64,000 bases of DNA from Gordonibacter urolithinfaciens (GTDB lineage: Bacteria > Actinomycetota > Coriobacteriia > Coriobacteriales > Eggerthellaceae), in the NCBI RefSeq assembly GCF_900199375.1, contig NZ_LT900217.1:1984001-2048000 (forward strand), read 5' to 3'. Made by a program: the position numbers and the translations under genes. The notes under the pieces were generated by a model, which was given only the letters and a program-made list of their open reading frames with translations, made no database searches and had not been told where the DNA came from. Shown one piece after another: positions 1 through 64,000 of this stretch. The first letter of the stretch is position 1, and each line of letters starts with the position of its first letter.

Positions 1-2
1 TG

Positions 3-698
3 GCGGGCATTGCCTGCGGCGTGCTGTGCGCGGCGTGCGTGCTCGCCTATCTGACCAGCGTGCGCGGCGAGGCAGATGCAGCCCGTGCGGAAGCGCTTGC
101 CCGGTACGGGGGCGAGCAGGTGGAGGTATGCGTGGCGCGGCGCGACGTAGCCGCGGGCGAGAAGCTCGACGCAGCGGCGGTGGAGACGAAGCTGTGGGTG
201 GCCGACCTGCTGCCCGCCGATGCCGTTCGCGCCGCGGGCGATGTGGTGGGGCGCATGGCAACGTCGTCCATCCTGGCGGGCGAGGTGCTGTCGCTCAAGC
301 GGTTCGGCGAGGTGTCGACCTCGATCGACGTCCCAGCGGGTTTCGCCGCGCTGAGCGTGCCGGCGAAGACGGTGCAGGCCGTGGGCGGCGCGCTGGCGCC
401 GGGGTCGCGGGCCGACCTGTACGCTTCGGGCGACACGTCGACGACGGCCGTGGCGCGCGACGTGCTGGTGCTGGCCACGAGTGCGGGCGGGGCCGACGGT
501 GCGGTGACAGCCGACGTGACCTGGGTGACGGTGGCCGTGGAGCCGGAATCGGTGCAAGAGGTCATCGCGGCTTCGCGGAAGGCGGAGCTGTACTTCGCGC
601 TGCCGGCGTCGGGTGACGCCGCGGGGGGCGGAGGGGCTGCCGGGCTGGCCCTTGGCTCGACGGTCGGTTCGGATGCTTCGAGGGAGGGGTCGCGATGA
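3..698 (+). CDS. CpaB/RcpC-like SAF-domain pilus assembly protein (5' end outside window)
   Basis: Partial gene: the frame is open to the left edge, so the true start lies upstream. What is visible begins inside a hydrophobic segment (AGIACGVLCAACVLAYLTSV), a single N-terminal membrane anchor. A SAF-like region follows (VARRDVAAGEKLDAAAVETK) with the typical 'introduced by, made available by' loop, then a second conserved stretch about VPAKTVQAVGGALAPGSRAD. CpaB/RcpC proteins are extracytoplasmic parts of Tad (Flp) pilus machines; in diderms they work with the secretin, and their role in monoderms is less clear. The stop overlaps the ATG of tadZ (ATGA), so the two are translationally coupled. 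A homologue with the same architecture occurs at 13959-14891. The C-terminal tail is Gly/Ala-rich and probably disordered. Confidence 0.75.
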   Translation, partial: AGIACGVLCAACVLAYLTSVRGEADAARAEALARYGGEQVEVCVARRDVAAGEKLDAAAVETKLWVADLLPADAVRAAGDVVGRMATSSILAGEVLSLKRFGEVSTSIDVPAGFAALSVPAKTVQAVGGALAPGSRADLYASGDTSTTAVARDVLVLATSAGGADGAVTADVTWVTVAVEPESVQEVIAASRKAELYFALPASGDAAGGGGAAGLALGSTVGSDASREGSR

Positions 699-2122
699 TG
701 CCGACAGTGGCGCTGTGCGCGGATGCCGAGAGCATCCGAAGGCCCGACCTTATCGGGCTGGCAGGCGAGAGCCTGGCGCGACAGGAATGGCTGCGGCTGT
801 TCTCGTCGGGCGAGGAGGCGCGGCGGTTCCTTTGCACGGACCGCAGCGTGGCCGAGGCGTGGGTTGCGGGCTGCGACGACGTGGAGCCCATCAACCTGGC
901 GGCTGCGCTCAAACGCGATCGGGCGGACCTGCGCGTGTGCCTGCTGGCTTTCCAGGGAACCGGTTCGTTCATGAGCCGGGCGACGGCCGCCGGAATCGAC
1001 GCGTCGCTCACGCGCCAGGCGTTCGTCGAGCGCTATACCGCGGCGAAGCGCCGGCATGCGCTTGAGGGAGTCGCGAGGGAGCCCGGCCTAGCATCGGGCA
1101 AGGCCCGTATGGTGGGCGACGATGCGGCGCGGGCGATGCGCGAGCACGGCCAGGGAAGCGGCACGCTCGCGTTTGGCGGAGCAGTCGCCTCGGGAGGTGC
1201 CTTCGGCCGAGATCCGGTTGCGGAAGGCCGGGACTCCGGTGCTCCGCGCTCGGCCGTGCGGTTCGCTCCGGTCCCGGCGACAGCTTCCCGGCCGGCGGTT
1301 TCGGGGCGCCCGGCGTTCGTGCTGCCGGTGGTGAGCGGCTCCGGCGGTGCGGGCAAGAGCACGGTGGCCGCGCTGTCGGCGCTGTTCGCCCAAGGCTTGG
1401 GATACCGCACGCTGCTGCTGGATTTCGACCTGCGCTTCGGTGATGCGCACGAGCTGGTGGGCGTGCCCGACGCGCTTGCCGTGGACGAGGCGCTGTCGGC
1501 GCCCGCGCGGCTGGAGGGGCTTGCGCCCGATGGGCTGGTGCCTGCGGTGCTCGCCGCGCCGAAGCGGTTGGAGGATGCCGAGGCGGTGGTGCGCGAGGCG
1601 CCGCGTTTGCTGGACGAGCTGCAGGGCCGCTTCGACGTGGTGGTGGCGAACACGGGCGCATCGTGGGCGGAAGAGCACGCGCTGCTGCTCGAACGCTGCT
1701 CCAAGGCGCTGTTCCTGGTGGACCAGCGGCCCTCGTCGCTGCGCGCCTGCCGGCATGCGCTGGAGCTGTGCTCCCGCTGCGGTATTGCCACGGGGCCGTT
1801 CCTGTTCGCGGCGAACCGCTGCGCCAAGGGCGCGCCGCTCACGTCGATCGATGTGTCGTGCGCGCTGCGCGGCGTCCCGGCGGTGGAGCTGCGCGACGGC
1901 GGGAGCGAGGTGGAGGAGCTTATGGGAGCCGGTCAGCCGCTCGACCTCATCGCGGTGAAGAACGACCTGTGCACGAGCTTGGAGCACGTGTTGGTGGATA
2001 TCCTGCCCGGCTGCGAGGGACGCACGCTCTCCCTGGCCGAGCCGAGCGGCGGACGCCGGGAGCGCCGATTCGGCCGCAGCCGGCGCCGCAGTGGAAGGAG
2101 GGGTGCCCCATGTCCCTGCTAG
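695..2122 (+). CDS. tadZ: TadZ/CpaE-like ParA-family ATPase of the Tad pilus
   Basis: 475 aa. The N-terminal ~130 residues resemble the atypical receiver-like domain of CpaE/TadZ. A low-complexity linker follows, then a MinD/ParA-type ATPase with a deviant Walker A (SGSGGAGKST, about residues 213-222) and a following LLLDFDLRFGD segment typical of the switch region. TadZ proteins localise Tad pilus machinery at the cell pole or membrane. It starts in a 4-bp overlap with the upstream SAF gene, and its end overlaps the tadA start at 2110 by 13 bp. The last ~20 residues are very Arg-rich. This is the only TadZ in the locus, so it may serve both pilus gene sets (inference). Confidence 0.8.
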   Translation: MMPTVALCADAESIRRPDLIGLAGESLARQEWLRLFSSGEEARRFLCTDRSVAEAWVAGCDDVEPINLAAALKRDRADLRVCLLAFQGTGSFMSRATAAGIDASLTRQAFVERYTAAKRRHALEGVAREPGLASGKARMVGDDAARAMREHGQGSGTLAFGGAVASGGAFGRDPVAEGRDSGAPRSAVRFAPVPATASRPAVSGRPAFVLPVVSGSGGAGKSTVAALSALFAQGLGYRTLLLDFDLRFGDAHELVGVPDALAVDEALSAPARLEGLAPDGLVPAVLAAPKRLEDAEAVVREAPRLLDELQGRFDVVVANTGASWAEEHALLLERCSKALFLVDQRPSSLRACRHALELCSRCGIATGPFLFAANRCAKGAPLTSIDVSCALRGVPAVELRDGGSEVEELMGAGQPLDLIAVKNDLCTSLEHVLVDILPGCEGRTLSLAEPSGGRRERRFGRSRRRSGRRGAPCPC

Positions 2123-3435
2123 AAAGGGTGGAGCGTGCGGGTAACGGCGCGTGCCCTCGCGAGGGGGCGGAGGGGGCTTTGGGCCTCGACGCGCTGAAGG
2201 AGCAGGTTCAGATGATCGTGTCCGCCGACGAAGTGGCGGCTCTGCAGGCAGAGAATCCCGGCCGTGCGCGCAGCGAGGTGCGCAGCGCCTGCCGTCGCGT
2301 GTTCGAGAGCCTGGCCTGGGCCGATGTGCCAGCCGCGCAACGCGCGCGACTGGAGGGCGAGCTCTTGGACACCGTGTTCGGCTTCGGCCCGCTGGAAGGG
2401 CTGCTCGCAGACGACACCGTCACCGAGATCATGGTGAACGGTCCGCGAAGCGTGTACTTCGAGCGCGACGGGCGGCTGTACCGCAGCGAGCAGCGCTTCG
2501 CCGACGAAGATCAGCTGCGGGCGCTCGTGGACCGCGTGCTGGGACCGCTGGGCCGCCGGATAGACGAGTCGTCGCCCATGGTGAACGCGCGCCTGCCGCA
2601 GGGCCACCGGGTGCATGCGGTCATCCCGCCGCTTGCGCTGGACGGCCCCGTGCTCACCATCAGGAAGTTCGCACGACGCGTGATGACACTTGCGGACATG
2701 GAGGCGCTCGGGTCGTTCGACGGGGCCATGCGCACGTTCTTGACATGGGCGGTGCGGGCCCGCAAGAGCGTGGCGGTGTCGGGCGGCACGGGGTCGGGCA
2801 AGACCACGCTGCTTAACGCGCTGTCGTGCGCCATCCCGCACGAGGAGCGCATCATCACGATAGAGGACTCGGCCGAGCTGCGGTTCCTGGAGCACCCGCA
2901 CGTGGTGCGGCTGGAGGCGCGTCCGCGCAACGCGGAGGGGCGCGGCGAGGTGACGATCCGCGACCTGGTGACGAACGCGCTGCGCATGCGGCCCGACCGC
3001 ATCGTGGTGGGCGAGTGCCGGGGTGCCGAGGCCCTCGACATGCTGCAGGCCATGAACACGGGGCACGACGGCTCTCTTACCACGTTGCACGCGAACTCGC
3101 CGGGGGAGTCGGTGGCGCGCCTCACCACCATGGTGCGCTACGGGGCCGACCTGCCCGTGGACGTGATCGAGGCGAACATCGCAAGCGCCATCGACCTGGT
3201 GGTGCAAACGGCGCGAGCGTTGGACGGCTCACGGCGCATTGCCGAGGTGGTGACGCTGTCCTACGACCGCGAGCGGCGGCGCTGCGTGGTTGACCCCCTG
3301 TTCAAGCGCAGGGAAGCGGAGGCGCGCGGAACGTGGGCGGCCGTGCCGGCATGGATAGCCGACCTGCCGTCGCGGGGATGCGCCGGGCGGGCGGAGGTGG
3401 ACGCATGGATGCGCGCGTGCTGCTTGGCGGCCTGA
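2110..3435 (+). CDS. tadA: TadA/CpaF secretion ATPase (set 1)
   Basis: 441 aa, starting at the ATG preceded by a good Shine-Dalgarno (GGAAGGAG, 2093-2100). The frame runs on upstream but that part shadows tadZ. It is a type II/IV secretion ATPase that powers pilin assembly at the inner face of the membrane. Visible motifs are the N-terminal domain with TEIMVNGPRSVYFERDG, Walker A GGTGSGKTT (about residues 225-233), the Asp box region ITIEDSAEL, Walker B region RPDRIVVGECRG and the His box SLTTLHANSP. Length is normal for TadA. The stop overlaps the tadB start by 31 bp. Set 2 contains a second full-length TadA (14884-16203) with diverged flanks. Confidence 0.93.
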   Translation: MSLLERVERAGNGACPREGAEGALGLDALKEQVQMIVSADEVAALQAENPGRARSEVRSACRRVFESLAWADVPAAQRARLEGELLDTVFGFGPLEGLLADDTVTEIMVNGPRSVYFERDGRLYRSEQRFADEDQLRALVDRVLGPLGRRIDESSPMVNARLPQGHRVHAVIPPLALDGPVLTIRKFARRVMTLADMEALGSFDGAMRTFLTWAVRARKSVAVSGGTGSGKTTLLNALSCAIPHEERIITIEDSAELRFLEHPHVVRLEARPRNAEGRGEVTIRDLVTNALRMRPDRIVVGECRGAEALDMLQAMNTGHDGSLTTLHANSPGESVARLTTMVRYGADLPVDVIEANIASAIDLVVQTARALDGSRRIAEVVTLSYDRERRRCVVDPLFKRREAEARGTWAAVPAWIADLPSRGCAGRAEVDAWMRACCLAA

Positions 3436-4385
3436 GCGTGGGGCTGGCGTTCGCGTCGGCGGCGCTGCTGGCCTCGGGCGTGCGTTCGGCCGTGCCGCGA
3501 CGCCGCGATGCGGCGGATATGGCATGCGGAGCCGACGCGCCGCGTGCCGGAAGGCTGGCGTGGCGGCTCCGCAACGGCTTCGCGGTGGCGAGCCCGATTG
3601 CGGAGCGGCTGCTGGCGAGCGCCCGCGTGCGGCGGTTCGCGGGCGGGGCCGTGCAGCTATTGGCCGAGCGCCGCTACGTCACCACCGAGCGGGCGCTGCT
3701 CTCCTGCATGGTTGCAGCGTGCGTGGTACTGGGCGCCGTGGCCTTCGCGGCTACGGGGAGCGCGGTGGGCGCGGTTGCCATCGTGGCCTGCGCGTTGGCG
3801 GAGGCGGTCGGGCTTGCGCGCGCGGCGGCCGACCGGCGCGGCGACTCCGTGCGGGATGCCGTGCCTGATGTGCTGCGGTCGATGGGAACGTGCTTCGATG
3901 CCGGTCTCTCGCTGCAGCAGACGCTGGCCCAGGTAGCGAGCGAGGCGGACGGGCCCCTGCGCAGCCTGTTCGCGCATGGGGCCCATGTGCTGGACACGGG
4001 CGGGAGCGCGACGGAGGCGCTCGGGGGACTGCGGCAAGGCTCCGGGGCCTCGGAGCTTGCGTTCGTCGCGGTGGCTCTGGACGTGCAGCACCAGACGGGC
4101 GGCAGCATGAGGCAGGTGCTCGATGCGGCGCGCGACTCCGTGGAGGGCGAGCTGGCGCTGCGGCGCTCGCTCAAGGTCCAGACGGCGCAGGCGAAGTTGT
4201 CGGCCCAGGTGGTGAGCGTGATGCCGTTCGCGTTGGTGGCTGTGTTCTCGCTGGTGAGCGAGGACTTCCTGTCCCCGTTCTTCGCCAGCCCGGCCGGTTG
4301 GGCGCTCTTGGGCCTGGCGCTGGGCATGCAGGCGGCGGGCGTGGGCATGGTGCGGCGCGTGCTGGCGGCCGGAGCGGCGTCGTGA
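3405..4385 (+). CDS. tadB: TadB-like pilus platform protein (set 1)
   Basis: 326 aa from the ATG at 3405, which has a GGAGG-like site at 3393 and begins with a membrane segment (LLGGLSVGLAFASAALLASG); longer starts in this frame lie inside tadA. It is a T2SF (GspF-like) integral membrane protein. There are membrane segments near the N-terminus and around ACVVLGAVAFAATGSAVG, a cytoplasmic T2SF domain (LRSMGTCFDAGLSLQQTLAQ), and C-terminal membrane segments VMPFALVAVFSLVSEDFLSP and PAGWALLGLALGMQAAG. With TadC it should form the inner-membrane platform on which TadA acts. It ends 4 bp into the GTG start of tadC. Confidence 0.85.
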   Translation: MDARVLLGGLSVGLAFASAALLASGVRSAVPRRRDAADMACGADAPRAGRLAWRLRNGFAVASPIAERLLASARVRRFAGGAVQLLAERRYVTTERALLSCMVAACVVLGAVAFAATGSAVGAVAIVACALAEAVGLARAAADRRGDSVRDAVPDVLRSMGTCFDAGLSLQQTLAQVASEADGPLRSLFAHGAHVLDTGGSATEALGGLRQGSGASELAFVAVALDVQHQTGGSMRQVLDAARDSVEGELALRRSLKVQTAQAKLSAQVVSVMPFALVAVFSLVSEDFLSPFFASPAGWALLGLALGMQAAGVGMVRRVLAAGAAS

Positions 4386-5389
4386 GCGGGGCGGAGGGTT
4401 TGGCGGCCCTCGCCTGCGCGTTCGCCGGCGTATCCGGCGCATGCCTGGTGCAGGGGGCGCTGCGGCGCCGACGTGCGGCCGATCGGCGGCGGGCGGCGCT
4501 CGGCAAGGCGGACGCCGAAGCAGCAGGCGGCGAGGTGTCAGGCGGGTGCGCCGGGGCGGTTGTGCGCTATGCGGCGGATCTGAGCCGCCGGCTCGCATTT
4601 GGCGCAGTGCGGCCGCTCGCCTTGCCGGTACAGCCGGGTGGGAGCGGCCGGCAGGCTGCGGGCTCGGCGGTACCTGCGGCAGGCGGTGCGGGGACGCCGG
4701 CGGACGCGTGCGGCGCCGGTTGGTTCGCGGCGCATGCGCGCAAGGCGGGCCTTGCCGACGGGGTGAGCCCCGAAGGATTTCGCGAGTGTCGTGTGCGCCT
4801 GGCTCTGGGGCTCGCCGCCGTCGGTGGCCTGGCGGGGGCGGCGCTGTCGAACGAGCTCATGGCACTTCTCGGCGCGGTGGGGCTTGCGTCGGGTGCGCTG
4901 GCTCCACGCTGGGCCGTGCGCGATACCGAGCGGCGGCGTGCGCAGGAGGTGGAGCGCCACCTTTCGGAGATGTTGGAGGTGACGGCCCTGGGTCTGCGCA
5001 GCGGGTTGTCGTTCGACCGCAGCTTCGAGCTGTACGGCGCGCACTTCGACACGCAGTTTGCGAAGGCCTGCGCGTCGGCCCGGCGCCGCTGGTCGCTGGG
5101 GCTCACGACGCGCGATGAGGCGCTGCGCGATCTGGCCGCGACGTATGACTCGGAGCAGCTCGCGCGCGTGGTGGAGAGCATGGTGCGATCTCTTAGGTTC
5201 GGCTCCTCGCTGGCCGGGAGCCTGGAGGCGGCTGCAGCGGAGGCGCGCGCCGAGCATCGCGCGCGCCTGGAGGAGCGGGTGGCGAAGGCCCCGGTGAAGA
5301 TGATGATGCCCACGGGCGCCCTCATCCTCCCGGCCATGCTGCTGCTGGTGCTGGGCCCAGTGCTGCTGGAGCTGGCGAATGGGGTTTGA
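4382..5389 (+). CDS. tadC: TadC-like pilus platform protein (set 1)
   Basis: 335 aa from a GTG in a GTGA overlap with tadB; the upstream extension of this frame shadows tadB. It has an N-terminal hydrophobic segment (GLAALACAFAGVSGACLVQG), a paired membrane segment near LALGLAAVGGLAGAALSNEL, then a T2SF domain (MLEVTALGLRSGLSFDRSFE) and a C-terminal membrane helix (LILPAMLLLVLGPVLLELA). It is the usual TadB partner in the Tad platform. The region between residues ~40 and ~120 is Ala/Gly-rich and poorly conserved-looking. It is followed by a 75-bp gap and the pilin gene. Confidence 0.85.
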   Translation: MSGAEGLAALACAFAGVSGACLVQGALRRRRAADRRRAALGKADAEAAGGEVSGGCAGAVVRYAADLSRRLAFGAVRPLALPVQPGGSGRQAAGSAVPAAGGAGTPADACGAGWFAAHARKAGLADGVSPEGFRECRVRLALGLAAVGGLAGAALSNELMALLGAVGLASGALAPRWAVRDTERRRAQEVERHLSEMLEVTALGLRSGLSFDRSFELYGAHFDTQFAKACASARRRWSLGLTTRDEALRDLAATYDSEQLARVVESMVRSLRFGSSLAGSLEAAAAEARAEHRARLEERVAKAPVKMMMPTGALILPAMLLLVLGPVLLELANGV

Positions 5390-5464
5390 TGGCAGCGCGG
5401 CAGCGGCGGGGCGGCTGTGGAGGCCGACTGGGGGATGGACTTGGTGAGACGAGAGGAGCGTTCG

Positions 5465-5710
5465 ATGAAGAAGCGGATGGCAGCGGGACGGGTGGCGTGG
5501 GAGCGCTGGAGCGAGCGGTTTCGGGTGGATCTCCTGCGCTGGGCGGCCGCCTGGCGGGCAAGACTCGTGCAGGCGAGAGGGCAGGGTACCACCGAATACG
5601 CCATTTTGGTGGGCGTGCTGGTGGTGATAGCCATCCTGGCTATCACGGTGTTCCGCCCGAAGCTGCAGGAGCTGTGGGATGCCATAGCCAGCGGCATCAA
5701 CGGGCTGTGA
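5465..5710 (+). CDS. flp: Flp-type major pilin (set 1)
   Basis: 81 aa, starting at the ATG at 5465 (GAGAGGAG site about 10 bp upstream). A basic leader of ~39 residues ends in a canonical prepilin peptidase site, G followed by QGTTEY with Glu at +5, then the hydrophobic assembly helix AILVGVLVVIAILAITVF and a short polar tail. This layout is diagnostic of Flp/Fap pilins, the fibre subunit of Tad pili. The leader is unusually long for Flp. The next gene begins in a GTGA overlap with its stop. Confidence 0.9.
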   Translation: MKKRMAAGRVAWERWSERFRVDLLRWAAAWRARLVQARGQGTTEYAILVGVLVVIAILAITVFRPKLQELWDAIASGINGL

Positions 5711-5934
5711 GCGGCGATCGCGCTTGGCCCCAGATGGGGCCCGACGATGAGCAAGGGCAGGGAACGGTGGAGTTCGCGCTGGTCACAGCCGGGCTGCTCG
5801 CGGTTATCGTGGCATGCGGGGCGCTCTGGCGCTCCTTCGAGGGAGGGCTGTTCGTGGAGCACGCGCTCATAGCGGCGTCGCATCACGTGCAGGGCACCGC
5901 CCCGGGAGCGGTGGCGGACGTGTTCCTGTACTAG
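5707..5934 (+). CDS. small TadE-like pseudopilin
   Basis: 75 aa from the GTG overlapping the pilin stop; an in-frame ATG at 5734 is a possible alternative start. It has a prepilin-type site G followed by QGTVEF (Glu at +5) and the helix ALVTAGLLAVIVACGALW, then about 30 polar residues. The size and motif fit a minor pilin/pseudopilin of the TadE type that initiates or caps fibres. The exact subfamily cannot be told from so short a protein. Confidence 0.7.
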   Translation: MSGDRAWPQMGPDDEQGQGTVEFALVTAGLLAVIVACGALWRSFEGGLFVEHALIAASHHVQGTAPGAVADVFLY

Positions 5935-5970
5935 GCGATTGATCAAGAGGGGAAAGGGAAGGAGGCAGTC

Positions 5971-6546
5971 GTGGCGGGTCAAGGACGCTGGTTCGGTTGT
6001 GGGGCGCTGGGCGTGCGACGGCTACGGAGCGTGCCATCTGGTTTCGCGGCCCGCGAGCGGGGGCAGGCTACCGTGGAGGCAGCGATGCTTATCCCGGTGC
6101 TGTTCACGGCGTTGCTTCTGCTGTTGCAGCCGGGCATCCTGCTGTACGACCGCATGGTCATGCAGGGCGCGGCGGCGGAGGGCTGCCGGCTGCTCGCCAC
6201 CAAGACCGCCGCTTTGGGCGATATGGACGGCAGCTGCGAGGCGTTCGTGCGTCATCGCTTGGGCGCAGTGCCTCCTCATGACTGCTTCCACGTGCACCAT
6301 GGGGGCTGCAGTTGGGACATCGTGATGACGGGTGACGAGGGGTCTCAGATGGTGAGCGTGTCCGTGGGCACCGACGTGCGCCCGCTGCCGCTGCTGGATG
6401 TGGGCGCGACGCTGCTCGGCATGACCGACGCAGCGGGCAACCTGCATCTGGAGACGACGGTTTCGTTGCCCGTGCAGCCTGCGTGGGTCGATGGGGCCGA
6501 GGCAGGGCGCGATCCTGCGGCATGGATCGGGGCGTGGCTGCGATGA
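5971..6546 (+). CDS. TadE-family pseudopilin
   Basis: 191 aa from a GTG with a strong AAGGAGG site at 5958-5965. Residues ~30-55 hold a prepilin cleavage motif (RERGQATVEAAM) and a hydrophobic helix (LIPVLFTALLLLLQPGILLY). The rest is an extracytoplasmic domain with several Cys (for example DGSCEAF, HDCFHVHHGGCSW) that could form disulfides. It ends in an ATGA overlap with the next gene. The role is a minor pilin of the Tad fibre by family, not proven here. Confidence 0.8.
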   Translation: MAGQGRWFGCGALGVRRLRSVPSGFAARERGQATVEAAMLIPVLFTALLLLLQPGILLYDRMVMQGAAAEGCRLLATKTAALGDMDGSCEAFVRHRLGAVPPHDCFHVHHGGCSWDIVMTGDEGSQMVSVSVGTDVRPLPLLDVGATLLGMTDAAGNLHLETTVSLPVQPAWVDGAEAGRDPAAWIGAWLR

Positions 6547-8783
6547 GCGGGAAGCTGTTTGCGAAGGATGCGGACGGATGCCTGCCGGGGCGCCGGGGCA
6601 CGGTGCCGGGCTGGTTGCGCGCTGTCTTGCGACGACGTGCCGTGCGGGCACGCGAGCCGTTCGCCCTGTTCCGCGACGAGGCCGGGTTCACCACGGCGGG
6701 GGTTGCATGCGCGCTGCTCGTCACGTTGGCGCTGGTGTTCACGTCGGCGCAGGTGTACCGCGTGAGCTCGGCCTCCGCCGATGTGCAGAATGTGGCGGAT
6801 GCGGCGGCGCTCGCCGCCGAGAACGAGGTGGCCGAGTTCATGATCGCCGTGCGGGTGTGCGACGCCGTGGTGCTCTCGCTCTCGCTCACGGGGGCGGCGA
6901 CGGCCGGCTTGGGCGTGGCCGCGCTGTGCACGCCTGCGACGGCGGGCGCGTCCGAGGTGCTGCTCAAGGCCGCACGCAAGGTGGTGGAGGCGCGCGACGA
7001 GTTCGCCGAGAAGGCGTCTGCGGGGCTGAACCGCCTGCAGAAGGCGCTGCCCTTCCTGGCGGCAGCCAACGCTGCCTCGACCGCTTCGGCGAATGACGGA
7101 GGCCCGATGGGCGCCTCGTACGTGGCGCTCGCCGTGCTGGTGCCGGCCGACGGTGAGGAGCTGGGCGTGGGCGCTGCGGAGGGCGCGGGGGACTTGGTGG
7201 ACGATGCCGAGCGCGAGGCGGATGGTATCCGCCAGGCTGCCGCGGACGCCGAGGAGGCGGCCCGGGAGGCGAATGCCTGGAAAGAGCGTGCATTCCTGCG
7301 CGATTGCGGCGAAGATCCTTCGTACTGCATGAGCGAGCGCGCCCGCACGCTGGCCGGCATGGCCGGGGCGGACAACCCGCGCTATGCGAGCGTCGATGCC
7401 TGGTCGTTCTCGGTGGCCCTCGACCGGGCCCGCGCCTACTATGCGCGCCGCCTGGCCGTGGAGGCCCCCGAGGGATCGTCGACGGAGGAGCGGGCCCGGT
7501 CGGCCCTGCGCCAGCGCTTCTACGCCTATGCGGCCGACGAGGTGGGGCGCGGCTACGTGCACGAGAGCGTTGACTCGTTCGACGCGCGCTTCCCGCACCT
7601 GCCGAAGAACACGGACGAGATGCGCGGGACGGCGCTGTATACGGAGGCGGTCTACCCGACGACGGTCGACGGGTCCGGGAGCCTGGTCGTGCATGCCTGG
7701 CACGGGTGCCCCGAGGCGGGAGGCGCGGCGGGTGCGGCCTCCATCGCCGAGATGGAGGCGGGCGGGAGCGCCCCCTGCCCCGCCTGCGGGTTCACCGCCG
7801 CGAGCATGGGGAAGGTGGCCGCCGCCTCCACGTCCATCCAGAACGGCTTCGAGTACCACTACGAGGCCGTGGCCCAGGCTGCCGACGGGTACCAGAAGGC
7901 GCGCGCGAAGCTGGATCCGCTCGCGGCCGAGGTGAAAGGCAAGGCCGGCGGACTGCTCGAACGCTGTCGGGACGTGCTTCAGCGTGCGGGCGGGATGCGC
8001 ATCGACGCCGCCCCTCCCGGTCGGTTCGGCGTGGTGGCCTTCGTGGCGAACACGGCTGCGGCCGCCGCCTCCACCGGGTTCGCGAGCGGCTATGTGCACG
8101 AAGCCGGCTCGTTGGGCGTGCGGGCCGCCGTGTCGGCCGCAACGCTCCTCGCCGAGCCGTCGGACGAGGGTCGCAGCGTGGTCTCGTCGCTGCTCGACGG
8201 CCTGCGGGAGGAGGGCGGTGCGGCGGTGGGCGCGCTCGGCGTGGTGCTCGATTGCTGGTCGGGGCTGCTAGGGGCTTACCTGGAAGGGCAGGAGGCCGTG
8301 GAGGAGGCCGTCGGGAACGCTGTGGGCGCGCTGCCGTTCGCCAGTGCGAGCGGGTTGGGAACGTGGGCGGCAGGCGCCTTCAAGGCGGCTGCGGAGGCGT
8401 TGGGCCTCGAGCCGGCGGAGCTCGAAGCGCTCAAGCCGGTGCTCGTGAGCTCGGCTCACGTGGCGGGGGCGGACGGCTCGTCGTTCTCGGCACGGTTCCT
8501 TGCCGTAAAGGCTCGGGCCGTGGCGCATCCTCTGGCGTCGACCGATTTGTTCTCGTCGGTCATCACGTCGGCGGAGGCGGCTGCCGTGGAGGCGATCGCG
8601 GGACTCGACGGCACCATAGAGATCGCCTCGGTGAGGCTGTTCGGCGACGAAGGTCCGGCCATCCCGGTGACCATCGCGCTGCCGCAGGCGGCGAAGGACG
8701 CCGCAGCGGGGTTCGCGAGCAGCGCGGCCAGCGCCCTGCGCTCGGTGTACGCGCAGGTTACAGGGGTGAAGACATGGGAGTAG
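6543..8783 (+). CDS. large TadG-like envelope protein
   Basis: 746 aa from the ATG at 6543 (ATGA overlap). A basic N-terminus is followed by one membrane segment (AGFTTAGVACALLVTLALVF) and a TadG/TadE-style ADVQNVADAAALAAENEVAE motif. The remaining ~680 residues are extracytoplasmic, Ala-rich and largely helical, with heptad-like stretches. A CPACG motif near residue 415 (pattern SAPCPACGFTAAS) sits about 20 residues after a second Cys, which could be a metal or disulfide site. The segment before the helix lacks the Glu+5 of prepilin sites. TadG-like proteins tie Tad machines to the envelope; most of this protein matches nothing I recognise. Confidence 0.65.
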   Translation: MSGKLFAKDADGCLPGRRGTVPGWLRAVLRRRAVRAREPFALFRDEAGFTTAGVACALLVTLALVFTSAQVYRVSSASADVQNVADAAALAAENEVAEFMIAVRVCDAVVLSLSLTGAATAGLGVAALCTPATAGASEVLLKAARKVVEARDEFAEKASAGLNRLQKALPFLAAANAASTASANDGGPMGASYVALAVLVPADGEELGVGAAEGAGDLVDDAEREADGIRQAAADAEEAAREANAWKERAFLRDCGEDPSYCMSERARTLAGMAGADNPRYASVDAWSFSVALDRARAYYARRLAVEAPEGSSTEERARSALRQRFYAYAADEVGRGYVHESVDSFDARFPHLPKNTDEMRGTALYTEAVYPTTVDGSGSLVVHAWHGCPEAGGAAGAASIAEMEAGGSAPCPACGFTAASMGKVAAASTSIQNGFEYHYEAVAQAADGYQKARAKLDPLAAEVKGKAGGLLERCRDVLQRAGGMRIDAAPPGRFGVVAFVANTAAAAASTGFASGYVHEAGSLGVRAAVSAATLLAEPSDEGRSVVSSLLDGLREEGGAAVGALGVVLDCWSGLLGAYLEGQEAVEEAVGNAVGALPFASASGLGTWAAGAFKAAAEALGLEPAELEALKPVLVSSAHVAGADGSSFSARFLAVKARAVAHPLASTDLFSSVITSAEAAAVEAIAGLDGTIEIASVRLFGDEGPAIPVTIALPQAAKDAAAGFASSAASALRSVYAQVTGVKTWE

Positions 8784-9214
8784 CCCAGGCGGATGCCCGC
8801 GAGCGCGGGCAGATGACGGTGGAGTTGGCCGTGGTGTTCCCGGCGCTCTTGGCGGTGGCGGTGATAGCGGTGAACGCGCTTCTTTTCTTCTCGGAGTGCG
8901 CGGCGTTCGACCGGGTGGCTCGCGAGGCGGTACGCTTGCATGCGGCGTCGCCGGCATACGGGCAGGGTCTCGAGCAGAGCTGCGCGCAGGTTGCGCAGAC
9001 GGTGGAGCAGGCGTTCGACCGCCCCTATCTGGGCACCCGGGTGGCGGTGGAGGGCACGGCCGACGGCCATGCTCGCTTCACCGCGACGATCGAGTTCTCG
9101 CCGACGCTGTTCGGCCTGGGTCTGAAGTCGTCGGTGCTCGGGGTGGCCTTGCCTCGCCTGGAGCATGCGGTGTCCCTGACGGTGGACCCGTACAAGCCGG
9201 GGATGCTGCTGTGA
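8774..9214 (+). CDS. TadE-family pseudopilin
   Basis: 146 aa; the ATG at 8774 overlaps the previous stop by 10 bp. It has a prepilin-type motif (RERGQMTVELAVVF, Glu at +5) with the helix PALLAVAVIAVNALLFF at residues ~18-40, then a small extracytoplasmic domain (FDRVAREAVRLHAASP and on). It is a minor pilin candidate. It ends in a GTGA overlap with the next gene. Confidence 0.78.
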   Translation: MGVAQADARERGQMTVELAVVFPALLAVAVIAVNALLFFSECAAFDRVAREAVRLHAASPAYGQGLEQSCAQVAQTVEQAFDRPYLGTRVAVEGTADGHARFTATIEFSPTLFGLGLKSSVLGVALPRLEHAVSLTVDPYKPGMLL

Positions 9215-9675
9215 GCGCGCCCGCACGCCGCAGGCGTCGGGCGGTGGCGGCCCTTGCCCTGCTGCTGGTCGCGGTATTGGCCGTGGACGCTGTGGGGAGG
9301 GCGGTGCGTCCGGGCGTGCTGCGCGAGGCGGCCGTCTTGGCGGTGGACGGTGCGGCCGCATCGCGGGAGCCCCCTCGGCTCCCCGAGGGCTTCTCGCAAG
9401 AGGTGGTGCCTGCGGAAGGCTTCGCCGGCCTGCGGGTAGGGGCTGGCGGATCGGTGGTTGGGTACGAGGTGGAAAAGGATCCGGCGCGAGCGTTCGACGA
9501 GGTGAGGAGCTTGCTGGACGAACGCGGGTGGAAGGCAGTGCCCTCCGGCGACCGCGCGGGCGGGTCGTTCGTGAAGGAGACGGGTCGGTTCCGGTGGGCT
9601 TACGTCTCGTGCGTGAGGGCAGGGGATACGACGAGCGTCGTCGTGCAGTGCGCGACGGCCGACGAGAAGGGATAG
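9211..9675 (+). CDS. hypothetical secreted or membrane-anchored Tad-locus protein
   Basis: 154 aa from a GTG overlapping the previous stop. An Arg-rich N-terminus (SAPARRRRRA) and one hydrophobic segment (VAALALLLVAVLAVDAVG) predict a signal anchor. The ~120-residue domain outside has a pattern resembling a small alpha/beta fold (DPARAFDEVRSLLDERGWKA) with two Cys near the end. I do not recognise the family. Strict coupling inside the pilus operon suggests an assembly or surface role. Confidence 0.6.
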   Translation: MSAPARRRRRAVAALALLLVAVLAVDAVGRAVRPGVLREAAVLAVDGAAASREPPRLPEGFSQEVVPAEGFAGLRVGAGGSVVGYEVEKDPARAFDEVRSLLDERGWKAVPSGDRAGGSFVKETGRFRWAYVSCVRAGDTTSVVVQCATADEKG

Positions 9676-9677
9676 AC

Positions 9678-10142
9678 ATGGTTGAGGAAGCGAAAATCGG
9701 GGCGCGGCACCGCGTGCCGGGAGAAAGGGCCACCGCGGGCGACGTACCGCAGCCGGAGCAGGGCCCGCGCGGACGTGCCCGTATAACGGTATCGCCGAAT
9801 GCTGGCAAGGGGGATCGGAACGAGGCGCGCACGGCGCTCATGCTGGCTACGCGCACGCGGAGCAAGGCGGCGGGCCTGCTGCTCAGCGGTCCGAGCGACA
9901 AGGCGCTGCTGCTGGTGTCGTGCAACGACGTGCACACGGTGGGCATGCGCCATGCCATCGACGTGGCGTTCGTGGATCGCCTGGGGAGGGTCGTGGAGGC
10001 CCATCGCTCGGTCGGCCCGCTGCGCCGGCTGCGCAATGCCAAGGCCGTGGCCGTCGTGGAGCGCTTCGCCTCGTGCGATTCGCCGTGGTTCGCGAAAGGA
10101 GACCAGGTAGTGATATCCGGTAGAAGGGAGGTTTCCAGATGA
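9678..10142 (+). CDS. DUF192-family protein inside the Tad locus
   Basis: 154 aa from the ATG at 9678, two bases after the previous stop; the longer frame upstream shadows that gene. The C-terminal ~100 residues match the DUF192 (COG1430) pattern: RTRSKAAGLLLSG, then LLLVSCNDVHTVGMRHAIDV and FVDRLGRVVEA. DUF192 proteins are usually secreted with unknown function; this copy has no signal peptide and a ~50-residue polar N-terminus, so it is probably cytoplasmic. DUF192 genes do occur beside Tad genes in some actinobacteria, but their job is unknown. The stop overlaps the next ATG by 4 bp. Confidence 0.7.
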   Translation: MVEEAKIGARHRVPGERATAGDVPQPEQGPRGRARITVSPNAGKGDRNEARTALMLATRTRSKAAGLLLSGPSDKALLLVSCNDVHTVGMRHAIDVAFVDRLGRVVEAHRSVGPLRRLRNAKAVAVVERFASCDSPWFAKGDQVVISGRREVSR

Positions 10143-10996
10143 AGACGTGTCCTGTGTGTCGGGCGCGCACCTTCGAAGACGCCGAGGTTTGCTACGGCTG
10201 CCTGCACCGGTTCGAGGGTGGCGGTCGGGTTGCGGCTGCGCCCGAGGATGCGGCCTGGGAGCCCGCCGATGTCGCGCAGCGCGCCGCGTCGGTGCCCCCG
10301 AGCGCGCAGACGCAGCACCGGTTGCAGGCGAATACGCAGATGCGCTCCCAGGTGCAGGCAAGCGCGCGGACGCAACCCCACGAGCCGGCAGGTCCCCGGA
10401 CGCAGCCCCCGATGCCGTCGGACGATGCTTCCGCCATGGGAGATCCCTCCGCTGCAGGCGGCGTTCCCTCCGCGGGAGGCGGCGCTTGCATTGCGGGCGA
10501 GCCGCCTGCCGGCTTATCGCCGGCATCGCGGTCGAATGCGGGGGGAGCCGCCTGTAGAGCCGGCGGTCCTTTTACCGCGGGTGATGTGGAGCGTCCCGAA
10601 GGCGCGGCGCTCCACGCGAGGCCCGCCATTGGTCTTCCCGCGACGCCGTTCGACCATGCCGGCTGGATCGTGCGCTTCGAGCTGCCGGGCGGCGTTGCGC
10701 GCGCATCCGGCGCAACGGGCGGAGGCGCCCGGCAGGCGGAGGCGTACGGAACTCTCCCGCCAGGCGGGGAGGCGGGAACCGGCCCCCTGTCGTTGGTGGT
10801 CAGCATCTGCCCTCTGCGCGAAGGGGAAGGGGCCGCCGCCCGTGCGCCGGTTCCGCGTGATGCGCCGAAGGCGGGTGGCCGCCTGCCCGGCGGAGACGTG
10901 ACGGTAGACGATCCTGCGCCCGCTGCCCTCGCCGCCAGGCGGGGAAGGCATGCCGGCCTTCCGGTGCCGGCAACTGGCGAAAGGGCAAGGCCATGA
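10139..10996 (+). CDS. zinc-ribbon protein with long disordered middle
   Basis: 285 aa. The N-terminus has two CxxC knuckles (KTCPVCRA and VCYGCLHRF), a zinc ribbon in the first 25 residues. Next come about 150 residues of Gln/Ala/Pro/Gly-rich low complexity with QAxTQ-type near-repeats, then a short ordered-looking piece (AGWIVRFELPGGV, LSLVVSICPLREGEG). No membrane segment. It is coupled by 4-bp overlaps to the DUF192 gene and to the prepilin peptidase. I do not recognise a function; a cytoplasmic adaptor or regulator of the pilus locus is possible. Translation is credible because codon use matches the neighbours. Confidence 0.55.
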   Translation: MKTCPVCRARTFEDAEVCYGCLHRFEGGGRVAAAPEDAAWEPADVAQRAASVPPSAQTQHRLQANTQMRSQVQASARTQPHEPAGPRTQPPMPSDDASAMGDPSAAGGVPSAGGGACIAGEPPAGLSPASRSNAGGAACRAGGPFTAGDVERPEGAALHARPAIGLPATPFDHAGWIVRFELPGGVARASGATGGGARQAEAYGTLPPGGEAGTGPLSLVVSICPLREGEGAAARAPVPRDAPKAGGRLPGGDVTVDDPAPAALAARRGRHAGLPVPATGERARP

Positions 10997-11889
10997 GCGC
11001 ACCGTACGTCATCGCGGCGTCCGTGCTCGGCTGCGCGTTCGGCTGGCTTCTCGTCCCTTGGGCGAGCGACGTGCTGCTGCACAGGGTGCGCGAGCGGGCG
11101 GACGCCTGGTGGGACGAGTCGCTGGAAGCTTACCGCGCGTTCAAGCGCGCTCATCCCGGGAGCGAGCCGTCCAGCGCGGCGCCGGGGGCCGAGGGGGCGG
11201 TTGGCATATGGCGCGACGAGGCGTTTGCCGCTGGCTTGGCGGGCTCGCTCACCGAGGAGCGCTTGAAGGCGCTCGCCGGGGTCGGGTTCAAGGTTGGGGG
11301 CCTGGAAGCAGCGGGGACCGCCGACGAGCGTGGCCGGCGCTACTCGTTCGAGCCCCGCCCCCGGTCCCGCATGCTCTGCGCGGCGGCCCTTGGGGCAGCG
11401 TTCGCCGTCGCGGCGGCCATCGCCCCGAGCGCGCCCGCTGCCGCGATGCTGGGCATCTGCGCGGCAGCCATGGCCACGGCCGTAGTCTGCGACCTGCGAG
11501 CGCGGGCCATCCCGCTCGAGGCATGCGGGTTGATGGCAGTGGCGGGCACGGCGTTCCAGCTGCTCGCCTGCGGTTCCGAGGGTGCGGCAACGGGCTTGGC
11601 GGTTGCGCTTGTCGTGGCGGCGGGCTCGGCGCTCGCGAACCGCCTGTTGGGCGCACGCTGTCCTGGCGGGGCGGTGGGCAGGGGCGACGTTCGTTGCATG
11701 GGGGCGCTGTCCTTGGCAACGGGCGCCGGCGCCCTGTGCGGGTTCGCGGCCTGCTATGTGCTCGCGGGCCTCGCGGCCCTGGCCGGATGCGTGGCAGGCA
11801 GGCTCAAGCTGGGCGACGGCATGCCCATGGCGCCGTTTCTCTCGGCCTGGCTTGCTTGCGGCGCGGCGGTCGGCGTGACGTTGGCATGA
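10993..11889 (+). CDS. A24-type prepilin peptidase (TadV/CpaA-like)
   Basis: 298 aa, starting in a 4-bp overlap. It has an N-terminal membrane segment, a ~90-residue cytoplasmic stretch, then a multi-span membrane domain. The two catalytic aspartates of aspartyl prepilin peptidases are visible: VCDLRARAIP (first Asp, followed by the usual R-x-IP) and GRGDVRCMGALS (second Asp in GxGD). It should cleave the leaders of the Flp pilins and pseudopilins at the membrane. It is the only prepilin peptidase in the window, so it may process both pilin sets. No CxxC methylase domain is seen, as expected for TadV. Confidence 0.88.
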   Translation: MSAPYVIAASVLGCAFGWLLVPWASDVLLHRVRERADAWWDESLEAYRAFKRAHPGSEPSSAAPGAEGAVGIWRDEAFAAGLAGSLTEERLKALAGVGFKVGGLEAAGTADERGRRYSFEPRPRSRMLCAAALGAAFAVAAAIAPSAPAAAMLGICAAAMATAVVCDLRARAIPLEACGLMAVAGTAFQLLACGSEGAATGLAVALVVAAGSALANRLLGARCPGGAVGRGDVRCMGALSLATGAGALCGFAACYVLAGLAALAGCVAGRLKLGDGMPMAPFLSAWLACGAAVGVTLA

Positions 11890-11953
11890 GCGCGATAAGG
11901 GAAGACGGGATCCGAAAGGACCTTTGAAAACGTGAGAGAAGGGAAGTTCCATC

Positions 11954-12187
11954 ATGAAGCAGGAGAAGAATCGGTCCTACCAGCACAGCAAGCTTAAGGC
12001 GCTCGTCGTGCGCGGAGAGGAGGGAGGCGGGTCCGAGATCGTGCAGACGGTGATCGTGCTCGGTTTCGCCGTCGGCCTGGGGGCGGCGCTCATGCTGCTG
12101 CAGGGCAACATCCAAACGGCCATTACCACGGCAGGCACGAACATCACCGACCTGTTCTCGAAGGTGACGAACGGTGCGGCCAAGTAG
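11954..12187 (+). CDS. second Flp-like pilin (set 2) with variant cleavage region
   Basis: 77 aa, ATG with GAGAAGGGA site upstream. A basic leader of ~27 residues ends in EEGGGSEIVQTV and leads into the helix IVLGFAVGLGAALMLLQG, then a short polar tail (TTAGTNITDLFSKVTNG). Size and layout are those of a small pilin, but the classical Glu at +5 followed by Tyr is absent; instead GSEIVQ is found, a motif repeated in the pseudopilin at 12689. The set 2 TadA/B/C downstream suggest it is the major subunit of the second pilus. A 64-bp gap precedes it, the largest for several kb, so it may have its own promoter. Confidence 0.7.
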   Translation: MKQEKNRSYQHSKLKALVVRGEEGGGSEIVQTVIVLGFAVGLGAALMLLQGNIQTAITTAGTNITDLFSKVTNGAAK

Positions 12188-12692
12188 GCGCTCTTTCCGA
12201 TCCGAGCGGGGCGGCAGCGTCGTGGTCGCCGTGGCGGCCATGCCGCTGCTGCTCACGATCCTGTTCGCGTCCATCGACCTGGGGCGCGTCGCGTTCCTGG
12301 GTGCCGAGGCGAGCACGGCCGCCCACGCCGTATGCCGTTTCGTGGAGACGACCCCTTCGGCGACGGCCTTTCCGGACCGGTTGCGGGTGGCCGCTCTCGA
12401 GGCGGCGCCGTCGCTGGGCGCCGCGGAGCTGGAGCTGTCCGTGGCTGCGGAGGTGGGCGGCGCCGTGGAGCGGGAGATCGCCTACCGGCTGCACGACGAC
12501 GAGGACGGCTCGTTCGCCGTCCGCAGCGTTTGTACGCGTACGTGCCCGGTGGCGGTCGAGCTCTCGGTGCGAGCACGCTACCTGACGCCAATCGGCTCCC
12601 TGCTCTCGCAGGAGGAGTCCGGTCCGGTGTTCTCGTGCACGGCCAGGGCGTGCGGGTCGGTCGACGAGACGGCTCGGGGGGAGGCGGCATGA
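12174..12692 (+). CDS. TadE-like pseudopilin (set 2)
   Basis: 172 aa from a GTG that overlaps the pilin gene by 14 bp. A membrane helix near the start (VVVAVAAMPLLLTILFASID) is preceded by RSERGGS, a prepilin-like Gly but without Glu+5. The extracytoplasmic part has four Cys (CTRTC and a later pair) that may form disulfides. TadE/TadF-like by layout and neighbours. Confidence 0.68.
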   Translation: MRPSRRSFRSERGGSVVVAVAAMPLLLTILFASIDLGRVAFLGAEASTAAHAVCRFVETTPSATAFPDRLRVAALEAAPSLGAAELELSVAAEVGGAVEREIAYRLHDDEDGSFAVRSVCTRTCPVAVELSVRARYLTPIGSLLSQEESGPVFSCTARACGSVDETARGEAA

Positions 12693-13285
12693 GGACGGGG
12701 AAAGGCAGGTGGCTGGGATGCGGTGCGCGGGCGGGATCTGGCGCTCCGGCAAGAGGCGGCTTGCGGGTGCGGGGTGCACCCGAGCGGGGGAGCGAGATCG
12801 TGCAATCCGTGGTTGCCGTGTCGCTTGTGCTGCTCGTGGTGTTCGCGGCGGTGCAGGCGGGCGCCATGATGCTCTCCGTCAACCGCTTGACGGCCGATCT
12901 CACGCGCGCCTGCCGACAGATGGACACGGCCGGGCTCGTCCTTGCCGCCGATCGCGAGCGGTTCGTGGCAGACGAGGTGCTGGGCGCGGCGACGCAGCTA
13001 AGACCCGATCTTCTGACGGTTTCGAACGTGCGGGCCGAGGAGCTTGCCACGATGCAGGGCGCGCGCCTTGCTGCAATGGCGCCAAGCGGAGGAGCTGGCG
13101 AGGAGGGCGCCAGGTCGGACGCGGGAGTGGTGCAGCGCACAGACGCCGTGAGCGTGTCGTTCGACGTGCGCTACGAGCTGCCTTCCCTGGCGGCGATCCC
13201 GGGGTTGGCCCACTGCGCGATCGCGCGGCACGTCGTGTGCGAGCTGATGGCGGGAAGGATCGTGGAAGTGGAGGTAGGGGCATGA
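12689..13285 (+). CDS. pseudopilin with GSEIVQ motif (set 2)
   Basis: 198 aa from the ATG at 12689 with a GGGGGGAGG site; the upstream extension of the frame shadows the previous gene. A ~35-residue basic leader ends in ERGSEIVQSV, the same unusual motif as the set 2 pilin, followed by the helix AVSLVLLVVFAAVQAGAM. The outer domain is ~140 residues. The shared motif ties this protein to the second pilus. Confidence 0.68.
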   Translation: MRTGKGRWLGCGARAGSGAPARGGLRVRGAPERGSEIVQSVVAVSLVLLVVFAAVQAGAMMLSVNRLTADLTRACRQMDTAGLVLAADRERFVADEVLGAATQLRPDLLTVSNVRAEELATMQGARLAAMAPSGGAGEEGARSDAGVVQRTDAVSVSFDVRYELPSLAAIPGLAHCAIARHVVCELMAGRIVEVEVGA

Positions 13286-13962
13286 GCCGTGCTGTCGACA
13301 AGAGGGCGTTGCGCGTCCGACCGCCGCGCAACGCCCTTCACCTGCACCGCATGCCGGACGAGCGCGGCACCATTGCGCCGTTGGCGGTGACGGCGGTGCT
13401 GCTCCTGTTCGGCGTGCTCGCGTTCTCGGTCGACCAGGGCATCGCGTGCGCGGCGAAGGTTCGCCAGGAAAACGCGGTCGACGCAGCGCGCGATGCCTGC
13501 TTCGACGCCTCGTTCGCGCTGATGGCGAAGAATGCCGACGACCCGGGGCTCGCGGTTGCGCATCGGGTTGCGGAAACGTTGCGCGCGGATGGGTTCTTCG
13601 GGGCGGTCACCGTGTGGTTCTTCGAGGTTCCGAAGGAGGAGCTGCCGGATTCGCGCCGCGTATGGGGCATGGCGGTGCAGCTGCAGGAGCAGGTGCCCAC
13701 GGTGTTCGCGCGCGGGTTCGGCATCGAGTCGCTGCCCGTGGCGTCGAAACGGGTGGTGGTGGCCGAGCCGTTCGCCGGATCGGTGGTTTGGAGACCCGAC
13801 GGGTCGGGAGGCGAGGTGTTCGAACTGGCCACCGGCGCCGACTCGACGGCGCTGTTGCGGGGGCGCTTCGACCGGTTGGATGACGGACCCGCTGAATTAG
13901 ACCGCGAAGTTCGTGCTGCCGTTGCGGCGGCAGGCGGGCTTGCAGAGAGGAAGGAGCCATGA
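13282..13962 (+). CDS. TadG-like pilus-locus membrane protein (set 2)
   Basis: 226 aa from the ATG at 13282 (4-bp overlap). After a basic N-terminus there is DERGTIAPLAVTAVLL then the helix LLFGVLAFSVDQG and a KVRQENAVDAARDACFDASF segment typical of TadG-like proteins after their membrane anchor. The remaining domain is extracytoplasmic. It probably replaces, in set 2, the large 6543-8783 protein of set 1. Confidence 0.65.
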   Translation: MSRAVDKRALRVRPPRNALHLHRMPDERGTIAPLAVTAVLLLFGVLAFSVDQGIACAAKVRQENAVDAARDACFDASFALMAKNADDPGLAVAHRVAETLRADGFFGAVTVWFFEVPKEELPDSRRVWGMAVQLQEQVPTVFARGFGIESLPVASKRVVVAEPFAGSVVWRPDGSGGEVFELATGADSTALLRGRFDRLDDGPAELDREVRAAVAAAGGLAERKEP

Positions 13963-14891
13963 TCATGCAACGGGCAAGGGAGCAGGCGGGGGCACCGTCC
14001 GGCTATGCCAGCCGTGCGGGTGCCTCCGCGGTGCCAGAAGGGCAGCCGGCCTCGGTCGGCGGATCGCGTACTCGGCCCGAGCGGCCGCAGGCGCCGCACA
14101 GCCCACAGGATCCCCGGCGGGTCAAGAGCTTGGCCGCCGTAGCGGCAGCCTCGGTGGCGGTCGCGCTGGTTGCGGCGGCTTACGGCACGTGGGCGGCGCT
14201 GTCCGCGCAAGCGATGGTGGAGGCTGCGAGCGCGGACGCGCAGCCCACGCTGGTGGCCGCCGCCGACATACGGGCGGGGGACGTGCTTGCGGCCTCGTCG
14301 CTCGAGGTGCGCTCGGTGCCGCGCAGCCTGCGCGTGCAGACCGCGCTCGGTGCCGACGCCCTCGAGGGCTCCGCTTCGCCCGTCGGCCAGCGCGCGCTGG
14401 CCGACCTGCCCGCTGGCACCCAGGTCACGCCGGCGGCGGTGTCCGGACGTGCGGACGGCGCTCGCCTGTCGGCGGCGCTCGCCGCAGGCCGGCAAGCCGT
14501 GACGGTGGCCGTAGATGCCGAGTCGGGCCTGGCGGGCCAGCTGCGTCCGTCGGACCGCGTGAGGGTGGTCGCCCTGGAAGGCGCGGCTTCGGGGGAGGCC
14601 TTCCTGTCCACCATCTGCGACGACGTGCGCATCGTCTCGCTCGACGGCGACCGCGTGGGCGGGGACGGCGCCTACGCGTCCGTGACGCTGGAGGTGACGC
14701 CCGAGCAGGCAGATGCCGTGCGCGCTGCGCAATGGGCGGGAAAGGTGAGCCTCGTGCTCATGCCGGCGCTCGTGGAGCCTACGGCGGCCGGCGAGACGGG
14801 GGACGGGCCTGCAGGTGGTTTCGGGGCGGGGGACGGCGAAGCGCCGGAGGCGGCCACGGCTCATGCTGCGGAGGAGGCCGTCGATGGATAA
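13959..14891 (+). CDS. CpaB/RcpC-like SAF-domain protein (set 2)
   Basis: 310 aa. An unusually long polar N-terminus (~50 residues) precedes the single membrane anchor (SLAAVAAASVAVALVAAAYG). A SAF region follows (LVAAADIRAGDVLAASSLEV) and a second conserved block (GRQAVTVAVDAESGLAGQLR, SDRVRVVAL). It has the same architecture as the protein at the left edge of the window, so it opens the second platform set. The stop lies 8 bp inside tadA. Confidence 0.78.
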   Translation: MIMQRAREQAGAPSGYASRAGASAVPEGQPASVGGSRTRPERPQAPHSPQDPRRVKSLAAVAAASVAVALVAAAYGTWAALSAQAMVEAASADAQPTLVAAADIRAGDVLAASSLEVRSVPRSLRVQTALGADALEGSASPVGQRALADLPAGTQVTPAAVSGRADGARLSAALAAGRQAVTVAVDAESGLAGQLRPSDRVRVVALEGAASGEAFLSTICDDVRIVSLDGDRVGGDGAYASVTLEVTPEQADAVRAAQWAGKVSLVLMPALVEPTAAGETGDGPAGGFGAGDGEAPEAATAHAAEEAVDG

Positions 14892-16203
14892 GGCGCTCGA
14901 GCGCGCGCTCAAGGCCTCCGTGCGCGACGAGGTGGCGGCAAGGCTCGGCGGCCTGACCGCGAGCCCGTCCCAGGTGGAGCAGCTGGTGGTCGAGGCGGTT
15001 GGCGAGTTGAGGCTCGACTACGGTGCGCAGCTGGAACCTGGCGAGGCGCAGGCGCTCGCCCAGGCGCTCGTCGACGACTTCCTGTACTACGGACCGCTCC
15101 AACCGCTGCTCGACGACGGGTCCATCACGGAGGTAATGGTGAACGGGGGCGGCGTGGACCTGTCAGATCCATCGCTGCCGTTCCTGCCTCCCATCGTGTA
15201 CGTGGAGCGGGCAGGTCTGTTGGAGTATCGGCCGGACATCGCCTTCGACGATGCCGGGCATGTGCGGAGGATCATCGACAAGATAGCCGAGCAGGCCGGC
15301 ATCCGCTGCGACGAGGCGCACGCCATGGGATGCGCCATGCTGCCCGGCGGCCGGGCGCGCGCCACGTTCGTCGTGCCGCCGCTCGCCCCTGACGGACCGG
15401 CGCTCAACCTGCGCATGTTCAAGGAGGACCTGATGGGCATGGGCGACCTTGAGCGTGCCGGCGCGCTCACGCCCGCCATGTCCGACTTCCTCCGCTCGGC
15501 CGTGGCGGCACGCTGCCCCATCGTTGTCTCGGGAGGCACCGGCTCGGGCAAGACCACGCTCCTGAATGCGCTATCGGAGTTCATTCCCGCAGGCGAGCGC
15601 GTCATCACGTTGGAGGACACACCTGAGCTGCGCCTGCGTACGCCTCACACGGAGCGAATGCAGACGCGCGAGGCGAACGTGGAAGGCGAGGGCGCGGTGA
15701 GCATGCGCGAGCTGGTGGCCATCGCGCTCAGGCGCCGCCCCGACCGCATCATCGTGGGCGAGTGCCGGGGCGCAGAGGCCTACGACATGCTGCAGGCCAT
15801 GCAGACCGACCACCCCGGCTCCATGACCACGGTGCATGCGAACGACCCCGGCAACGCCATCAGCCGCCTGCGCACCATGGTGGGCTACGCCGACGGCGAC
15901 CTGAACCGCGAGGTGATCATGCAGCAGATAGCCGAGTCGCTCTCGGGCGGGCTCATCGTGCACGTCGAGCGGCTGCAGGACGGGAACCGACGGATCACGA
16001 GCATCGTGGCAGTCGACCCGCTGCCCGAGGGCGGCGCGGTCATCCCGCGCGCCGAGCTGTTTGCCTACGACGTGGCCGGAGTGGATGACGATGGCTGGGT
16101 GGTGGGCACCTGGCGGGCATGCGGCATCCAGCCCCAGCACATCAAGGAGCGGATGAGGGCGGCGGGCGTCTGGTTCGACCCTGCGTGGTTTTTCGCGGAA
16201 TAG
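14884..16203 (+). CDS. tadA: TadA/CpaF secretion ATPase (set 2)
   Basis: 439 aa from the ATG at 14884; the extra 23 residues upstream overlap the SAF gene and are unlikely. Motifs: TEVMVNGGGV, Walker A GGTGSGKTT, Asp box ITLEDTPEL, RRPDRIIVGECRG and His box SMTTVHANDP. It is clearly paralogous to the TadA at 2110 but diverged, which argues for two functional motors rather than a recent duplication. A 118-bp gap without a recognisable terminator follows before tadB. Confidence 0.93.
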   Translation: MDKALERALKASVRDEVAARLGGLTASPSQVEQLVVEAVGELRLDYGAQLEPGEAQALAQALVDDFLYYGPLQPLLDDGSITEVMVNGGGVDLSDPSLPFLPPIVYVERAGLLEYRPDIAFDDAGHVRRIIDKIAEQAGIRCDEAHAMGCAMLPGGRARATFVVPPLAPDGPALNLRMFKEDLMGMGDLERAGALTPAMSDFLRSAVAARCPIVVSGGTGSGKTTLLNALSEFIPAGERVITLEDTPELRLRTPHTERMQTREANVEGEGAVSMRELVAIALRRRPDRIIVGECRGAEAYDMLQAMQTDHPGSMTTVHANDPGNAISRLRTMVGYADGDLNREVIMQQIAESLSGGLIVHVERLQDGNRRITSIVAVDPLPEGGAVIPRAELFAYDVAGVDDDGWVVGTWRACGIQPQHIKERMRAAGVWFDPAWFFAE

Positions 16204-16321
16204 GGGGCTTCTGCTTGCTGAAGGCCCGCGGGTGGTCCAAGCGAAGGCGCCGATCTGCCCGGTCGCTGAGAGCAGTTGGTGTCGGGGCGGTTGCGCCCAA
16301 GGTCGAAAGAGGAGGAAGGCG

Positions 16322-17257
16322 ATGGTCTACTTAGTTGCATCGACCGCCATCATGGCGCTATGCGCCGTACTGGCGGCGAGAACGCTCGGCTGCGTGAGGG
16401 AGGAGCGGCTTGCGCAGCGGGCTTGGGCCGCCTCGGCGGCTTCGGGCAGACTGCCCGGCCGTTCGGCGCAAGTCGAGCTTCCGATCCGGCGCGCGCCTTC
16501 CGGCCCGGAGCGCGACACGCCGCTTGGCAGGTTGCTCTGCGCCGCAGGCATCGGGCTGACAGCGCGGCAGGGGGTTGCCGCCACGGCCGGAACGGCTGTG
16601 CTGGTGGGCGCGTGCGCGGGTGCGGCGAGCGGGGTCGCCGCATTCGGGGCGGTGGCGGCAGGTGCCGTGCCTGCGCTGGCCTACCTGCGCTTGCGCCAGC
16701 GTTGTCGCAAGCGCAGCGAGCTGCTGGACGTCCAGCTTGCCCATGCGCTTCCGCAGATAGCGGCCAGCCTGCGCAGTTCGCTCACGCTGGAGCGTGCGCT
16801 GCGCGTCGCCCTCGTGCATATGGACGATCCCCTTCATGGCGAGATCGCGCGCGTGCTGGCCGATGCAACCTACGGCATGCCCCTGCACGAGGCGCTCGAA
16901 GGCATGGCGCACCGCACTCAGAGCGAGGACGTGAGGACCCTCGCCTCGGCGGCACGGATGCGCCAGGGCAGCGGCGGCAGCGTCGCTGCCGCCCTCGCCC
17001 TGGTCTCGTCGCGCGTGAACGCCCGTCTGAAAGCGGCGCGCGAGCTCAAGGTGGAGGTGGCGGGGACGCGCCTGGCGAAGTGGTTCGTCGCCGGAGCCAT
17101 GCCCGCCATCTTCCTCATCATGTACGCGATGAACGACGATTTCGCGCGTTTCTACACGACCGAGCCGCTCGGCTGGGCCGTGCTCGGCGCGGCGTCGGTT
17201 ATGGAAGCGGTCGGCCTGGCGCTGGCGCATGCCGTCACGTCGCTCGATCGAAGGTAA
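16322..17257 (+). CDS. tadB: TadB-like pilus platform protein (set 2)
   Basis: 311 aa from the ATG at 16322 with a strong AGAGGAGGAAGG site; the longer frame upstream has no support. N-terminal membrane helix (YLVASTAIMALCAVLAARTL), a hydrophobic pair near VAATAGTAVLVGACAGAASG, the T2SF domain (LPQIAASLRSSLTLERALRV) and C-terminal helices (GAMPAIFLIMYAMNDDFA, LGWAVLGAASVMEAVGLAL). It is the partner of the TadA just upstream. Confidence 0.84.
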   Translation: MVYLVASTAIMALCAVLAARTLGCVREERLAQRAWAASAASGRLPGRSAQVELPIRRAPSGPERDTPLGRLLCAAGIGLTARQGVAATAGTAVLVGACAGAASGVAAFGAVAAGAVPALAYLRLRQRCRKRSELLDVQLAHALPQIAASLRSSLTLERALRVALVHMDDPLHGEIARVLADATYGMPLHEALEGMAHRTQSEDVRTLASAARMRQGSGGSVAAALALVSSRVNARLKAARELKVEVAGTRLAKWFVAGAMPAIFLIMYAMNDDFARFYTTEPLGWAVLGAASVMEAVGLALAHAVTSLDRR

Positions 17258-17293
17258 ACGGCCTGCACGGCAGATGGAAAGAGGGGCGGAGCA

Positions 17294-18403
17294 ATGGAAG
17301 GATCGTGGATCGCGGCCATCGTGCTGCTGGTTCTGGGAGGCGGTGCCGCATGCGCTGTCTACGAGGTGCTGGTAAGGAGGTTTGCCCCACAGCGCACCGG
17401 GCGCGCGAAGATGGGCGAGGCGCCGGTGGGCGACCGGCCTCGAACGGCGCGCGGAGACCCGGGCGCACGGGAGGGGACGGGGAACGCACGCCTAGGGGCG
17501 GACGAGCGGTCGGGCACGGCGCAACGGCGGGCGGCTGCGAGGTCGGGTTCGGCACGGCGGCAAGCGGAGGCATCGCGCTCGCTTTCGGGCGTCCGCATCC
17601 ATGGACTCGCTGGCTCATGGCGCGCGCTCGCAGCCGCGTGCGGCGCCCGGGGGCGTTTCCTCGGGGCGGCCACGAAGCGCGTCGAGCGCTTGCTGCCCAT
17701 GACGCGTGCCGACGGCGACGCATACCGTGCCGAGATAGCCCGGGCTGGGTGGAGCATCGAGCCCGAGACGTGGCGCGTGCTGCGCATCGTGGCCGCGACA
17801 GGATGCGGCGCGTTGGCGGGCGTCGGGGCGGTGGCCGCAGGCGCGGTTCCGATCGCGGCGCTCGCCGTCGTGGGCACCGCCGCCGTTGCCGGATGGACGG
17901 CACCGCGCCTTGCTATCGCGCAGGCCGCCGCCCGCCGGCGCCAGGCGATCGAGGCGCAGCTTCCCGACGCCATGGAGCTGCTGGGCATCGCGATAGCGGC
18001 CGGCTCGCCGGTCGAGCAGAGCTTCCGCGAGGTGGCGCAGAACCTCCGGCCGCCGCTTTCGGGCGAGTTCGAGGCCGTCGACCGCGAGGTGAACCTGCTG
18101 GGGCACTCCCGCGAGCAGGCGCTCGACCATCTTGCCGCGCGGTGCGCGAGCAGGGAAGTCTCGGCGTTCGTCGCGCAGCTCGCCCAGGCGGTGAGCCAGG
18201 GCTCGTCCATTGCCGAGGGGCTGTCGTCGCAGGCGGCCCTTGCTCGCGAGACGGCGCAGGCGGCGGCTCTCGAGCGCATCCGCAAGATGCCGACGAAGCT
18301 GGACGTGGTGCTGTCGTTCTGCTTCCTACCGCCCACCATCGCGCTCGTCGTCGTGCCGACGGTGGTCGACCTGCTGAAGTTCCTGAACGATACGCTGCAA
18401 TGA
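17294..18403 (+). CDS. tadC: TadC-like pilus platform protein (set 2)
   Basis: 369 aa from the ATG at 17294 (site AGAGGGGCGGAG). An N-terminal helix (WIAAIVLLVLGGGAACAVY) is followed by ~75 low-complexity polar residues, then a membrane pair (GCGALAGVGAVAAGAVPIAA) and the T2SF domain (LPDAMELLGIAIAAGSPVEQ). The C-terminal helix is LSFCFLPPTIALVVVPTVVD. The stop overlaps the start of the lectin gene by 4 bp, so the lectin belongs to the same transcription unit. Confidence 0.84.
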   Translation: MEGSWIAAIVLLVLGGGAACAVYEVLVRRFAPQRTGRAKMGEAPVGDRPRTARGDPGAREGTGNARLGADERSGTAQRRAAARSGSARRQAEASRSLSGVRIHGLAGSWRALAAACGARGRFLGAATKRVERLLPMTRADGDAYRAEIARAGWSIEPETWRVLRIVAATGCGALAGVGAVAAGAVPIAALAVVGTAAVAGWTAPRLAIAQAAARRRQAIEAQLPDAMELLGIAIAAGSPVEQSFREVAQNLRPPLSGEFEAVDREVNLLGHSREQALDHLAARCASREVSAFVAQLAQAVSQGSSIAEGLSSQAALARETAQAAALERIRKMPTKLDVVLSFCFLPPTIALVVVPTVVDLLKFLNDTLQ

Positions 18404-20580
18404 GAAGGGTGATTGCCATGGGTGAGCAACGGGGAAGCGGCGCGGCTTTTGGCGGTGGCGGGCCGCGGGACGCAGCAACGGGCACCGCGCGTCCGGATGC
18501 CGACGCTGGTGCCGCACCGTCGGGCGCCGGCGCCGTGCATCCCGGCGGGGCGCCGGGTGGGAGGCCGCAGAGGCGCGGCATCTCGCGGCGCGCGTTTTTG
18601 GGGCTGGGCGGCACTGCGGCGTTGACGCTGCTGCTGGCGCCGCGCCTGGCCTGGGGTGGCGTGGGCGGCGGCAGCTGGGGGAATGCCGGCGGCACGGCGT
18701 ACCCCGGGTCGCACTTCGGCTACGACGGGGGCTGGGGCTACTCCAGCAACGGCAAGGTGTGGCTCGCGGTGAGCAGCAATGCCACCATCGGGCGCATGAC
18801 CGAGCTGTTCGTGGAGATAGCGGTGACATCCTACTACGCCAACGGCGGCGCTTGGTCGCCCACGTGGTTTACCGACTACCCCGACACTCACGTCGACTCG
18901 TTCGTGCGCAACGAGGCGGGGGTCTGGCTGTCCTCCACGAGCGGCTTCTACGATACCACCTACGATAGCGCGTGGTTCCAAGGCCCCTATGCCACGCACC
19001 GCCTGCGCGTAAGGCGGGAGGTCTGGGACTGGTGGTCGTGGGCCGGGGTGCGCGCCTGGTGCGACTCCCCCGACAGCGCCAACGGCATAAACACCACGGC
19101 CGAGGCATCGCAGCTGATCCCGCACCATCCGCTTGTCGACGATCGTTCGTGGCAGGGCAAAATCGTCACCTTGCGTCCCGAAGCCGCTCCCCACCTGCGT
19201 CTCGATGCCAGCGGCGGCGGCACTGTCAACGGTACCAACATACTGGCATGGAGTGCGTCGGACTACACGAACCAGCACTGGCTCGTGCTCACGAGCGCCC
19301 AGGGCCGCACATGCCTCGTGCCCGTGCACACGGGCGAGGCGCCGCTTTTTGCCGATGTGTCCAGCAACGACTGGAACGACGGCGACAACGTGCACCTCTG
19401 GAGCGGCACGGGAGGATGGAACCAGTCGTTCTGGCTGCACGACCTGGGCACGGGCTACCATATGATCGTGCCCGAATGCTCCGGCTGCGCCCTTGACCTG
19501 GCGGGTGGAGGGCAGGGCAACGGCACGAACGTCGCCCAATGGAACTGCTACGGCGATTGGAGCAACCCCAACCAGCACTGGGCTCTGGAAGAGCCGCTGT
19601 TCCGCGAGCGGGATCCGGGTGCGCTGGTGCTTTCCGGCATCGATAGCTCCGGCGAGGACGAGGGTGCTGGCGAGACCGGCAAGGTCGAGAGCACAAGCGA
19701 GACCGACGATGCTGGCGAGGCGCGCAAGGCCTGCGAGGCCGAGCCAGGTGCGGTGCTCGCACCTTCCGATCCTGATCGCGCGTGCCTGCCGCGCAACTAC
19801 CCGGGAACAGCGGGCATGTTCTACCGCTACGCCTGGTACCGCGGCGCGTCGCCGGGGGAGCGTGCGGAGACCGTGAGGGAGCCGAGCCAGGAGCCGGCGT
19901 ACGAAGTGGCGGAGGGCGACGAAGGCGCGTACCTCACCTGCGTGGTGAGGGCGTACGCGCGCTACGGTAACGTGCCGTATCAGGGCGAGGTCGAAACTGC
20001 GTCGGTGCACGTCCGCTCCCGCCGCGTGCGCGTGCGCTTCTTCGCGGACGGCGACCCGGAACCATGCTTCGTGGAAGAGCCCGACCGCGGGAGCGCCTAC
20101 GTGCCCCCGCAGGCCGCCTGGCAAGCTGCCGAGAAACCCGGTTGCGCCGGCGTGGACGGCTGGTACCGCGATGCGTCCTGCACCGAGGCCTTCGTTGATG
20201 GCGCTCTGGTCGAAGGCGACCTCGACCTGTTCGCGCGCAATCGCGTAGAGCTGACGTACGCCCAGGCCGACCGCTCCTGCCTGCTGGCCTCGCCACGCGC
20301 GTACTTTCTCGACGAGGCATGCGAGCATCCGCTGCCCGACCCGTCGGCCTTGCTGCCGTCCCCGGCATCTCTTCACTACGGCGACCGCGTGTCCTTCGCC
20401 CGCGGGGCGAGCGCCTGGTACGAGGACATGGGCCGCGTCCGCGAGGCATCGTGTGCCCTGGGCGCCTACGCCGCCCCCGATGCGGCCGACCTCCCGCTCC
20501 GCAGCGCCCGCCTCACCTGCAACACCACGGCCTACCTCCTGTGGCGCACCCCTGCCTACGACGGCATCGCGCTCTCGTGA
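18400..20580 (+). CDS. Tat-exported ricin-type beta-trefoil lectin protein ending the Tad locus
   Basis: 726 aa from the ATG at 18400 (ATGA overlap with tadC); an ATG at 18418 is an alternative. The much longer open frame upstream only shadows tadB/tadC. A ~60-residue low-complexity n-region leads to a twin-arginine signal (SRRAFLG, residues 62-68) and hydrophobic core TAALTLLLAPRLAW. Residues ~90-260 are Trp/Tyr-rich and unrecognised. A ricin-type trefoil follows at ~262-397, with QxW-type repeats (NQHW, NQSFW, NPNQHW). Then an acidic linker, an Ig-like piece (~470-550) and InlB-like repeats of the type FFADGD...GWYRDASCTEAF. No LPXTG or C-terminal anchor. Carbohydrate binding is a family inference; a pilus-associated adhesin is the attractive reading. 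Confidence 0.72.
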   Translation: MRRVIAMGEQRGSGAAFGGGGPRDAATGTARPDADAGAAPSGAGAVHPGGAPGGRPQRRGISRRAFLGLGGTAALTLLLAPRLAWGGVGGGSWGNAGGTAYPGSHFGYDGGWGYSSNGKVWLAVSSNATIGRMTELFVEIAVTSYYANGGAWSPTWFTDYPDTHVDSFVRNEAGVWLSSTSGFYDTTYDSAWFQGPYATHRLRVRREVWDWWSWAGVRAWCDSPDSANGINTTAEASQLIPHHPLVDDRSWQGKIVTLRPEAAPHLRLDASGGGTVNGTNILAWSASDYTNQHWLVLTSAQGRTCLVPVHTGEAPLFADVSSNDWNDGDNVHLWSGTGGWNQSFWLHDLGTGYHMIVPECSGCALDLAGGGQGNGTNVAQWNCYGDWSNPNQHWALEEPLFRERDPGALVLSGIDSSGEDEGAGETGKVESTSETDDAGEARKACEAEPGAVLAPSDPDRACLPRNYPGTAGMFYRYAWYRGASPGERAETVREPSQEPAYEVAEGDEGAYLTCVVRAYARYGNVPYQGEVETASVHVRSRRVRVRFFADGDPEPCFVEEPDRGSAYVPPQAAWQAAEKPGCAGVDGWYRDASCTEAFVDGALVEGDLDLFARNRVELTYAQADRSCLLASPRAYFLDEACEHPLPDPSALLPSPASLHYGDRVSFARGASAWYEDMGRVREASCALGAYAAPDAADLPLRSARLTCNTTAYLLWRTPAYDGIALS

Positions 20581-20594
20581 TATAAACCTTGCTC

Positions 20595-20623
20595 TTGAGT
20601 AATACTTACTCGTGCGTTATAGT
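20595..20623 (+). promoter_or_regulatory. hicAB promoter with palindromic operator in the spacer
   Basis: A -35 box TTGAGT (20595-20600) and a -10 box TATAGT (20618-20623) are separated by exactly 17 bp. Between them lies a perfect palindrome GAGTAA-TAC-TTACTC (20597-20611). The hicA start is 16 bp after the -10 and has a GAAAGGAG site. The HicB antitoxin encoded here carries a helix-turn-helix, so autorepression at this palindrome is the simplest reading. Confidence 0.7.
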
Positions 20624-20638
20624 GAAAGGAGCGATTAG

Positions 20639-20824
20639 ATGCCGCCGAAAGCATCCGAAGTGTATCGCCGTCTCTTGCGAGAAGGTTGGCGTGAGCAAGA
20701 AGGCGGGAAGGGCTCGCACCGAAAGTTGAGACGGAATGGCGTGATGATAATCGTTCCCTATCATCGGAGGGAGTTGAGGGCGAGAACATGGGAGAGCATT
20801 AGGAAAAAAGCCGGCTGGAAATAA
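20639..20824 (+). CDS. hicA: HicA-family mRNA interferase toxin
   Basis: 61 aa. It matches the small HicA fold, a double-stranded RNA-binding-like domain: the N-terminal helix SEVYRRLLREGWREQ, then KGSHRKLRR with the catalytic His in GSH, then MIIVPYHRRELRARTWESIR and KKAGW at the end. HicA toxins cleave mRNA and are neutralised by HicB. Local base composition is less GC-rich than in the flanking operons, which fits acquisition by transfer. Confidence 0.88.
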   Translation: MPPKASEVYRRLLREGWREQEGGKGSHRKLRRNGVMIIVPYHRRELRARTWESIRKKAGWK

Positions 20825-20846
20825 ACAGGGAACAGAAGGAGTCGAC

Positions 20847-21311
20847 ATGCGCTACACCTATCCAGTGCTCGTCATCGAGGACGAGCTAGGAGGCTACTGC
20901 ACGTACCTGAACGATTTCGATCAAGTGACAGAGGGCGAGGACATCGCCGAGGCTATCGAGATGGGCGCCGACGCCCTTTGGCTCATGATCGACGACTACC
21001 TCCAGCTGGACAAGCCGCTTCCCAAGCCGACGTACCCCGAGGAGCACAAGGGCCTGCTCGTGGCCATCTCGGTGGATGTGGACACCGAGCGCGGCTTGCT
21101 CACCACGAAGATGGCGGCGGGCCTGCTCGGCGTGAGCGACGCGCGCGTGCGGCAGATGGTGTGCTCGGGCCAGCTGGCCTCCAAGAAGATCGGCCGCGAC
21201 AACTACGTCTACCTGTGGAGCATCCGCGAGCGCCAGGCCAACCCCCCGAAGCCGGGCCGCCCCAGGAAGAAGGCCGGCTCCGCCCCTGCGAAGGAGACGG
21301 AGGCGGTGTAG
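20847..21311 (+). CDS. hicB: HicB-family antitoxin with helix-turn-helix
   Basis: 154 aa, 22 bp after hicA, site AGAAGGAG. The N-terminal ~65 residues are a HicB partial-RNase-H-like fold (YPVLVIEDELGGYCTYLNDF, EDIAEAIEMGADALW) that binds the toxin. Residues ~88-130 form an excisionase/MerR-like helix-turn-helix (LTTKMAAGLLGVSDARVRQM), followed by a Pro/Lys-rich disordered tail. The domain layout fits a repressor of its own promoter. No gene is seen in the 65 bp between its end and the convergent ABC permease. Confidence 0.87.
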   Translation: MRYTYPVLVIEDELGGYCTYLNDFDQVTEGEDIAEAIEMGADALWLMIDDYLQLDKPLPKPTYPEEHKGLLVAISVDVDTERGLLTTKMAAGLLGVSDARVRQMVCSGQLASKKIGRDNYVYLWSIRERQANPPKPGRPRKKAGSAPAKETEAV

Positions 21312-21376
21312 CGGCCGGTCGTCGGCGTGCATCGCGTGAGCGCCTGACTGCGGCAAGGCTCCGGCCGCCGTGCCCC

Positions 21377-22606
21377 CTACGCCCCCGTCAAGCTGGCGGC
21401 CGCGTTGCCGCCAGCCTCCGCCGAGCGCATGCGCACGCGTCCTGCGGCAAGCGCCACGGCGAAGACGGCGGCCGCGAACAGCACGATGATGCCGAGGTTG
21501 CCCAAAATCGGCGCGGCGGACTCCCAGGTGACCTCGGCGAGGTGCGCGCTCTCGGTGACGGCCTGGGTGTACCAGTACGTGGGGAAGAACTTCGCCGCCG
21601 TCTGAATCTCGGCGCCCAGCAGGTCAAGGCTGATCCACGCCCCGCCCATGAACGCCATCACCATGCCGCCGATGTTGCCCACCGCGTTCGTGGTGGCCTC
21701 GCCCACGCCCAGCTGCCCCAGAAGAAAGCCCACCGCCAGCGGCACGAGCGCCAGCGCGAACGCCGCCGCCAGCATGAGCGCGACGGCCCCTGCGGGCACG
21801 CCCTCCAGCGTGTACCCGAACGCCGCCAGCCCGATGCCGCAGGTCACTGCGCACACCGCCATGGTCACCAATAGGCTGGCGGCCGCCTTCCACAGGCCCA
21901 GCCGCACGCTGCCCACAGGCCCCACCTGCGTGCGCCGCAGCACGTCGGTGCGGTTGAACGCGCCCATGAGCAGGCTCACGCACACGATGATGGCGGCCAT
22001 GAGCGTGTAGGAGCACCACATGAGGTAGAAGGCGAAGCGGTCGGCCGGTATGGCGCCGCCCTGCGTCCGCACCGTCTCGACGTCCGCCGTCTGGGCGGCG
22101 GCATCGTCGGCGCGCGCCAGCACGTCGGCCGCGGAGGCGTCCGGCTCGAGCGCGGCCTCGGCCCGCACGAGCCCCAAATACTGGTTCGCCTGCTGGTCGA
22201 GCAGCGTGCCGGCCATCGTCCCGTAGCTGTACGCCACCTCGACGGCGGGCACGTCCTCGCCCGAGCGCGCCGCATCCAAGAACGCGCGCTCGTACCCCTC
22301 GGGCACCACGAGCACGCACTTCGCCTGCCCCTTGGCCACGGCGTCCTGCATCGCGAAGGCGTCGTCGGCGATTTCGATCCGCTCGCCGTGCTCGCCCAGA
22401 AACGCGGCCAAGTGCTCGGAGAGCGCGCTGCCGTCCCGATCCACCACGGCGAACGGCTCCCTCGCCGCCTCATAGCTTCCTTCTTCCGTGTCGGGGGCGA
22501 CGCCCATGGCCACGAACAGGCCGAGAAGGCTCAAGAAACCCACGTACACGACCACGTACACCGGGTGCGTCAGCACCACGCGCAGGGCGGTTTTAAAGAC
22601 TTGCAT
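21377..22606 (-). CDS. ABC-2 type exporter permease (distal subunit)
   Basis: 409 aa. N-terminal membrane helix (LTHPVYVVVYVGFLSLLGLF), a ~180-residue extracytoplasmic domain, then five or six C-terminal membrane segments beginning FYLMWCSYTLMAAIIVCVSL. This is the ABC-2/YhgE-like permease layout of drug or antimicrobial-peptide exporters. The start overlaps the end of the neighbouring permease gene by 14 bp, so the two probably form a heterodimer with the ATPase at 23785. The substrate cannot be told from sequence. Confidence 0.84.
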   Translation of the reverse strand: MQVFKTALRVVLTHPVYVVVYVGFLSLLGLFVAMGVAPDTEEGSYEAAREPFAVVDRDGSALSEHLAAFLGEHGERIEIADDAFAMQDAVAKGQAKCVLVVPEGYERAFLDAARSGEDVPAVEVAYSYGTMAGTLLDQQANQYLGLVRAEAALEPDASAADVLARADDAAAQTADVETVRTQGGAIPADRFAFYLMWCSYTLMAAIIVCVSLLMGAFNRTDVLRRTQVGPVGSVRLGLWKAAASLLVTMAVCAVTCGIGLAAFGYTLEGVPAGAVALMLAAAFALALVPLAVGFLLGQLGVGEATTNAVGNIGGMVMAFMGGAWISLDLLGAEIQTAAKFFPTYWYTQAVTESAHLAEVTWESAAPILGNLGIIVLFAAAVFAVALAAGRVRMRSAEAGGNAAASLTGA

Positions 22607-23774
22607 AGCGCTGCCTCCTCACGAACAGGGCGGACACGGCGAACACGACGGCGGTCATCGCAAGCAACAGGCCGACTTTCTCGGCGAAGGGCACGAGCGA
22701 GTCGTAGTAGTACAGGCTGTAGAACGTGTCGGTGACCACCTTGGCGGGGTTGAGCGAGGCGAGCAGCGGATAGTCGCGCGCCAGCTGGTCGGCCATGTTC
22801 ATCACCGGCTCGCCGTAGAGCCCCGCGAACAGCGACAGCAGGCAGGTCGTGCCGGTGAGCAGGCCCGTCTTCACGCCGAACCCCACCTTGGGAAGCGATC
22901 CCAAAAGCGTGCCGAACGCGGTGGAGAACAGCGCGCACACCGCGATGGCCCCGATGCAGGCAACCTCCCGGCCCGCGAAGTCGATGCCCGCCGTGAAGCG
23001 CATGTAGGCCAGCGCCGCCAGAAGGCACGCTGTCGCCAGCACCCAGCTGGCCGCCAGCGCGGCCGCGAGCGTCTTCCCGCGGCTCACGGCGCCCACGGCC
23101 CGGCGCGCGCCCAAAGGCGAGAGGTTCGGCTGCGCCTCGCACACGGCCACCATCCCTATCTGCGCGCAGAACAGGCAGGCCATGCCCAGAAGCGCGTAGT
23201 AGAACCGCACCGATTGCGAGGGCTCGCTGCGCGTGAGCGACACCTGCACGGTGGCGTCGCCCTGCGAGAGCGCGCGCTCCACCAGGTCGGGGTCGGCCAG
23301 CGCCATCGGGTTGTCATGCGCGATGCCCTTGAGCAGGTCGGCGTTGCGCACGTAGGTGTCGGCCACCGTGTTCAGGATGGTGCGGCCGATCTGCTTCGTG
23401 CCCACGCCGTCGGAGACGGGAGACACCGCCAGATGCGGCGCGCCCTCGCCATCCACGGACAGCACGCCCATCACGTCGCCCGCCTCCAGCGATCCTCGCG
23501 CCTCCTCGGCGGTGGCGAACTCGCGCACGTCGAGCAGCTGGTCCTCGCCGGGCTGGGACAGCTCGTCCACCAGGGCGGAGAATTCCTCGTCGGCGCGGTA
23601 GGCATCGTCGGCCACCACCGCCGTGGGCACGGCCTCGAACGACATCGAGCTGTCGAGGTTCGCGAACATGAACATGAACAGGGTGCACAGGATGATGGGG
23701 AAGGCGAGCGCCCACACCGCGAGCTCCGTCTTCCGCGTGAGCACCGCCAGCGCCCCTCTGAATGCGTTCCACAT
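22593..23774 (-). CDS. ABC-2 type exporter permease (proximal subunit)
   Basis: 393 aa, same topology as its neighbour: N-terminal helix (TELAVWALAFPIILCTLFMF), extracytoplasmic domain (~residues 40-210), then a run of C-terminal helices (YYALLGMACLFCAQIGMVAV and on). It lies 10 bp downstream of the ATPase gene and overlaps the next permease. The two permeases are paralogues, which points to a heterodimeric ABC-2 transporter. Confidence 0.84.
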   Translation of the reverse strand: MWNAFRGALAVLTRKTELAVWALAFPIILCTLFMFMFANLDSSMSFEAVPTAVVADDAYRADEEFSALVDELSQPGEDQLLDVREFATAEEARGSLEAGDVMGVLSVDGEGAPHLAVSPVSDGVGTKQIGRTILNTVADTYVRNADLLKGIAHDNPMALADPDLVERALSQGDATVQVSLTRSEPSQSVRFYYALLGMACLFCAQIGMVAVCEAQPNLSPLGARRAVGAVSRGKTLAAALAASWVLATACLLAALAYMRFTAGIDFAGREVACIGAIAVCALFSTAFGTLLGSLPKVGFGVKTGLLTGTTCLLSLFAGLYGEPVMNMADQLARDYPLLASLNPAKVVTDTFYSLYYYDSLVPFAEKVGLLLAMTAVVFAVSALFVRRQRYASL

Positions 23775-23784
23775 GGTCGGCCCC

Positions 23785-24723
23785 CTAGTCCCTGAGCGCT
23801 TTGCCGGTGATCTCGAGGAACACGTCGTTCAACGTGGGCGGCTCGGCGTAGATGCGCCCCGTGGCCACGCCGCGTGCGGCGAGCGCGCCCAGCACGTCGG
23901 CCACGTTGTGCGCGCCGTTGCCGCAGTCGGCCTCCAGCATGGTCCCGTCGAAGGATGCCCCCAGCACGCACGGCAGCTCGCGCACGGCCGCCAGCACGGC
24001 ATCGTCGCACGCGTCCACCTCCACGCGGATGCGCTCGCCCGTGCCGATCATGGCCTTCAGCTCGTCGTTCGTTCCGGTGGCCAGCGCCCGCCCCGCATCC
24101 ATGATCATGATGCGCGTGCAGATGTCCTCCACCTCCTCCATGTAATGGCTCGTGTACACGATGGTGGAGCCCTGGGCGTTCAGGCGCAGGATGCCCTCGA
24201 GGATGGCGTTTCGGCTCTGCGGGTCCACGGCCACGGTGGGCTCGTCGAAGAAGATGAGCTCGGGCTTGTGCGCGATGCCGCACGCGATGTTCAGCCGGCG
24301 CAGCAGGCCGCCCGAGAGCTTGCGCGGCCGGAACTTTGTGAAGTCCTCCAGCCCCACGAACGCGATGGCCTCCTCCACGAGCTCCCGGCGGCGGCGCTTG
24401 TCGTCGACGTAGAGCGCGCAGAAGTAGTCGATGTTGCCGCGCACGGTGAGCTCCTCGAACACCGCCACGTTCTGCGGCACCACGCCGATGCGGCGCTTCA
24501 GGTCGTAGCGAGACGGCTTCATGTCCTCGCCGAACAGGCGGATGGCGCCCTTGTCGTAGGTGAGCAGCTGCAGCATGCAGTTGATGGCGGTGGTCTTGCC
24601 CGAGCCGTTGGGGCCCAACAGGCCGAACACCTCGCCCGGCGCGATGTGCAGGCCGAAGTGGTCGAGCGCCACCACGTCGCCGTAGCGCTTCACCAGGTTG
24701 TCGACCGCGATGATGTCTTCCAT
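23785..24723 (-). CDS. ABC transporter ATP-binding protein
   Basis: 312 aa from the ATG at 24723 (MEDIIAVDNLVKRYG); the frame runs 67 residues further upstream across the regulatory region, which is not credible. Motifs: Walker A GPNGSGKTT, Q-loop VVPQNVAVFEELT, a signature read as LSGGLLRRL (Leu in place of Gln after LSGG), Walker B PELIFFDEPTVAVDP and H-loop YTSHYME. A ~90-residue C-terminal extension follows, as in DrrA-type exporters. It heads a three-gene minus-strand operon with two ABC-2 permeases. The divergent two-component system probably controls it. Confidence 0.9.
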   Translation of the reverse strand: MEDIIAVDNLVKRYGDVVALDHFGLHIAPGEVFGLLGPNGSGKTTAINCMLQLLTYDKGAIRLFGEDMKPSRYDLKRRIGVVPQNVAVFEELTVRGNIDYFCALYVDDKRRRRELVEEAIAFVGLEDFTKFRPRKLSGGLLRRLNIACGIAHKPELIFFDEPTVAVDPQSRNAILEGILRLNAQGSTIVYTSHYMEEVEDICTRIMIMDAGRALATGTNDELKAMIGTGERIRVEVDACDDAVLAAVRELPCVLGASFDGTMLEADCGNGAHNVADVLGALAARGVATGRIYAEPPTLNDVFLEITGKALRD

Positions 24724-24821
24724 GGGAATCCCCCTGCCTTCTCCTCGATGATGGTTCCATGATGGTCCCATCGCGCCCGCCGCGCCAGTGAGCGCCGTCA
24801 TCGATCGCGCCGACCGCCCCA

Positions 24822-24833
24822 TGACAAATGTCA
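24822..24833. promoter_or_regulatory. palindromic candidate operator TGACA-AA-TGTCA
   Basis: It lies in the 175-bp gap between the ABC operon and the divergent histidine kinase gene, about 100 bp from the first and 66 bp from the second. The arms TGACA/TGTCA are perfect and the flanks extend the symmetry weakly (AT...AC). It is the only clear dyad in the gap and has the size expected for a NarL/LuxR-type response regulator dimer. Confidence 0.45.
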
Positions 24834-24885
24834 CGGATTCTCCGCGCACGCGCGCATGCGGCGTGTGCGGCCGCATGCGACCTGC

Positions 24886-24899
24886 TACCATGGCCCCCA
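24886..24899 (+). promoter_or_regulatory. extended -10 promoter placed for a leaderless kinase mRNA
   Basis: TGCTACCAT gives an extended -10 (TACCAT at 24886-24891) with exactly 7 nt before the ATG at 24899. Transcription would start at or next to the ATG, and no Shine-Dalgarno precedes that ATG. This supports 24899 as the start. The maf gene shows the same geometry. Confidence 0.45.
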
Positions 24900-26011
24900 T
24901 GGAGAGAATCGTCGACAAGGCCATCGTGCTCGTGTGCTGCCTCGCGTGCTTCGCGGTGCTGCCGTGGGAGGTCGCGCTGCTGCTCGCGCTGCTCGCGGCC
25001 GTGGCCGCCTCGGCGCTCGGCGAGGCGCTGCCGGAGCGGTTCGCCTTCGTCCCGGCGCTTGTCTATGCGCTCGCAGCATTCGCGTGGCCGTCGTTCGCCG
25101 CGTTTCTGGCGCTCGCGGTGTACGATCTCGCGCGCGATGACCATCTGGCAATCCGCTGGTGCTGGCTGCTCCCCGCGCTCTCGGCGTTCGTGCGCCTCGA
25201 AGCCGCGCTCGCGCTCCTCATGGCGCTGGCCTGCGCCATGGCCCTTCTGCTCTCGTACCGCACGCGCCGCTTCCAAACCGAGCTTGCCGCGTACCGCCGC
25301 CTGCGCGATGACGTGCAGGAAACCTCCCTTGCGCTGGAGGAGAAGAACCGCGGGCTGCGCGACAAGCAGGACCTCGAAGTAAGGCTGGCCACGCTGGCCG
25401 AGCGCGGCCGCATCGCACGCGAGATCCACGACAACGTGGGGCATCTGCTCACGCGCTCCATCATGCAGGTGGAGGCGCTGCAGGTGGTGCACCGCGACGA
25501 CGAGCGGGTGCGCTCAGAGCTGGCGCAGGTGGGGGCCACGCTGCACGAGGCCATGAGCACGGTCCGCGCCAGCGTGCACGACCTGCACGACGACGCGTTC
25601 GACCTGGAGACCCAGCTGAGGGAGGCGGCCGAGGCCTTCACGACGCTCGCCGTGGACATCGACTACCGCGCGTCCGACGTGCCGTCCGACGTGGGCTACG
25701 GCTTCATAGCCATTGTCCGCGAGGCGCTTTCGAACGCCTCTAAGCACTCCGACGCCAGCCGCGTGTCCGTGTCGGTGGCCGCCTACCCGGCGTTCTACCG
25801 GCTGGCCGTGCACGACAACGGCTCCGTACCGCCGCCCGCCTCCGTGCTCGACCGGCAGGGGGCCGACTCGCCGCTCGCCTCCGGGACCGCTCGCGGCATC
25901 GGGCTGGCCACCATGTCCGACCGCGCCCGCGCGCTGGGCGGCATGCTCCGCGTCGACTACGACCAGGGCTTCAAGGTGTTCGTCACCGTACCGAAGGAGG
26001 ATATCCCATGA
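24899..26011 (+). CDS. NarL-type sensor histidine kinase (HisKA_3)
   Basis: 370 aa from the ATG at 24899 (see the -10 box just upstream; ATG 24890 or further-upstream starts are possible but lack a site). Residues ~1-125 hold four or five membrane segments with almost no outside loops (AIVLVCCLACFAVLPWEVAL and on), suggesting intramembrane sensing. A coiled coil follows, then the HisKA_3 box with the phospho-acceptor His (GRIAREIHDNVGHLLTRS) and the ATPase domain (ALSNASKHSDASRVSVSV; ARGIGLATMSDRARALGG). It ends in a 4-bp overlap with the response regulator. It probably senses a compound handled by the divergent ABC exporter. Confidence 0.9.
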   Translation: MERIVDKAIVLVCCLACFAVLPWEVALLLALLAAVAASALGEALPERFAFVPALVYALAAFAWPSFAAFLALAVYDLARDDHLAIRWCWLLPALSAFVRLEAALALLMALACAMALLLSYRTRRFQTELAAYRRLRDDVQETSLALEEKNRGLRDKQDLEVRLATLAERGRIAREIHDNVGHLLTRSIMQVEALQVVHRDDERVRSELAQVGATLHEAMSTVRASVHDLHDDAFDLETQLREAAEAFTTLAVDIDYRASDVPSDVGYGFIAIVREALSNASKHSDASRVSVSVAAYPAFYRLAVHDNGSVPPPASVLDRQGADSPLASGTARGIGLATMSDRARALGGMLRVDYDQGFKVFVTVPKEDIP

Positions 26012-26748
26012 GCGAGGAGAAGGCCGCGGGCCCGTCCGCGGCGCAGGAGGGGCGCATCCGCGTGTGCATCGTGGACGACGACCCGTTCGTCACCACGTCG
26101 CTCGCCACCATCCTGGCCGCCGAGCCCGACGTGGCCGTGGCGGGCGAAGGCTGCGACGGCGAGGCAGCTGTGGCGCTGTTCGAGCGCGAGCGGCCCGACG
26201 TGCTGCTCATGGACATCCAGATGCCGGGTACGGACGGCCTTGCGGCGGCCGAGCGCATCCTGGCCGCGCATCCGGAGGCGCGCATCGTGTTCCTGACCAC
26301 GTTCTCAGACGACGAGTATATCGTGCGGGCGCTGCGCCTGGGCGCGAGGGGCTACCTCATCAAGCAGGAGGTGGCCACCATCGCCCCGGCGCTGCGCACG
26401 GTGACGTCCGGCCAGAGCGTGCTGGGCGGCGAGGTGCTCGGCCGCGTGGAAGCCCTCGTGCAGGGCAGGGGGCCGTCCGGCACGGCACGGCTGGCACCTG
26501 CTGGCGTTGCCGCGGTGCCGCCGGCGCAGAGCGCCGAGCAGGCGCATGCCGCCGCCGCGCTCGAGCTTTTGTCCGAGCGCGAGCACGCCATCGTGGAGCA
26601 GGTGGCCGAGGGCCTGGACAACAAGGAGATAGCCGCCGCCCTCTACATCAGCGAGGGCACCGTGCGCAACCACATCAGCGCCATCCTGCAGAAGCTCCAG
26701 CTGAAGAACCGCACCCAGCTGGCCATCGCATACTACCGCGCACGGTAG
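26008..26748 (+). CDS. NarL/LuxR-family response regulator
   Basis: 246 aa. The receiver domain begins RVCIVDDDPFVTTSL (acidic pocket) with phospho-acceptor Asp in LLMDIQMPGTDG (about residue 69), the Thr in VFLTTFSDDE and Lys in GYLIKQE. A ~40-residue Ala-rich linker leads to a LuxR helix-turn-helix (LSEREHAIVEQVAEGLDNKE, then GTVRNHISAILQKLQLKNRT). The start is coupled to the kinase stop. The TGACA-AA-TGTCA palindrome in the upstream divergent gap is the obvious candidate target. Confidence 0.93.
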   Translation: MSEEKAAGPSAAQEGRIRVCIVDDDPFVTTSLATILAAEPDVAVAGEGCDGEAAVALFERERPDVLLMDIQMPGTDGLAAAERILAAHPEARIVFLTTFSDDEYIVRALRLGARGYLIKQEVATIAPALRTVTSGQSVLGGEVLGRVEALVQGRGPSGTARLAPAGVAAVPPAQSAEQAHAAAALELLSEREHAIVEQVAEGLDNKEIAAALYISEGTVRNHISAILQKLQLKNRTQLAIAYYRAR

Positions 26749-26891
26749 CCGTCCCCCTGTCACGTCCGCAGCCCCTCTGGCGCGCCCGCCGTTGCCCGGC
26801 CGTTGCCGGAAACCTCCCGCAAGCCTGGCGTCGCTGTGCTATGATGGCTTCCGTAAATGATACTAAAACTATACCAATTAAAGGAGCCACC

Positions 26892-27242
26892 ATGCCCCAG
26901 AAGATCGAACTGAAGGTTTCCGGCATCGACGTCGCCATCGCCTACGCCAACGAGAGCGACCAAACGGTTACGCAGCGCGAGATCGAGGCGTACATCGACC
27001 GTGCGCATGCCCAGCATCCCGGCCAGGTGCTGCAGTCCCTGAATCTGGACGTCGACGGCGAAGACGTGGGTATCACGTATGGGTTCGAGGCCGTGCCGTT
27101 CGACCGCATCCGCCGCATCACGGGCTACCTGGTGGGTACGATGGACCGCTGGAACGATGCGAAGACCGCCGAGGAATCAGACCGCGTCAAGCACGGCCTC
27201 GCTCGCGAGGACCGCGCCCTCACCTGCTCGAACGGCTGCTAG
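26892..27242 (+). CDS. small protein resembling the C-terminal glycyl-radical tail of NrdD
   Basis: 116 aa from the ATG at 26892 with a good AAGGAG site; the longer frame upstream is a shadow of the regulator. Residues 71-101 (RIRRITGYLVGTMDRWNDAK, then ESDRVKH) resemble the end of anaerobic class III ribonucleotide reductases, where an R-x-x-GYL segment carries the radical glycine and a basic xRVKH follows. Here that Gly would be residue 78. The protein ends TCSNGC. The first 70 residues are unrecognised. No nrdD or nrdG is in the window. It stands alone, with an AT-rich promoter stretch upstream and a terminator downstream. Confidence 0.6.
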   Translation: MPQKIELKVSGIDVAIAYANESDQTVTQREIEAYIDRAHAQHPGQVLQSLNLDVDGEDVGITYGFEAVPFDRIRRITGYLVGTMDRWNDAKTAEESDRVKHGLAREDRALTCSNGC

Positions 27243-27260
27243 CGTTCCCGCAGTGCGCGC

Positions 27261-27326
27261 GAGCCCCGAGAAGCGGCCGCCCGGCTCCCTCCGGACAGGC
27301 GCGCTCTCGGGGCTCGTCGTTTTTTC
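27261..27326 (+). terminator. intrinsic terminator after the NrdD-tail-like gene
   Basis: Perfect 11-bp arms GAGCCCCGAGA (27261-27271) and TCTCGGGGCTC (27305-27315) enclose a 33-nt loop and are followed by GTCG and six T (27320-27325). The loop is long but the stem is strong. Confidence 0.8.
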
Positions 27327-27366
27327 TGCGGCCTCGCGCGCGGCGCAGGCGAGGGCGGCTTGATTG

Positions 27367-27711
27367 CTAGCCGAGGATGCGGGCGAACTCCTTCTCGGCA
27401 TCTTCCTGCAGCTTCTTGTCTATGGCCACGTAGGCGTCGAGCAGCTTGTCGCCGGCTTCGGTCAGGGTGGATCCGTGCGCGCCGTCGCGGTCGAGCAGCT
27501 GGATGCCCAGCGCCGCCTCGGTGTCCTTCACGATGCGCCACGCCTTGCTGTAGGCCATGCCCATGCCCTTGGCGGACGCGTTGAGCGAGCCCGTCTCGCG
27601 CACGCCCAGGCACAGGTTCGCGATGCCGCGCCCGAACAGCGAGCCGCTCTCGGATTCGGGGTTCATGATGGACAGCCTGATCGTCGGCTTCAGGTTCGCA
27701 AGTTCGCTCAT
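27367..27711 (-). CDS. ModE-like winged helix-turn-helix regulator
   Basis: 114 aa, one domain. The pattern matches the N-terminal DNA-binding domain of ModE: LGVRETGSLNASAKGMGMAY, SKAWRIVKDTEAALGIQLLD, then GGxxGSTLTEAGxKLL read here as GAHGSTLTEAGDKLL. The molybdate-binding (TOBE) domains of full ModE are absent, as in many anaerobes where short LysR/ModE-like proteins occur alone. It lies 50 bp downstream of threonine synthase on the same strand. The effector is unknown; a molybdate link is suggested only by family and by the molybdoenzyme at 60539. Confidence 0.82.
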   Translation of the reverse strand: MSELANLKPTIRLSIMNPESESGSLFGRGIANLCLGVRETGSLNASAKGMGMAYSKAWRIVKDTEAALGIQLLDRDGAHGSTLTEAGDKLLDAYVAIDKKLQEDAEKEFARILG

Positions 27712-27761
27712 AGTCTATCCTCGTCCTTTTCTGGTCATGTCCGCCGTCGCTGCGGGGACCG

Positions 27762-29330
27762 TCAGTCGTTGCGTGCGGGCGTCGTCGCGTCCAGCTTCTC
27801 CAGGAAGCGCGCGGCGGCCGCCTCGATGCTGTCCGTGCCTCCCTCTATCACCTCGCCGAAGCGGACGGGCAGCGCATCGAGCTCGGCCAGGCCGCGGGGG
27901 ATGTCGTCGTGCCCCGTCTCGCGCGCGATGAGCTGGTTCAGCGCGCAGCCGGAGAGCGCGGCCACGTCGTCGGGCAGCGGCGCGCCCGGCTCCAGGCCGT
28001 GCAGCGCGCGGTACACGTTGTCGCCGAACTTGGCCCAGTGCGCCGTGCTGGCGATGAGCACGGGATTTTCGCCCCGGAGGTTCTCGGCGGTCTGGTAGGC
28101 GACGGCCGTGTGCGGATCCAGCAGGTAATCGTGCTCGTCGAGCACGCGCTTGATGGTATCCAGGCACGTGGCGTTGTCGATGGAGTCGGAGGCGAACAGC
28201 TCCCTCACGCGGGCGAACGTTTCCTCGTCCACGCGGAAGCGGCGCTGCTCGCGCAGGTCGGACATCCAGCCGGCGATGGCGGCGGCGTCGCGCCCCGTCA
28301 GCTCGAACAGCTGGCGCTCCAGGTTCGACGACACGAGGATGTCCATCGAAGGGGAGGGCGTCAGCACGAAGGGGCGCTCGGAGATGTCGTAGGTGCCCGT
28401 GTTGATGAAGTCGGTGAGCACGCGGTTCTCGTTGCTGGCGCAGTACAGCATGCCCAGCGGCACGCCCATGTGCTTGGCGTAGTAGGCGGCCAGGATGTTG
28501 CCGAAGTTGCCGGTGGGCACGCATACGTCCAGCTCGTCGCCCAGTCCCAGCTTGCCGTCTGCCACCAGCTGCGCGTAGGCCGACACGTAGTACACGATCT
28601 GGGGCATGAGGCGCCCCCAGTTGATGGAGTTCGCGCTCGACAGCGCAACGCCGTGCTCTTCCAGCAGCTGCTCCGCGAACGCCTCGTCGCCGAACACGTT
28701 CTTCGCGCCGGTCTGGCAGTCGTCGAAGTTGCCGCGCACGCCCCACACCTGCACGTTGCGCCCGCGCTGCGTGGCCATCTGCTTGAACTGGATGTCGCTC
28801 ACGCCGCCGTCAGGGTACATCACGCCTATGCTCACGCCGTCCACGTCGCGGAAGCCCTCGAGCGCGGCCTTGCCCGTGTCGCCCGACGTGGCCACGAGGA
28901 TGAGGAAGTCGTGGTCGAGCTTCCCCTGTTCGCGCAGCTGGGCGGCGCTTGCGGAGAAGAACCGCGGCAGGCACTGCAGCGCCATGTCCTTGAACGCGCT
29001 CGTGGGGCCGTGCCACAGTTCCAGCACGTGGGTGTCGGCCGTAAGCGACGTGATGGGGCAGATGCGCTCGTCGTCGAAGTTGTCGCCGTAGGCATGCGCC
29101 ATGAGCGCTTCGATGGTCTCGGCGGGCAGGTCGACGTCGAACGCCCGGTAGATGCGCGCCGCGCGCTGGGCGTAGGGCAGCTGCGCCAGCGCCGCGATGT
29201 CCTCCAGGGAGAGCTCCGGGACGCGCTCGGGCACGTACAGCCCGCCGCCCGCCGCCAACCCGTCGACGACGGCTTCCGTGAACGTGACGGGCCGGGGTCC
29301 AGCGCCCCGCGTGTCGATGTAGAGGTTCAA
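27762..29330 (-). CDS. thrC: threonine synthase
   Basis: About 522 aa if it starts at the TTG at 29330 (reading MNLYIDTRG), which has a weak AGGACAAGG site; no ATG or GTG fits and the longer frame upstream runs into a toxin-antitoxin remnant. It converts O-phosphohomoserine to threonine with PLP. Motifs: N-terminal TRGAGPRPVTFTEAVVDGLA, the PLP-lysine region GPTSAFKDMALQ, and ATSGDTGKAALEGF for phosphate binding. It also has SSANSINWGRLMPQ and PTGNFGNILAAYYAK. The length matches the long ThrC class. It probably forms a transcription unit with the ModE-like gene. Confidence 0.93.
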   Translation of the reverse strand: MNLYIDTRGAGPRPVTFTEAVVDGLAAGGGLYVPERVPELSLEDIAALAQLPYAQRAARIYRAFDVDLPAETIEALMAHAYGDNFDDERICPITSLTADTHVLELWHGPTSAFKDMALQCLPRFFSASAAQLREQGKLDHDFLILVATSGDTGKAALEGFRDVDGVSIGVMYPDGGVSDIQFKQMATQRGRNVQVWGVRGNFDDCQTGAKNVFGDEAFAEQLLEEHGVALSSANSINWGRLMPQIVYYVSAYAQLVADGKLGLGDELDVCVPTGNFGNILAAYYAKHMGVPLGMLYCASNENRVLTDFINTGTYDISERPFVLTPSPSMDILVSSNLERQLFELTGRDAAAIAGWMSDLREQRRFRVDEETFARVRELFASDSIDNATCLDTIKRVLDEHDYLLDPHTAVAYQTAENLRGENPVLIASTAHWAKFGDNVYRALHGLEPGAPLPDDVAALSGCALNQLIARETGHDDIPRGLAELDALPVRFGEVIEGGTDSIEAAAARFLEKLDATTPARND

Positions 29331-29391
29331 AGCCTTGTCCTGCGCTTTCTGGTCGAATTCGCACGTTTCGATTATCCATCCTAAGTATACT

Positions 29392-29586
29392 ATGTTCCGA
29401 AAACAACCGGCGCGTCGCGAGACCCTGTTTTTCTTCCTGAAAACTCGATTCGACGAGAACCTGTTCGGCACATCGCCCGAGTATTGGTTGAACTTGCAGC
29501 GCAACACCGATTTGTGGGAGTCGCTCGACCTCCATCGCGATGATCTTGAGCGCATAGAGCCGCTCGCCTTGGGCATGGTGGGCTGA
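29392..29586 (+). pseudogene. remnant of a HigA-family antitoxin
   Basis: The frame encodes TRFDENLFGTSPEYWLNLQR followed by NTDLWESLDLHRDD and LERIEPLA, the C-terminal third of HigA/VapI-type XRE antitoxins (the ...FGTS-x-EFWLNLQ... motif). The homologous part starts near 29443; the preceding residues (MFRKQPARRETLFFFLK) look unrelated and the helix-turn-helix is missing. No HigB toxin is present. The stretch is richer in A+T than its surroundings and sits between divergent genes, consistent with decay of an acquired module. Whether it is still expressed is unknown. Confidence 0.6.
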
Positions 29587-29722
29587 GCCTCTTTCGCCCG
29601 CCCGACCGCCTTGTTTCCGCTGTGCAACGGTTCGCCTCCGCACCCGCGCGATGCCGCTGTCGCGTCCTACCCTGGTGCTCGATAGCGCAGGCAGGGCAAC
29701 CGATGAAGGCGAGGCGAGGCGG

Positions 29723-31865
29723 ATGGGCGGGCATGACGGCGAACACGAGGATGTGCGGGACGGCTCTTCCAGAAAGGACGCCTCCGGGGGCGGCATGGCG
29801 ATGCACGGGGCGAACCTCAAGCGGCGGTTCTTCGCGAGCCTCGTGCTCACGGTGCCCATCCTGCTGCTGTCCTCGCCCATGGGGATGGCGCTCCCCATCA
29901 CGCTCGCGTTCCCCGGCTCGGACTGGGTCGTGGCGGCGCTCGCCACGGTGCTGTTCGTCTACGGCGGCATGCCGTTTCTGCGCGGGGCGGCGGACGAGCT
30001 CAGGCGCCGCCAGCCCGCCATGATGACGCTCGTGGCGCTCGGCATCACCACGGCCTACGCCTACAGCATCTACGCCTTCGTCCAGCGCTCCGTCCTGCAT
30101 GCGGCGGGCATGCACATGGACTTCTTCTGGGAGCTGGCCACGCTCATCGTCATCATGCTCCTGGGCCACTGGGTGGAGATGCGGGCCGTCATGGGCGCGG
30201 GCGACGCGCTCAAGGAGATGGCCGAGCTCCTGCCGGCGCAGGCCCACGTGGAGCAGCCGGACGGCTCCTTCGCCGATGCGCCGCTGTCCGAGGTGCAGGT
30301 GGGGCAGACCGTCATGGTGGAGGCGGGCGAGAAGGTGCCCGCCGACGGCGAGGTCGTGCGCGGCGAGTCGCAGGTGAACGAGGCGCTCGTCACCGGCGAG
30401 GCGCGCGACGTGGCCAAGGGGGCAGGCGACTCCGTGTTCGGCGGATCGCAGAACGGCGACGGCACGCTGTACGTGCGCGTGACCGGCACGGGCGACTCGG
30501 GCTACCTTGCCCAGGTCATGAAGCTGGTGTCGCAGGCGCAGCAGGAGAAGTCGCGTGCCGAGGTGCTGTCGGACAAGGTGGCGCGCTGGCTGTTCTACGC
30601 CGCCGTGGGCGTGGGCGTCGCGGCCTTCGCCGCGTGGCTTGCCGTGACGGGCAGCGTGGGCGACGCGCTCACGCGCATGGTCACGGTGTTCGTCATCGCG
30701 TGCCCGCATGCGCTCGGCCTGGCCATACCGCTCGTGGCCGCGCGCTCCACGTCCATCGGCGCGCGGCACGGCCTGCTCGTGCGACGCCGACGGGCGCTCG
30801 AGGTGGCGCCGCGCGCGAACGTGGTGATGATGGACAAGACCGGCACGCTCACCGAGGGCGACTTCCGCGTGGCGGAGGTGCGTGCGGTGGGAAAGCCGGG
30901 CTCCGGCGACGGCAAGGGCGATAATGCCGGAGGGGCCGCCGGCATTATCGCCGGCAATGACGGGAAAAAACGGCGGCGCATCCGCCGACGACCGTGCCGA
31001 CGACCGCGTGCTCGCGATCCTCGCCGGGCTCGAGCAGTCCTCGTCGCATCCGCTCGCGGCGAGCATCGTGGCCGCCGCGCGCGACCGGGGCGTGCGCCCC
31101 GTGCCCGTGCGCGACGAGCACGCCGTGGCCGGCGTGGGCGTGGAGGGCACGCTCGAGGATGGGCGGAAGGCGCTCGTTGCGAACGCGCGCCACCTCGACG
31201 AGCGGCGCATCGTCTACGACCGCGGCCTGTTCCAGCAGCTCGCAGGCCGCGGCCTCACGGTGAGCTTCCTCGTGATCGACGGCGTCGTGGCCGGCGTGGT
31301 GGCCCAGGGCGACGAGGTGAAGCCCACGGCGCGCGAGGCGGTGCGGCAGCTCAAGGAGCGCGGCATCGCGCCCGTCATGCTCACGGGCGACAACGAGGAG
31401 GCCGCGCGCGCCGTGGCCCGCGACCTCGGGATCGACGAGTTCCACGCTGGGCTCGTGCCCCAGGACAAGGTGCGCCTCGTGCAGAAGCGCCGCACGGCGG
31501 GCGACGTGGTCATGATGGTGGGCGACGGCATCAACGACGCGCCCGCCCTCGCGAAGGCCGACGTGGGCGTGGCCATCGGCGCCGGCACCGACGTTGCCAT
31601 CGACTCCGCCGACGTCGTGCTCGTGAAGAGCGACCCGGAGGACATCGTGCGGCTGCTCGACCTGGGCACGAACACCACGCGCAAGATCAAGCAGAACCTC
31701 TGGTGGGGCGCCGGCTACAACATCGTGGCCATCCCGCTCGCAGCCGGCGTGCTGGCGCCGGTAGGCATCCTGCTGAGCCCCGCCGTGGGCGCCGTGCTCA
31801 TGAGCCTGTCCACCGTCATCGTGGCCGTGAACGCGATGACGCTCAAGGCCGGCGACGAGGGGTAG
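29723..31865 (+). pseudogene. copB: CopB-like P1B-type metal-transporting ATPase, interrupted by a frameshift
   Basis: The first part, read from the ATG at 29723, runs to about 30964. It has a His/Asp-rich N-terminus without an HMA domain, membrane segments, the TGEA actuator motif, the intramembrane CPH motif (VFVIACPHALGLAIP) typical of CopB-type (P1B-3) pumps, and MMDKTGTLTEG. The second part continues in the next frame to 31865 with EQSSSHPLAAS, MLTGDN, VGDGINDAPALAKAD and the last membrane pair. The break falls in an A6 run (30965-30970); removing one A joins the frames as ...NDGKNGGASADD.... Both halves look under normal selection, so this may be a recent indel, a sequencing error or slippage. 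Copper or silver export is a family inference. Confidence 0.85.
30919..30950 (+). other. perfect hairpin just before the copB frameshift
   Basis: CGATAATGCCGG (30919-30930) and CCGGCATTATCG (30939-30950) form a perfect 12-bp stem with an 8-nt loop, within coding sequence for a Gly/Ala-rich linker and 14 nt before the A6 tract where the frame breaks. Confidence 0.7.
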
Positions 31866-31982
31866 GGCCCGGTGGTGTACGCCTCCCGAAAATCGCCTAC
31901 GGGCCGTTGAGCGGATGCAGACAAAAAAAGAAAAGTTAACCAAGGCTTCCATTTCATGAAAGTTTGCTATAGAATACTTATT

Positions 31983-31998
31983 GTTATACGAAGCTAAC
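31983..31998. promoter_or_regulatory. GTTA-N8-TAAC box upstream of the first feoA
   Basis: GTTATACGAAGCTAAC ends two bases before the ATG at 32001 and overlaps a possible -10 (TATACG). The region 31911-32000 is strikingly AT-rich for this genome (also TTTGCTATAGAATACTTATT), as expected for a regulated promoter. The same 16-bp dyad pattern recurs before feoB and at 36134. Confidence 0.55.
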
Positions 31999-32000
31999 TG

Positions 32001-32354
32001 ATGGGAGCACAGATGGGCAATGCAACGGTAGCGGGCATGGGCGGGCAGGCGGGCGTGCAAGCCCGCGCGCATGCCGGTACGGGTATCGCATGCGCCGATG
32101 CGGACGCGGTTCCCAGCGCCTCGTGCCGACAGATGCCGCTTTCGTTCCTCGGGAGCGGCGAGACGGCCACGATAGCGAAGGTGCGCGGCAGGGGCGACCT
32201 GCACCACCACCTGGAGAACCTCGGGTTCGTGGAAGGAGCGCGCGTCACGGTGACGGCCGAGGCTGCGGGCGACCTTATCGTGGAAGTCAAGGGCACGCAG
32301 GTCGCGCTCAACAAGCAGATCGCGTCCCGTATCATCACGAACGCCGCCGCCTAG
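32001..32354 (+). CDS. feoA: FeoA-domain protein with N-terminal extension
   Basis: 117 aa from the ATG at 32001 (ATG 32013 is also possible). The first ~45 residues are Gly/Ala-rich and probably disordered. The rest is a FeoA SH3-like domain: MPLSFLGSGETATIAKVRGR, then LHHHLENLGFVEGARVTVTA and a closing VALNKQIASRIITNAA. FeoA is the small cytosolic partner of the FeoB ferrous iron transporter. A second, shorter feoA lies 365 bp downstream. The iron-type box at the promoter supports regulation by a DtxR-family protein. Confidence 0.88.
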   Translation: MGAQMGNATVAGMGGQAGVQARAHAGTGIACADADAVPSASCRQMPLSFLGSGETATIAKVRGRGDLHHHLENLGFVEGARVTVTAEAAGDLIVEVKGTQVALNKQIASRIITNAAA

Positions 32355-32375
32355 GCGCTGCGGTGCGGCGGGGCG

Positions 32376-32413
32376 CTTGCACGCTGCTTGCAGTTCGCTT
32401 GCATGCTCTTGCA
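32376..32413 (+). repeat. helically phased CTTGCA repeats
   Basis: Four copies of CTTGCA start at 32376, 32387, 32398 and 32408, a spacing of 11, 11 and 10 bp. They lie in the non-coding gap between the feoA stop and the parS site. Confidence 0.6.
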
Positions 32414-32467
32414 GTTTGCTGGCGTGCGGACTGCCGGCTTTCGCCGCTGTTCGTTTTTTCGTACAAA

Positions 32468-32483
32468 TGTTTCACGTGAAACA
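32468..32483. other. parS: parS centromere site (ParB/Spo0J binding)
   Basis: TGTTTCACGTGAAACA is an exact match to the 16-bp bacterial parS consensus and sits in a perfect 20-bp palindrome (32466-32485). It lies in the 364-bp non-coding gap between the two feoA genes, not inside a gene. parS sites cluster near the chromosomal replication origin. No second copy was seen in the window, and parA/parB are not here. Confidence 0.9.
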
Positions 32484-32718
32484 TTCGGAAGCGAAAATTC
32501 GGGCAACCGAGAGCCGAATGGTCGACGGTCCGCTTTTCCGGACGCCCCAAAGCTCTGCATGGTCGCAGGCGCCAAGGTTGCAGGTTCGGCCCGCATGGCC
32601 AGGTCGCGCATTCGGTACGAGTGCCCAGATCTGCAGGTTTCGCATTCCCTTGAGTTGGCAGAAGAGTTGGCAGGAATCGGGTGCCGGAGGCACCTGGCGA
32701 GGAAGAAAGGATCGGCAT

Positions 32719-32961
32719 ATGACAGAAGGGCAGGGTAAGACGCTGCGCGACGTCGCCATCGGCGAGTCGGTCACGGTGCGCCGTCTGACGGGCGAGGGAG
32801 CCATCAAACGCCATATCATGGACATGGGCATCACGAAGGGCACGGACGTGTTCGTGCGCAAGGTGGCTCCGCTGGGCGATCCCATCGAGGTCACGGTGCG
32901 CGGCTACGAGCTTTCGCTGCGCAAGAGCGAGGCGGAGAACATTTTGGTTTCGTTGGCCTGA
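32719..32961 (+). CDS. feoA: FeoA, ferrous iron transport accessory protein
   Basis: 80 aa from the ATG at 32719 with a GAGGAAGAAAGG site; the 114 extra residues of the open frame would read through the parS site and are not a gene. It is a single FeoA SH3-like domain: LRDVAIGESVTVRRLTGEGA, IKRHIMDMGITKGTDVFVRK, VAPLGDPIEVTVRGYELSLR. This is the canonical short FeoA, more typical than the one at 32001. The pair probably has distinct partners or functions. Confidence 0.92.
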   Translation: MTEGQGKTLRDVAIGESVTVRRLTGEGAIKRHIMDMGITKGTDVFVRKVAPLGDPIEVTVRGYELSLRKSEAENILVSLA

Positions 32962-33158
32962 CGGCCGGCGAAACGACGCTGCGGCTTTCCGTGGCACTCC
33001 ATCTTGCCACGCTGGCTTGAGCTCACGTGCAAAAGCACGCTCGCCCAACCCGTCACGCCAATCTGGAGCACCACGAAAATCCTCGCTGAACTCGATGGAC
33101 CGGCGGCTTCGTTTTCGCGCGTCGCGCGAACAACCGGAGCCCTGTTTTTTGAGACATA

Positions 33159-33174
33159 GTTAGTTACAGTTAAC
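33159..33174. promoter_or_regulatory. GTTA-N8-TAAC box upstream of feoB
   Basis: GTTAGTTACAGTTAAC, 145 bp before the feoB ATG, contains a possible -10 (TACAGT, 33165-33170) and follows a T6 run. Same 16-bp dyad as at 31983 and 36134. The 357-bp gap 32962-33318 around it shows no gene. Confidence 0.55.
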
Positions 33175-33216
33175 TTCACGACGAGGGGACCGGCAATCCC
33201 CTTGCAGCGTGAAACG

Positions 33217-33253
33217 TGTGCAGGACGATGTCGGGAAAGCATCGACCTGCGCA
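33217..33253 (+). other. stem-loop in the feoB leader
   Basis: TGTGCAGG (33217-33224) pairs with CCTGCGCA (33246-33253), and inside it GATG pairs with CATC around a 9-nt loop. It would lie in the 5' leader of feoB, 66 nt before the ATG. Function unknown; it may be chance in a GC-rich leader. Confidence 0.4.
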
Positions 33254-33318
33254 AATGGAACAAGGAAGCCTGCCCGATGCCCAAGGCAACGGGTAGGGAC
33301 AAGTGGGAAAGGCAGAAC

Positions 33319-35670
33319 ATGGGAATTCGCATAGCGCTTGCCGGCAACCCGAACTGCGGCAAGACAACGATGTTCAACGACCTGACCGGCGCCTCGCAGT
33401 ACGTGGGCAACTGGCCGGGCGTGACGGTCGAGAAGAAGGAGGGCACCTACACGCGCGACAAGGACGTGACCATCACGGACCTGCCGGGCGTCTACTCGCT
33501 TTCGCCGTACTCGCCCGAGGAGGTCGTGACGCGCGACTACCTGCTCGACGGCCGCCCCGACGCGGTCATCAACCTCGTGGACGCCACGAACTTGGAGCGC
33601 AACCTCTACCTGACGACGCAGATCCTCGATCTGGGCTTGCCGGTAGTGGTGGCGCTGAACATGATGGACCTGGTGGAGAAGAACGGCGACAAGATCGACG
33701 TGGCCAAGCTCTCCAAGAAGCTGGGCTGCCCCGTAGTGGAGACCTCGGCGCTCAAGGGTCGCGGCATGGAGGACCTGCTGAAGACCGCCATCGACGCGGC
33801 GAAGAAGGGCACGCCGGCCGCGTCTGACCTGCGCTTCACCTCCGAGGTGGAAGAAGCGCTGGGCCGTGTCATCGACGTGCTGGGTACGCGCGTGACCCCG
33901 AACGTGGCGCGCTGGTACGCCATCAAGCTGCTGGAGGGCGAGCAGAAAACCATCGACAAGCTGGGCCTGCCTGCCGGTGACCTCTCGGCCGTTGCAAGCA
34001 TCCGCGAGGCGCTCGAGAACAGCCAAGACGACGACGCCGAGAGCATCATCACCGGCGAGCGCTACGACGCCATCGGCGACGTGGTGTCGGAGACGGTGAA
34101 GAAGTCGCTCAAAGGCGCCACCACCACGCAGAAGATCGACCGCGTGGTCACGAACCGCTGGCTCGGCATCCCCATCTTCATCGTCATCATGACGCTGGTG
34201 TACTACATCTCCGTATCCACCGTGGGCACGCTATTCACCGACTGGGCCAACGACGGCGTCTTCGGCGACGGCTGGCTCTACACCGGCACCGAGCAGTACG
34301 ACGAAGCGGTCGGCGTTTGGGAAGAGAACATGACAGCCGCCGAGGAAGCCGGCGCAAGCGAGAGCGAACTGGCACTCTTAGCCGAAGAGGAGCCCGATCC
34401 CGCAGAGTTCGGCTTCTACCTCCCAGGCCTCACCCCCGTGGCCACCGAGGCGCTGGAGTCCATCGGCACGGCGCCGTGGCTCACGAGCCTCGTCGTGGAC
34501 GGCATCATCGCCGGCGTGGGCGCGGTGCTCGGCTTCGTTCCCCAGATGATCGTGTTGTTCCTGTTGCTGTCCGTCCTGGAGGCCTGCGGGTATATGGCGC
34601 GCGTCGCGTTCATCATGGACCGTATCTTCCGCAAGTTCGGCCTGTCGGGCAAGAGCTTCATCCCCATGCTCATCGCGTCGGGCTGCGGCGTCCCCGCCGT
34701 CATGGCCACGAAAACCATTGAGAACGAGAAAGACCGTCGCATGACCATCATGACGACGACCATGATCCCCTGCGGCGCGAAGCTGCCCATCATCGCGCTC
34801 GTGTTCGGTGCCATCGCCGGCGGCGATGCGGGCACCACCTGGTGGATCGCGCCGGTGTTCTACTTCCTGGGCGTCATCGCTATCATCGTGTCCGGCATCA
34901 TGCTGCGCAAGACCAGGATGTTCGCCGGAGAGGCCACGCCGTTCATCATGGAGCTGCCGGCCTATCACGTGCCCGCCGTGAAGAACGTGGCCCTGGCCAC
35001 GTGGGAGCGCGTGAAGAGCTTCATCGTGAAGGCCGGCACGATTATCTTCCTGTCGTCCATCGTCATCTGGTTCCTCATGAACTTCGGCTTCTACGAAGGC
35101 GCGTTCGGCCTTCTCGACACGGAGATGGAAGACTACATCCAGTACAGCCTCATGGCCGGTCTGGGCAACGCGCTGGCGTGGGTGTTCGCGCCGCTTGGCT
35201 TCGGCAACTGGGAGTCCGCCGTCACGTCCATCACGGGCCTCGTGGCCAAGGAGAACGTCGTGGCCACGGTGGGCATCCTCACCAGCCTGGGAGACGCCGG
35301 CGAGGCCGATCCGTCCATGTGGATGGCGTTCGGCGCCCTCATGGGCGGCAGCGTGCCGGCGATCATGGCCTTCTGCGCCTTCAACCTGCTGTGCGCCCCG
35401 TGCTTCGCCGCTATCGGCACCATCCGTCGCCAGATGGCGAGCGCGAAGTGGACCTGGTTCGCCATCGGCTACATGACGGTGTTCGCGTGGGCCGTGGGCC
35501 TGATGATCAACCAGTTCGGCATGCTGCTGGGCGGTGGCGAGTTCAGCGTGTGGACTGCCGTGGCCGTCGTGGTGCTGGTGGGCATGCTGTTCCAGCTGTT
35601 CCGCCCCCTGCCCGAGTACAAGGACAAGGGCGGCGCGCCGCAGGCCGAGGCCGAGCAGGGTGTTGCGTAA
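33319..35670 (+). CDS. feoB: FeoB ferrous iron transporter
   Basis: 783 aa from the ATG at 33319 (MGIRIALAGNPNCGKTTMF, GAAAGG site); an upstream ATG at 33277 with an AAGGAAG site could add 14 residues. The N-terminal G domain has G1 GNPNCGKTT, G2 region NWPGVTVEKKEG, G3 DLPGVYSL and G4 NMMD. A helical domain follows, then the polytopic membrane domain with the two Gate regions (VLEACGYMARVAFIMDRIF; IMAFCAFNLLCAPCFAAIGT). A ~60-residue acidic insert (~340-400) lies between the first membrane helices. It takes up Fe(II) across the membrane with FeoA. A 17-bp perfect hairpin (35684-35720) follows the stop. Confidence 0.95.
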   Translation: MGIRIALAGNPNCGKTTMFNDLTGASQYVGNWPGVTVEKKEGTYTRDKDVTITDLPGVYSLSPYSPEEVVTRDYLLDGRPDAVINLVDATNLERNLYLTTQILDLGLPVVVALNMMDLVEKNGDKIDVAKLSKKLGCPVVETSALKGRGMEDLLKTAIDAAKKGTPAASDLRFTSEVEEALGRVIDVLGTRVTPNVARWYAIKLLEGEQKTIDKLGLPAGDLSAVASIREALENSQDDDAESIITGERYDAIGDVVSETVKKSLKGATTTQKIDRVVTNRWLGIPIFIVIMTLVYYISVSTVGTLFTDWANDGVFGDGWLYTGTEQYDEAVGVWEENMTAAEEAGASESELALLAEEEPDPAEFGFYLPGLTPVATEALESIGTAPWLTSLVVDGIIAGVGAVLGFVPQMIVLFLLLSVLEACGYMARVAFIMDRIFRKFGLSGKSFIPMLIASGCGVPAVMATKTIENEKDRRMTIMTTTMIPCGAKLPIIALVFGAIAGGDAGTTWWIAPVFYFLGVIAIIVSGIMLRKTRMFAGEATPFIMELPAYHVPAVKNVALATWERVKSFIVKAGTIIFLSSIVIWFLMNFGFYEGAFGLLDTEMEDYIQYSLMAGLGNALAWVFAPLGFGNWESAVTSITGLVAKENVVATVGILTSLGDAGEADPSMWMAFGALMGGSVPAIMAFCAFNLLCAPCFAAIGTIRRQMASAKWTWFAIGYMTVFAWAVGLMINQFGMLLGGGEFSVWTAVAVVVLVGMLFQLFRPLPEYKDKGGAPQAEAEQGVA

Positions 35671-35683
35671 GGCTCCTGCAGGA

Positions 35684-35720
35684 ACCGAACGGCGGGCGCA
35701 TCCTGCGCCCGCCGTTCGGT
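35684..35720 (+). terminator. strong hairpin after feoB without T tract
   Basis: ACCGAACGGCGGGCGCA and its exact complement TGCGCCCGCCGTTCGGT form a 17-bp stem with a 3-nt loop. No U run follows, so it may act as an mRNA 3' stabiliser or partial terminator rather than a classical one. Confidence 0.5.
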
Positions 35721-35814
35721 GCGTTCGGACGCGAGCGCGTGAGGATATTTCTCGCGAATCATCTGTGCGAAAAGCAATGCGCCGGAAAGCGGCGCCGTGG
35801 AAAGGAGGCGGCTC

Positions 35815-36054
35815 GTGCTGCCATTGGAGATAAGTCCGGCAACCGTCATCATCGGCCTTGTTATCGTGGTGTTGGCCGTGCTAGCCGTGCGACGCCTGGT
35901 GCGCCGCGGCACCTGCGACTGCCACGACCACGGAGGAGGCCCGGCGAAGGGCGGCTGCGCGGCAGGAGGCTGCGCTGGGTGCACCGGGTGCGGAGTCGCA
36001 GATGCCCTGGTCGCCGACATTGAGCGCGCCGCCAAGCAGGGAAGCGCTCGGTAG
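35815..36054 (+). CDS. FeoB-associated Cys-rich membrane peptide
   Basis: 79 aa from the GTG at 35815, six bases after AAAGGAGG (35801-35808); the GTG at 35797 is less likely. One membrane helix (TVIIGLVIVVLAVLAVRRLV) is followed by a cytoplasmic Cys cluster (CDCHDH, then GGCAAGGCAGCTGCG, seven Cys in all). This layout matches the short FeoB-associated Cys-rich proteins (PF12669 type) found after feoB in anaerobes. A role as an iron or redox accessory of FeoB is inferred from position. Confidence 0.78.
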   Translation: MLPLEISPATVIIGLVIVVLAVLAVRRLVRRGTCDCHDHGGGPAKGGCAAGGCAGCTGCGVADALVADIERAAKQGSAR

Positions 36055-36117
36055 GCGCTCGGCAGGCGCAGGGAAATCCAATATATGGAGGAATTGTAAA
36101 CCAAGGAAAACTTTGCC

Positions 36118-36149
36118 TTGACCATACGTGTAAGTTAGCATAGACTAAC
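36118..36149 (+). promoter_or_regulatory. promoter with GTTA-N8-TAAC box, not followed by a gene
   Basis: A -35 box TTGACC (36118-36123), a 17-bp spacer and a -10 box TAGACT (36141-36146) form one of the best promoters in the window. The 16-bp dyad GTTAGCATAGACTAAC (36134-36149) covers the -10 and is the third copy of the box found before feoA and feoB. The first coding sequence downstream starts 400 bp away. Confidence 0.6.
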
Positions 36150-36152
36150 AAA

Positions 36153-36330
36153 TGTCAGAAAGCGACAGCGAAACTTTCCCGGCGCAAGGCAGGCGCCAAA
36201 GGGGAAGGCTCGAGCTCTCTGCCTCCTCTTCTTGCTGACACGGCGGCGAAGGCTCCTCTCGTCTGGTCATTCGCCGCACAGCATCGCCGACGGGGGATCC
36301 CCCCCTCTTCCCCCGTCGGCACTCCTCCCT
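36153..36330 (+). ncRNA. candidate iron-responsive small RNA
   Basis: The stretch follows the iron-box promoter at 36118-36149 and holds no credible gene. Its first stem pairs CTTTCCC/GGGGAAG and GGCGC/GCGCC (36174-36207, AAA bulge, 7-nt loop). A C/U-rich, probably single-stranded part (GCCTCCTCTTCTTGCTG, around 36221-36237) could pair with Shine-Dalgarno sequences. The last stem is a perfect 11-bp hairpin, GCCGACGGGGG/CCCCCGTCGGC (36286-36320). C-rich loops are a trait of iron-sparing sRNAs such as FsrA. No T run follows the last stem, so the 3' end is uncertain; the transcript might instead be a long leader of the regulator gene. Beyond it, 36331-36551 shows nothing but the regulator's promoter region. 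Confidence 0.35.
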
Positions 36331-36551
36331 TTCAGCCTCTTCTCATCTTCGCCTTCGGCGTTCTCTCGGATCTGCGTTTTCCTGTGGCAGGCTGTCAAAC
36401 TTCGCGGCCCACCGTTTCGAGTGCGACCGGCCGCGACACTTTCTGCCTCCCGGCGTGCAACGCTCGGGGACTACCGGGGGGGGGCTGATGCCGCCCTTTC
36501 GGAGGGGGCGAGGGGTGTGGTACCATGGGCGAGGCGCGAAGGAGGGTTCCT

Positions 36552-36932
36552 GTGGAAAAAATGTCCATGTCGCACGAAGATTATCTCGAGGCCATCGTCA
36601 TGTTGGGCGGTACGACGGAGGCGTCGGTCCGTTCGGTCGACATCGCGACGAAGCTCGGCGTGTCCAAAGCGTCGGTCAACAAGGCCGTGACGTCCCTGAA
36701 GGAGAAGGGCCTGGCCGACCAGCCGTACTACGGCGACATCACGCTTACCGAAGAGGGCTACGCCTATGGAACGTCGGTGCTCGACCGCCATCACATGCTG
36801 TTCTCGTTCCTCACGAAGGCCCTCGGCATTCCCGAGGAGCAAGCCGAGCGCGAGGCGTGCCTCATGGAGCATGCCATCAGCGACGAGTCGTTCGAAAAAT
36901 GGAGTTCTTATATTAAGAAGCTCGATCTCTAG
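36552..36932 (+). CDS. DtxR-family metal-dependent repressor (short form)
   Basis: 126 aa from the GTG at 36552, six bases after AAGGAGGG; the ATG at 36525 would lie in the leader and has no site. The N-terminal winged helix (SHEDYLEAIVMLGGTTEASV, DIATKLGVSKASVNKAVTSL) and the dimer/metal domain (ITLTEEGYAYGTSVLDRHHM, then EREACLMEHAISDE with the usual E-x-x-x-x-E/H ligands) match DtxR/MntR. The C-terminal SH3-like domain is absent, as in MntR. It is the likely reader of the GTTA-N8-TAAC boxes around the feo genes. A TACCAT -10 lies at 36521. Confidence 0.9.
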   Translation: MEKMSMSHEDYLEAIVMLGGTTEASVRSVDIATKLGVSKASVNKAVTSLKEKGLADQPYYGDITLTEEGYAYGTSVLDRHHMLFSFLTKALGIPEEQAEREACLMEHAISDESFEKWSSYIKKLDL

Positions 36933-36940
36933 CCCTTGAG

Positions 36941-36966
36941 AACGCCGCCCTCGAGCGGCGTTTTTT
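36941..36966 (+). terminator. intrinsic terminator after the DtxR-family gene
   Basis: AACGCCGC (36941-36948) and GCGGCGTT (36955-36962) form a tight stem with a 6-nt loop, running into six T (36961-36966). Classical rho-independent terminator, 8 bp after the stop. Confidence 0.9.
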
Positions 36967-37129
36967 ACGGTTTCACCCGCGCTTCGGGCCGCGATTCAAC
37001 GGTTTCTCAACGGGCCGGCTGTGCGCCTGCGTCCGGTGGCGGGGCCCCTGCTTCTGTGGTATCCTTGAGCAAGCTTCTGGCATTACACCCACCATCAACG
37101 AACCACGATGCTAAGAGGAGCGCACTCCA

Positions 37130-38227
37130 TTGGGCAACCAGGCGAATATACTTTCGTTTGACGAGGTGAAACGCGATTCGGGCGCAAGGCGCTCGTCTGT
37201 CGCTGCGCCTTTGCGGCCCTCGCGGAGGCGCCCTGCCGGCAGCGTGGAGCAGGGCGTTTCCGCATCGGTGCGCCCGGCCGGGCGCGCGGGCGCCTCTGCC
37301 CGTTACGCGGCCTCGCGGCCCCTCTCGGATGCCGCGCGCATCTCCGGCACCGCACCGCGCACGGCTTCCCTCGCAAATCCTGCCCGGCCGCGTTCTATCG
37401 TCGATGATTTCCCCGCCTCCTCGGCGCGGGCCGCCGTTACCGCGTACGCCGACCGCGGTTCCCGCATCGAACCTGCCGGCACCGCGCCGCGCCGTCGCCG
37501 GGGCGCCCATGCCAGGCAATCCTTCGTCGACCTCGACGAGCCCGACGAGCGTTCCGCTGATCGCGGCGAGGCGGAGGACGAAGCCCCCGATAAGCGCTCG
37601 CGCCTGCAGGAGTTCCGCCGCAGGCGCCAGAAGGACCGTGCCGACAAGAAGTTCGACAAGCAGTTCGGCGGCAGCCGCGCAACCGATGCGCCGGCCGCGG
37701 GATCGCGCGCGGCCGTGTACAAGGGCGAGATGGGCTCCAACCACAAGCGCGCCGCGCGCATGCAGAACGACGCAGCCGGCAAGGCGCGCACGTTCTCGCT
37801 CGCATCGCTCAACCCGCTCGCACTGCTCTCCTCGGGAAAACAGTCGCCGAAGGCCATCGCCGGCCTCGGTTTTGTCGCCTGCCTTCTGCTCACGTGCTGG
37901 TTTTTGTACACTCCGACGCAGCAGCTGTACCACTCGGTGCGCGAGCACGACCGGCTCCAAGCGGAGTACGCGGCCATCGAGCAGCGCAACGCCTCGCTCG
38001 AGTCCGAGGTGGGCACGCTGCAGACGGACGCCGGCATCGAGGACCGCGCGCACGAGCAGTTCGGCTGGGTGCCGGAGGGCGAGCAGACCGCCAACGTGCA
38101 CGGCCTTGCCGCCGACGCCGGCAACGACGAGGGCTCGAACTTCACGGCGAACATCGTGGTCGGCAGCGTGGAGGCGCCCGAGACGTGGTACTCGCCGGTG
38201 CTCGACGCCCTATTCGGCGTGAAATAG
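37130..38227 (+). CDS. FtsB/DivIC-like septum formation initiator with long basic N-terminus
   Basis: 365 aa from a TTG at 37130 (site AAGAGGAG, 37113-37120); no ATG is available near it. Residues ~1-240 are polar, Arg/Ala-rich and probably disordered in the cytoplasm. One membrane helix (AIAGLGFVACLLLTCWFLYT) is followed by a coiled coil (LYHSVREHDRLQAEYAAIEQ, RNASLESEVGTLQ) and a short outer domain (ARAHEQFGWV-like). This is the FtsB/DivIC pattern of the divisome FtsQ-B-L complex; the long N-terminal extension is unusual outside actinobacteria. It is followed by ppx, the common actinobacterial order. Confidence 0.8.
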   Translation: MGNQANILSFDEVKRDSGARRSSVAAPLRPSRRRPAGSVEQGVSASVRPAGRAGASARYAASRPLSDAARISGTAPRTASLANPARPRSIVDDFPASSARAAVTAYADRGSRIEPAGTAPRRRRGAHARQSFVDLDEPDERSADRGEAEDEAPDKRSRLQEFRRRRQKDRADKKFDKQFGGSRATDAPAAGSRAAVYKGEMGSNHKRAARMQNDAAGKARTFSLASLNPLALLSSGKQSPKAIAGLGFVACLLLTCWFLYTPTQQLYHSVREHDRLQAEYAAIEQRNASLESEVGTLQTDAGIEDRAHEQFGWVPEGEQTANVHGLAADAGNDEGSNFTANIVVGSVEAPETWYSPVLDALFGVK

Positions 38228-38252
38228 CCCCGTATTCGCGCGCGTCCGGCCC

Positions 38253-38270
38253 GCACGGGGCGGCCCGTGC
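38253..38270 (+). other. intergenic hairpin
   Basis: GCACGGG and CCCGTGC with a 4-nt loop, between the FtsB-like gene and ppx; no T run. Possibly only a transcript-processing or stabilising structure. Confidence 0.35.
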
Positions 38271-38300
38271 GACCGAAGCATCCAAGGAGGAAGCGACCCT

Positions 38301-39302
38301 ATGGCAACCCATCTGACGGATCCCGCGCCTACCTGCACGGCCCCCGGCACGCTGCGTCCCGGCCGCTATGCCGCCATCGACATCGGCACGGTGACGTGCC
38401 GCATGCTCGTGGCCGACATCGACGAGGCGGGAGCGCTGCACGAGCTGCGGCGCGAGTACGCCATCACGAACCTGGGCGAGGGCGTGGACGCCTCCGGCGT
38501 GCTGAAACCCGAGGCCATGCAGCGCGTGGCCGACGTGGTCGCCCGCTACCAGGCCATCCTCGACGCGTGCGAGCCGGAGGACGGCGGCGGCATCACCGTG
38601 ACGGCCGTGGCCACGTCGGCCTCGCGCGATGCCCGCAACGCCGACGAGTTCGTGGCCCTGCTGGCCGATGCGGGCATCACGCTGACCGTCGTGCCGGGCG
38701 AGCGCGAGGCGGCGCTGTCGTTCGCGGGCGCGTCGTGCGACTTCGCGGGCGAGCGCATCCTCGTGGTGGACGTGGGCGGGGGCTCGACTGAGCTCGTCGC
38801 CGGGCGGGCAGGCGAGGCGCCCGTTCAGGCGCATTCGTTCGACATCGGGTGTCGCCGCGTGACCGAGAAGTTCCTGGAGGCCGATCCGCCTTCCGACGAG
38901 GAGCTCGGCCGTGCCCGCGCGTGGATCGCCGAGGAGATGCGCTCCTACTTCGACGACCTGGGCGCCGGCGGGTTCGCGCCCGAGCGGGTGGTGGCGGTGG
39001 CCGGCACGGCCACGAGCGTGGTGGCGGTGCACGAGCGCATGGCGGAGTACGACTCGTCGCGCGTTCATCGGTCCGTGGTGGAGCGCGCCGTGCTGAACGA
39101 GGTGTACGCCCAGCTGGCCAGCGTGGGCCTGGACGAGCGCCGCCGCACGGCAGGCCTCGATCCCGGCCGCGCCCCCGTGATCGTGGCGGGCCTTGTGATC
39201 TTGCAGGTGGTGCTGGACCTGGCCGGCATGCCGTCGTTCACGGTGAGCGAGTCCGACATCCTTCACGGCATCGTGCTGGAAGCCGCGCGCGCGGCCGTGT
39301 AG
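38301..39302 (+). CDS. Ppx/GppA-family exopolyphosphatase
   Basis: 333 aa from the ATG at 38301 with a strong AAGGAGGAAG site. The ASKHA-fold phosphatase motifs are visible: AAIDIGTVTCRMLVADI (phosphate 1), TVVPGEREAALSFAGA, ILVVDVGGGSTELVAG (phosphate 2) and VAVAGTATSVVAV. It hydrolyses polyphosphate or pppGpp. The length matches the short actinobacterial Ppx class that lacks the C-terminal HD domain. The next feature is a tRNA 107 bp downstream; the gap carries a -10 (TACCAT) for it. Confidence 0.9.
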   Translation: MATHLTDPAPTCTAPGTLRPGRYAAIDIGTVTCRMLVADIDEAGALHELRREYAITNLGEGVDASGVLKPEAMQRVADVVARYQAILDACEPEDGGGITVTAVATSASRDARNADEFVALLADAGITLTVVPGEREAALSFAGASCDFAGERILVVDVGGGSTELVAGRAGEAPVQAHSFDIGCRRVTEKFLEADPPSDEELGRARAWIAEEMRSYFDDLGAGGFAPERVVAVAGTATSVVAVHERMAEYDSSRVHRSVVERAVLNEVYAQLASVGLDERRRTAGLDPGRAPVIVAGLVILQVVLDLAGMPSFTVSESDILHGIVLEAARAAV

Positions 39303-39409
39303 CATGCGTTGCGGCCGCCTTGCCCCGTCCCGCTGGCGCCGAAAGTTTGCTACCATATACCGTGCGCGCCGCCTGTTCGGGGAAGAGGCGCGCGAAGGCG
39401 GAGCTACGT

Positions 39410-39494
39410 GGGGACGTGGCGGAATTGGCATACGCAGCGGACTTAAAATCCGCCGGCCTCGGTCTTGTGGGTTCGAGTCCCACCGTCCCTACCA
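39410..39494 (+). tRNA. tRNA-Leu (anticodon UAA)
   Basis: 85 nt including an encoded CCA (39492-39494). Acceptor GGGGACG (39410-39416) pairs with CGTCCCT, discriminator A. The anticodon stem GCGGA/TCCGC encloses the loop CTTAAAA, anticodon TAA. The T arm is GTGGG-TTCGAGT-CCCAC. The long variable arm (about 13 nt) makes it class II, as expected for leucine. A TACCATATA -10 region lies about 55 bp upstream. Confidence 0.95.
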
Positions 39495-39723
39495 TTCTCC
39501 CGGCCGCCCTCGCCGCTTAGGTGCTTTTCGCGGCCCTCAAGGCTCCATGCACCGGTTTCGCATACTCCACCCCAGCCATGCAGTTTTCACGTAGATGATG
39601 CTGCCGGTCGCCTTGCCTGTTCATAGTGCGCGAAAACCTTGTGGTACGATTGCTCAAGCTGTCGCGGCGAGCGCGATGAGCGCGTTTTGGGGCAGAGCCT
39701 ATCCGTCGAGCGAAGAAAGCGTT

Positions 39724-40773
39724 ATGGACAACATCAACGACATCATCGCGGCCATCGAAGAGCCGCCCGAGACCTTCGAAGAATACCTCACCCGCTACGC
39801 CGCCCAGGTGGGAACGCTGGTGAACTCGTACATCCCCCAGGGATCGCACCCCGACATGGACCGCTACCTGTACGAGCCGCTCAACGCGTACAGCCAGAAC
39901 GGCGGCAAGCGCCACCGTCCGCTCATCTGCTTCGCGGCCTGCCGTGCGGTGGGCGGCGACATGGCGCGCGCCACGAGCGCGGCGGCCGCCATCGAACATT
40001 TCCATACGGCGGCGCTTATCCATGATGACATCGCCGACGAGGCCGAGCTGCGCCGCGGCGAGCCCTGCCTGCACCTCACCGAGGGCATGGGGCTGGCCAT
40101 CAACATGGGCGACCTTGCGCTTTCGTTGGTGAACGGCACGGTCATCAACGACCCGCTGCTCGACGATGCCACCAAGGTGCGCGTGGTGAACGAGCTCATA
40201 GAGATGACGCGCCGCACCATCGAGGGCCAGGCGCTCGACATCGGCTGGGCGCGCGACGGCCGCTACGACATTACCCCCGAGGACTACCTCGTCATGGCCA
40301 CTCACAAGACGGCGCATTACTCCGGCGCCGTGCCGCTGGCCATCGGCGCCATCATAGGCGGCGGCACCGAGGCCGAGATCGAGGCGTTGCGCAACTACGG
40401 TCTGGACACGGGCCTGGCGTTCCAGATCCAAGACGACCTGCTGAACCTCATAGGTTCCGAGGAGTCCACGAAGAAGGACTTCCGCAACGACATCACCGAA
40501 GGCAAGCGCACGCTCATGGTGGTTCACGCGCTGCAGCACTCCGACGACCGCGACCGTCTCATCGACATCCTGTCGTCGAAGGAGAAGGACCAGGCCGTGC
40601 TCGCGGAGGCTGTGGACATCATGGAGACGTCGGGCAGCATCGAGTACGCCCGCAACTACGCCGAGAACCTCACGAGCATAGCGAAGAACCGCCTGGTGGA
40701 CATGGTGCGCCCGTCCTCCTCGCGCGAGCTGCTCATCTCCATGGCCGACTGGTTCGTGAACCGCTTGAAGTAA
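39724..40773 (+). CDS. trans-isoprenyl diphosphate synthase
   Basis: 349 aa from the ATG at 39724; the 43 residues upstream in frame run through the promoter (TACGAT -10 at 39645-39650) and are not coding. It is a polyprenyl synthetase: GGKRHRPLICFAA, first Asp-rich motif HDDIADE, second QIQDDLLNLIGSE, with K-x-A-x-Y-S read as THKTAHYSGAVPL. It makes a long-chain prenyl diphosphate, for example for menaquinone or carrier lipid. The first Asp motif is DDxxD. Product chain length cannot be judged safely. Confidence 0.92.
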   Translation: MDNINDIIAAIEEPPETFEEYLTRYAAQVGTLVNSYIPQGSHPDMDRYLYEPLNAYSQNGGKRHRPLICFAACRAVGGDMARATSAAAAIEHFHTAALIHDDIADEAELRRGEPCLHLTEGMGLAINMGDLALSLVNGTVINDPLLDDATKVRVVNELIEMTRRTIEGQALDIGWARDGRYDITPEDYLVMATHKTAHYSGAVPLAIGAIIGGGTEAEIEALRNYGLDTGLAFQIQDDLLNLIGSEESTKKDFRNDITEGKRTLMVVHALQHSDDRDRLIDILSSKEKDQAVLAEAVDIMETSGSIEYARNYAENLTSIAKNRLVDMVRPSSSRELLISMADWFVNRLK

Positions 40774-40780
40774 CGGGTTC

Positions 40781-40799
40781 CGCGGGCCGACGGCCCGCG
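40781..40799. terminator. hairpin between convergent genes
   Basis: CGCGGGCC and GGCCCGCG with a 3-nt loop, in the 32-bp gap between the prenyl synthase (+) and lrgB (-). It could serve both strands; there is no clear T run on either side. Confidence 0.5.
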
Positions 40800-40805
40800 C
40801 CCTCC

Positions 40806-41504
40806 CTACAGAAAGCAGCTTGCCACGATGACGATGGCGGTGGTCAGCAGGCCCGACACGGCAATGCTCACGCCGCTCATGGCGCCTTCCAGCTCGCCCA
40901 TCTCAAGCGCCTTCGTCGTGCCCACCGCATGGCTGCACGTGCCGATGGCCACGCCCTTGGCGATGCCGTCGCGCACGCGGAACAGGCGCGCCATGAGCGG
41001 CGCGGTGATGGCGCCCAGGATGCCGGTGACGATGACGGCCGCCACGGTGATGGACGTCACACCGCCCAGCTGCTCCGACACCGCGATGGCGATGGGCGTG
41101 GTCACCGACTTGGGGATGAACGACAGCGCCAGCGCGTCGTCGAGCCCCAGCAGCTTGCATAGTGCATAGGCGCTGGTCATCGAAACGATCGATCCCACGA
41201 GGCATCCGGCGAAGATGGGAACGAAGTGGTCCTTGAGCGTCTGGCGCTGGCGGTACACCGAGTAGGCCAGCGCCACCGTGGCCGGCCCCAGCAGAAACGA
41301 GATGAGCTGCACGCTCTGCTCGTACGACTCCAGCGGGATGCGCAGCGCCACGAGCGCCGCGATGATGAGGGCAACGGTGACCAGCAGGGGGTTGAGCAGC
41401 GGAGACTTCACGCGCTCGTACAGCAGCACGGAAAGCTTGAACACCGCGAGCGAGGCTGCGGTTCCCAACAGGAGGGTCAGCCCGAGGTGCGCCATCGCTT
41501 CCAT
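40806..41504 (-). CDS. lrgB: LrgB/CidB-family membrane protein
   Basis: 232 aa from the ATG at 41504. Six to seven membrane segments with the LrgB hallmarks FLLGPATVALAYSVYRQRQT, LSFIPKSVTTPIAIAVSEQL and GTCSHAVGTTKALEMGELEG. LrgB works with LrgA as a holin-like or small-molecule (pyruvate, glycolate) export complex. It begins five bases after the end of lrgA, so the two are co-transcribed. Confidence 0.92.
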   Translation of the reverse strand: MEAMAHLGLTLLLGTAASLAVFKLSVLLYERVKSPLLNPLLVTVALIIAALVALRIPLESYEQSVQLISFLLGPATVALAYSVYRQRQTLKDHFVPIFAGCLVGSIVSMTSAYALCKLLGLDDALALSFIPKSVTTPIAIAVSEQLGGVTSITVAAVIVTGILGAITAPLMARLFRVRDGIAKGVAIGTCSHAVGTTKALEMGELEGAMSGVSIAVSGLLTTAIVIVASCFL

Positions 41505-41509
41505 GCCGC

Positions 41510-41998
41510 CTACGCCTCCTCGTCGGCCGTGCGAGCGTCGCGCTTCGCCATCAAGCGCGATACGAGCATCACCGTGTACGCTGTTGCCAGAAACACGAGC
41601 ACCGTGGTCACCACGCAGACGAGCGCGAACTTCGCCGCATTGCCCTCCAGCAGCGACACGCACCCTAAGATGGCCACACCGGCGGGGATGAAGAACAGCG
41701 ACATGTTGTCCAGCAGGCAGTCGCAGGCATCGCCCACGTGCCGTGCTTTCAGCAGGCCCGTCCCCAGAAGCACGAGCAAGAGCACCATGCCCACGATGTT
41801 GCCCGGCAGGTGGATGGGGAGCGCCGACGCGAGCGCGCAACCGGCGGCGTACACAGCCACCACGACGGCGAGCTGCGCCGCGAACCGTGCGCCCCGCTTG
41901 CCGGCGCGCCCGGCCCTCGCGCGCCACGAGGCATCGTTGGGAGAGGGTGCGCAAGCGCACCCGGAGACGCCCGATACGGCGTCGTTCAGCTGTTCCAT
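41510..41998 (-). CDS. lrgA: LrgA/CidA-family membrane protein
   Basis: 162 aa with a ~35-residue polar, basic N-terminus, then four membrane segments. Conserved signs: ASALPIHLPGNIVGMVLLLV and LLDNMSLFFIPAGVAILG, typical of LrgA. Partner of the LrgB encoded immediately downstream. A 188-bp upstream gap (41999-42186) contains an AT-rich stretch (AAAAATATATG) but no gene. Confidence 0.92.
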   Translation of the reverse strand: MEQLNDAVSGVSGCACAPSPNDASWRARAGRAGKRGARFAAQLAVVVAVYAAGCALASALPIHLPGNIVGMVLLLVLLGTGLLKARHVGDACDCLLDNMSLFFIPAGVAILGCVSLLEGNAAKFALVCVVTTVLVFLATAYTVMLVSRLMAKRDARTADEEA

Positions 41999-42186
41999 GA
42001 CACGGATTCCTCACCAGTAGGCGGGTTGCATGCGGCGCCCCGCCCCGCATGTCCCGCTCGTTTTTCCGTGCTTATTGTACGGCTGCGCAAAAATATATGC
42101 GCGGCAGGCGCCCAGAATCCACGTAAAACGAAAGCGACACCGCCGAAACCCGGCGATGCCGCACGCGATCCGATGGCGTTCCTGCG

Positions 42187-42555
42187 CTAGTCCTTGCCAA
42201 CCAACGCATTCACCAGGGCCGATACGATGCTGATAACGATGGAGGCCACGAACGCGCTGCCGAACGAGTCGATAACGAGCCCCACCTGGAAGATCCCGTT
42301 CGCCAGCCATGCGGCGATGTAGAGCATGAGCGTGTTCACCACGAGGTAGAAGATGCCGAGCGTGATCACGCTGATGGGCAAGCTCAGCACCTGCATGATG
42401 GGCTTGATGCTGATGTTGACGAGCGACAGGATCAGGCCGAAGATGGCGATGCCCACCCAAGCGTCCGTGCCGCCGAGGATCTCCATGCCCGGAACGAGCC
42501 ACACGGCCACGCCCACGGCGACGGCGGTGACGAGCCAGCGGATGATGAAGTTCAT
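42187..42555 (-). CDS. phage holin family 4-type small membrane protein (PF04020-like)
   Basis: 122 aa from the ATG at 42555 (site AAGAGGA). Four membrane segments: RWLVTAVAVGVAVWLVPG, AIFGLILSLVNISIKPIMQV, ISVITLGIFYLVVNTLMLYI and SIVISIVSALVNALVG. This is the pattern of the YvlD/DUF360 'phage holin family 4' membrane proteins, which in most genomes are chromosomal and not part of a phage. No phage genes are near. Its function is unknown. Confidence 0.85.
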   Translation of the reverse strand: MNFIIRWLVTAVAVGVAVWLVPGMEILGGTDAWVGIAIFGLILSLVNISIKPIMQVLSLPISVITLGIFYLVVNTLMLYIAAWLANGIFQVGLVIDSFGSAFVASIVISIVSALVNALVGKD

Positions 42556-42603
42556 GGCGGGTCCTCTTTCTTGATGGTTGCATACGGATTGCACTATAGG
42601 CGC

Positions 42604-42652
42604 GAAAAACGAAGCCGCGCGAAACAGTGGGGAAACCGTTACGCGCGGCTTC
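42604..42652 (-). terminator. intrinsic terminator of the DDAH-family gene
   Basis: On the minus strand, an 11-bp stem (42611-42621 with 42642-42652; arm GAAGCCGCGCG) is followed by GTTTTTCGCG. It lies 42 bp past the stop of the 42694-43470 gene. Confidence 0.8.
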
Positions 42653-42693
42653 TTGGGGACGTCCTCGACCGCCGCCCTGGATTCCCTGCGGGG

Positions 42694-43470
42694 TTAGAAG
42701 CGCAGGCTCAGGCAGCTCAAGCCCCCGTCGAGCTTGCGGTACTCGCTCGTGTCCACGGTGATGGTCTCGTAGCCGGCGTCTTGCACGGCCTTCAACACGG
42801 TGGGGTAGCCCTCGGGCACTATGACGGTGCCGTTAACCCAGATGCAGTTGGCGGCATAGGCCTCGTCCTCGGGGATCTCGATGCGGTGGTACTGCTCGAA
42901 GTCCGGCTTGGTCACGAACTCGCCGGACACCAGCATGTTGCCGTCCTCCAGGTAGTTCACGCCGGTCTTCAGGTGCAGCACGTGCTCCAGCGGCACCTCG
43001 GAGCCCTCGAGGCCCCAGCCCTCCAGGATCTCGAAGAACTGGCGTATGCCCTCCTCGTTCGTGCGGGCGGAGCGCCCCACGTAGAAGTGGTCGCCCACCA
43101 TCATCACGTCGCCGCCGTCGAGCGTGCCGGGGCTTTCGATGTGCTTCACGCGGCTGTCGTCGAAGAACTGGCGCACGGCGGGCTCTATCTCGTCCTTCTC
43201 GCCGTTGCGGCTGGCCGCGCCTGGGTTCGTGATGATGGCGCCGCAGCGCGTGATGACGGCCGGGTCCTCCACGAAGCAGGAGTCGGGGAACTGCTCGAGC
43301 GCAGGCAGCACCGTCACTTCCACGCCGCAGTCCTTCAGGGCCGCGATGTAGTCGTCATGCTGCTTGCATGCCAGCTCGTAGTCCGGCTTGCCCAGCTCGG
43401 GTGCCGACGTGATGCCCTCCACCATGCTCTTGGCCGGGCGGCGGACGATAACGTTGGTGAACTTGGTCAT
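42694..43470 (-). CDS. dimethylarginine dimethylaminohydrolase (DDAH)-family hydrolase
   Basis: 258 aa, of normal length for DDAH. Guanidino-group hydrolase fold with DSCFVEDPAV, the TLDGGDVM loop, the catalytic His region VLHLKTGVNYL and the catalytic Cys near the end in GGLSCLSLRF. DDAH enzymes release citrulline from methylated arginines; related enzymes act on arginine or agmatine, so the exact substrate is open. It has its own terminator and shares a 90-bp divergent promoter region (TATACTATAGT) with the methyltransferase gene. Confidence 0.9.
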   Translation of the reverse strand: MTKFTNVIVRRPAKSMVEGITSAPELGKPDYELACKQHDDYIAALKDCGVEVTVLPALEQFPDSCFVEDPAVITRCGAIITNPGAASRNGEKDEIEPAVRQFFDDSRVKHIESPGTLDGGDVMMVGDHFYVGRSARTNEEGIRQFFEILEGWGLEGSEVPLEHVLHLKTGVNYLEDGNMLVSGEFVTKPDFEQYHRIEIPEDEAYAANCIWVNGTVIVPEGYPTVLKAVQDAGYETITVDTSEYRKLDGGLSCLSLRF

Positions 43471-43560
43471 GTGTGCTCCTTCAGTTGCGCGGTACGGGTA
43501 CGCGTTTCGATGCGTATACTATAGTGTAGCTTTCCGCGATGACGATAGACGGGTTCGAAA

Positions 43561-44901
43561 ATGACGAAACGGTTGCAAGACGCGCACGCCCTCCACGGTC
43601 CCGACCGCCCTCGGAAGGGCTCCGAGGGCGCCGGCGCAGGGACGCCCGTCTGCCCCCATGCCCAAACGTGCGGCGCCTGCCAGCACGTGAACGAGCCCTA
43701 TGCGGCCCAGCTCGCGCGCAAGGATGCGCGCGTGGCCGAGCTGTTCGGCGGCTTCGAGGGCGCCGAGCTGCGGCCTATCTTGGGCATGGACGACCCGTTC
43801 CGCTACCGCAACAAGGTGGTCTCGCCGTATGCGCCGGGCAAGAAGCTGCCGGGTGCCGCGCCGGGTGGAAGGGCCGAGAAGGGCAAGGGCTCGCGCGGCG
43901 ACCGTGCCCGCGAGGCGCGCGGCCGCCGCACGGCGGGCCGGGCGCGCCATGAGATACTCTGCGGCATGTACGCCGCCCACTCCCACCGCATCGTGCCGAC
44001 CGATGGGTGCCTCGTGGAGAACGAGCAGGCCAAGCAGATTATCCTGGCCATCCGTTCCCTCATGCCCCGCTTCGGCATCGAGCCCTACCGCGAGGATGCG
44101 CACAGCGGCTTTCTGCGCCACGCCGTGGTGCGCGTGGGGCATACGAGCGGCGAGATGCTGGTGACGCTGGTGACGAACGGCCGGGAGTTCCCCGGCTCGC
44201 GCGCGTTCTGCCGCGAGCTGGTTAAGCGCTGCGCCGGCATCACCACCATCGTGCAGAACGTGAACGAGCGCCAGACGAACGTGATCCTGGGCGAGCGCGA
44301 GCAGGTGCTGTACGGGCCCGGGTTCATCCTGGACCAGCTGTGCGGCTTGAGCTTCCGTATCTCGTCGCAGTCGTTCTACCAGGTGAACGCCGTGCAGACC
44401 GAGGTGCTGTACCGGCAGGCCGTGGAGTTGGCGCACCTTGCCGGCGCCGAGCGCGTGGTGGACGCGTACTGCGGCACGGGCACCATCGGCCTCGTGGCCG
44501 CCAAGCACGGGGCGGCTCGGGTGGTGGGCGTGGACTCCGTGGCTTCGGCCATCCGCGACGCGCGCGAGAACGCGCGGCACAACGGCGTGGAGAACGCCCG
44601 GTTCGTCGTGGGCGACGCGGGCGCTTTCATGCGCGAAGCCGCCGCCGATGGCGAGCAAGTGGACGTGGTGCTCATGGATCCGCCGCGCGCGGGCTCGAGC
44701 GAGGAGTTCCTGGAATCGTTGGCTGGGTGCGCGCCCGCGCGCGTGGTGTACATCTCCTGCAACCCGGAGACGCAGGCGCGCGACGTGCGGCAGCTGGAGC
44801 GCCGCGGCTACCGCCTGCGCACGCTGCAGCCGGTGGACATGTTCCCCCACACGGACCACATCGAGACGATCGCGCTGCTGGAGCGCGAAGGAGGGCGATA
44901 G
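43561..44901 (+). CDS. RumA/RlmCD-like 23S rRNA (uracil-5-)-methyltransferase
   Basis: 446 aa. The N-terminal Cys cluster CPHAQTCGACQH with a later Cys suggests a [4Fe-4S] site; the SAM-dependent domain has DAYCGTGTIGLVAAK, LMDPPRAGSSEEF and the catalytic Cys in VVYISCNPETQARDV. No clear TRAM domain precedes the Cys cluster, and a basic, Gly/Arg-rich insert (RGDRAREARGRRTAGRAR) sits near residue 120. It methylates uracil C5 in 23S rRNA or possibly tRNA. It starts at an ATG with little Shine-Dalgarno; the TATAGT -10 is at 43520-43525. Its stop is 1 bp before the next ATG. Confidence 0.88.
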   Translation: MTKRLQDAHALHGPDRPRKGSEGAGAGTPVCPHAQTCGACQHVNEPYAAQLARKDARVAELFGGFEGAELRPILGMDDPFRYRNKVVSPYAPGKKLPGAAPGGRAEKGKGSRGDRAREARGRRTAGRARHEILCGMYAAHSHRIVPTDGCLVENEQAKQIILAIRSLMPRFGIEPYREDAHSGFLRHAVVRVGHTSGEMLVTLVTNGREFPGSRAFCRELVKRCAGITTIVQNVNERQTNVILGEREQVLYGPGFILDQLCGLSFRISSQSFYQVNAVQTEVLYRQAVELAHLAGAERVVDAYCGTGTIGLVAAKHGAARVVGVDSVASAIRDARENARHNGVENARFVVGDAGAFMREAAADGEQVDVVLMDPPRAGSSEEFLESLAGCAPARVVYISCNPETQARDVRQLERRGYRLRTLQPVDMFPHTDHIETIALLEREGGR

Positions 44902-44902
44902 C

Positions 44903-47518
44903 ATGGACGAGCAGGCGAAGGCGGGCGGTTGGGACGGGGCGTCCGCGGGCGCCGGGCGCGCAGGCGGGGAAAGGGCCGACGCCTACCGGTTCGCGCTCGA
45001 CACGATCCTCGACGGCATGCGCGCCAACGTGTACGTCACCGACCCCGCCACCGACAAGATCCTCTACATGAACCGCTACATGAGGGAGGACTACGGGCTG
45101 GACCGGCCCGAGGGCACGCTGTGCTGGCAGACGCTGCAGCGCAACCTGGACCGCCGCTGCCCGTTCTGCCCGGTGGACAAGCTCGAGGCCGCCGAGCCTG
45201 GCCGTTTGGTGGAATGGGAGGAGACGAGCTCGAAAACCGGCCGCGTGTACCGCAACTGCGACAGCCTCATCCGCTGGTTCGACGGCTCGCTCGTGCACCT
45301 GCAGCAGTCCGTGGACATCACCGACGTGAAGACGGCCAGTATCGACGAGCTTACCGAGCTGCTCACGCGGCGCGTCGGCAAGGGCCGCCTGCAGGCGCGC
45401 ATGGACCGCGAGCGCGACGAGGGCGACGTGTTCAGCGTGTGCCTGTTCGACATCAACCGTCTTAAGGAGATCAACGACCGGTTCGGACATGCCGAGGGCG
45501 ACGTGGTGCTGCGGGCTGCGGCCGACGCGGCGCGCAGCCAGCTCTCGGGCGAAGAGTTCGCCTTCCGCCTCTCGGGCGACGAGTTCGTCTGCGTGGTGGA
45601 GGGCGATGCCGCCGAGGCGCGCGGCAAGATGGAGCGTGCCGACGACCTGCTCTCGGGCCGCGTGAAGGGCGATCTAAGGGAGACGGGCTTCTGCTTCGGC
45701 ATCGTGGAGGTGCAGGGGAGCGACGTCGCCGAGGTCAACGAGGTGCTCACCATGGCCGACGAGCGCATGTACGAGCAGAAGCGCCGCCTGCACATCGGGC
45801 GCAGCGAGGCGCGTGCGCAGGAGGCGCTGGAGCGCAACAGCGTCCTGACCGACGAGGACGTGGGCGCGTTCGCGTTCGATGTGGACTTGCTGTACGACGC
45901 CCTGGTGGACAGCACCGACGACTACCTCTACGTATGCAACATGAAGACGGGCGTGTTCCGCTACCCGCAGGCCATGGTGGAGGAGTTCGGCCTGCCGGCG
46001 CAGGTGGTGGCCGATGCGGCGGCCGTATGGGGCTCGCACGTGCATCCCGATGACCGCCAGGCATTCCTCGAGTCCAACCAGGACATCGTCGACGGGCGCA
46101 CGACGCGGCACTGCGTGGAGTACCGGGCCCTCAACCGTGCGGGCGAGTACGTGTGGCTGCGCTGCCGCGGCATGCTCATGCACGACGGCGACGGCGAGCC
46201 CAGCCTGTTCGCGGGCTTCATCACCAACCTGGAGAAGAAGAACAAGGTGGACCACCTCACCGGGCTGTTCAACAAATTCGAATTCGAGGACGTGGTGCGC
46301 CGCGCCTTGGAGGCGCGCCCTGACGAGCGGCTGGGCCTCATGGTGCTGGGGATCGACGATTTGCGCCACATCAACGACCGTTACGACCGCGGCTTCGGCG
46401 ACGACGTCATCCGCATCATCGCGCATCGCATCCAGAGCGCGCTCGTAGGGCGTGCGTATGTGTACCGCTTGGACGGCGACGAGTTCGCGGTTGTGGCGCG
46501 CGGCGACGACGCCGCCACGCTGCCCGACGTGTACCAGGCGCTGCACCAGTCCTTCCGCCGCCAGCAGACGCACGAGGGCAAGAAGTTCTACTGCACGCTC
46601 TCGGCCGGCTGCGCCCAGTACCCGGCGGATGCGGAAACCTACGAGGACCTGGTGAAGTTCGCGAACTACGCGTTGGAGTACGCCAAGGCGCACGGCAAGA
46701 AGCGCCGCGTGCCGTTCTCGCCCAGCATCCTGGCGGAGCGCTCGCGCACGCTGGAGCTGGTGGAGCGCCTGCGCGACAGCATCGAGCACGATTTCGAGGG
46801 CTTCCGGCTGGTGTTCCAACCGCAGGTAAACGCCGCGGACGGGCGCGTGATCGGCGCCGAGGCGCTGGCACGCTGGAGTTGCGACGCCTGCGGGGAGGTG
46901 CCGCCGTTGGAGTTCATCCCGCTGCTGGAGGAGAGCGGCCTCATCGTGCCGTTCGGCGCCTGGGTGCTGCGCCGCGCCATGGAGACGGCCGCGCGGTGGC
47001 GCGCCTGGAACCCCGACTTCGTCATGAGCGTGAACCTGTCGTACCGCCAGCTCGACGAGGCCAAGCTCGTGCCGAGCATCGCCGAGGCGCTGGCGACCAC
47101 GGGCCTGCCGCCGGCGAACCTGGTGGTGGAGATGACCGAGAGCTGCTTCGCCAGCAGCAGCGAGGCGGCTCAGAAGCTGTTCGCCGGCGTGCGGGCGCTG
47201 GGCGTGCGCATCGCCATGGACGACTTCGGCACGGGCTATGCGGCGCTGGGCATGCTGAAGCAGTCGCCGGCCGACATCGTGAAGATCGACCGCACGTTCG
47301 TGCGCGACATCCGCGACAGCACGTTCGACGCCACGTTCATCCGGTTCGTGGTGGAGCTGTGCCATGACGTGGGCATCCGCGTGTGCCTGGAGGGCGTGGA
47401 GGTGCCGGAGGAGTACGAGGCCGTGAGCGGCATGGGCCTGGACAGCATCCAGGGCTTCCTGTTCGGCCGTCCCTGCCCTCCGGACGAGTTCGAGCGGAAG
47501 TTCCTGGGGAAGGAGTAG
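44903..47518 (+). CDS. PAS-GGDEF-PAS-GGDEF-EAL signalling protein
   Basis: 871 aa from the ATG at 44903 (site GAAGGAGGG). Domain order: PAS-like sensor (~30-150, with a CPFCPVD cluster), GGDEF-like domain with RLSGDEF, a second PAS (~320-440), a second GGDEF-like domain with RLDGDEF, and an EAL domain (GAEALARW, NLSYRQL, EMTES, DDFGTGYAALGML, VKIDRTF). All parts look cytoplasmic; no membrane segment is seen. EAL domains hydrolyse c-di-GMP and the catalytic residues look intact. The first GGDEF site (SGDEF) could be active; DGDEF in the second is unusual. Two tandem GGDEF modules in one protein are not common. Confidence 0.9.
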   Translation: MDEQAKAGGWDGASAGAGRAGGERADAYRFALDTILDGMRANVYVTDPATDKILYMNRYMREDYGLDRPEGTLCWQTLQRNLDRRCPFCPVDKLEAAEPGRLVEWEETSSKTGRVYRNCDSLIRWFDGSLVHLQQSVDITDVKTASIDELTELLTRRVGKGRLQARMDRERDEGDVFSVCLFDINRLKEINDRFGHAEGDVVLRAAADAARSQLSGEEFAFRLSGDEFVCVVEGDAAEARGKMERADDLLSGRVKGDLRETGFCFGIVEVQGSDVAEVNEVLTMADERMYEQKRRLHIGRSEARAQEALERNSVLTDEDVGAFAFDVDLLYDALVDSTDDYLYVCNMKTGVFRYPQAMVEEFGLPAQVVADAAAVWGSHVHPDDRQAFLESNQDIVDGRTTRHCVEYRALNRAGEYVWLRCRGMLMHDGDGEPSLFAGFITNLEKKNKVDHLTGLFNKFEFEDVVRRALEARPDERLGLMVLGIDDLRHINDRYDRGFGDDVIRIIAHRIQSALVGRAYVYRLDGDEFAVVARGDDAATLPDVYQALHQSFRRQQTHEGKKFYCTLSAGCAQYPADAETYEDLVKFANYALEYAKAHGKKRRVPFSPSILAERSRTLELVERLRDSIEHDFEGFRLVFQPQVNAADGRVIGAEALARWSCDACGEVPPLEFIPLLEESGLIVPFGAWVLRRAMETAARWRAWNPDFVMSVNLSYRQLDEAKLVPSIAEALATTGLPPANLVVEMTESCFASSSEAAQKLFAGVRALGVRIAMDDFGTGYAALGMLKQSPADIVKIDRTFVRDIRDSTFDATFIRFVVELCHDVGIRVCLEGVEVPEEYEAVSGMGLDSIQGFLFGRPCPPDEFERKFLGKE

Positions 47519-47691
47519 GCTTCGGGCGCGCGAGGGCGCGGCAGACGCCGTTTTGCCGGCGGCGGCCTGCGGGCTCTTTCCCGCAGCAGCGACCGGGCGG
47601 GCGGATCGCGAAGATTCCGTGGCGGCGTCCTTCTTTCCGCGGCCGGCGTGGTACGATTTCCTAAAACCCAGCAAAACACTAGGAGATAGAC

Positions 47692-48630
47692 ATGGCAGAC
47701 CATATTTCAGAGCTCATCGGCGAGACCCCGCTCGTGCTGCTGGACGCGCTCTCGCAGGAGACGGGCCTTCGCGTGCTCGCCAAGTACGAGGCGGCGAACC
47801 CCGGCGCGTCTATCAAGGACCGCGCGGCCCGCTCGATGATCGACCGCGCCGAGGAGCGGGGCGAGATCGCGCCGGGCCGCACGGTGCTCGTGGAGCCCAC
47901 GAGCGGGAACACCGGCGTGGCCGTGGCCATGATCGGCGCCGCGCGCGGCTACGAGGTGGTCATCGCCATGCCCGAGTCCATGAGCCGCGAGCGGCGCGCG
48001 CTCATGGCGGCCTACGGGGCGCGGCTGGAGCTCACGCCGGCGGCGGCGGGCATGGCCGGCGCCGTGGCGCGCGCCGAGGAGATAGCGCGCGAGGTGCCGG
48101 GCGCATGGATCGTCGGCCAGTTCACGAACCCGGACAACCCCCGCGCCCACGAGGAGACCACCGGGCCCGAGATCGTGCGGCAGCTGGGCGGCTTCCCCGA
48201 CTACGTGGTGGCCGGCGTGGGCACCGGCGGCACGCTGTCGGGCGTGGCGCACTACCTGCGCGCGCAGGGCGCTCCCACGAAGTTCTACGCCGTGGAGCCG
48301 GCGGAGAGCCCGCTCGTGTCGCAAGCGCTGGCCGGCGAGGAGCTGGCGCCCGCGTCCCACGGCATTCAGGGCATCGGCGCGAACTTCATCCCCGCCACGC
48401 TCGATTTGGACGCGTTGGACGGCGCGCTGGCAGTCTCGGTCGACGACGCGCTGGCCGCCGCGCGCGACCTGGCGTCCCGCGAGGGCCTGCTCGTGGGCAT
48501 CTCGTCGGGCGCGAACGCCGCCGCCGTGCTGAGGCTCGCGGCCGAGCGCCCTGAGGCGCGCGGCGCGACCGTGGTCACGTTCGCGGTGGATACGGGCGAG
48601 CGCTACCTGTCCACCCCGCTGTTCGCGTAA
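47692..48630 (+). CDS. cysK: cysteine synthase A
   Basis: 312 aa with CTAGGAGAT site and a TACGAT -10 about 35 bp upstream. Motifs: IGETPLVLLDALS, the PLP lysine in NPGASIKDRAA, the substrate loop PTSGNTGVAVAM, and GVGTGGTLSGVAHYL for the phosphate cleft. It makes cysteine from O-acetylserine and sulfide. It heads a plus-strand run with tilS; the 9-bp spacing suggests co-transcription. Intergenic 47519-47691 shows only this promoter. Confidence 0.94.
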   Translation: MADHISELIGETPLVLLDALSQETGLRVLAKYEAANPGASIKDRAARSMIDRAEERGEIAPGRTVLVEPTSGNTGVAVAMIGAARGYEVVIAMPESMSRERRALMAAYGARLELTPAAAGMAGAVARAEEIAREVPGAWIVGQFTNPDNPRAHEETTGPEIVRQLGGFPDYVVAGVGTGGTLSGVAHYLRAQGAPTKFYAVEPAESPLVSQALAGEELAPASHGIQGIGANFIPATLDLDALDGALAVSVDDALAAARDLASREGLLVGISSGANAAAVLRLAAERPEARGATVVTFAVDTGERYLSTPLFA

Positions 48631-48639
48631 GGAGCCCCC

Positions 48640-49758
48640 ATGTCCGCGCCAACCGCCATCGACCGCATGCGGTCCACCCTTGCCGAGCGCGTCCTCGCCG
48701 GTCCGGACACGCCGGCGCTGCTCATGGTGTCGGGCGGGTCGGACTCCACGGCGCTCGCGTACCTGGCCGCCGAGTTGCACGAGGCCGGGGAGCTGGGACC
48801 GCTGGCCATGCTGCACGTGAACCACCGGCTGCGCGGCGAAGCCGCCGATGCCGACGCGCGCTTCGTGGCGCAGCTGGCCAAGCTGCTGGACATCCCTCTG
48901 TTCTCGTGCGAGATCGACATCGCGCGCGAGGCCGAGCTCACGGGCGAGAACGTGGAGGCCGTGGCACGCCGCGAGCGCTACTTGGCGGCGAACGAGGCGC
49001 TGGAGAGCCTGTGCCGCCATGCGGCCGCGCCGCTGGTCGACGGCCGCATCGTCACGGCCCATACGGCCGATGACCGGGTGGAGAGCTTCTACATGCGCTC
49101 CATCGTGGGCACGGGGCCGGGCGGCTTCCGCGCCATGCGGTACCGCAACGGGCCGGTCGTGCGCCCGCTGCTGGATGCGAGCCGGAACGATCTGCGAGCT
49201 TACCTGGTCGAACGGGAGCGGGCGGAAGAGCCGGTGGCCGTGGATGCGGAGGGGAGCCTCTGGCGCGAGGATGCCACGAACGCCCACACGGACCGGTTCC
49301 GCGCCTACGTGCGCCACGAGATCGTGCCCCGGGCCAAGGAGCGCAACCCGCAGCTGCTCGACGTTCTGTGCCGCAGCATGAACCTCATCGCCGACGAGGA
49401 CGACATGCTGGAGGCGCAGGCCGAGGCGCTTGCGAACCGCCATGCGGCGTGGATCGAGCAGTCGGAGGCCCTGGGAATCGACCATGGCGCCGGCTGCGTG
49501 CTGGCCCCCGCGCTGGGCGCCGAGCCGCGCCCGCTGCAGCGCCGCGCCGTCCTGCGCGTGCTGGGCCTCGTGCTGGGCGCCGAGGCGCGCGTGGAGGCGG
49601 CGTCGGTCGAGGCCGTGCTGGCCGCCTACGACGGCGCCGGCGCTCCCCGCGGCGGCTACGTGGCGAACATCCAGGGAGACCTGGCCGTCAGCGCCAACAA
49701 GCGCGGCGTGCGCGTCGAGCCCATGGCCGCGTTCCGCGCACGCCGCAAGCGAGGGTGA
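48640..49758 (+). CDS. tilS: tRNA(Ile)-lysidine synthase
   Basis: 372 aa. The N-type PP-loop SGGSDSTALAYLA at residues ~32-44, then LHVNHRLRGEAADADARFV and the family region VTAHTADDRVESFYMRSIVG (usually HHxDDQ-E). A helical linker and a short C-terminal domain follow. It modifies C34 of tRNA-Ile(CAU) to lysidine, an essential step. Ser in DRVES where most have T/N is a minor variant. It lies nine bases after cysK and upstream of maf. Confidence 0.92.
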   Translation: MSAPTAIDRMRSTLAERVLAGPDTPALLMVSGGSDSTALAYLAAELHEAGELGPLAMLHVNHRLRGEAADADARFVAQLAKLLDIPLFSCEIDIAREAELTGENVEAVARRERYLAANEALESLCRHAAAPLVDGRIVTAHTADDRVESFYMRSIVGTGPGGFRAMRYRNGPVVRPLLDASRNDLRAYLVERERAEEPVAVDAEGSLWREDATNAHTDRFRAYVRHEIVPRAKERNPQLLDVLCRSMNLIADEDDMLEAQAEALANRHAAWIEQSEALGIDHGAGCVLAPALGAEPRPLQRRAVLRVLGLVLGAEARVEAASVEAVLAAYDGAGAPRGGYVANIQGDLAVSANKRGVRVEPMAAFRARRKRG

Positions 49759-49799
49759 CGGAAAGACGGGTTCGCGCCCCTCTGCACCCGGCCTTGCGT

Positions 49800-49813
49800 T
49801 ACAATACCGGGCA
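49800..49813 (+). promoter_or_regulatory. -10 box placed for a leaderless maf mRNA
   Basis: TACAAT at 49800-49805 is followed by exactly 7 nt and the ATG of maf. No Shine-Dalgarno precedes that ATG. The geometry is the same as at the histidine kinase gene (24886-24899). Confidence 0.5.
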
Positions 49814-50502
49814 TGGATAACGAACAGAACACCCACGAGGCGGCCGCGTGCGGCGCGGAGGCCGCCGCTTCCGGCGGGGAGCCCGTCCCCGACATCATCC
49901 TGGCCAGCGGCTCGCCGCGGCGCAAGCAGCTGTTGGAGGACGCCGGCATCGCGTTCTCCGTGCGCGTGTCCGAGGTCGACGAGACCTTGGAGCCCGACCT
50001 TTTGGCCGACCCGCCCGAGGCGGCGAAGAAGCTGGCCGAGCGCAAGGCCGGCGCCGTGGTGCAGGAGGTGCTGTCGGAGAACTACCTGGGCATGGCGGCC
50101 GTGCTGGGAGCCGACACCATGGTCGTGCTCGACGGCGAGATATTCGGAAAGCCCGTAAGCCTCTCGGATGCCAAGCGCATGCTGCGCCGCCTGTCCGGGC
50201 GCACCCACGAGGTGATCACGGCCGTGTCGCTGTGGATGGTGGCCGCTCCTGCGATCGAGGACATCTCCGTGGGCTTCCGCACGTTCGTCGACCGTTCCGC
50301 CGTCACGTTCCGCTGCCTCACCGACGAGGAGATCGCCGACTACCTGCGGAAGGGCGAGTCGTTCGACAAGGCGGGCGCCTACGCCGTGCAAGGGGAGGGG
50401 GCGAGCCTCGTAGAGCGCGTCGACGGCTCCTTGGACTCGGTTATCGGCCTGCCCGTCGGCCGCCTGCTGGACGAGTTCCCGGACCTGTTCGCCGCGCGCT
50501 GA
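49813..50502 (+). CDS. maf: Maf-family nucleotide pyrophosphatase
   Basis: 229 aa. After a ~27-residue polar N-terminus comes ILASGSPRRKQLLEDAGIAF, the Maf signature, then VSEVDETL, LGADTMVVLDGEIF-GKP and SGRTHEVITAVSL. The end FDKAGAYAVQGEGASLVERV carries the usual metal/substrate residues. Maf proteins hydrolyse modified nucleoside triphosphates and are linked to cell division. The start is supported by the -10 spacing rather than by a ribosome site. Confidence 0.93.
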   Translation: MDNEQNTHEAAACGAEAAASGGEPVPDIILASGSPRRKQLLEDAGIAFSVRVSEVDETLEPDLLADPPEAAKKLAERKAGAVVQEVLSENYLGMAAVLGADTMVVLDGEIFGKPVSLSDAKRMLRRLSGRTHEVITAVSLWMVAAPAIEDISVGFRTFVDRSAVTFRCLTDEEIADYLRKGESFDKAGAYAVQGEGASLVERVDGSLDSVIGLPVGRLLDEFPDLFAAR

Positions 50503-50717
50503 CGGCTGGCTGACGAAAACGAAACCCCTTGTTTTTTCAACCTATACGCCCTGTTCCCGCGGCGAAATGTAAAAATCGTGGCCCTTGGCCCGGCGTTACC
50601 GTCTCGTCTCCTTTTATGAAGAACGCAATGGTACACTAACCGAATCTCAAGGTAAGCGTGACGCCTCCGCTCACGTATCGCGCTTCGGCGCGGAGCGAGG
50701 AACGGCAGAGCGCGGAT

Positions 50718-51287
50718 ATGACGAAGAGGATGCGAGCTGTGCAGAACGACCTGGCCGAGGTGCTGTTCACCGAAGATGAGATCGCCGCGCGCGTGGCCGA
50801 GATCGGCCGCGCCATCACGCGCGATTACGCCTGCACCGCGGACGAGGGCGGCATCGTCCTCATCTCCGTGCTGCGCGGGGCGGCCATCTTCATGGCGGAT
50901 TTGGCCCGCAAGATCGAGCTGCCGGTGGAGATGGACTACCTGGCCGTCTCGTCGTACGGCAACGGGGCGAAGAGCTCCGGCGTCGTGCGCATCCTGAAAG
51001 ACCTCACGTCCGAGATCGAAGGGCGCCATGTGATCGTGGCCGAGGACATCCTCGACTCCGGCCTTACCTTGACGTACCTGCTTAAAAACCTGTCGTCGCG
51101 TCATCCGGCCTCCCTCGAGGTGGCCACGCTGCTGCGAAAGAAGACGCCCGCGCAGGCGAAGATCGACTGCAAATACCTCGGCTTCGAGTGCCCCGACGAT
51201 TTCATCGTCGGCTACGGGCTGGACTTTGCGGAGCGCTACCGCAACCTGCCCTGCATCGGCATCTTGAAGCCGGAGATCTACCAATAA
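50718..51287 (+). CDS. hpt: hypoxanthine phosphoribosyltransferase
   Basis: 189 aa from the ATG at 50718 (a GTG at 50658, just after AAGGTAAG and a TACACT -10, would add 20 residues). PRTase motifs: LFTEDEIAARVAEIG, ISVLRGAAIFMADLAR, the PRPP site HVIVAEDILDSGLTLTYLLK and FIVGYGLDFAERYRNLP. It salvages hypoxanthine and guanine. The order tilS-maf-hpt-ftsH resembles the origin-near cluster of Gram-positive bacteria. The 146-bp gap to ftsH (51288-51433) holds nothing distinctive. Confidence 0.94.
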   Translation: MTKRMRAVQNDLAEVLFTEDEIAARVAEIGRAITRDYACTADEGGIVLISVLRGAAIFMADLARKIELPVEMDYLAVSSYGNGAKSSGVVRILKDLTSEIEGRHVIVAEDILDSGLTLTYLLKNLSSRHPASLEVATLLRKKTPAQAKIDCKYLGFECPDDFIVGYGLDFAERYRNLPCIGILKPEIYQ

Positions 51288-51433
51288 CGACGTACCCGCG
51301 GCGGACGGGCGGCGCACCGACAGGTGGCGGCCGGTTCGCCAGGTAAGCGTGCGGCGGCGGCTCGAACGGGCGGCGGACGGGAAGTCCGCACCGGGTGTCG
51401 CGGCCGACCGTTCGGGAAGGAAAGTCAGGCTCC

Positions 51434-53778
<2,345 letters not shown>

Positions 53779-53782
<4 letters not shown>

Positions 53783-55086
53783 TCTGGCGCTGCGCTGATT
53801 TCGAGTTCGACACCAAGATGCCCATCGTCATGGGCATCTTGAACGTTACCCCCGATTCCTTCTCCGACGGCGGCGAGCACGAGGACGTTGATGCCGCGCT
53901 CGCGCACGCCGAGCGGATGGTGGAGGAGGGGGCCGCCATCGTGGACGTGGGCGGCGAGTCCACCCGGCCCGGAGCCGCGCCCGTGGGCGTGGACGAGGAG
54001 CTGGAGCGCGTGCTGCCCGTGGTGCGCGCGCTCGCCGAGTGCGGGATGTGCGTGAGCATCGACACGCGCCGACCTGCGGTGGCGCGCGCGGCCGTCGAGG
54101 CGGGTGCGGCCATCGTGAACGACGTGTCCGGCTTCCGCGACCCGGCCATGGTGGACGTGGCGAGCGGCTGCGACGCCGGGCTCGTGGTCATGCACATGCA
54201 GGGAGAGCCGGCCACCATGCAGGACGATCCCGTGTACGACGACGTGGTGAACGACGTGCGCGACTACCTGCGCGACCGGGCAGCCGCGCTCGAGGCGGCG
54301 GGCATCGCGCACGACCGCATCTGCGTCGATCCCGGACCCGGCTTCGGCAAGACGCCGAAGCAGACCATCGAGCTCGTGCGCAACTTCCAGGAGTTCGCGC
54401 GGCTGGGGTACCCGGTGATGGCGGCGCTGTCGCGCAAGAGCTACATCGGCTACGCGTACCGTATCGACGAGCCGCGCGAACGCGACCAGGCGTCCGCTGC
54501 CGAGGCGCTCATGGCCTGCGAGCTGGGGGCGAACGTGGTGCGCACGCACAACGTTGCCGAGACGGCCAAGGCGCTCAAGGACCTGCGCCCCTACGCGCTG
54601 CTGGGCCTGGGTTGCAACGTGCCGCTCGTAGCCGAGCCGGGCGAGGAGCGCGAGGGCAAGATCGCGCTTCTGAACCAGGCCGTCACCGAGCTGTGCGCGC
54701 TGCCGGACTCGCAGATCGTTGACATCTCCAGCTTCTACGAGAGCGAGCCGGCCTACTACTTGGACCAGGACGTGTTCGTGAACGCCGTCGTGCTGCTGCG
54801 CACGGGGCTCGCGCCCAAGGAGTTGCTGGGTTACCTGCATGCCATCGAGAACAGCCTGGGCCGTGTGCGCGAGAGAGAGAACGGACCGCGCACCTGCGAT
54901 ATCGATATCATCGACTACCAGCTGTACGTGACGGACAACGACCTGCTCACGCTGCCGCACCCGCGCGCCCTCGAGCGCGACTTCGTGGTGCAGCCGCTGC
55001 TGGAGCTGCTGCCGGGCCATGTGCTGGCCGACGGCACCCCTGTGACGTGCGATCGCGTGGCGGTGGGGAAGGCCACACGGCTGTGA
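53779..55086 (+). CDS. folP: fused dihydropteroate synthase / HPPK (FolP-FolK)
   Basis: 435 aa in two domains. Residues ~1-275 are dihydropteroate synthase: GILNVTPDSFSDGG, VGGESTRPGA, SIDTRRPAV, NDVSGFRD and DPGPGFGKTPKQT. Residues ~277-435 are 6-hydroxymethyl-dihydropterin pyrophosphokinase: LLGLGCNVP at the start, then ENGPRTCDIDIIDYQL and LPHPRALERDFVVQPL. The two enzymes catalyse successive steps of folate synthesis. No stop or frameshift separates them. FolB (dihydroneopterin aldolase) is not adjacent. The stop overlaps the birA GTG. Confidence 0.95.
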
Positions 55087-55886
55087 GCGAGCCGCTCGCG
55101 TTCCGCCTGCGCGTGCTCGACGAGGTTACCTCGACGAACGACGAGGTGAAGCGCGCGTTGGAGGCTGGCGAGCCCGAGGGCCTGGCGTTGCGCGCCCGTC
55201 GGCAGACGGGCGGCTACGGCCGGCAGGGTCGCGCCTGGGCGAGCCCCGAAGGCGGCCTGTACCTGTCGCTGCTGCTGCGCCCCTCGGTTGACGCCGCCCT
55301 GCTGCCCACCCTGAGCCTCGTGACCGCCCTGGCCGTGCGCCGCGCGGTAGTCGGGCTGCTCCCCGCCGAAGCTGCGGAAAGCGTCCAGGTAAAATGGCCA
55401 AACGACCTGGTGGTTCCGGCGGCCGGCCGGCCGCCGGAACCTCTCGATGCTGCGTCAGCACAGCCCGTCTTCCGCAAGCTGTGCGGTATCTCGCTCGAGG
55501 CTCATGCGGGCGGCGTGTGCGTGGGCATCGGCGTGAACGTGGAGCTGCCGGATCCTGCCGACAATGCCGCGGTGGGCGGCAAGAACGTCCCCGTCTACCT
55601 ACCCGAGCTGGGCTTCGAGGGCGGCATCGACGATGTGGCCGCCGCGGTCCTGCACGCGTACGCGCCGCTGTACCGTGCCTGGCAGACCAAGGGCTTTGCG
55701 CCGCTTGCAGGCGAGTACGCCGCCCATGCCAGCCTCACGGGGCGCAGCGTGCGCATGGTGAACCTTGCGGGCGAGCCGGTGGCCGAGGGGACGGTGGCCT
55801 CGGTGGACGCGTTCGGTCGCCTCGTCCTTCGCGCGCCCGATGGATCGTGCGTGCCGGTCGCCTCCGGCGAGGCGCATCTCGTGTAG
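55083..55886 (+). CDS. birA: biotin-[acetyl-CoA carboxylase] ligase, catalytic type without HTH
   Basis: 267 aa from a GTG in a GTGA overlap; an upstream ATG at 55047 would lie inside folPK. It begins directly with the catalytic domain: VLDEVTSTNDEVKRA, RRQTGGYGRQGRAWASPEGG (biotinoyl-AMP loop), VKWPNDLVV and CGISLEAHAGGVCVGIGVNV. The C-terminal SH3-like domain is present (SLTGRSVRMVNLAGEPVAEG). The N-terminal winged helix that makes E. coli BirA a repressor is absent, so this protein cannot read the BirA-like box before bioY by itself. A short insert (AAGRPPEPLDAASAQPVF) follows the PNDL motif. Confidence 0.93.
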   Translation: MSEPLAFRLRVLDEVTSTNDEVKRALEAGEPEGLALRARRQTGGYGRQGRAWASPEGGLYLSLLLRPSVDAALLPTLSLVTALAVRRAVVGLLPAEAAESVQVKWPNDLVVPAAGRPPEPLDAASAQPVFRKLCGISLEAHAGGVCVGIGVNVELPDPADNAAVGGKNVPVYLPELGFEGGIDDVAAAVLHAYAPLYRAWQTKGFAPLAGEYAAHASLTGRSVRMVNLAGEPVAEGTVASVDAFGRLVLRAPDGSCVPVASGEAHLV

Positions 55887-56008
55887 ATCAGCCGCCCGTC
55901 GGCGAATAGGCGCCTTTGGCAGCGCTTTGCTGTGGTTGCTTTATGTATCTGTCGACAAGGTATTCTCCTTTCTCTGTGCGCGCGAGTAAAATATCTCGTT
56001 CCGCAAAA

Positions 56009-57547
56009 ATGAGAAAGGCATCTCGAGCCATGGCAGCATCCTCAGCGACGAAGACGAAACTCCCCCTCGATCTCAACGAAGAAAGCACCGGCGCACCCCT
56101 CGGCAAGGACCCGAAGAATCCTGGTCGCGACAGCAAGGTCAGCCGCATGGGCACGGCATCCATCCCGCGCCTCATCACCGAGTTCGCCATTCCCGCCATC
56201 CTCGGCATGGTGGTGAACGGTGCCTACAACGTGGTGGACTCCATCTTCCTCGGGCAGGCCATGGGCGAGATCGGCCTGTCGGCGGCCACCGTGGCGAACC
56301 CCATCATGATCGTGTTCATGGCCATCTCCATGCTCATCGGCAACGGCGGCAACGCGCTCGCGGCGCTGCGCCTGGGCGAGGGACGGCGCGTGGACGCCGA
56401 GATCAGCTTGGGCAACACGGTGCTGCTGAGCGTGGTGGTGTCGGCCATAGTCGGCATCGCGGCGCTGAACCCCGCTGTCTTGGACGGCCTGCTCACGCTC
56501 TCGAGCGCCACCGACGACGTGCGCCCCTATGCGCGGGCGTTCCTGCAGATCATCTGCTTCGGCTTCATCTTCCAGTGCATCGGCATGGGCGTGAACAACT
56601 TCATCCGCACGGCCGGCGCGCCCAACCGCGCGCTCGTCACCATGCTCATCGGCCTCGTGGTGTCCACGGCGTTGAACTACCTGTTCGTTCTCCGGCTGGG
56701 TTGGGGGGTGGAGGGCAGCGCGCTAGCCACCATCATCGGGCAGGCCGCGTCGTGCGCCGCGGTGCTGTGGTACTTCGTGTTCACGCGCAACGTGCCGCTC
56801 AAGCTGCACTTCCGCTACATGGCGCCGCATCTGCGCGTCATCGGCACCATCCTGTCGCTCGGCTTCGCCAGCTTCGCCGTGCAGGCAGGCATGGCCGTGG
56901 TGAACTTCGTCATCAATCACCTGCTGGTCCAGTACGGCGCGTTGAGCCCCATCGGAGCGGACGACGCGTTGGCGTCCATCGGCGTGGTGCAGCGCGTGGC
57001 CATGTTCACCGTGCTGCCGCTCGTGGGCGTGGCCGTGGCCATCCAGCCGCTGCTCGGCTTCAACTACGGCGCGAAGCTCATCGACCGCGTGCGCAAGACG
57101 CTGTGGTACGGCATTGCCGGCGCTACGGTGCTCGGCACGGTCATGTGGCTGGTGGTGCACCTGTTCCCCGAGTTCATCGTGGGGGCGTTCGGTATCACGC
57201 ACGACGGGCTGGTTGACTTCACCGTGTTCGCGCTCAAGGTGCAGCTGCTCATGCTGCCGTTCGTGGGCTTCCAGATCGTCGGTTCGAACTACTTCCAGGC
57301 CACGGGCCAACCCGCGAAGTCCATCGTGCTGTCGCTCACGCGCCAGATCCTGTTCCTCGTGCCGCTGCTGTTCGCGCTGCCCGAGGTCCTGCCGCACATT
57401 TTGCCGCAGTTCACGGGGCTCGACGCACTGTACTTCGCCACGCCCATGGCGGACTTCCTGTCCATCTTCGTCACCGTCATCTTCATCATCGTGGAGATGA
57501 AGCGCCTGCGGAAGCTGGAGCGCGGGGAGATCACCGCGAAGTTCTAG
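56009..57547 (+). CDS. MATE-family multidrug/Na+ antiporter
   Basis: 512 aa from the ATG at 56009 (a TAAAAT -10 is at 55987; ATG 56030 with a GAAAGG site is an alternative). A ~45-residue polar N-terminus precedes twelve membrane segments. MATE hallmarks: PAILGMVVNGAYNVVDSIFL at the start, NPIMIVFMAISMLIGNGGNA and, at the half-way point, FNYGAKLIDRVRKTLWYG; also NYFQATGQPAKSIVLSLTRQ in helix 10. It is of the DinF/NorM-like type. The substrate is unknown. Confidence 0.9.
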   Translation: MRKASRAMAASSATKTKLPLDLNEESTGAPLGKDPKNPGRDSKVSRMGTASIPRLITEFAIPAILGMVVNGAYNVVDSIFLGQAMGEIGLSAATVANPIMIVFMAISMLIGNGGNALAALRLGEGRRVDAEISLGNTVLLSVVVSAIVGIAALNPAVLDGLLTLSSATDDVRPYARAFLQIICFGFIFQCIGMGVNNFIRTAGAPNRALVTMLIGLVVSTALNYLFVLRLGWGVEGSALATIIGQAASCAAVLWYFVFTRNVPLKLHFRYMAPHLRVIGTILSLGFASFAVQAGMAVVNFVINHLLVQYGALSPIGADDALASIGVVQRVAMFTVLPLVGVAVAIQPLLGFNYGAKLIDRVRKTLWYGIAGATVLGTVMWLVVHLFPEFIVGAFGITHDGLVDFTVFALKVQLLMLPFVGFQIVGSNYFQATGQPAKSIVLSLTRQILFLVPLLFALPEVLPHILPQFTGLDALYFATPMADFLSIFVTVIFIIVEMKRLRKLERGEITAKF

Positions 57548-57695
57548 CAGGGGCCCGTCGGGATTTGCCCGGCGGATGCCGGTTGCGCTGGCCGCGGCGT
57601 GCGGCCCCACGGTACTGTGCGCCGCGGTTTGGCCCGGCAGGTGAGCAGCCGACCGTGTGGCCGGTATCCTGCGTATCGCGCGGTTGTCACCCCGA

Positions 57696-57728
57696 TTGTC
57701 AACCTGGAAAGAGTCCGCTGGTTTACGC
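57696..57728 (+). promoter_or_regulatory. BirA-like operator upstream of bioY
   Basis: TTGTCAACC (57696-57704) and GGTTTACGC (57720-57728) are separated by 15 bp. The consensus BirA box is TTGTAAACC-N14/15-GGTTTACAA; the left half matches 8 of 9 and the right half 7 of 9. It overlaps the -35 region of a promoter with -10 TATACT (57746-57751), 55 bp before the bioY ATG. Confidence 0.65.
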
Positions 57729-57805
57729 GAACCGGCGGGCTCTTCTATACTGCGACGCGGTCTGACGGAAGCGGCGAGCAAGTCGCATGCAGGAAGGAAG
57801 CGCAC

Positions 57806-58417
57806 ATGGACGAGCGGGCGGTGCAGGGAAAGAAGACGGCGGGCACGCGGGGGAGTACGCGTTCGATCGCGTTCGTGGCGCTCACGATCGCGCTCATGGG
57901 CGTTTCGGCGTGGGTGGCCATACCGTTCGGCCCTGTGATGCTCACGCTGCAGATGTTCGCGCTTATGTTCGCCCTGCTCGCGCTCACGCCGCGCGAGTGC
58001 CTGGCGGCGATTGCGGGCTACCTGGCGCTCGGCGCGGTGGGGCTGCCGATGTTCTCGGGCATGCGCGGCGGCATCGGCATGCTGCTGGGCCCCACGGGGG
58101 GCTATCTGTGGGGGTATGTGGTGGCCGCGGCCGTGGCGCTCGCTGTGCGGGCGGCGCTGCGCCGCGCGCTTGGCGGCGGCGCAGCTGGCAAGAAGCTTGC
58201 AGGAGGGCGCGCGTGGGCCGTCGACCTGGCTGCCTGCCTCGTATTCATCATCGTTACGTACACGTGCGGCTGCGTGCAGTACGCCGCGGTGGTAGGGGTG
58301 GATCTTGCCGCCGCGTTCGCCGTAACCATCGCCCCCTTCGCCATCCCCGACCTGGTGAAAGCCGTCGCCGCCGTTGCCTGCGCCCGCGCCGTCACGCGCG
58401 CCGTGCCGCGGAGGTAG
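57806..58417 (+). CDS. bioY: BioY biotin transporter substrate-binding (S) component
   Basis: 203 aa from the ATG at 57806 (AGGAAGGAAG site); the 69-residue upstream extension of the frame covers the operator and promoter. Six membrane segments with BioY signs VAIPFGPVMLTLQMFALMFA, LGAVGLPMFSGMRGGIGML, GPTGGYLWGYVVAA and IIVTYTCGCVQYA. It is the S unit of an ECF or stand-alone biotin transporter. Regulation by biotin is suggested by the BirA-like box. It is convergent with fabH; the 126-bp gap contains a weak hairpin CGACAGC/GCTGTCG. Confidence 0.92.
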   Translation: MDERAVQGKKTAGTRGSTRSIAFVALTIALMGVSAWVAIPFGPVMLTLQMFALMFALLALTPRECLAAIAGYLALGAVGLPMFSGMRGGIGMLLGPTGGYLWGYVVAAAVALAVRAALRRALGGGAAGKKLAGGRAWAVDLAACLVFIIVTYTCGCVQYAAVVGVDLAAAFAVTIAPFAIPDLVKAVAAVACARAVTRAVPRR

Positions 58418-58543
58418 GGGGTCGATTCTCCTGCGACAGCGTCGGCGAAGCTGTCGGCGAGCGAGGAGGAGCTTTGAGCGCCGGGGGTATCTCGCGTTTG
58501 AGGAGCGTTTGGCGGATCAGGCGATGCCGCCGGGCGCGTGTGC

Positions 58544-59653
58544 CTACGCCTCGTACACCACGGCGCCGCTGGTGAAGCCGCCGCCGAAGGCCACCAGCAC
58601 CACCTTGTCGCCGGGCTTGATGCGGCCGGCGGTGTACGCCTCGGCCAGCGCCATGGGCAGGCTGGCGGCCGAGGTGTTGCCGGCGTGGGCGATGGAGAGC
58701 TGGAACAGGTCCATCGGGCGGTCGAGCTTCTTGGCGGCGTACTTGATGATGCGCTCGTTGGCCTGGTGGGGGACGATGCAGGCCACCTCGTCCAGCGCGA
58801 TGCCCGCGCGGTCGAGCGCCTGGTTGACGGCGACGGTCATGGCCTCGGCGGCGAACTTGAACACCTTCTGGCCGTTCATGTAGATGGTCTGGCGCGGGCG
58901 GCCGTCCTCGATGGCCTCGCGCACGGCGAGCTCGTCGGCGATCTGCGCAGCCGCCGCGTCCGTGTCCGCGACCGCCGGCGCGATGCCGTCGGCGTCGAAC
59001 GGTTGGGGCGCGTCGTACGTCGCGGGGCAGGACAGCGCGTTCGTCACGTCGTCCTCGTTCACGATGTAGCTGCCCAGGATGCCGGGGCGCTCGTCGCTCC
59101 ACTCGAGCACGGCCGCGCCGGCGCCGTCGCCGAACAGCACGCAGGTGTTGCGGTCGGCCCAGTTCGTCAGGCGGGTCAGGCGCTCGGCTCCCACCACGAG
59201 GGCGCGGCGCACGGGGTTGCGCCCGGCGGCGCCCGGAGTTTTCGGCGCGCTCGCGGCCATCAGGGCCTCGGCCACGGTCAAGCCGTAGACGAAGCCCGTG
59301 CAGGCGGCGTTCACGTCGAAGGCGATGGCGTTCTCGAGGCCCAGGCGGCGGCGCAGCAGGCCCGCCATCGAAGGCACCACCGTGTCCGGCGTGATGGTGG
59401 CGAACACCACGAGGTCGATCTCGCCCGCTTCGAGGCACCGCTCGGCGAAGCCGCCTTCGACCCAGCCCAGTGCCTCGCGCGCCGCCTGCTCGGCCAGGTC
59501 GGCGTTCGACTCTCCTACGGCCACGTGGCGGCTCTCGATGCCGGTGCGCGTCCTGATCCACTCGTCGTTCGTGTCGACGAGCGCCTTCAGGTCGTCGTTT
59601 TGCACCTCAAGCGCCGGAACCGCCTTGCCGAATCCCACCAATGCACTGCCCAC
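58544..59653 (-). CDS. fabH: 3-oxoacyl-[ACP] synthase III
   Basis: 369 aa from the GTG at 59653, preceded (minus strand) by AGGAG with 7 nt spacing; the ATG 30 residues upstream has no site. Catalytic triad visible: Cys in DVNAACTGFVYGL, His in VPHQANERIIKYAAK, Asn in HAGNTSAASLPMAL. It also has NDEWIRTRTGIESRH and FGDGAGAAVLEWSD. It starts fatty acid synthesis by condensing an acyl-CoA with malonyl-ACP. It is longer than the usual ~320 aa because of inserts near residues 150 and 240 (DADGIAPAVADTDAAAAQ). No other fab genes lie nearby. Confidence 0.92.
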   Translation of the reverse strand: MGSALVGFGKAVPALEVQNDDLKALVDTNDEWIRTRTGIESRHVAVGESNADLAEQAAREALGWVEGGFAERCLEAGEIDLVVFATITPDTVVPSMAGLLRRRLGLENAIAFDVNAACTGFVYGLTVAEALMAASAPKTPGAAGRNPVRRALVVGAERLTRLTNWADRNTCVLFGDGAGAAVLEWSDERPGILGSYIVNEDDVTNALSCPATYDAPQPFDADGIAPAVADTDAAAAQIADELAVREAIEDGRPRQTIYMNGQKVFKFAAEAMTVAVNQALDRAGIALDEVACIVPHQANERIIKYAAKKLDRPMDLFQLSIAHAGNTSAASLPMALAEAYTAGRIKPGDKVVLVAFGGGFTSGAVVYEA

Positions 59654-59966
59654 GATGTTTCTCCTGCCTTCGACCAAGATGCGCCTGCCCCACCTACTGC
59701 TAACGGGCTTCCGCGTAAGAGTCGACAATACTTCGATAATCAAACTAATTGTCTATTATAGGCTTGCAACTGAGGAAAAGCATGCGGCTCCAAAAAATGC
59801 ACGAAGCCCCTCGCGCAGTGGATGCTCGGCGCCTCATTGCGAGGGTTTCCAACTGCCCGCTACCCTTGGGAGTGGGCGGATGACGTTCTCGTTGCGTTCT
59901 ATTGCAGGTTGCCGCATGCGTGCTTGCAGATAGACGGATGAACATCGAGAAGTCGGCATCGAATGG

Positions 59967-60135
59967 CACAGTAATCACCGGTTTTCTACAACGGGCCCCT
60001 CCTTTCTGGCCTCCGTAGGATATTCCAGCAAAATTTGCTTGACAGTGAAGTAACCCCACCTGGGATTTCTCTGATAGAAGCGTTCTCCTTCGCTGTTGAT
60101 AGGTCTGGCGATGTGGAAAATCGGTGATTACTGTG
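59967..60135. repeat. inverted repeat, 20-bp arms
   Basis: CACAGTAATCACCGGTTTTC (59967-59986) is repeated in inverse orientation as GAAAATCGGTGATTACTGTG (60116-60135), 19 of 20 matching, with 129 bp between. The enclosed DNA is less GC-rich than the genome. Possible remnant of a small mobile element or a large transcript hairpin. Confidence 0.6.
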
Positions 60136-60377
60136 TCGATGGGTGTCTTTCCGAAAGCCAGTACATGATTGACACCGCCACTTTCCTCGCCACATGCGGC
60201 GGGCCGAGACATTGCCCGCATTAGCCGCGGTGAAGGCGTCATCGTGTGGAGCGCCCGACGACGGCCTGCTCATGATGGTGTGCTCGCTCAACGAGGTCGC
60301 GACCGTGTGCCGCATCGGAGATTACGACGGCTTGGAAGAGCCTTTGCGTCTTGTGGCGGTCCATCGGCCCCTTTTCC

Positions 60378-60404
60378 CGGCATACTACCCTCGGCAGTAT
60401 GCCG
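60378..60404. promoter_or_regulatory. dyad upstream of the molybdoenzyme operon
   Basis: CGGCATACT and AGTATGCCG are perfect 9-bp arms with a 9-bp spacer, 135 bp before the start of the oxidoreductase gene. Arms and spacing suit a dimeric transcription factor; a hairpin is the alternative. Confidence 0.5.
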
Positions 60405-60538
60405 CCCTTCGTCCCTCATCAATCCCATATCGTGACGCTTGTGGCGCGATTTCACGTTGCCGCGGCGATTCGCGGTCCCGCCCTGCGCGGCATGCTGTCC
60501 CCAGTGCTATTCGACGAGAGAACCAAGGAGGGCGAAGC

Positions 60539-62779
60539 ATGGAGAAATCAGAGGGCATCACCATCCCGCATGAGAAGCCGTGGCGCTACGAGGAAGGCGA
60601 GTACACGGTAACGCGCGGCAGCGCGTGGTCGGGGCCGGGATGCCACCTGGGGTGCGGCGTGCTGATGTACACCGACAAGGACGGCAAGCTCGTGAAGGTG
60701 GAGGGCGACCCCGAGAACCCGATGACCGACGGCCGCCTGTGCGTGCGCTGCCTGGACATGCCCGAGATCGTGAACCACAAGGACCGCCTCACCTACCCGA
60801 TGAAGCGCGCCCGCGCCGACCGCGGCAAGAACAGGTGGGAGCGCGTGAGCTGGGACGAGGCCTACGACATCGTGGAGCGCGAGTTCAACGCCATCAAGGA
60901 CAGGTACGGTGCCGAGTCCGTGGTGTTCATCCACGGCACCGGCCGCGACATCGCGCCGTGGCAGTCGCGTTTGTGCTGGTCGTTCGGCAGCCCGAACTAC
61001 GGCAACGTGCTCTCGGGCAACGCGTGCTACCTGCCGCGCGTGGCCGGCATGGCCGCCACGACGGGCTCGTTTTGGATCGCCGACGTGGCCCAGCATTTCC
61101 CCGACCGGTTCGACCACGAGGGCTGGACCATGCCCGAGGTCATGTTCGTGTGGGGCAACAACCCCCTCATCGCGAACTCGGACGGCTTCTTCGGCCACTG
61201 GGTCATCGACCTCATGAAGCGCGGCATGAAGACCGTGGTCATCGACCCGCGCGTGACGTTCCTCGCGGCGAAGGCCGACCTGCACCTGCCCATCCGTCCC
61301 GGCACCGACGCGGCGCTGGCGCTCGGCATGCTGAACGTCATCATCAACGAGGAAATCTACGATAAGGAATTCGTCGACTGCTGGTGCTACGGCTTCGACG
61401 AGCTGAAGGAGCGCGTGCAGGAGTATCCGGCCGGCCGCGTGGCCGAGATCACCTGGATCCCCGAGGACAAGATCGTGCGCGCCGCCCGCATGCTGGCCGC
61501 GGCGAAGCCGGCCACGCTGCAGTGGGGCCTTGCCATCGACATGACGCGCGAGGCGATCCCCGCCGGCCAGGCCATCGCAGCGCTGTTCCAGATCACGGGC
61601 AACATCGACTGCCCGGGCGGCCTGGTGCCCCCCGCGGAGATCATGGCGTACTCCGGCGGCTGGGGCCGCGATCTGCTGCCCCCCGAGCAGGAGCCGAAGC
61701 GCCTGGGCCTCGACCGCTACCGCCTGCTGCAGATGGGCTTCAAGCAGTCCTCGCCCGACGTGCTCATCGAGACCATGGAGACGGGCGTGCCCTACGAGAT
61801 CCACGGCGCACACTTCCAGACCACGAACGGCATCGCCTGCATGGGCGCCGACCCTCACCGCGTGTACAACGCGTTCAACAAGTGCGACTTCATCGTGTCG
61901 GTCGACCTGTTCATGACGCCCACCATCATGGCGCTGGCCGACGTCGTGCTGCCTGCCGCCACGTTCGCCGAGCGCAACGGCATCCGCGTGGGCGACGGGC
62001 CGCAGCGCGGCGAGGTCATCAACAAGGTCACGCAGATCGGCGAGTGCAAGTCCGACATGCAGATCAACCTGGAGTTGGGCAAGCGCTTCAACCCCGAGGC
62101 CTGGCCTTGGGAGAAGCCGGAGGAGATGTTCACCGAGCTGTTGAAGCCCACGGGCTACTCGTGGGAGGAGCTGCGCGAGGAGGCGCCGGTGTACCTTCCG
62201 GTGGAGTACTACAAGTACAAGACCGGCAAGATGCGCAACGACGGCCAGCCCGGGTTCCAGACGGCCACGGGCCGCATCGAGCTGTGGTCGACGTTCTACA
62301 ACGCGGCCGAGCTCGACCCGCTGCCGTACTTCGAGGAGCCCGATCCGGGCCCCGGCTCCACGCCGGAGCTGTTCGAGCAGTACCCGCTCGTGCTCACCAC
62401 GGGCGCGCGCAACTGGAGCTACTTCCACTCGGAGCACCGCCAGATCGAGCGTTTGCGCCGGATGCACCCCGACCCCATCGTGCAGGTGCATCCCGACAAG
62501 CTGGCCGAGCTCGGCATGGAGGACGGCGAGTGGGTGTGGATCGAGAACCAGAACGGCCGTGCCAAGATCAAGATCGAGTCGACGCCCATCCTCACCGATC
62601 CCCGCATCGTGGCCTGCGACCACGCATGGTGGCGGCCGGAGGGCGACCCGGAGAAGTTCTTCGACGTGTTCGAGTACAACATCAACAACCTCATGGTGTA
62701 CAGCCCCGGCAAGAGCGGGTTCGGTTCCAACTACAAGACGAGCATCTGCAGGCTCTACAAGCTCGAGGACGGTGAGTAA
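60539..62779 (+). CDS. molybdopterin (DMSO reductase family) oxidoreductase, catalytic subunit
   Basis: 746 aa from the ATG at 60539 with an AAGGAGGG site. The family pattern runs from GPGCHLGCGVLMY and GRLCVRCLD (4Fe-4S region), through WERVSWDEAYDIVEREF, FGSPNYGNVLSGNACYLPR (possible Mo-ligand Cys), VMFVWGNNPLIANSDG and VIDPRVTFLAAKADLHLPIR (MGD binding), to LTTGARNWSYFHSEHRQ and VWIENQNGRAKIKIE at the end. No Tat signal is visible, so it is probably cytoplasmic. The first Cys of the usual CxxCxxxC is missing. The two-subunit layout recalls acetylene hydratase, pyrogallol transhydroxylase and gut catechol dehydroxylases; the substrate is unknown. Confidence 0.88.
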   Translation: MEKSEGITIPHEKPWRYEEGEYTVTRGSAWSGPGCHLGCGVLMYTDKDGKLVKVEGDPENPMTDGRLCVRCLDMPEIVNHKDRLTYPMKRARADRGKNRWERVSWDEAYDIVEREFNAIKDRYGAESVVFIHGTGRDIAPWQSRLCWSFGSPNYGNVLSGNACYLPRVAGMAATTGSFWIADVAQHFPDRFDHEGWTMPEVMFVWGNNPLIANSDGFFGHWVIDLMKRGMKTVVIDPRVTFLAAKADLHLPIRPGTDAALALGMLNVIINEEIYDKEFVDCWCYGFDELKERVQEYPAGRVAEITWIPEDKIVRAARMLAAAKPATLQWGLAIDMTREAIPAGQAIAALFQITGNIDCPGGLVPPAEIMAYSGGWGRDLLPPEQEPKRLGLDRYRLLQMGFKQSSPDVLIETMETGVPYEIHGAHFQTTNGIACMGADPHRVYNAFNKCDFIVSVDLFMTPTIMALADVVLPAATFAERNGIRVGDGPQRGEVINKVTQIGECKSDMQINLELGKRFNPEAWPWEKPEEMFTELLKPTGYSWEELREEAPVYLPVEYYKYKTGKMRNDGQPGFQTATGRIELWSTFYNAAELDPLPYFEEPDPGPGSTPELFEQYPLVLTTGARNWSYFHSEHRQIERLRRMHPDPIVQVHPDKLAELGMEDGEWVWIENQNGRAKIKIESTPILTDPRIVACDHAWWRPEGDPEKFFDVFEYNINNLMVYSPGKSGFGSNYKTSICRLYKLEDGE

Positions 62780-62781
62780 CA

Positions 62782-63120
62782 ATGGCCCAGTACGGAATCT
62801 TGGTTGACTACGAATGGTGCACGGGCTGCCATTCGTGCGAGTTCGCATGCCAGATGGAGCACGGCTACCCGGTGGGGCAGACGGGCATCCTGGTGAACGA
62901 GATAGGCCCGTGGAAGATCGACGAGGACGTGTGGCAGCTGGCCTACATGCCGGTGCCCACCGACCAGTGCGACCTGTGCGCTGCGCGCCAGGCTCTCGGC
63001 AAGGTGCCTACCTGCGTGCAGCACTGCCAGGCGAAATGCCTGGAGTACGGCCCTCTGGAGGAGCTGAACGCCAAGCTGGCCGCCAAGACGAAGCAGGCGG
63101 TGTTCGCCCTCGGCGAGTAA
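62782..63120 (+). CDS. ferredoxin-like 4Fe-4S subunit of the molybdoenzyme
   Basis: 112 aa, two bases after the catalytic subunit, site GGTGAG. The first cluster motif is WCTGCHSCEFACQMEHGYP (C-x2-C-x2-C-x3-C) and the second region has DQCDLCAARQALGKVPTCVQ followed by HCQAKCLEYG. It is a DmsB/NrfC-type electron-transfer subunit, but short, with at most two or three clusters. It should pass electrons to or from the Mo subunit. No membrane anchor subunit follows, so the electron donor is soluble or encoded elsewhere. Confidence 0.9.
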   Translation: MAQYGILVDYEWCTGCHSCEFACQMEHGYPVGQTGILVNEIGPWKIDEDVWQLAYMPVPTDQCDLCAARQALGKVPTCVQHCQAKCLEYGPLEELNAKLAAKTKQAVFALGE

Positions 63121-63128
63121 GCAAGGGG

Positions 63129-63159
63129 CCCGCGTCCCGGCTGCGTGCCGGGACGCGGG
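63129..63159 (+). terminator. strong hairpin after the molybdoenzyme operon
   Basis: CCCGCGTCCCGGC (63129-63141) and GCCGGGACGCGGG (63147-63159) form a perfect 13-bp stem with a 5-nt loop, 8 bp past the stop. No T tract. It is followed by two copies of GCGGCCGGCC (63163 and 63181), each self-complementary. Confidence 0.6.
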
Positions 63160-63335
63160 TCAGCGGCCGGCCGTGAGACTGCGGCCGGCCGAGTCGTCGC
63201 ATGCAGGAAAGCGGCTGGACATGCGACGCATACCCTCCAAAGTCTGCCAGAATTCGAAAAATCTGATGCGCGGCACGAGGCGGAGAAGGCGTTTTGCGCT
63301 GCCGTGACAGAATCTTTGTGTGGAAAGGGGCCGTT

Positions 63336-64000
63336 GTGGATACCATCGTGCTGCTCGTCGCGGTTGTGGCGGGCCTCGTGGCGTTGGAGCTGCTGGGCAT
63401 GCGCGCGTACCGTCGCCATCGTGCACGCAAGCAGGCGGCGTTCACGCGGGAGAACGTGGGCGCGGTCTACGACGACCTGCAGGCCGCCCGCGCCCGATGC
63501 CTGGCGGAGAAACGCGCGTTCGCCCTGTTGGCCGATGCCGCCCGCTCGGCCGGCCGCCCGGAGGACGGTGCCGTGCTGGACGCGTTGGCGGCTGGCGAGC
63601 GGGCTCACCTGGCTGCGATCGAGGCCTTCCGCGGGCCGCTGCATGCCGAGAGCGTCGATCCGGCGGCGTACACGTCCCTGCCGTCGAGCTTGGACGACGC
63701 CCTGCGCGTCGCGTCCGGGCGGCTCGATGATTGGAGTACGGGGGCTTGCCGCGACGCCGCCGCGCGCGCCCGCGTGCGCGGCTACCGCGACATCGCGAAG
63801 CTCTACCGCCAGCTGCAGGAGGTGGAGCAGGCCGCCGCGTGCCTCTGCCTCGATATGGCCGAGGGCGCCCGTCCTGCCGGGCTCTTCTCGCTCTGCCCGG
63901 CCTGCGGCCTCGTCGTGGCCGGCCGTCGTCCCGCTTTCTGCACCGTGTGCGCGAAGCCTGGCTTCGAGTTCGACGACGTGGCGATGCCCGCAATGCCGGA
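63336..64000 (+). CDS. membrane-anchored protein with rubredoxin-like C-terminal motif (3' end outside window)
   Basis: At least 221 aa from the GTG at 63336 (GGAAAGG site); no stop before the right edge. N-terminal membrane helix (TIVLLVAVVAGLVALELLG) followed by a helical domain of ~160 residues (VYDDLQAARARCLAEKRAFA; ARVRGYRDIAKLYRQLQEVE). It then has CPACGLVVAGRRPAFCTVCA, a rubredoxin-type pair of CxxC knuckles like the end of rubrerythrin. The helical part has Glu residues in rubrerythrin-like spacing (EKRAF, ERAHLAAIEAF, EVEQAAA) but I cannot verify a diiron site. It may be an oxygen or peroxide defence protein at the membrane. Confidence 0.6.
   Translation, partial: MDTIVLLVAVVAGLVALELLGMRAYRRHRARKQAAFTRENVGAVYDDLQAARARCLAEKRAFALLADAARSAGRPEDGAVLDALAAGERAHLAAIEAFRGPLHAESVDPAAYTSLPSSLDDALRVASGRLDDWSTGACRDAAARARVRGYRDIAKLYRQLQEVEQAAACLCLDMAEGARPAGLFSLCPACGLVVAGRRPAFCTVCAKPGFEFDDVAMPAMP

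Follow-up and report, generated by a model that had tools for sequence, protein, structure and literature searches.

The DNA between the feo genes of Gordonibacter urolithinfaciens and a short metal-dependent repressor gene poses a simple question: does it encode a discrete, iron-controlled small RNA, or is it merely the leader of the repressor gene? An earlier note on this locus had proposed an iron-sparing sRNA there, made from a near-consensus promoter under an iron-type operator. We analysed the locus within a 64-kb window (the whole stretch of DNA examined, part of the complete 3.29-Mb genome), together with its counterparts in related genomes. The nearest relative found by DNA search, genome G002, is 94% identical across the region. 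Table 1 collects the features discussed below.

Table 1. Features of the feo-sRNA-repressor region and loci of the sister RNA type
Feature	Position or location	Strand	Remarks
Box GTTATACGAAGCTAAC before feoA	31983..31998	+	
feoA genes	32001-32354 and 32719-32961		
Box GTTAGTTACAGTTAAC before feoB	33159..33174	+	
feoB	33319..35670	+	
Conserved upstream element TATGGAGGAATTGTAAAC	36084..36101	+	
Promoter TTGACC-17-TAGACT	36118..36146	+	TTGACC 36118-36123, TAGACT 36141-36146
Operator box GTTAGCATAGACTAAC, DtxR-type dyad covering the -10	36134..36149	+	predicted site
Proposed sRNA, copy A	36153..36332	+	3′ end about 36320-36332; ends predicted
C/U-rich stretch CCUCCUCUUCUU	36222..36233	+	could pair with Shine-Dalgarno; predicted unpaired 0.36-0.84
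Hairpin P2, covarying stem	36243..36277	+	
P2 loop CUCCUCUCGUCUGG	36253-36266		most conserved C/U-rich single strand
Seed UCUCGUCU in P2 loop	36257..36264	+	predicted unpaired 0.89-1.0 in copy A
Hairpin P3, terminator-like, C/U-rich loop	36286..36320	+	
Extended -10 TGGTACCAT of regulator gene	36518..36526	+	
DtxR/MntR-like metal-dependent repressor, short form	36552..36932	+	PF01325 and PF02742 above cut-off
Sister RNA loci L451-L456, L459, L460	genomes G103, G070, G023, G091, G028, G033, G005, G075		

The structured unit and its family

The gene order is feoA, feoA, feoB, a small Cys-rich gene that matched nothing in Pfam, the sRNA unit and the repressor gene. The repressor, for which we chose the GTG at 36552 as start codon, has MntR as its top NCBIfam match, at a score under the cut-off of that family; we propose it as the controller of the operator box. 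Between 36153 and 36517 we found no convincing gene, the open reading frames there being, in our judgement, antisense or overlapping the structure, which agrees with the earlier description of some 180 nt without a gene. Further upstream, the frame of a P-type ATPase (29651-31865) appears by eye to change near 30.9-31.0 kb, where two open reading frames overlap; this is either a frameshift, a pseudogene or a sequencing error.

The promoter described earlier is indeed there, and it is the only sigma-70-like site in 35500-37500, where shuffled sequences average 0.3; the transcript is predicted to start at about 36153. The gene-free structured unit measures about 170-180 nt. RNA 36153-36330 folds at -78.1 kcal/mol (z = -3.47; none of 200 shuffles was equally stable); when the segment is extended to 36545, the fold is no longer unusual (z = -1.41). 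The two strong stems noted previously correspond to P2 and P3, both of which covary. The C/U-rich single strands are real as well, but the most conserved of them is the P2 loop rather than the CCTCCTC at 36222 that had been singled out. In 43 of the 74 copies, CCTC or TCCTC is found no more than 25 nt ahead of the core. At least five of 8 nt after P3 are T in 23 of 74 copies, the best 8 nt in copy A holding three. We discarded a long-range UGUCAG/CUGACA helix that the eye picks out in copy A, since many relatives do not have it.

In a DNA search, 12 of 60 relatives gave a match, and a second, paralogous copy came to light in the Gordonibacter genome itself at 2791805-2791882, with its own box GTTAGCTTAATCTAAC. 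An alignment and covariance model built from 18 copies found the element in 54 of the 119 family genomes searched, spread over 23 of 48 genera, and, in a class-wide draw, in 12 of 149 genomes, all of the same family; both genome counts are lower bounds, stricter filters having been applied above 40 genomes. We fetched 74 matches with their flanks (model matches plus loci from the DNA search), 67 of them distinct. Across these 67 copies, 99.1% of pair cells hold standard pairs, and 17 of the 18 pairs have changed on both sides. Covariation scores 0.673, compared with 0.272 for 500 shuffles and no more than 0.162 when the partners are slid; the alignment was fitted to the model and so favours structure. 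An earlier, sequence-only alignment had double changes in 12 of the 18 pairs. The covariance check of the two stems that had been called for in related species thus came out in favour of the structure. A scan of the 64-kb window against Rfam 15 at gathering score returned tRNA only, and 13 loci, the paralogue, relatives and the sister type included, matched no Rfam 15 family; at E up to 5 there were three weak matches, far under their cut-offs. Viral contigs held no exact match to the core pattern. The unit appears to belong to a conserved RNA family absent from Rfam 15.

The operator is conserved along with the RNA. GTTA-N8-TAAC matches the window in only three places, before feoA, before feoB and at the sRNA promoter, even when one mismatch is allowed. 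Three boxes are not a significant number (1.73 expected; 27 of 100 shuffles reach three); the telling point is their placement rather than their count. Genome-wide, the exact box occurs in 11 places, versus two for the reversed pattern, and four of the 11 are feoA, feoB and both sRNA copies. Searching 240 nt upstream of each of the 74 copies, we found 65 in which the box (at most one mismatch) holds TAnnnT at a constant place and is preceded by TTG, 16-18 nt from the -10, a combination that never arose in 20 shuffle rounds of all 74. Seven more copies have box and -10, three of them without the TTG and four at a distance of 231-462 nt. The box over the promoter, part of the original claim and putatively the site of an iron-responsive repressor, is thereby confirmed as a sequence feature: its dyad spans the -10, and a box carrying a -10 is kept in 72 of 74 copies, L126 and L132 being the two in which none is clear. 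The consensus of the element upstream, TGTGGAGAAATTGTAAAC, recurs at up to five mismatches in 55 of 69 boxed copies, versus 4 of 345 shuffles; it is perhaps a second regulator site. In many copies this element extends into a dyad resembling GTAAACCATGGTTAAC, which might serve as another operator.

Some species hold several copies per genome, which would also fit a dispersed repeat or DNA element devoid of RNA function. The covariation, the coupling to an operator-promoter and a loop seed found in nearly every copy (see below) make that reading hardly credible.

A separate RNA or a regulator leader

The position of the unit before a DtxR/MntR-like gene suggests another possibility, namely, that it is a cis-acting 5′ leader of this gene, an attenuator or riboswitch with P3 as terminator. 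Of the 74 copies, 38 have a regulator gene in the same orientation less than 400 nt downstream, and the more distant regulators beside type-B copies (six loci) have no visible promoter of their own. A riboswitch or attenuator would always sit upstream of the gene that it controls and be transcribed together with it, but in the remaining copies what comes next is an opposite-strand gene (14 of 74), another same-strand gene (17) or no called gene (5), by gene calls that are rough and based on codon usage. Moreover, after P3, 30 of the 38 regulator genes have an extended -10 of their own, TGnTAnnnT, about 40-70 nt before the start codon by our estimate; the count is a raw one, and a five-base word of this kind is expected in roughly one leader in ten by chance. 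Besides the six type-B loci, it is absent only at L100 and L115. Pyrimidines dominate the conserved unpaired segments, which match a motif that precedes unrelated genes, and this is likewise at odds with a leader.

Since most of the neighbouring regulators possess their own extended -10 and an opposite-strand gene follows in 14 copies, an ordinary leader, the outcome named in the earlier note as fatal to its proposal, is unlikely. The unit is also found at sites distant from any regulator gene, and this genome holds a paralogue of it. The U-tract of copy A is weak, and transcription could therefore continue into the regulator. We conclude that the unit probably specifies a separate RNA and that some read-through may occur in copy A and next to type-B regulators.

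Two side observations concern this neighbourhood. A TGTGGTA-type extended -10 is present both at 36518-36526 (regulator gene) and at 37055-37065, before a DivIC-like gene; it is perhaps a common promoter form in Gordonibacter. Four type-B copies (L021, L087, L090 and L092) precede a second feo cluster, in the last three of which one single frame matches FeoA and then FeoB.

The loop seed and the leaders of iron-enzyme genes

The seed word CTCGTCT is shared by 73 of the 74 copies. PF04879 matches number 54 in this genome, and we compared the 35 nt before 50 of these 54 molybdopterin Fe4S4 genes with the 30 nt upstream of 250 non-iron genes, called in the window and in 400 kb of this genome; the unequal lengths favour the molybdoenzymes slightly, and start codons were chosen partly by Shine-Dalgarno strength, under rules that differed slightly between the two sets. 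Among the 101 six-letter words found in at least three molybdoenzyme leaders, the top ones overlap into AGACGAGAGAGGAG, close to the loop complement. GAGGAG occurs in 22 of 50 molybdoenzyme versus 17 of 250 non-iron leaders, ACGAGA in 11 versus 6, GACGAG in 11 versus 11, and words outside the Shine-Dalgarno part in 20 versus 18. The molybdoenzyme contrast is attained in 2.1% of trials with shuffled purine-rich decoys, and in 7% in another decoy test. The leaders of 30 Fer4_11 genes lack the motif altogether. In Eggerthella sinensis (G035; 30 of 54 such genes), GACGAG precedes 16 of 30 and AGACGA 11 of 30, and in both genomes GACGAG is the commonest of its 60 permutations. Molybdoenzyme genes are paralogues, so these counts are not independent; by eye, the rest of their leaders differ. 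A small non-iron background in E. sinensis has GACGAG in 7 of 33 leaders (p 0.008 versus 16 of 30); five of these seven genes we take to be molybdoenzymes missed by the motif filter, which would leave 2 of 28.

A 15-nt loop complement with up to three mismatches shows no genome-wide excess (115 matches versus 126 for the reversed sequence; contexts read for 30 loci). The energy of P2-loop duplexes does not separate iron from non-iron leaders either, at p 0.25 with a biased background that included pattern-chosen loci and at p 0.40 in the test that replaced it; complementarity to the start regions of iron-protein mRNAs is present as predicted pairing, with duplex energy tests that are not significant. 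In the replacement test, other C/U segments do separate the two groups (p 0.009-0.05), which proves little because the iron genes in it also had stronger Shine-Dalgarno sequences (p 0.008). PF00196 genes, meant as a control, were left out, starts having been placed for 18 of 30. The earlier suggestion of target prediction from a C/U loop is supported by the enrichment of a complementary motif before iron-enzyme starts; the conserved seed is CUCGUCU of the P2 loop and not CCTCCTC.

The distribution of the full target pattern points in the same direction. AGACGAG followed by a Shine-Dalgarno core and ATG is found 96 times, versus 11 for the reversed pattern, in eight model-positive genomes and 20 versus 18 times in five genomes of other families, four of them without a model match and one (G036) negative in the DNA search only. 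Three genomes of the same family that have no model match (G005, G023 and G033), counted in neither group, have 9 matches versus 5 reversed. In this genome, 4 of 10 matches precede clear iron proteins (the NiFe hydrogenase small subunit, nigerythrin, a ferredoxin and a molybdoenzyme), and the other six a LysR regulator, a flavoprotein, a repeat protein and three short or unidentified frames. Of the 17 matches in E. sinensis, 10 stand, by coordinates, just before molybdopterin Fe4S4 genes; the other seven precede genes for a rubrerythrin-type protein, the hydrogenase, a SufC-like ATPase, a nitrate-reductase-gamma-like subunit, RodA, an ArsC-family protein and one protein without a Pfam match. 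The 11 matches fetched of 14 in G007 precede genes for a hydrogenase, a rubrerythrin-type protein, MoaA, a cytochrome c, two molybdoenzymes, a SufC-like ATPase, glutamine synthetase and three unrelated or unidentified proteins, and the 10 fetched of 13 in G097 those for three molybdoenzymes, a rubrerythrin-type protein, a hydrogenase, a ferredoxin, a SufC-like protein and three non-iron proteins; SufC and Cgr1 scores were under their NCBIfam cut-offs. The hydrogenase leader is present, as matched sequence, in all eight carriers, with the protein checked in four. Ferredoxin and nigerythrin leaders retain AGACGAG but vary in the sequence 5′ of it; in hydrogenase and SufC-like leaders, conservation extends beyond AGACGAG. 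In hydrogenase small-subunit leaders (L404, L410, L413, L429 and L380), GCACCTGAGGAGGTGTGC stands just after AGACGAG and could fold over the leader's own Shine-Dalgarno sequence.

Three of the 9 matches in G005, G023 and G033 turned out to be the antisense of another element, with a TTGAC promoter, a DtxR-type box, a hairpin with loop CACCTCCTTCTCGTCTG and then a second hairpin. A class-wide pattern search of 296 genomes, with one mismatch allowed, gave 25 matches, of which 8 have an upstream box and are all in the family and 17 have none. The RNA of these 8 genomes has loop ACCTCCTTCTCGTCTG, DtxR-type boxes and the following hairpin, in a structure unlike that of the main type. In L454, its stem CATGC/GCATG appears as CATAC/GTATG, the change being compensatory. 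The boxes of the sister type read TTAGG...CCTAA, which we take to be the DtxR/IdeR consensus. The case for CUCGUCU as the working part is strengthened, since the same seed recurs in a different RNA.

These observations raise the possibility that one seed, common to the paralogous iron-repressed RNAs and to the sister type, governs much of the repertoire of iron-sulfur molybdoenzymes in Eggerthellaceae, a proposal that we make tentatively, at somewhat short of an even chance. Iron-sulfur molybdoenzymes include catechol dehydroxylases and drug reductases. If the proposal is true, iron supply would gate, after transcription, the enzymes with which gut bacteria reduce drugs and dietary polyphenols, and one seed-matching leader motif would have been retained before dozens of enzyme genes.

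Proposed mechanism and known iron-sparing RNAs

Taken together, the promoter, the box, the covarying structure, the conservation, the predicted exposure of the seed and the enrichment of its complement, all read from DNA, lead to our best reading. The segment from 36153 to about 36332 is, with high probability, a discrete, DtxR-type-repressed, trans-acting iron-sparing sRNA, one of two paralogous copies. Its transcription, the metal sensed, the identity of the repressor, pairing in the cell and the sign of regulation are what we infer from these features. With iron present, a DtxR-type repressor, probably the product of the neighbouring gene, would occupy the box over the -10 and keep the promoter off; when iron falls, the RNA would be made. 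Hairpin P2 would then display UCUCGUCU for pairing with AGACGAG(A), some 15-25 nt ahead of the start codons in iron-protein mRNAs, and other C/U-rich stretches could pair with the Shine-Dalgarno sequences of the same mRNAs. Ribosome binding would thus be blocked and iron spared. The interpretation offered in the earlier note is supported, its computable predictions (covariation, operator-promoter, paralogue, regulator -10 and loop complement) having held.

The repressor resembles MntR as much as DtxR and, therefore, the metal could be manganese. A discrete sRNA under a manganese-sensing repressor, acting in manganese rather than iron control, would suit the top, sub-cut-off NCBIfam match of the regulator. 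However, the box precedes feoA and feoB too, the predicted targets are iron proteins and the sister-type boxes read as the DtxR/IdeR consensus, so that we regard manganese control as quite improbable. Coriobacteriia of the gut are rich in iron-sulfur molybdoenzymes, and an RNA linking iron to that repertoire would make iron-dependent drug and polyphenol metabolism directly testable.

Iron-sparing sRNAs have been described for Proteobacteria, Bacillus, Staphylococcus and mycobacteria, according to two sources (PMC9410917, PMC8628891). Our search of the open-licence full-text literature found none for Coriobacteriia. According to PMC9410917, IsrR of Staphylococcus resembles what is predicted here in being repressor-controlled, in presenting several single-stranded C-rich regions in hairpin loops, in having a terminator hairpin and in acting at the ribosome binding site of mRNAs for iron-sulfur enzymes, including the molybdoenzymes narG and fdhA. 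Unlike the predicted Gordonibacter RNA, it is Fur-controlled and proven experimentally; sequence and structure appear to differ and synteny is not shared. Within the actinobacteria, MrsI of Mycobacterium (PMC8628891) is an sRNA of about 100 nt with an IdeR (DtxR family) box in its promoter and a short seed, and represses iron proteins, much as predicted for the Gordonibacter RNA; its own features, compared here by description, are a six-nucleotide seed, the targets hypF, bfrA and fprA and another locus. FsrA of Bacillus subtilis, according to PMC9410917, is iron-sparing and pairs with Shine-Dalgarno sequences through a C-rich motif, but it is Fur-controlled and aided by FbpABC, whereas the Gordonibacter seed would reach past the Shine-Dalgarno to AGACGAG; this comparison, too, is by description. 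RyhB and PrrF1-PrrF2 share the iron-sparing logic and, in some species, duplicated copies, but, according to PMC9410917, are Fur and Hfq systems at an unrelated locus, and the Gordonibacter RNA has no Rfam match. The 6C sRNA of Actinobacteria has, according to PMC8628891, two hairpins with C-rich loops that bind mRNAs; the Gordonibacter loop is CUCGUCU rather than six C, its promoter is predicted to be operator-controlled and, again, Rfam returns no match. Covariance models accordingly assigned the RNA neither to RyhB or 6C nor to any other family modelled in Rfam 15.

The proposed sRNA family is absent from Rfam 15 and from the open literature searched. On our best reading, with likeness judged by description, the RNA works like IsrR, FsrA, MrsI or RyhB. 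If real, it would represent a further case of the same regulatory solution, in which both the seed and the target motif can be read from sequence.
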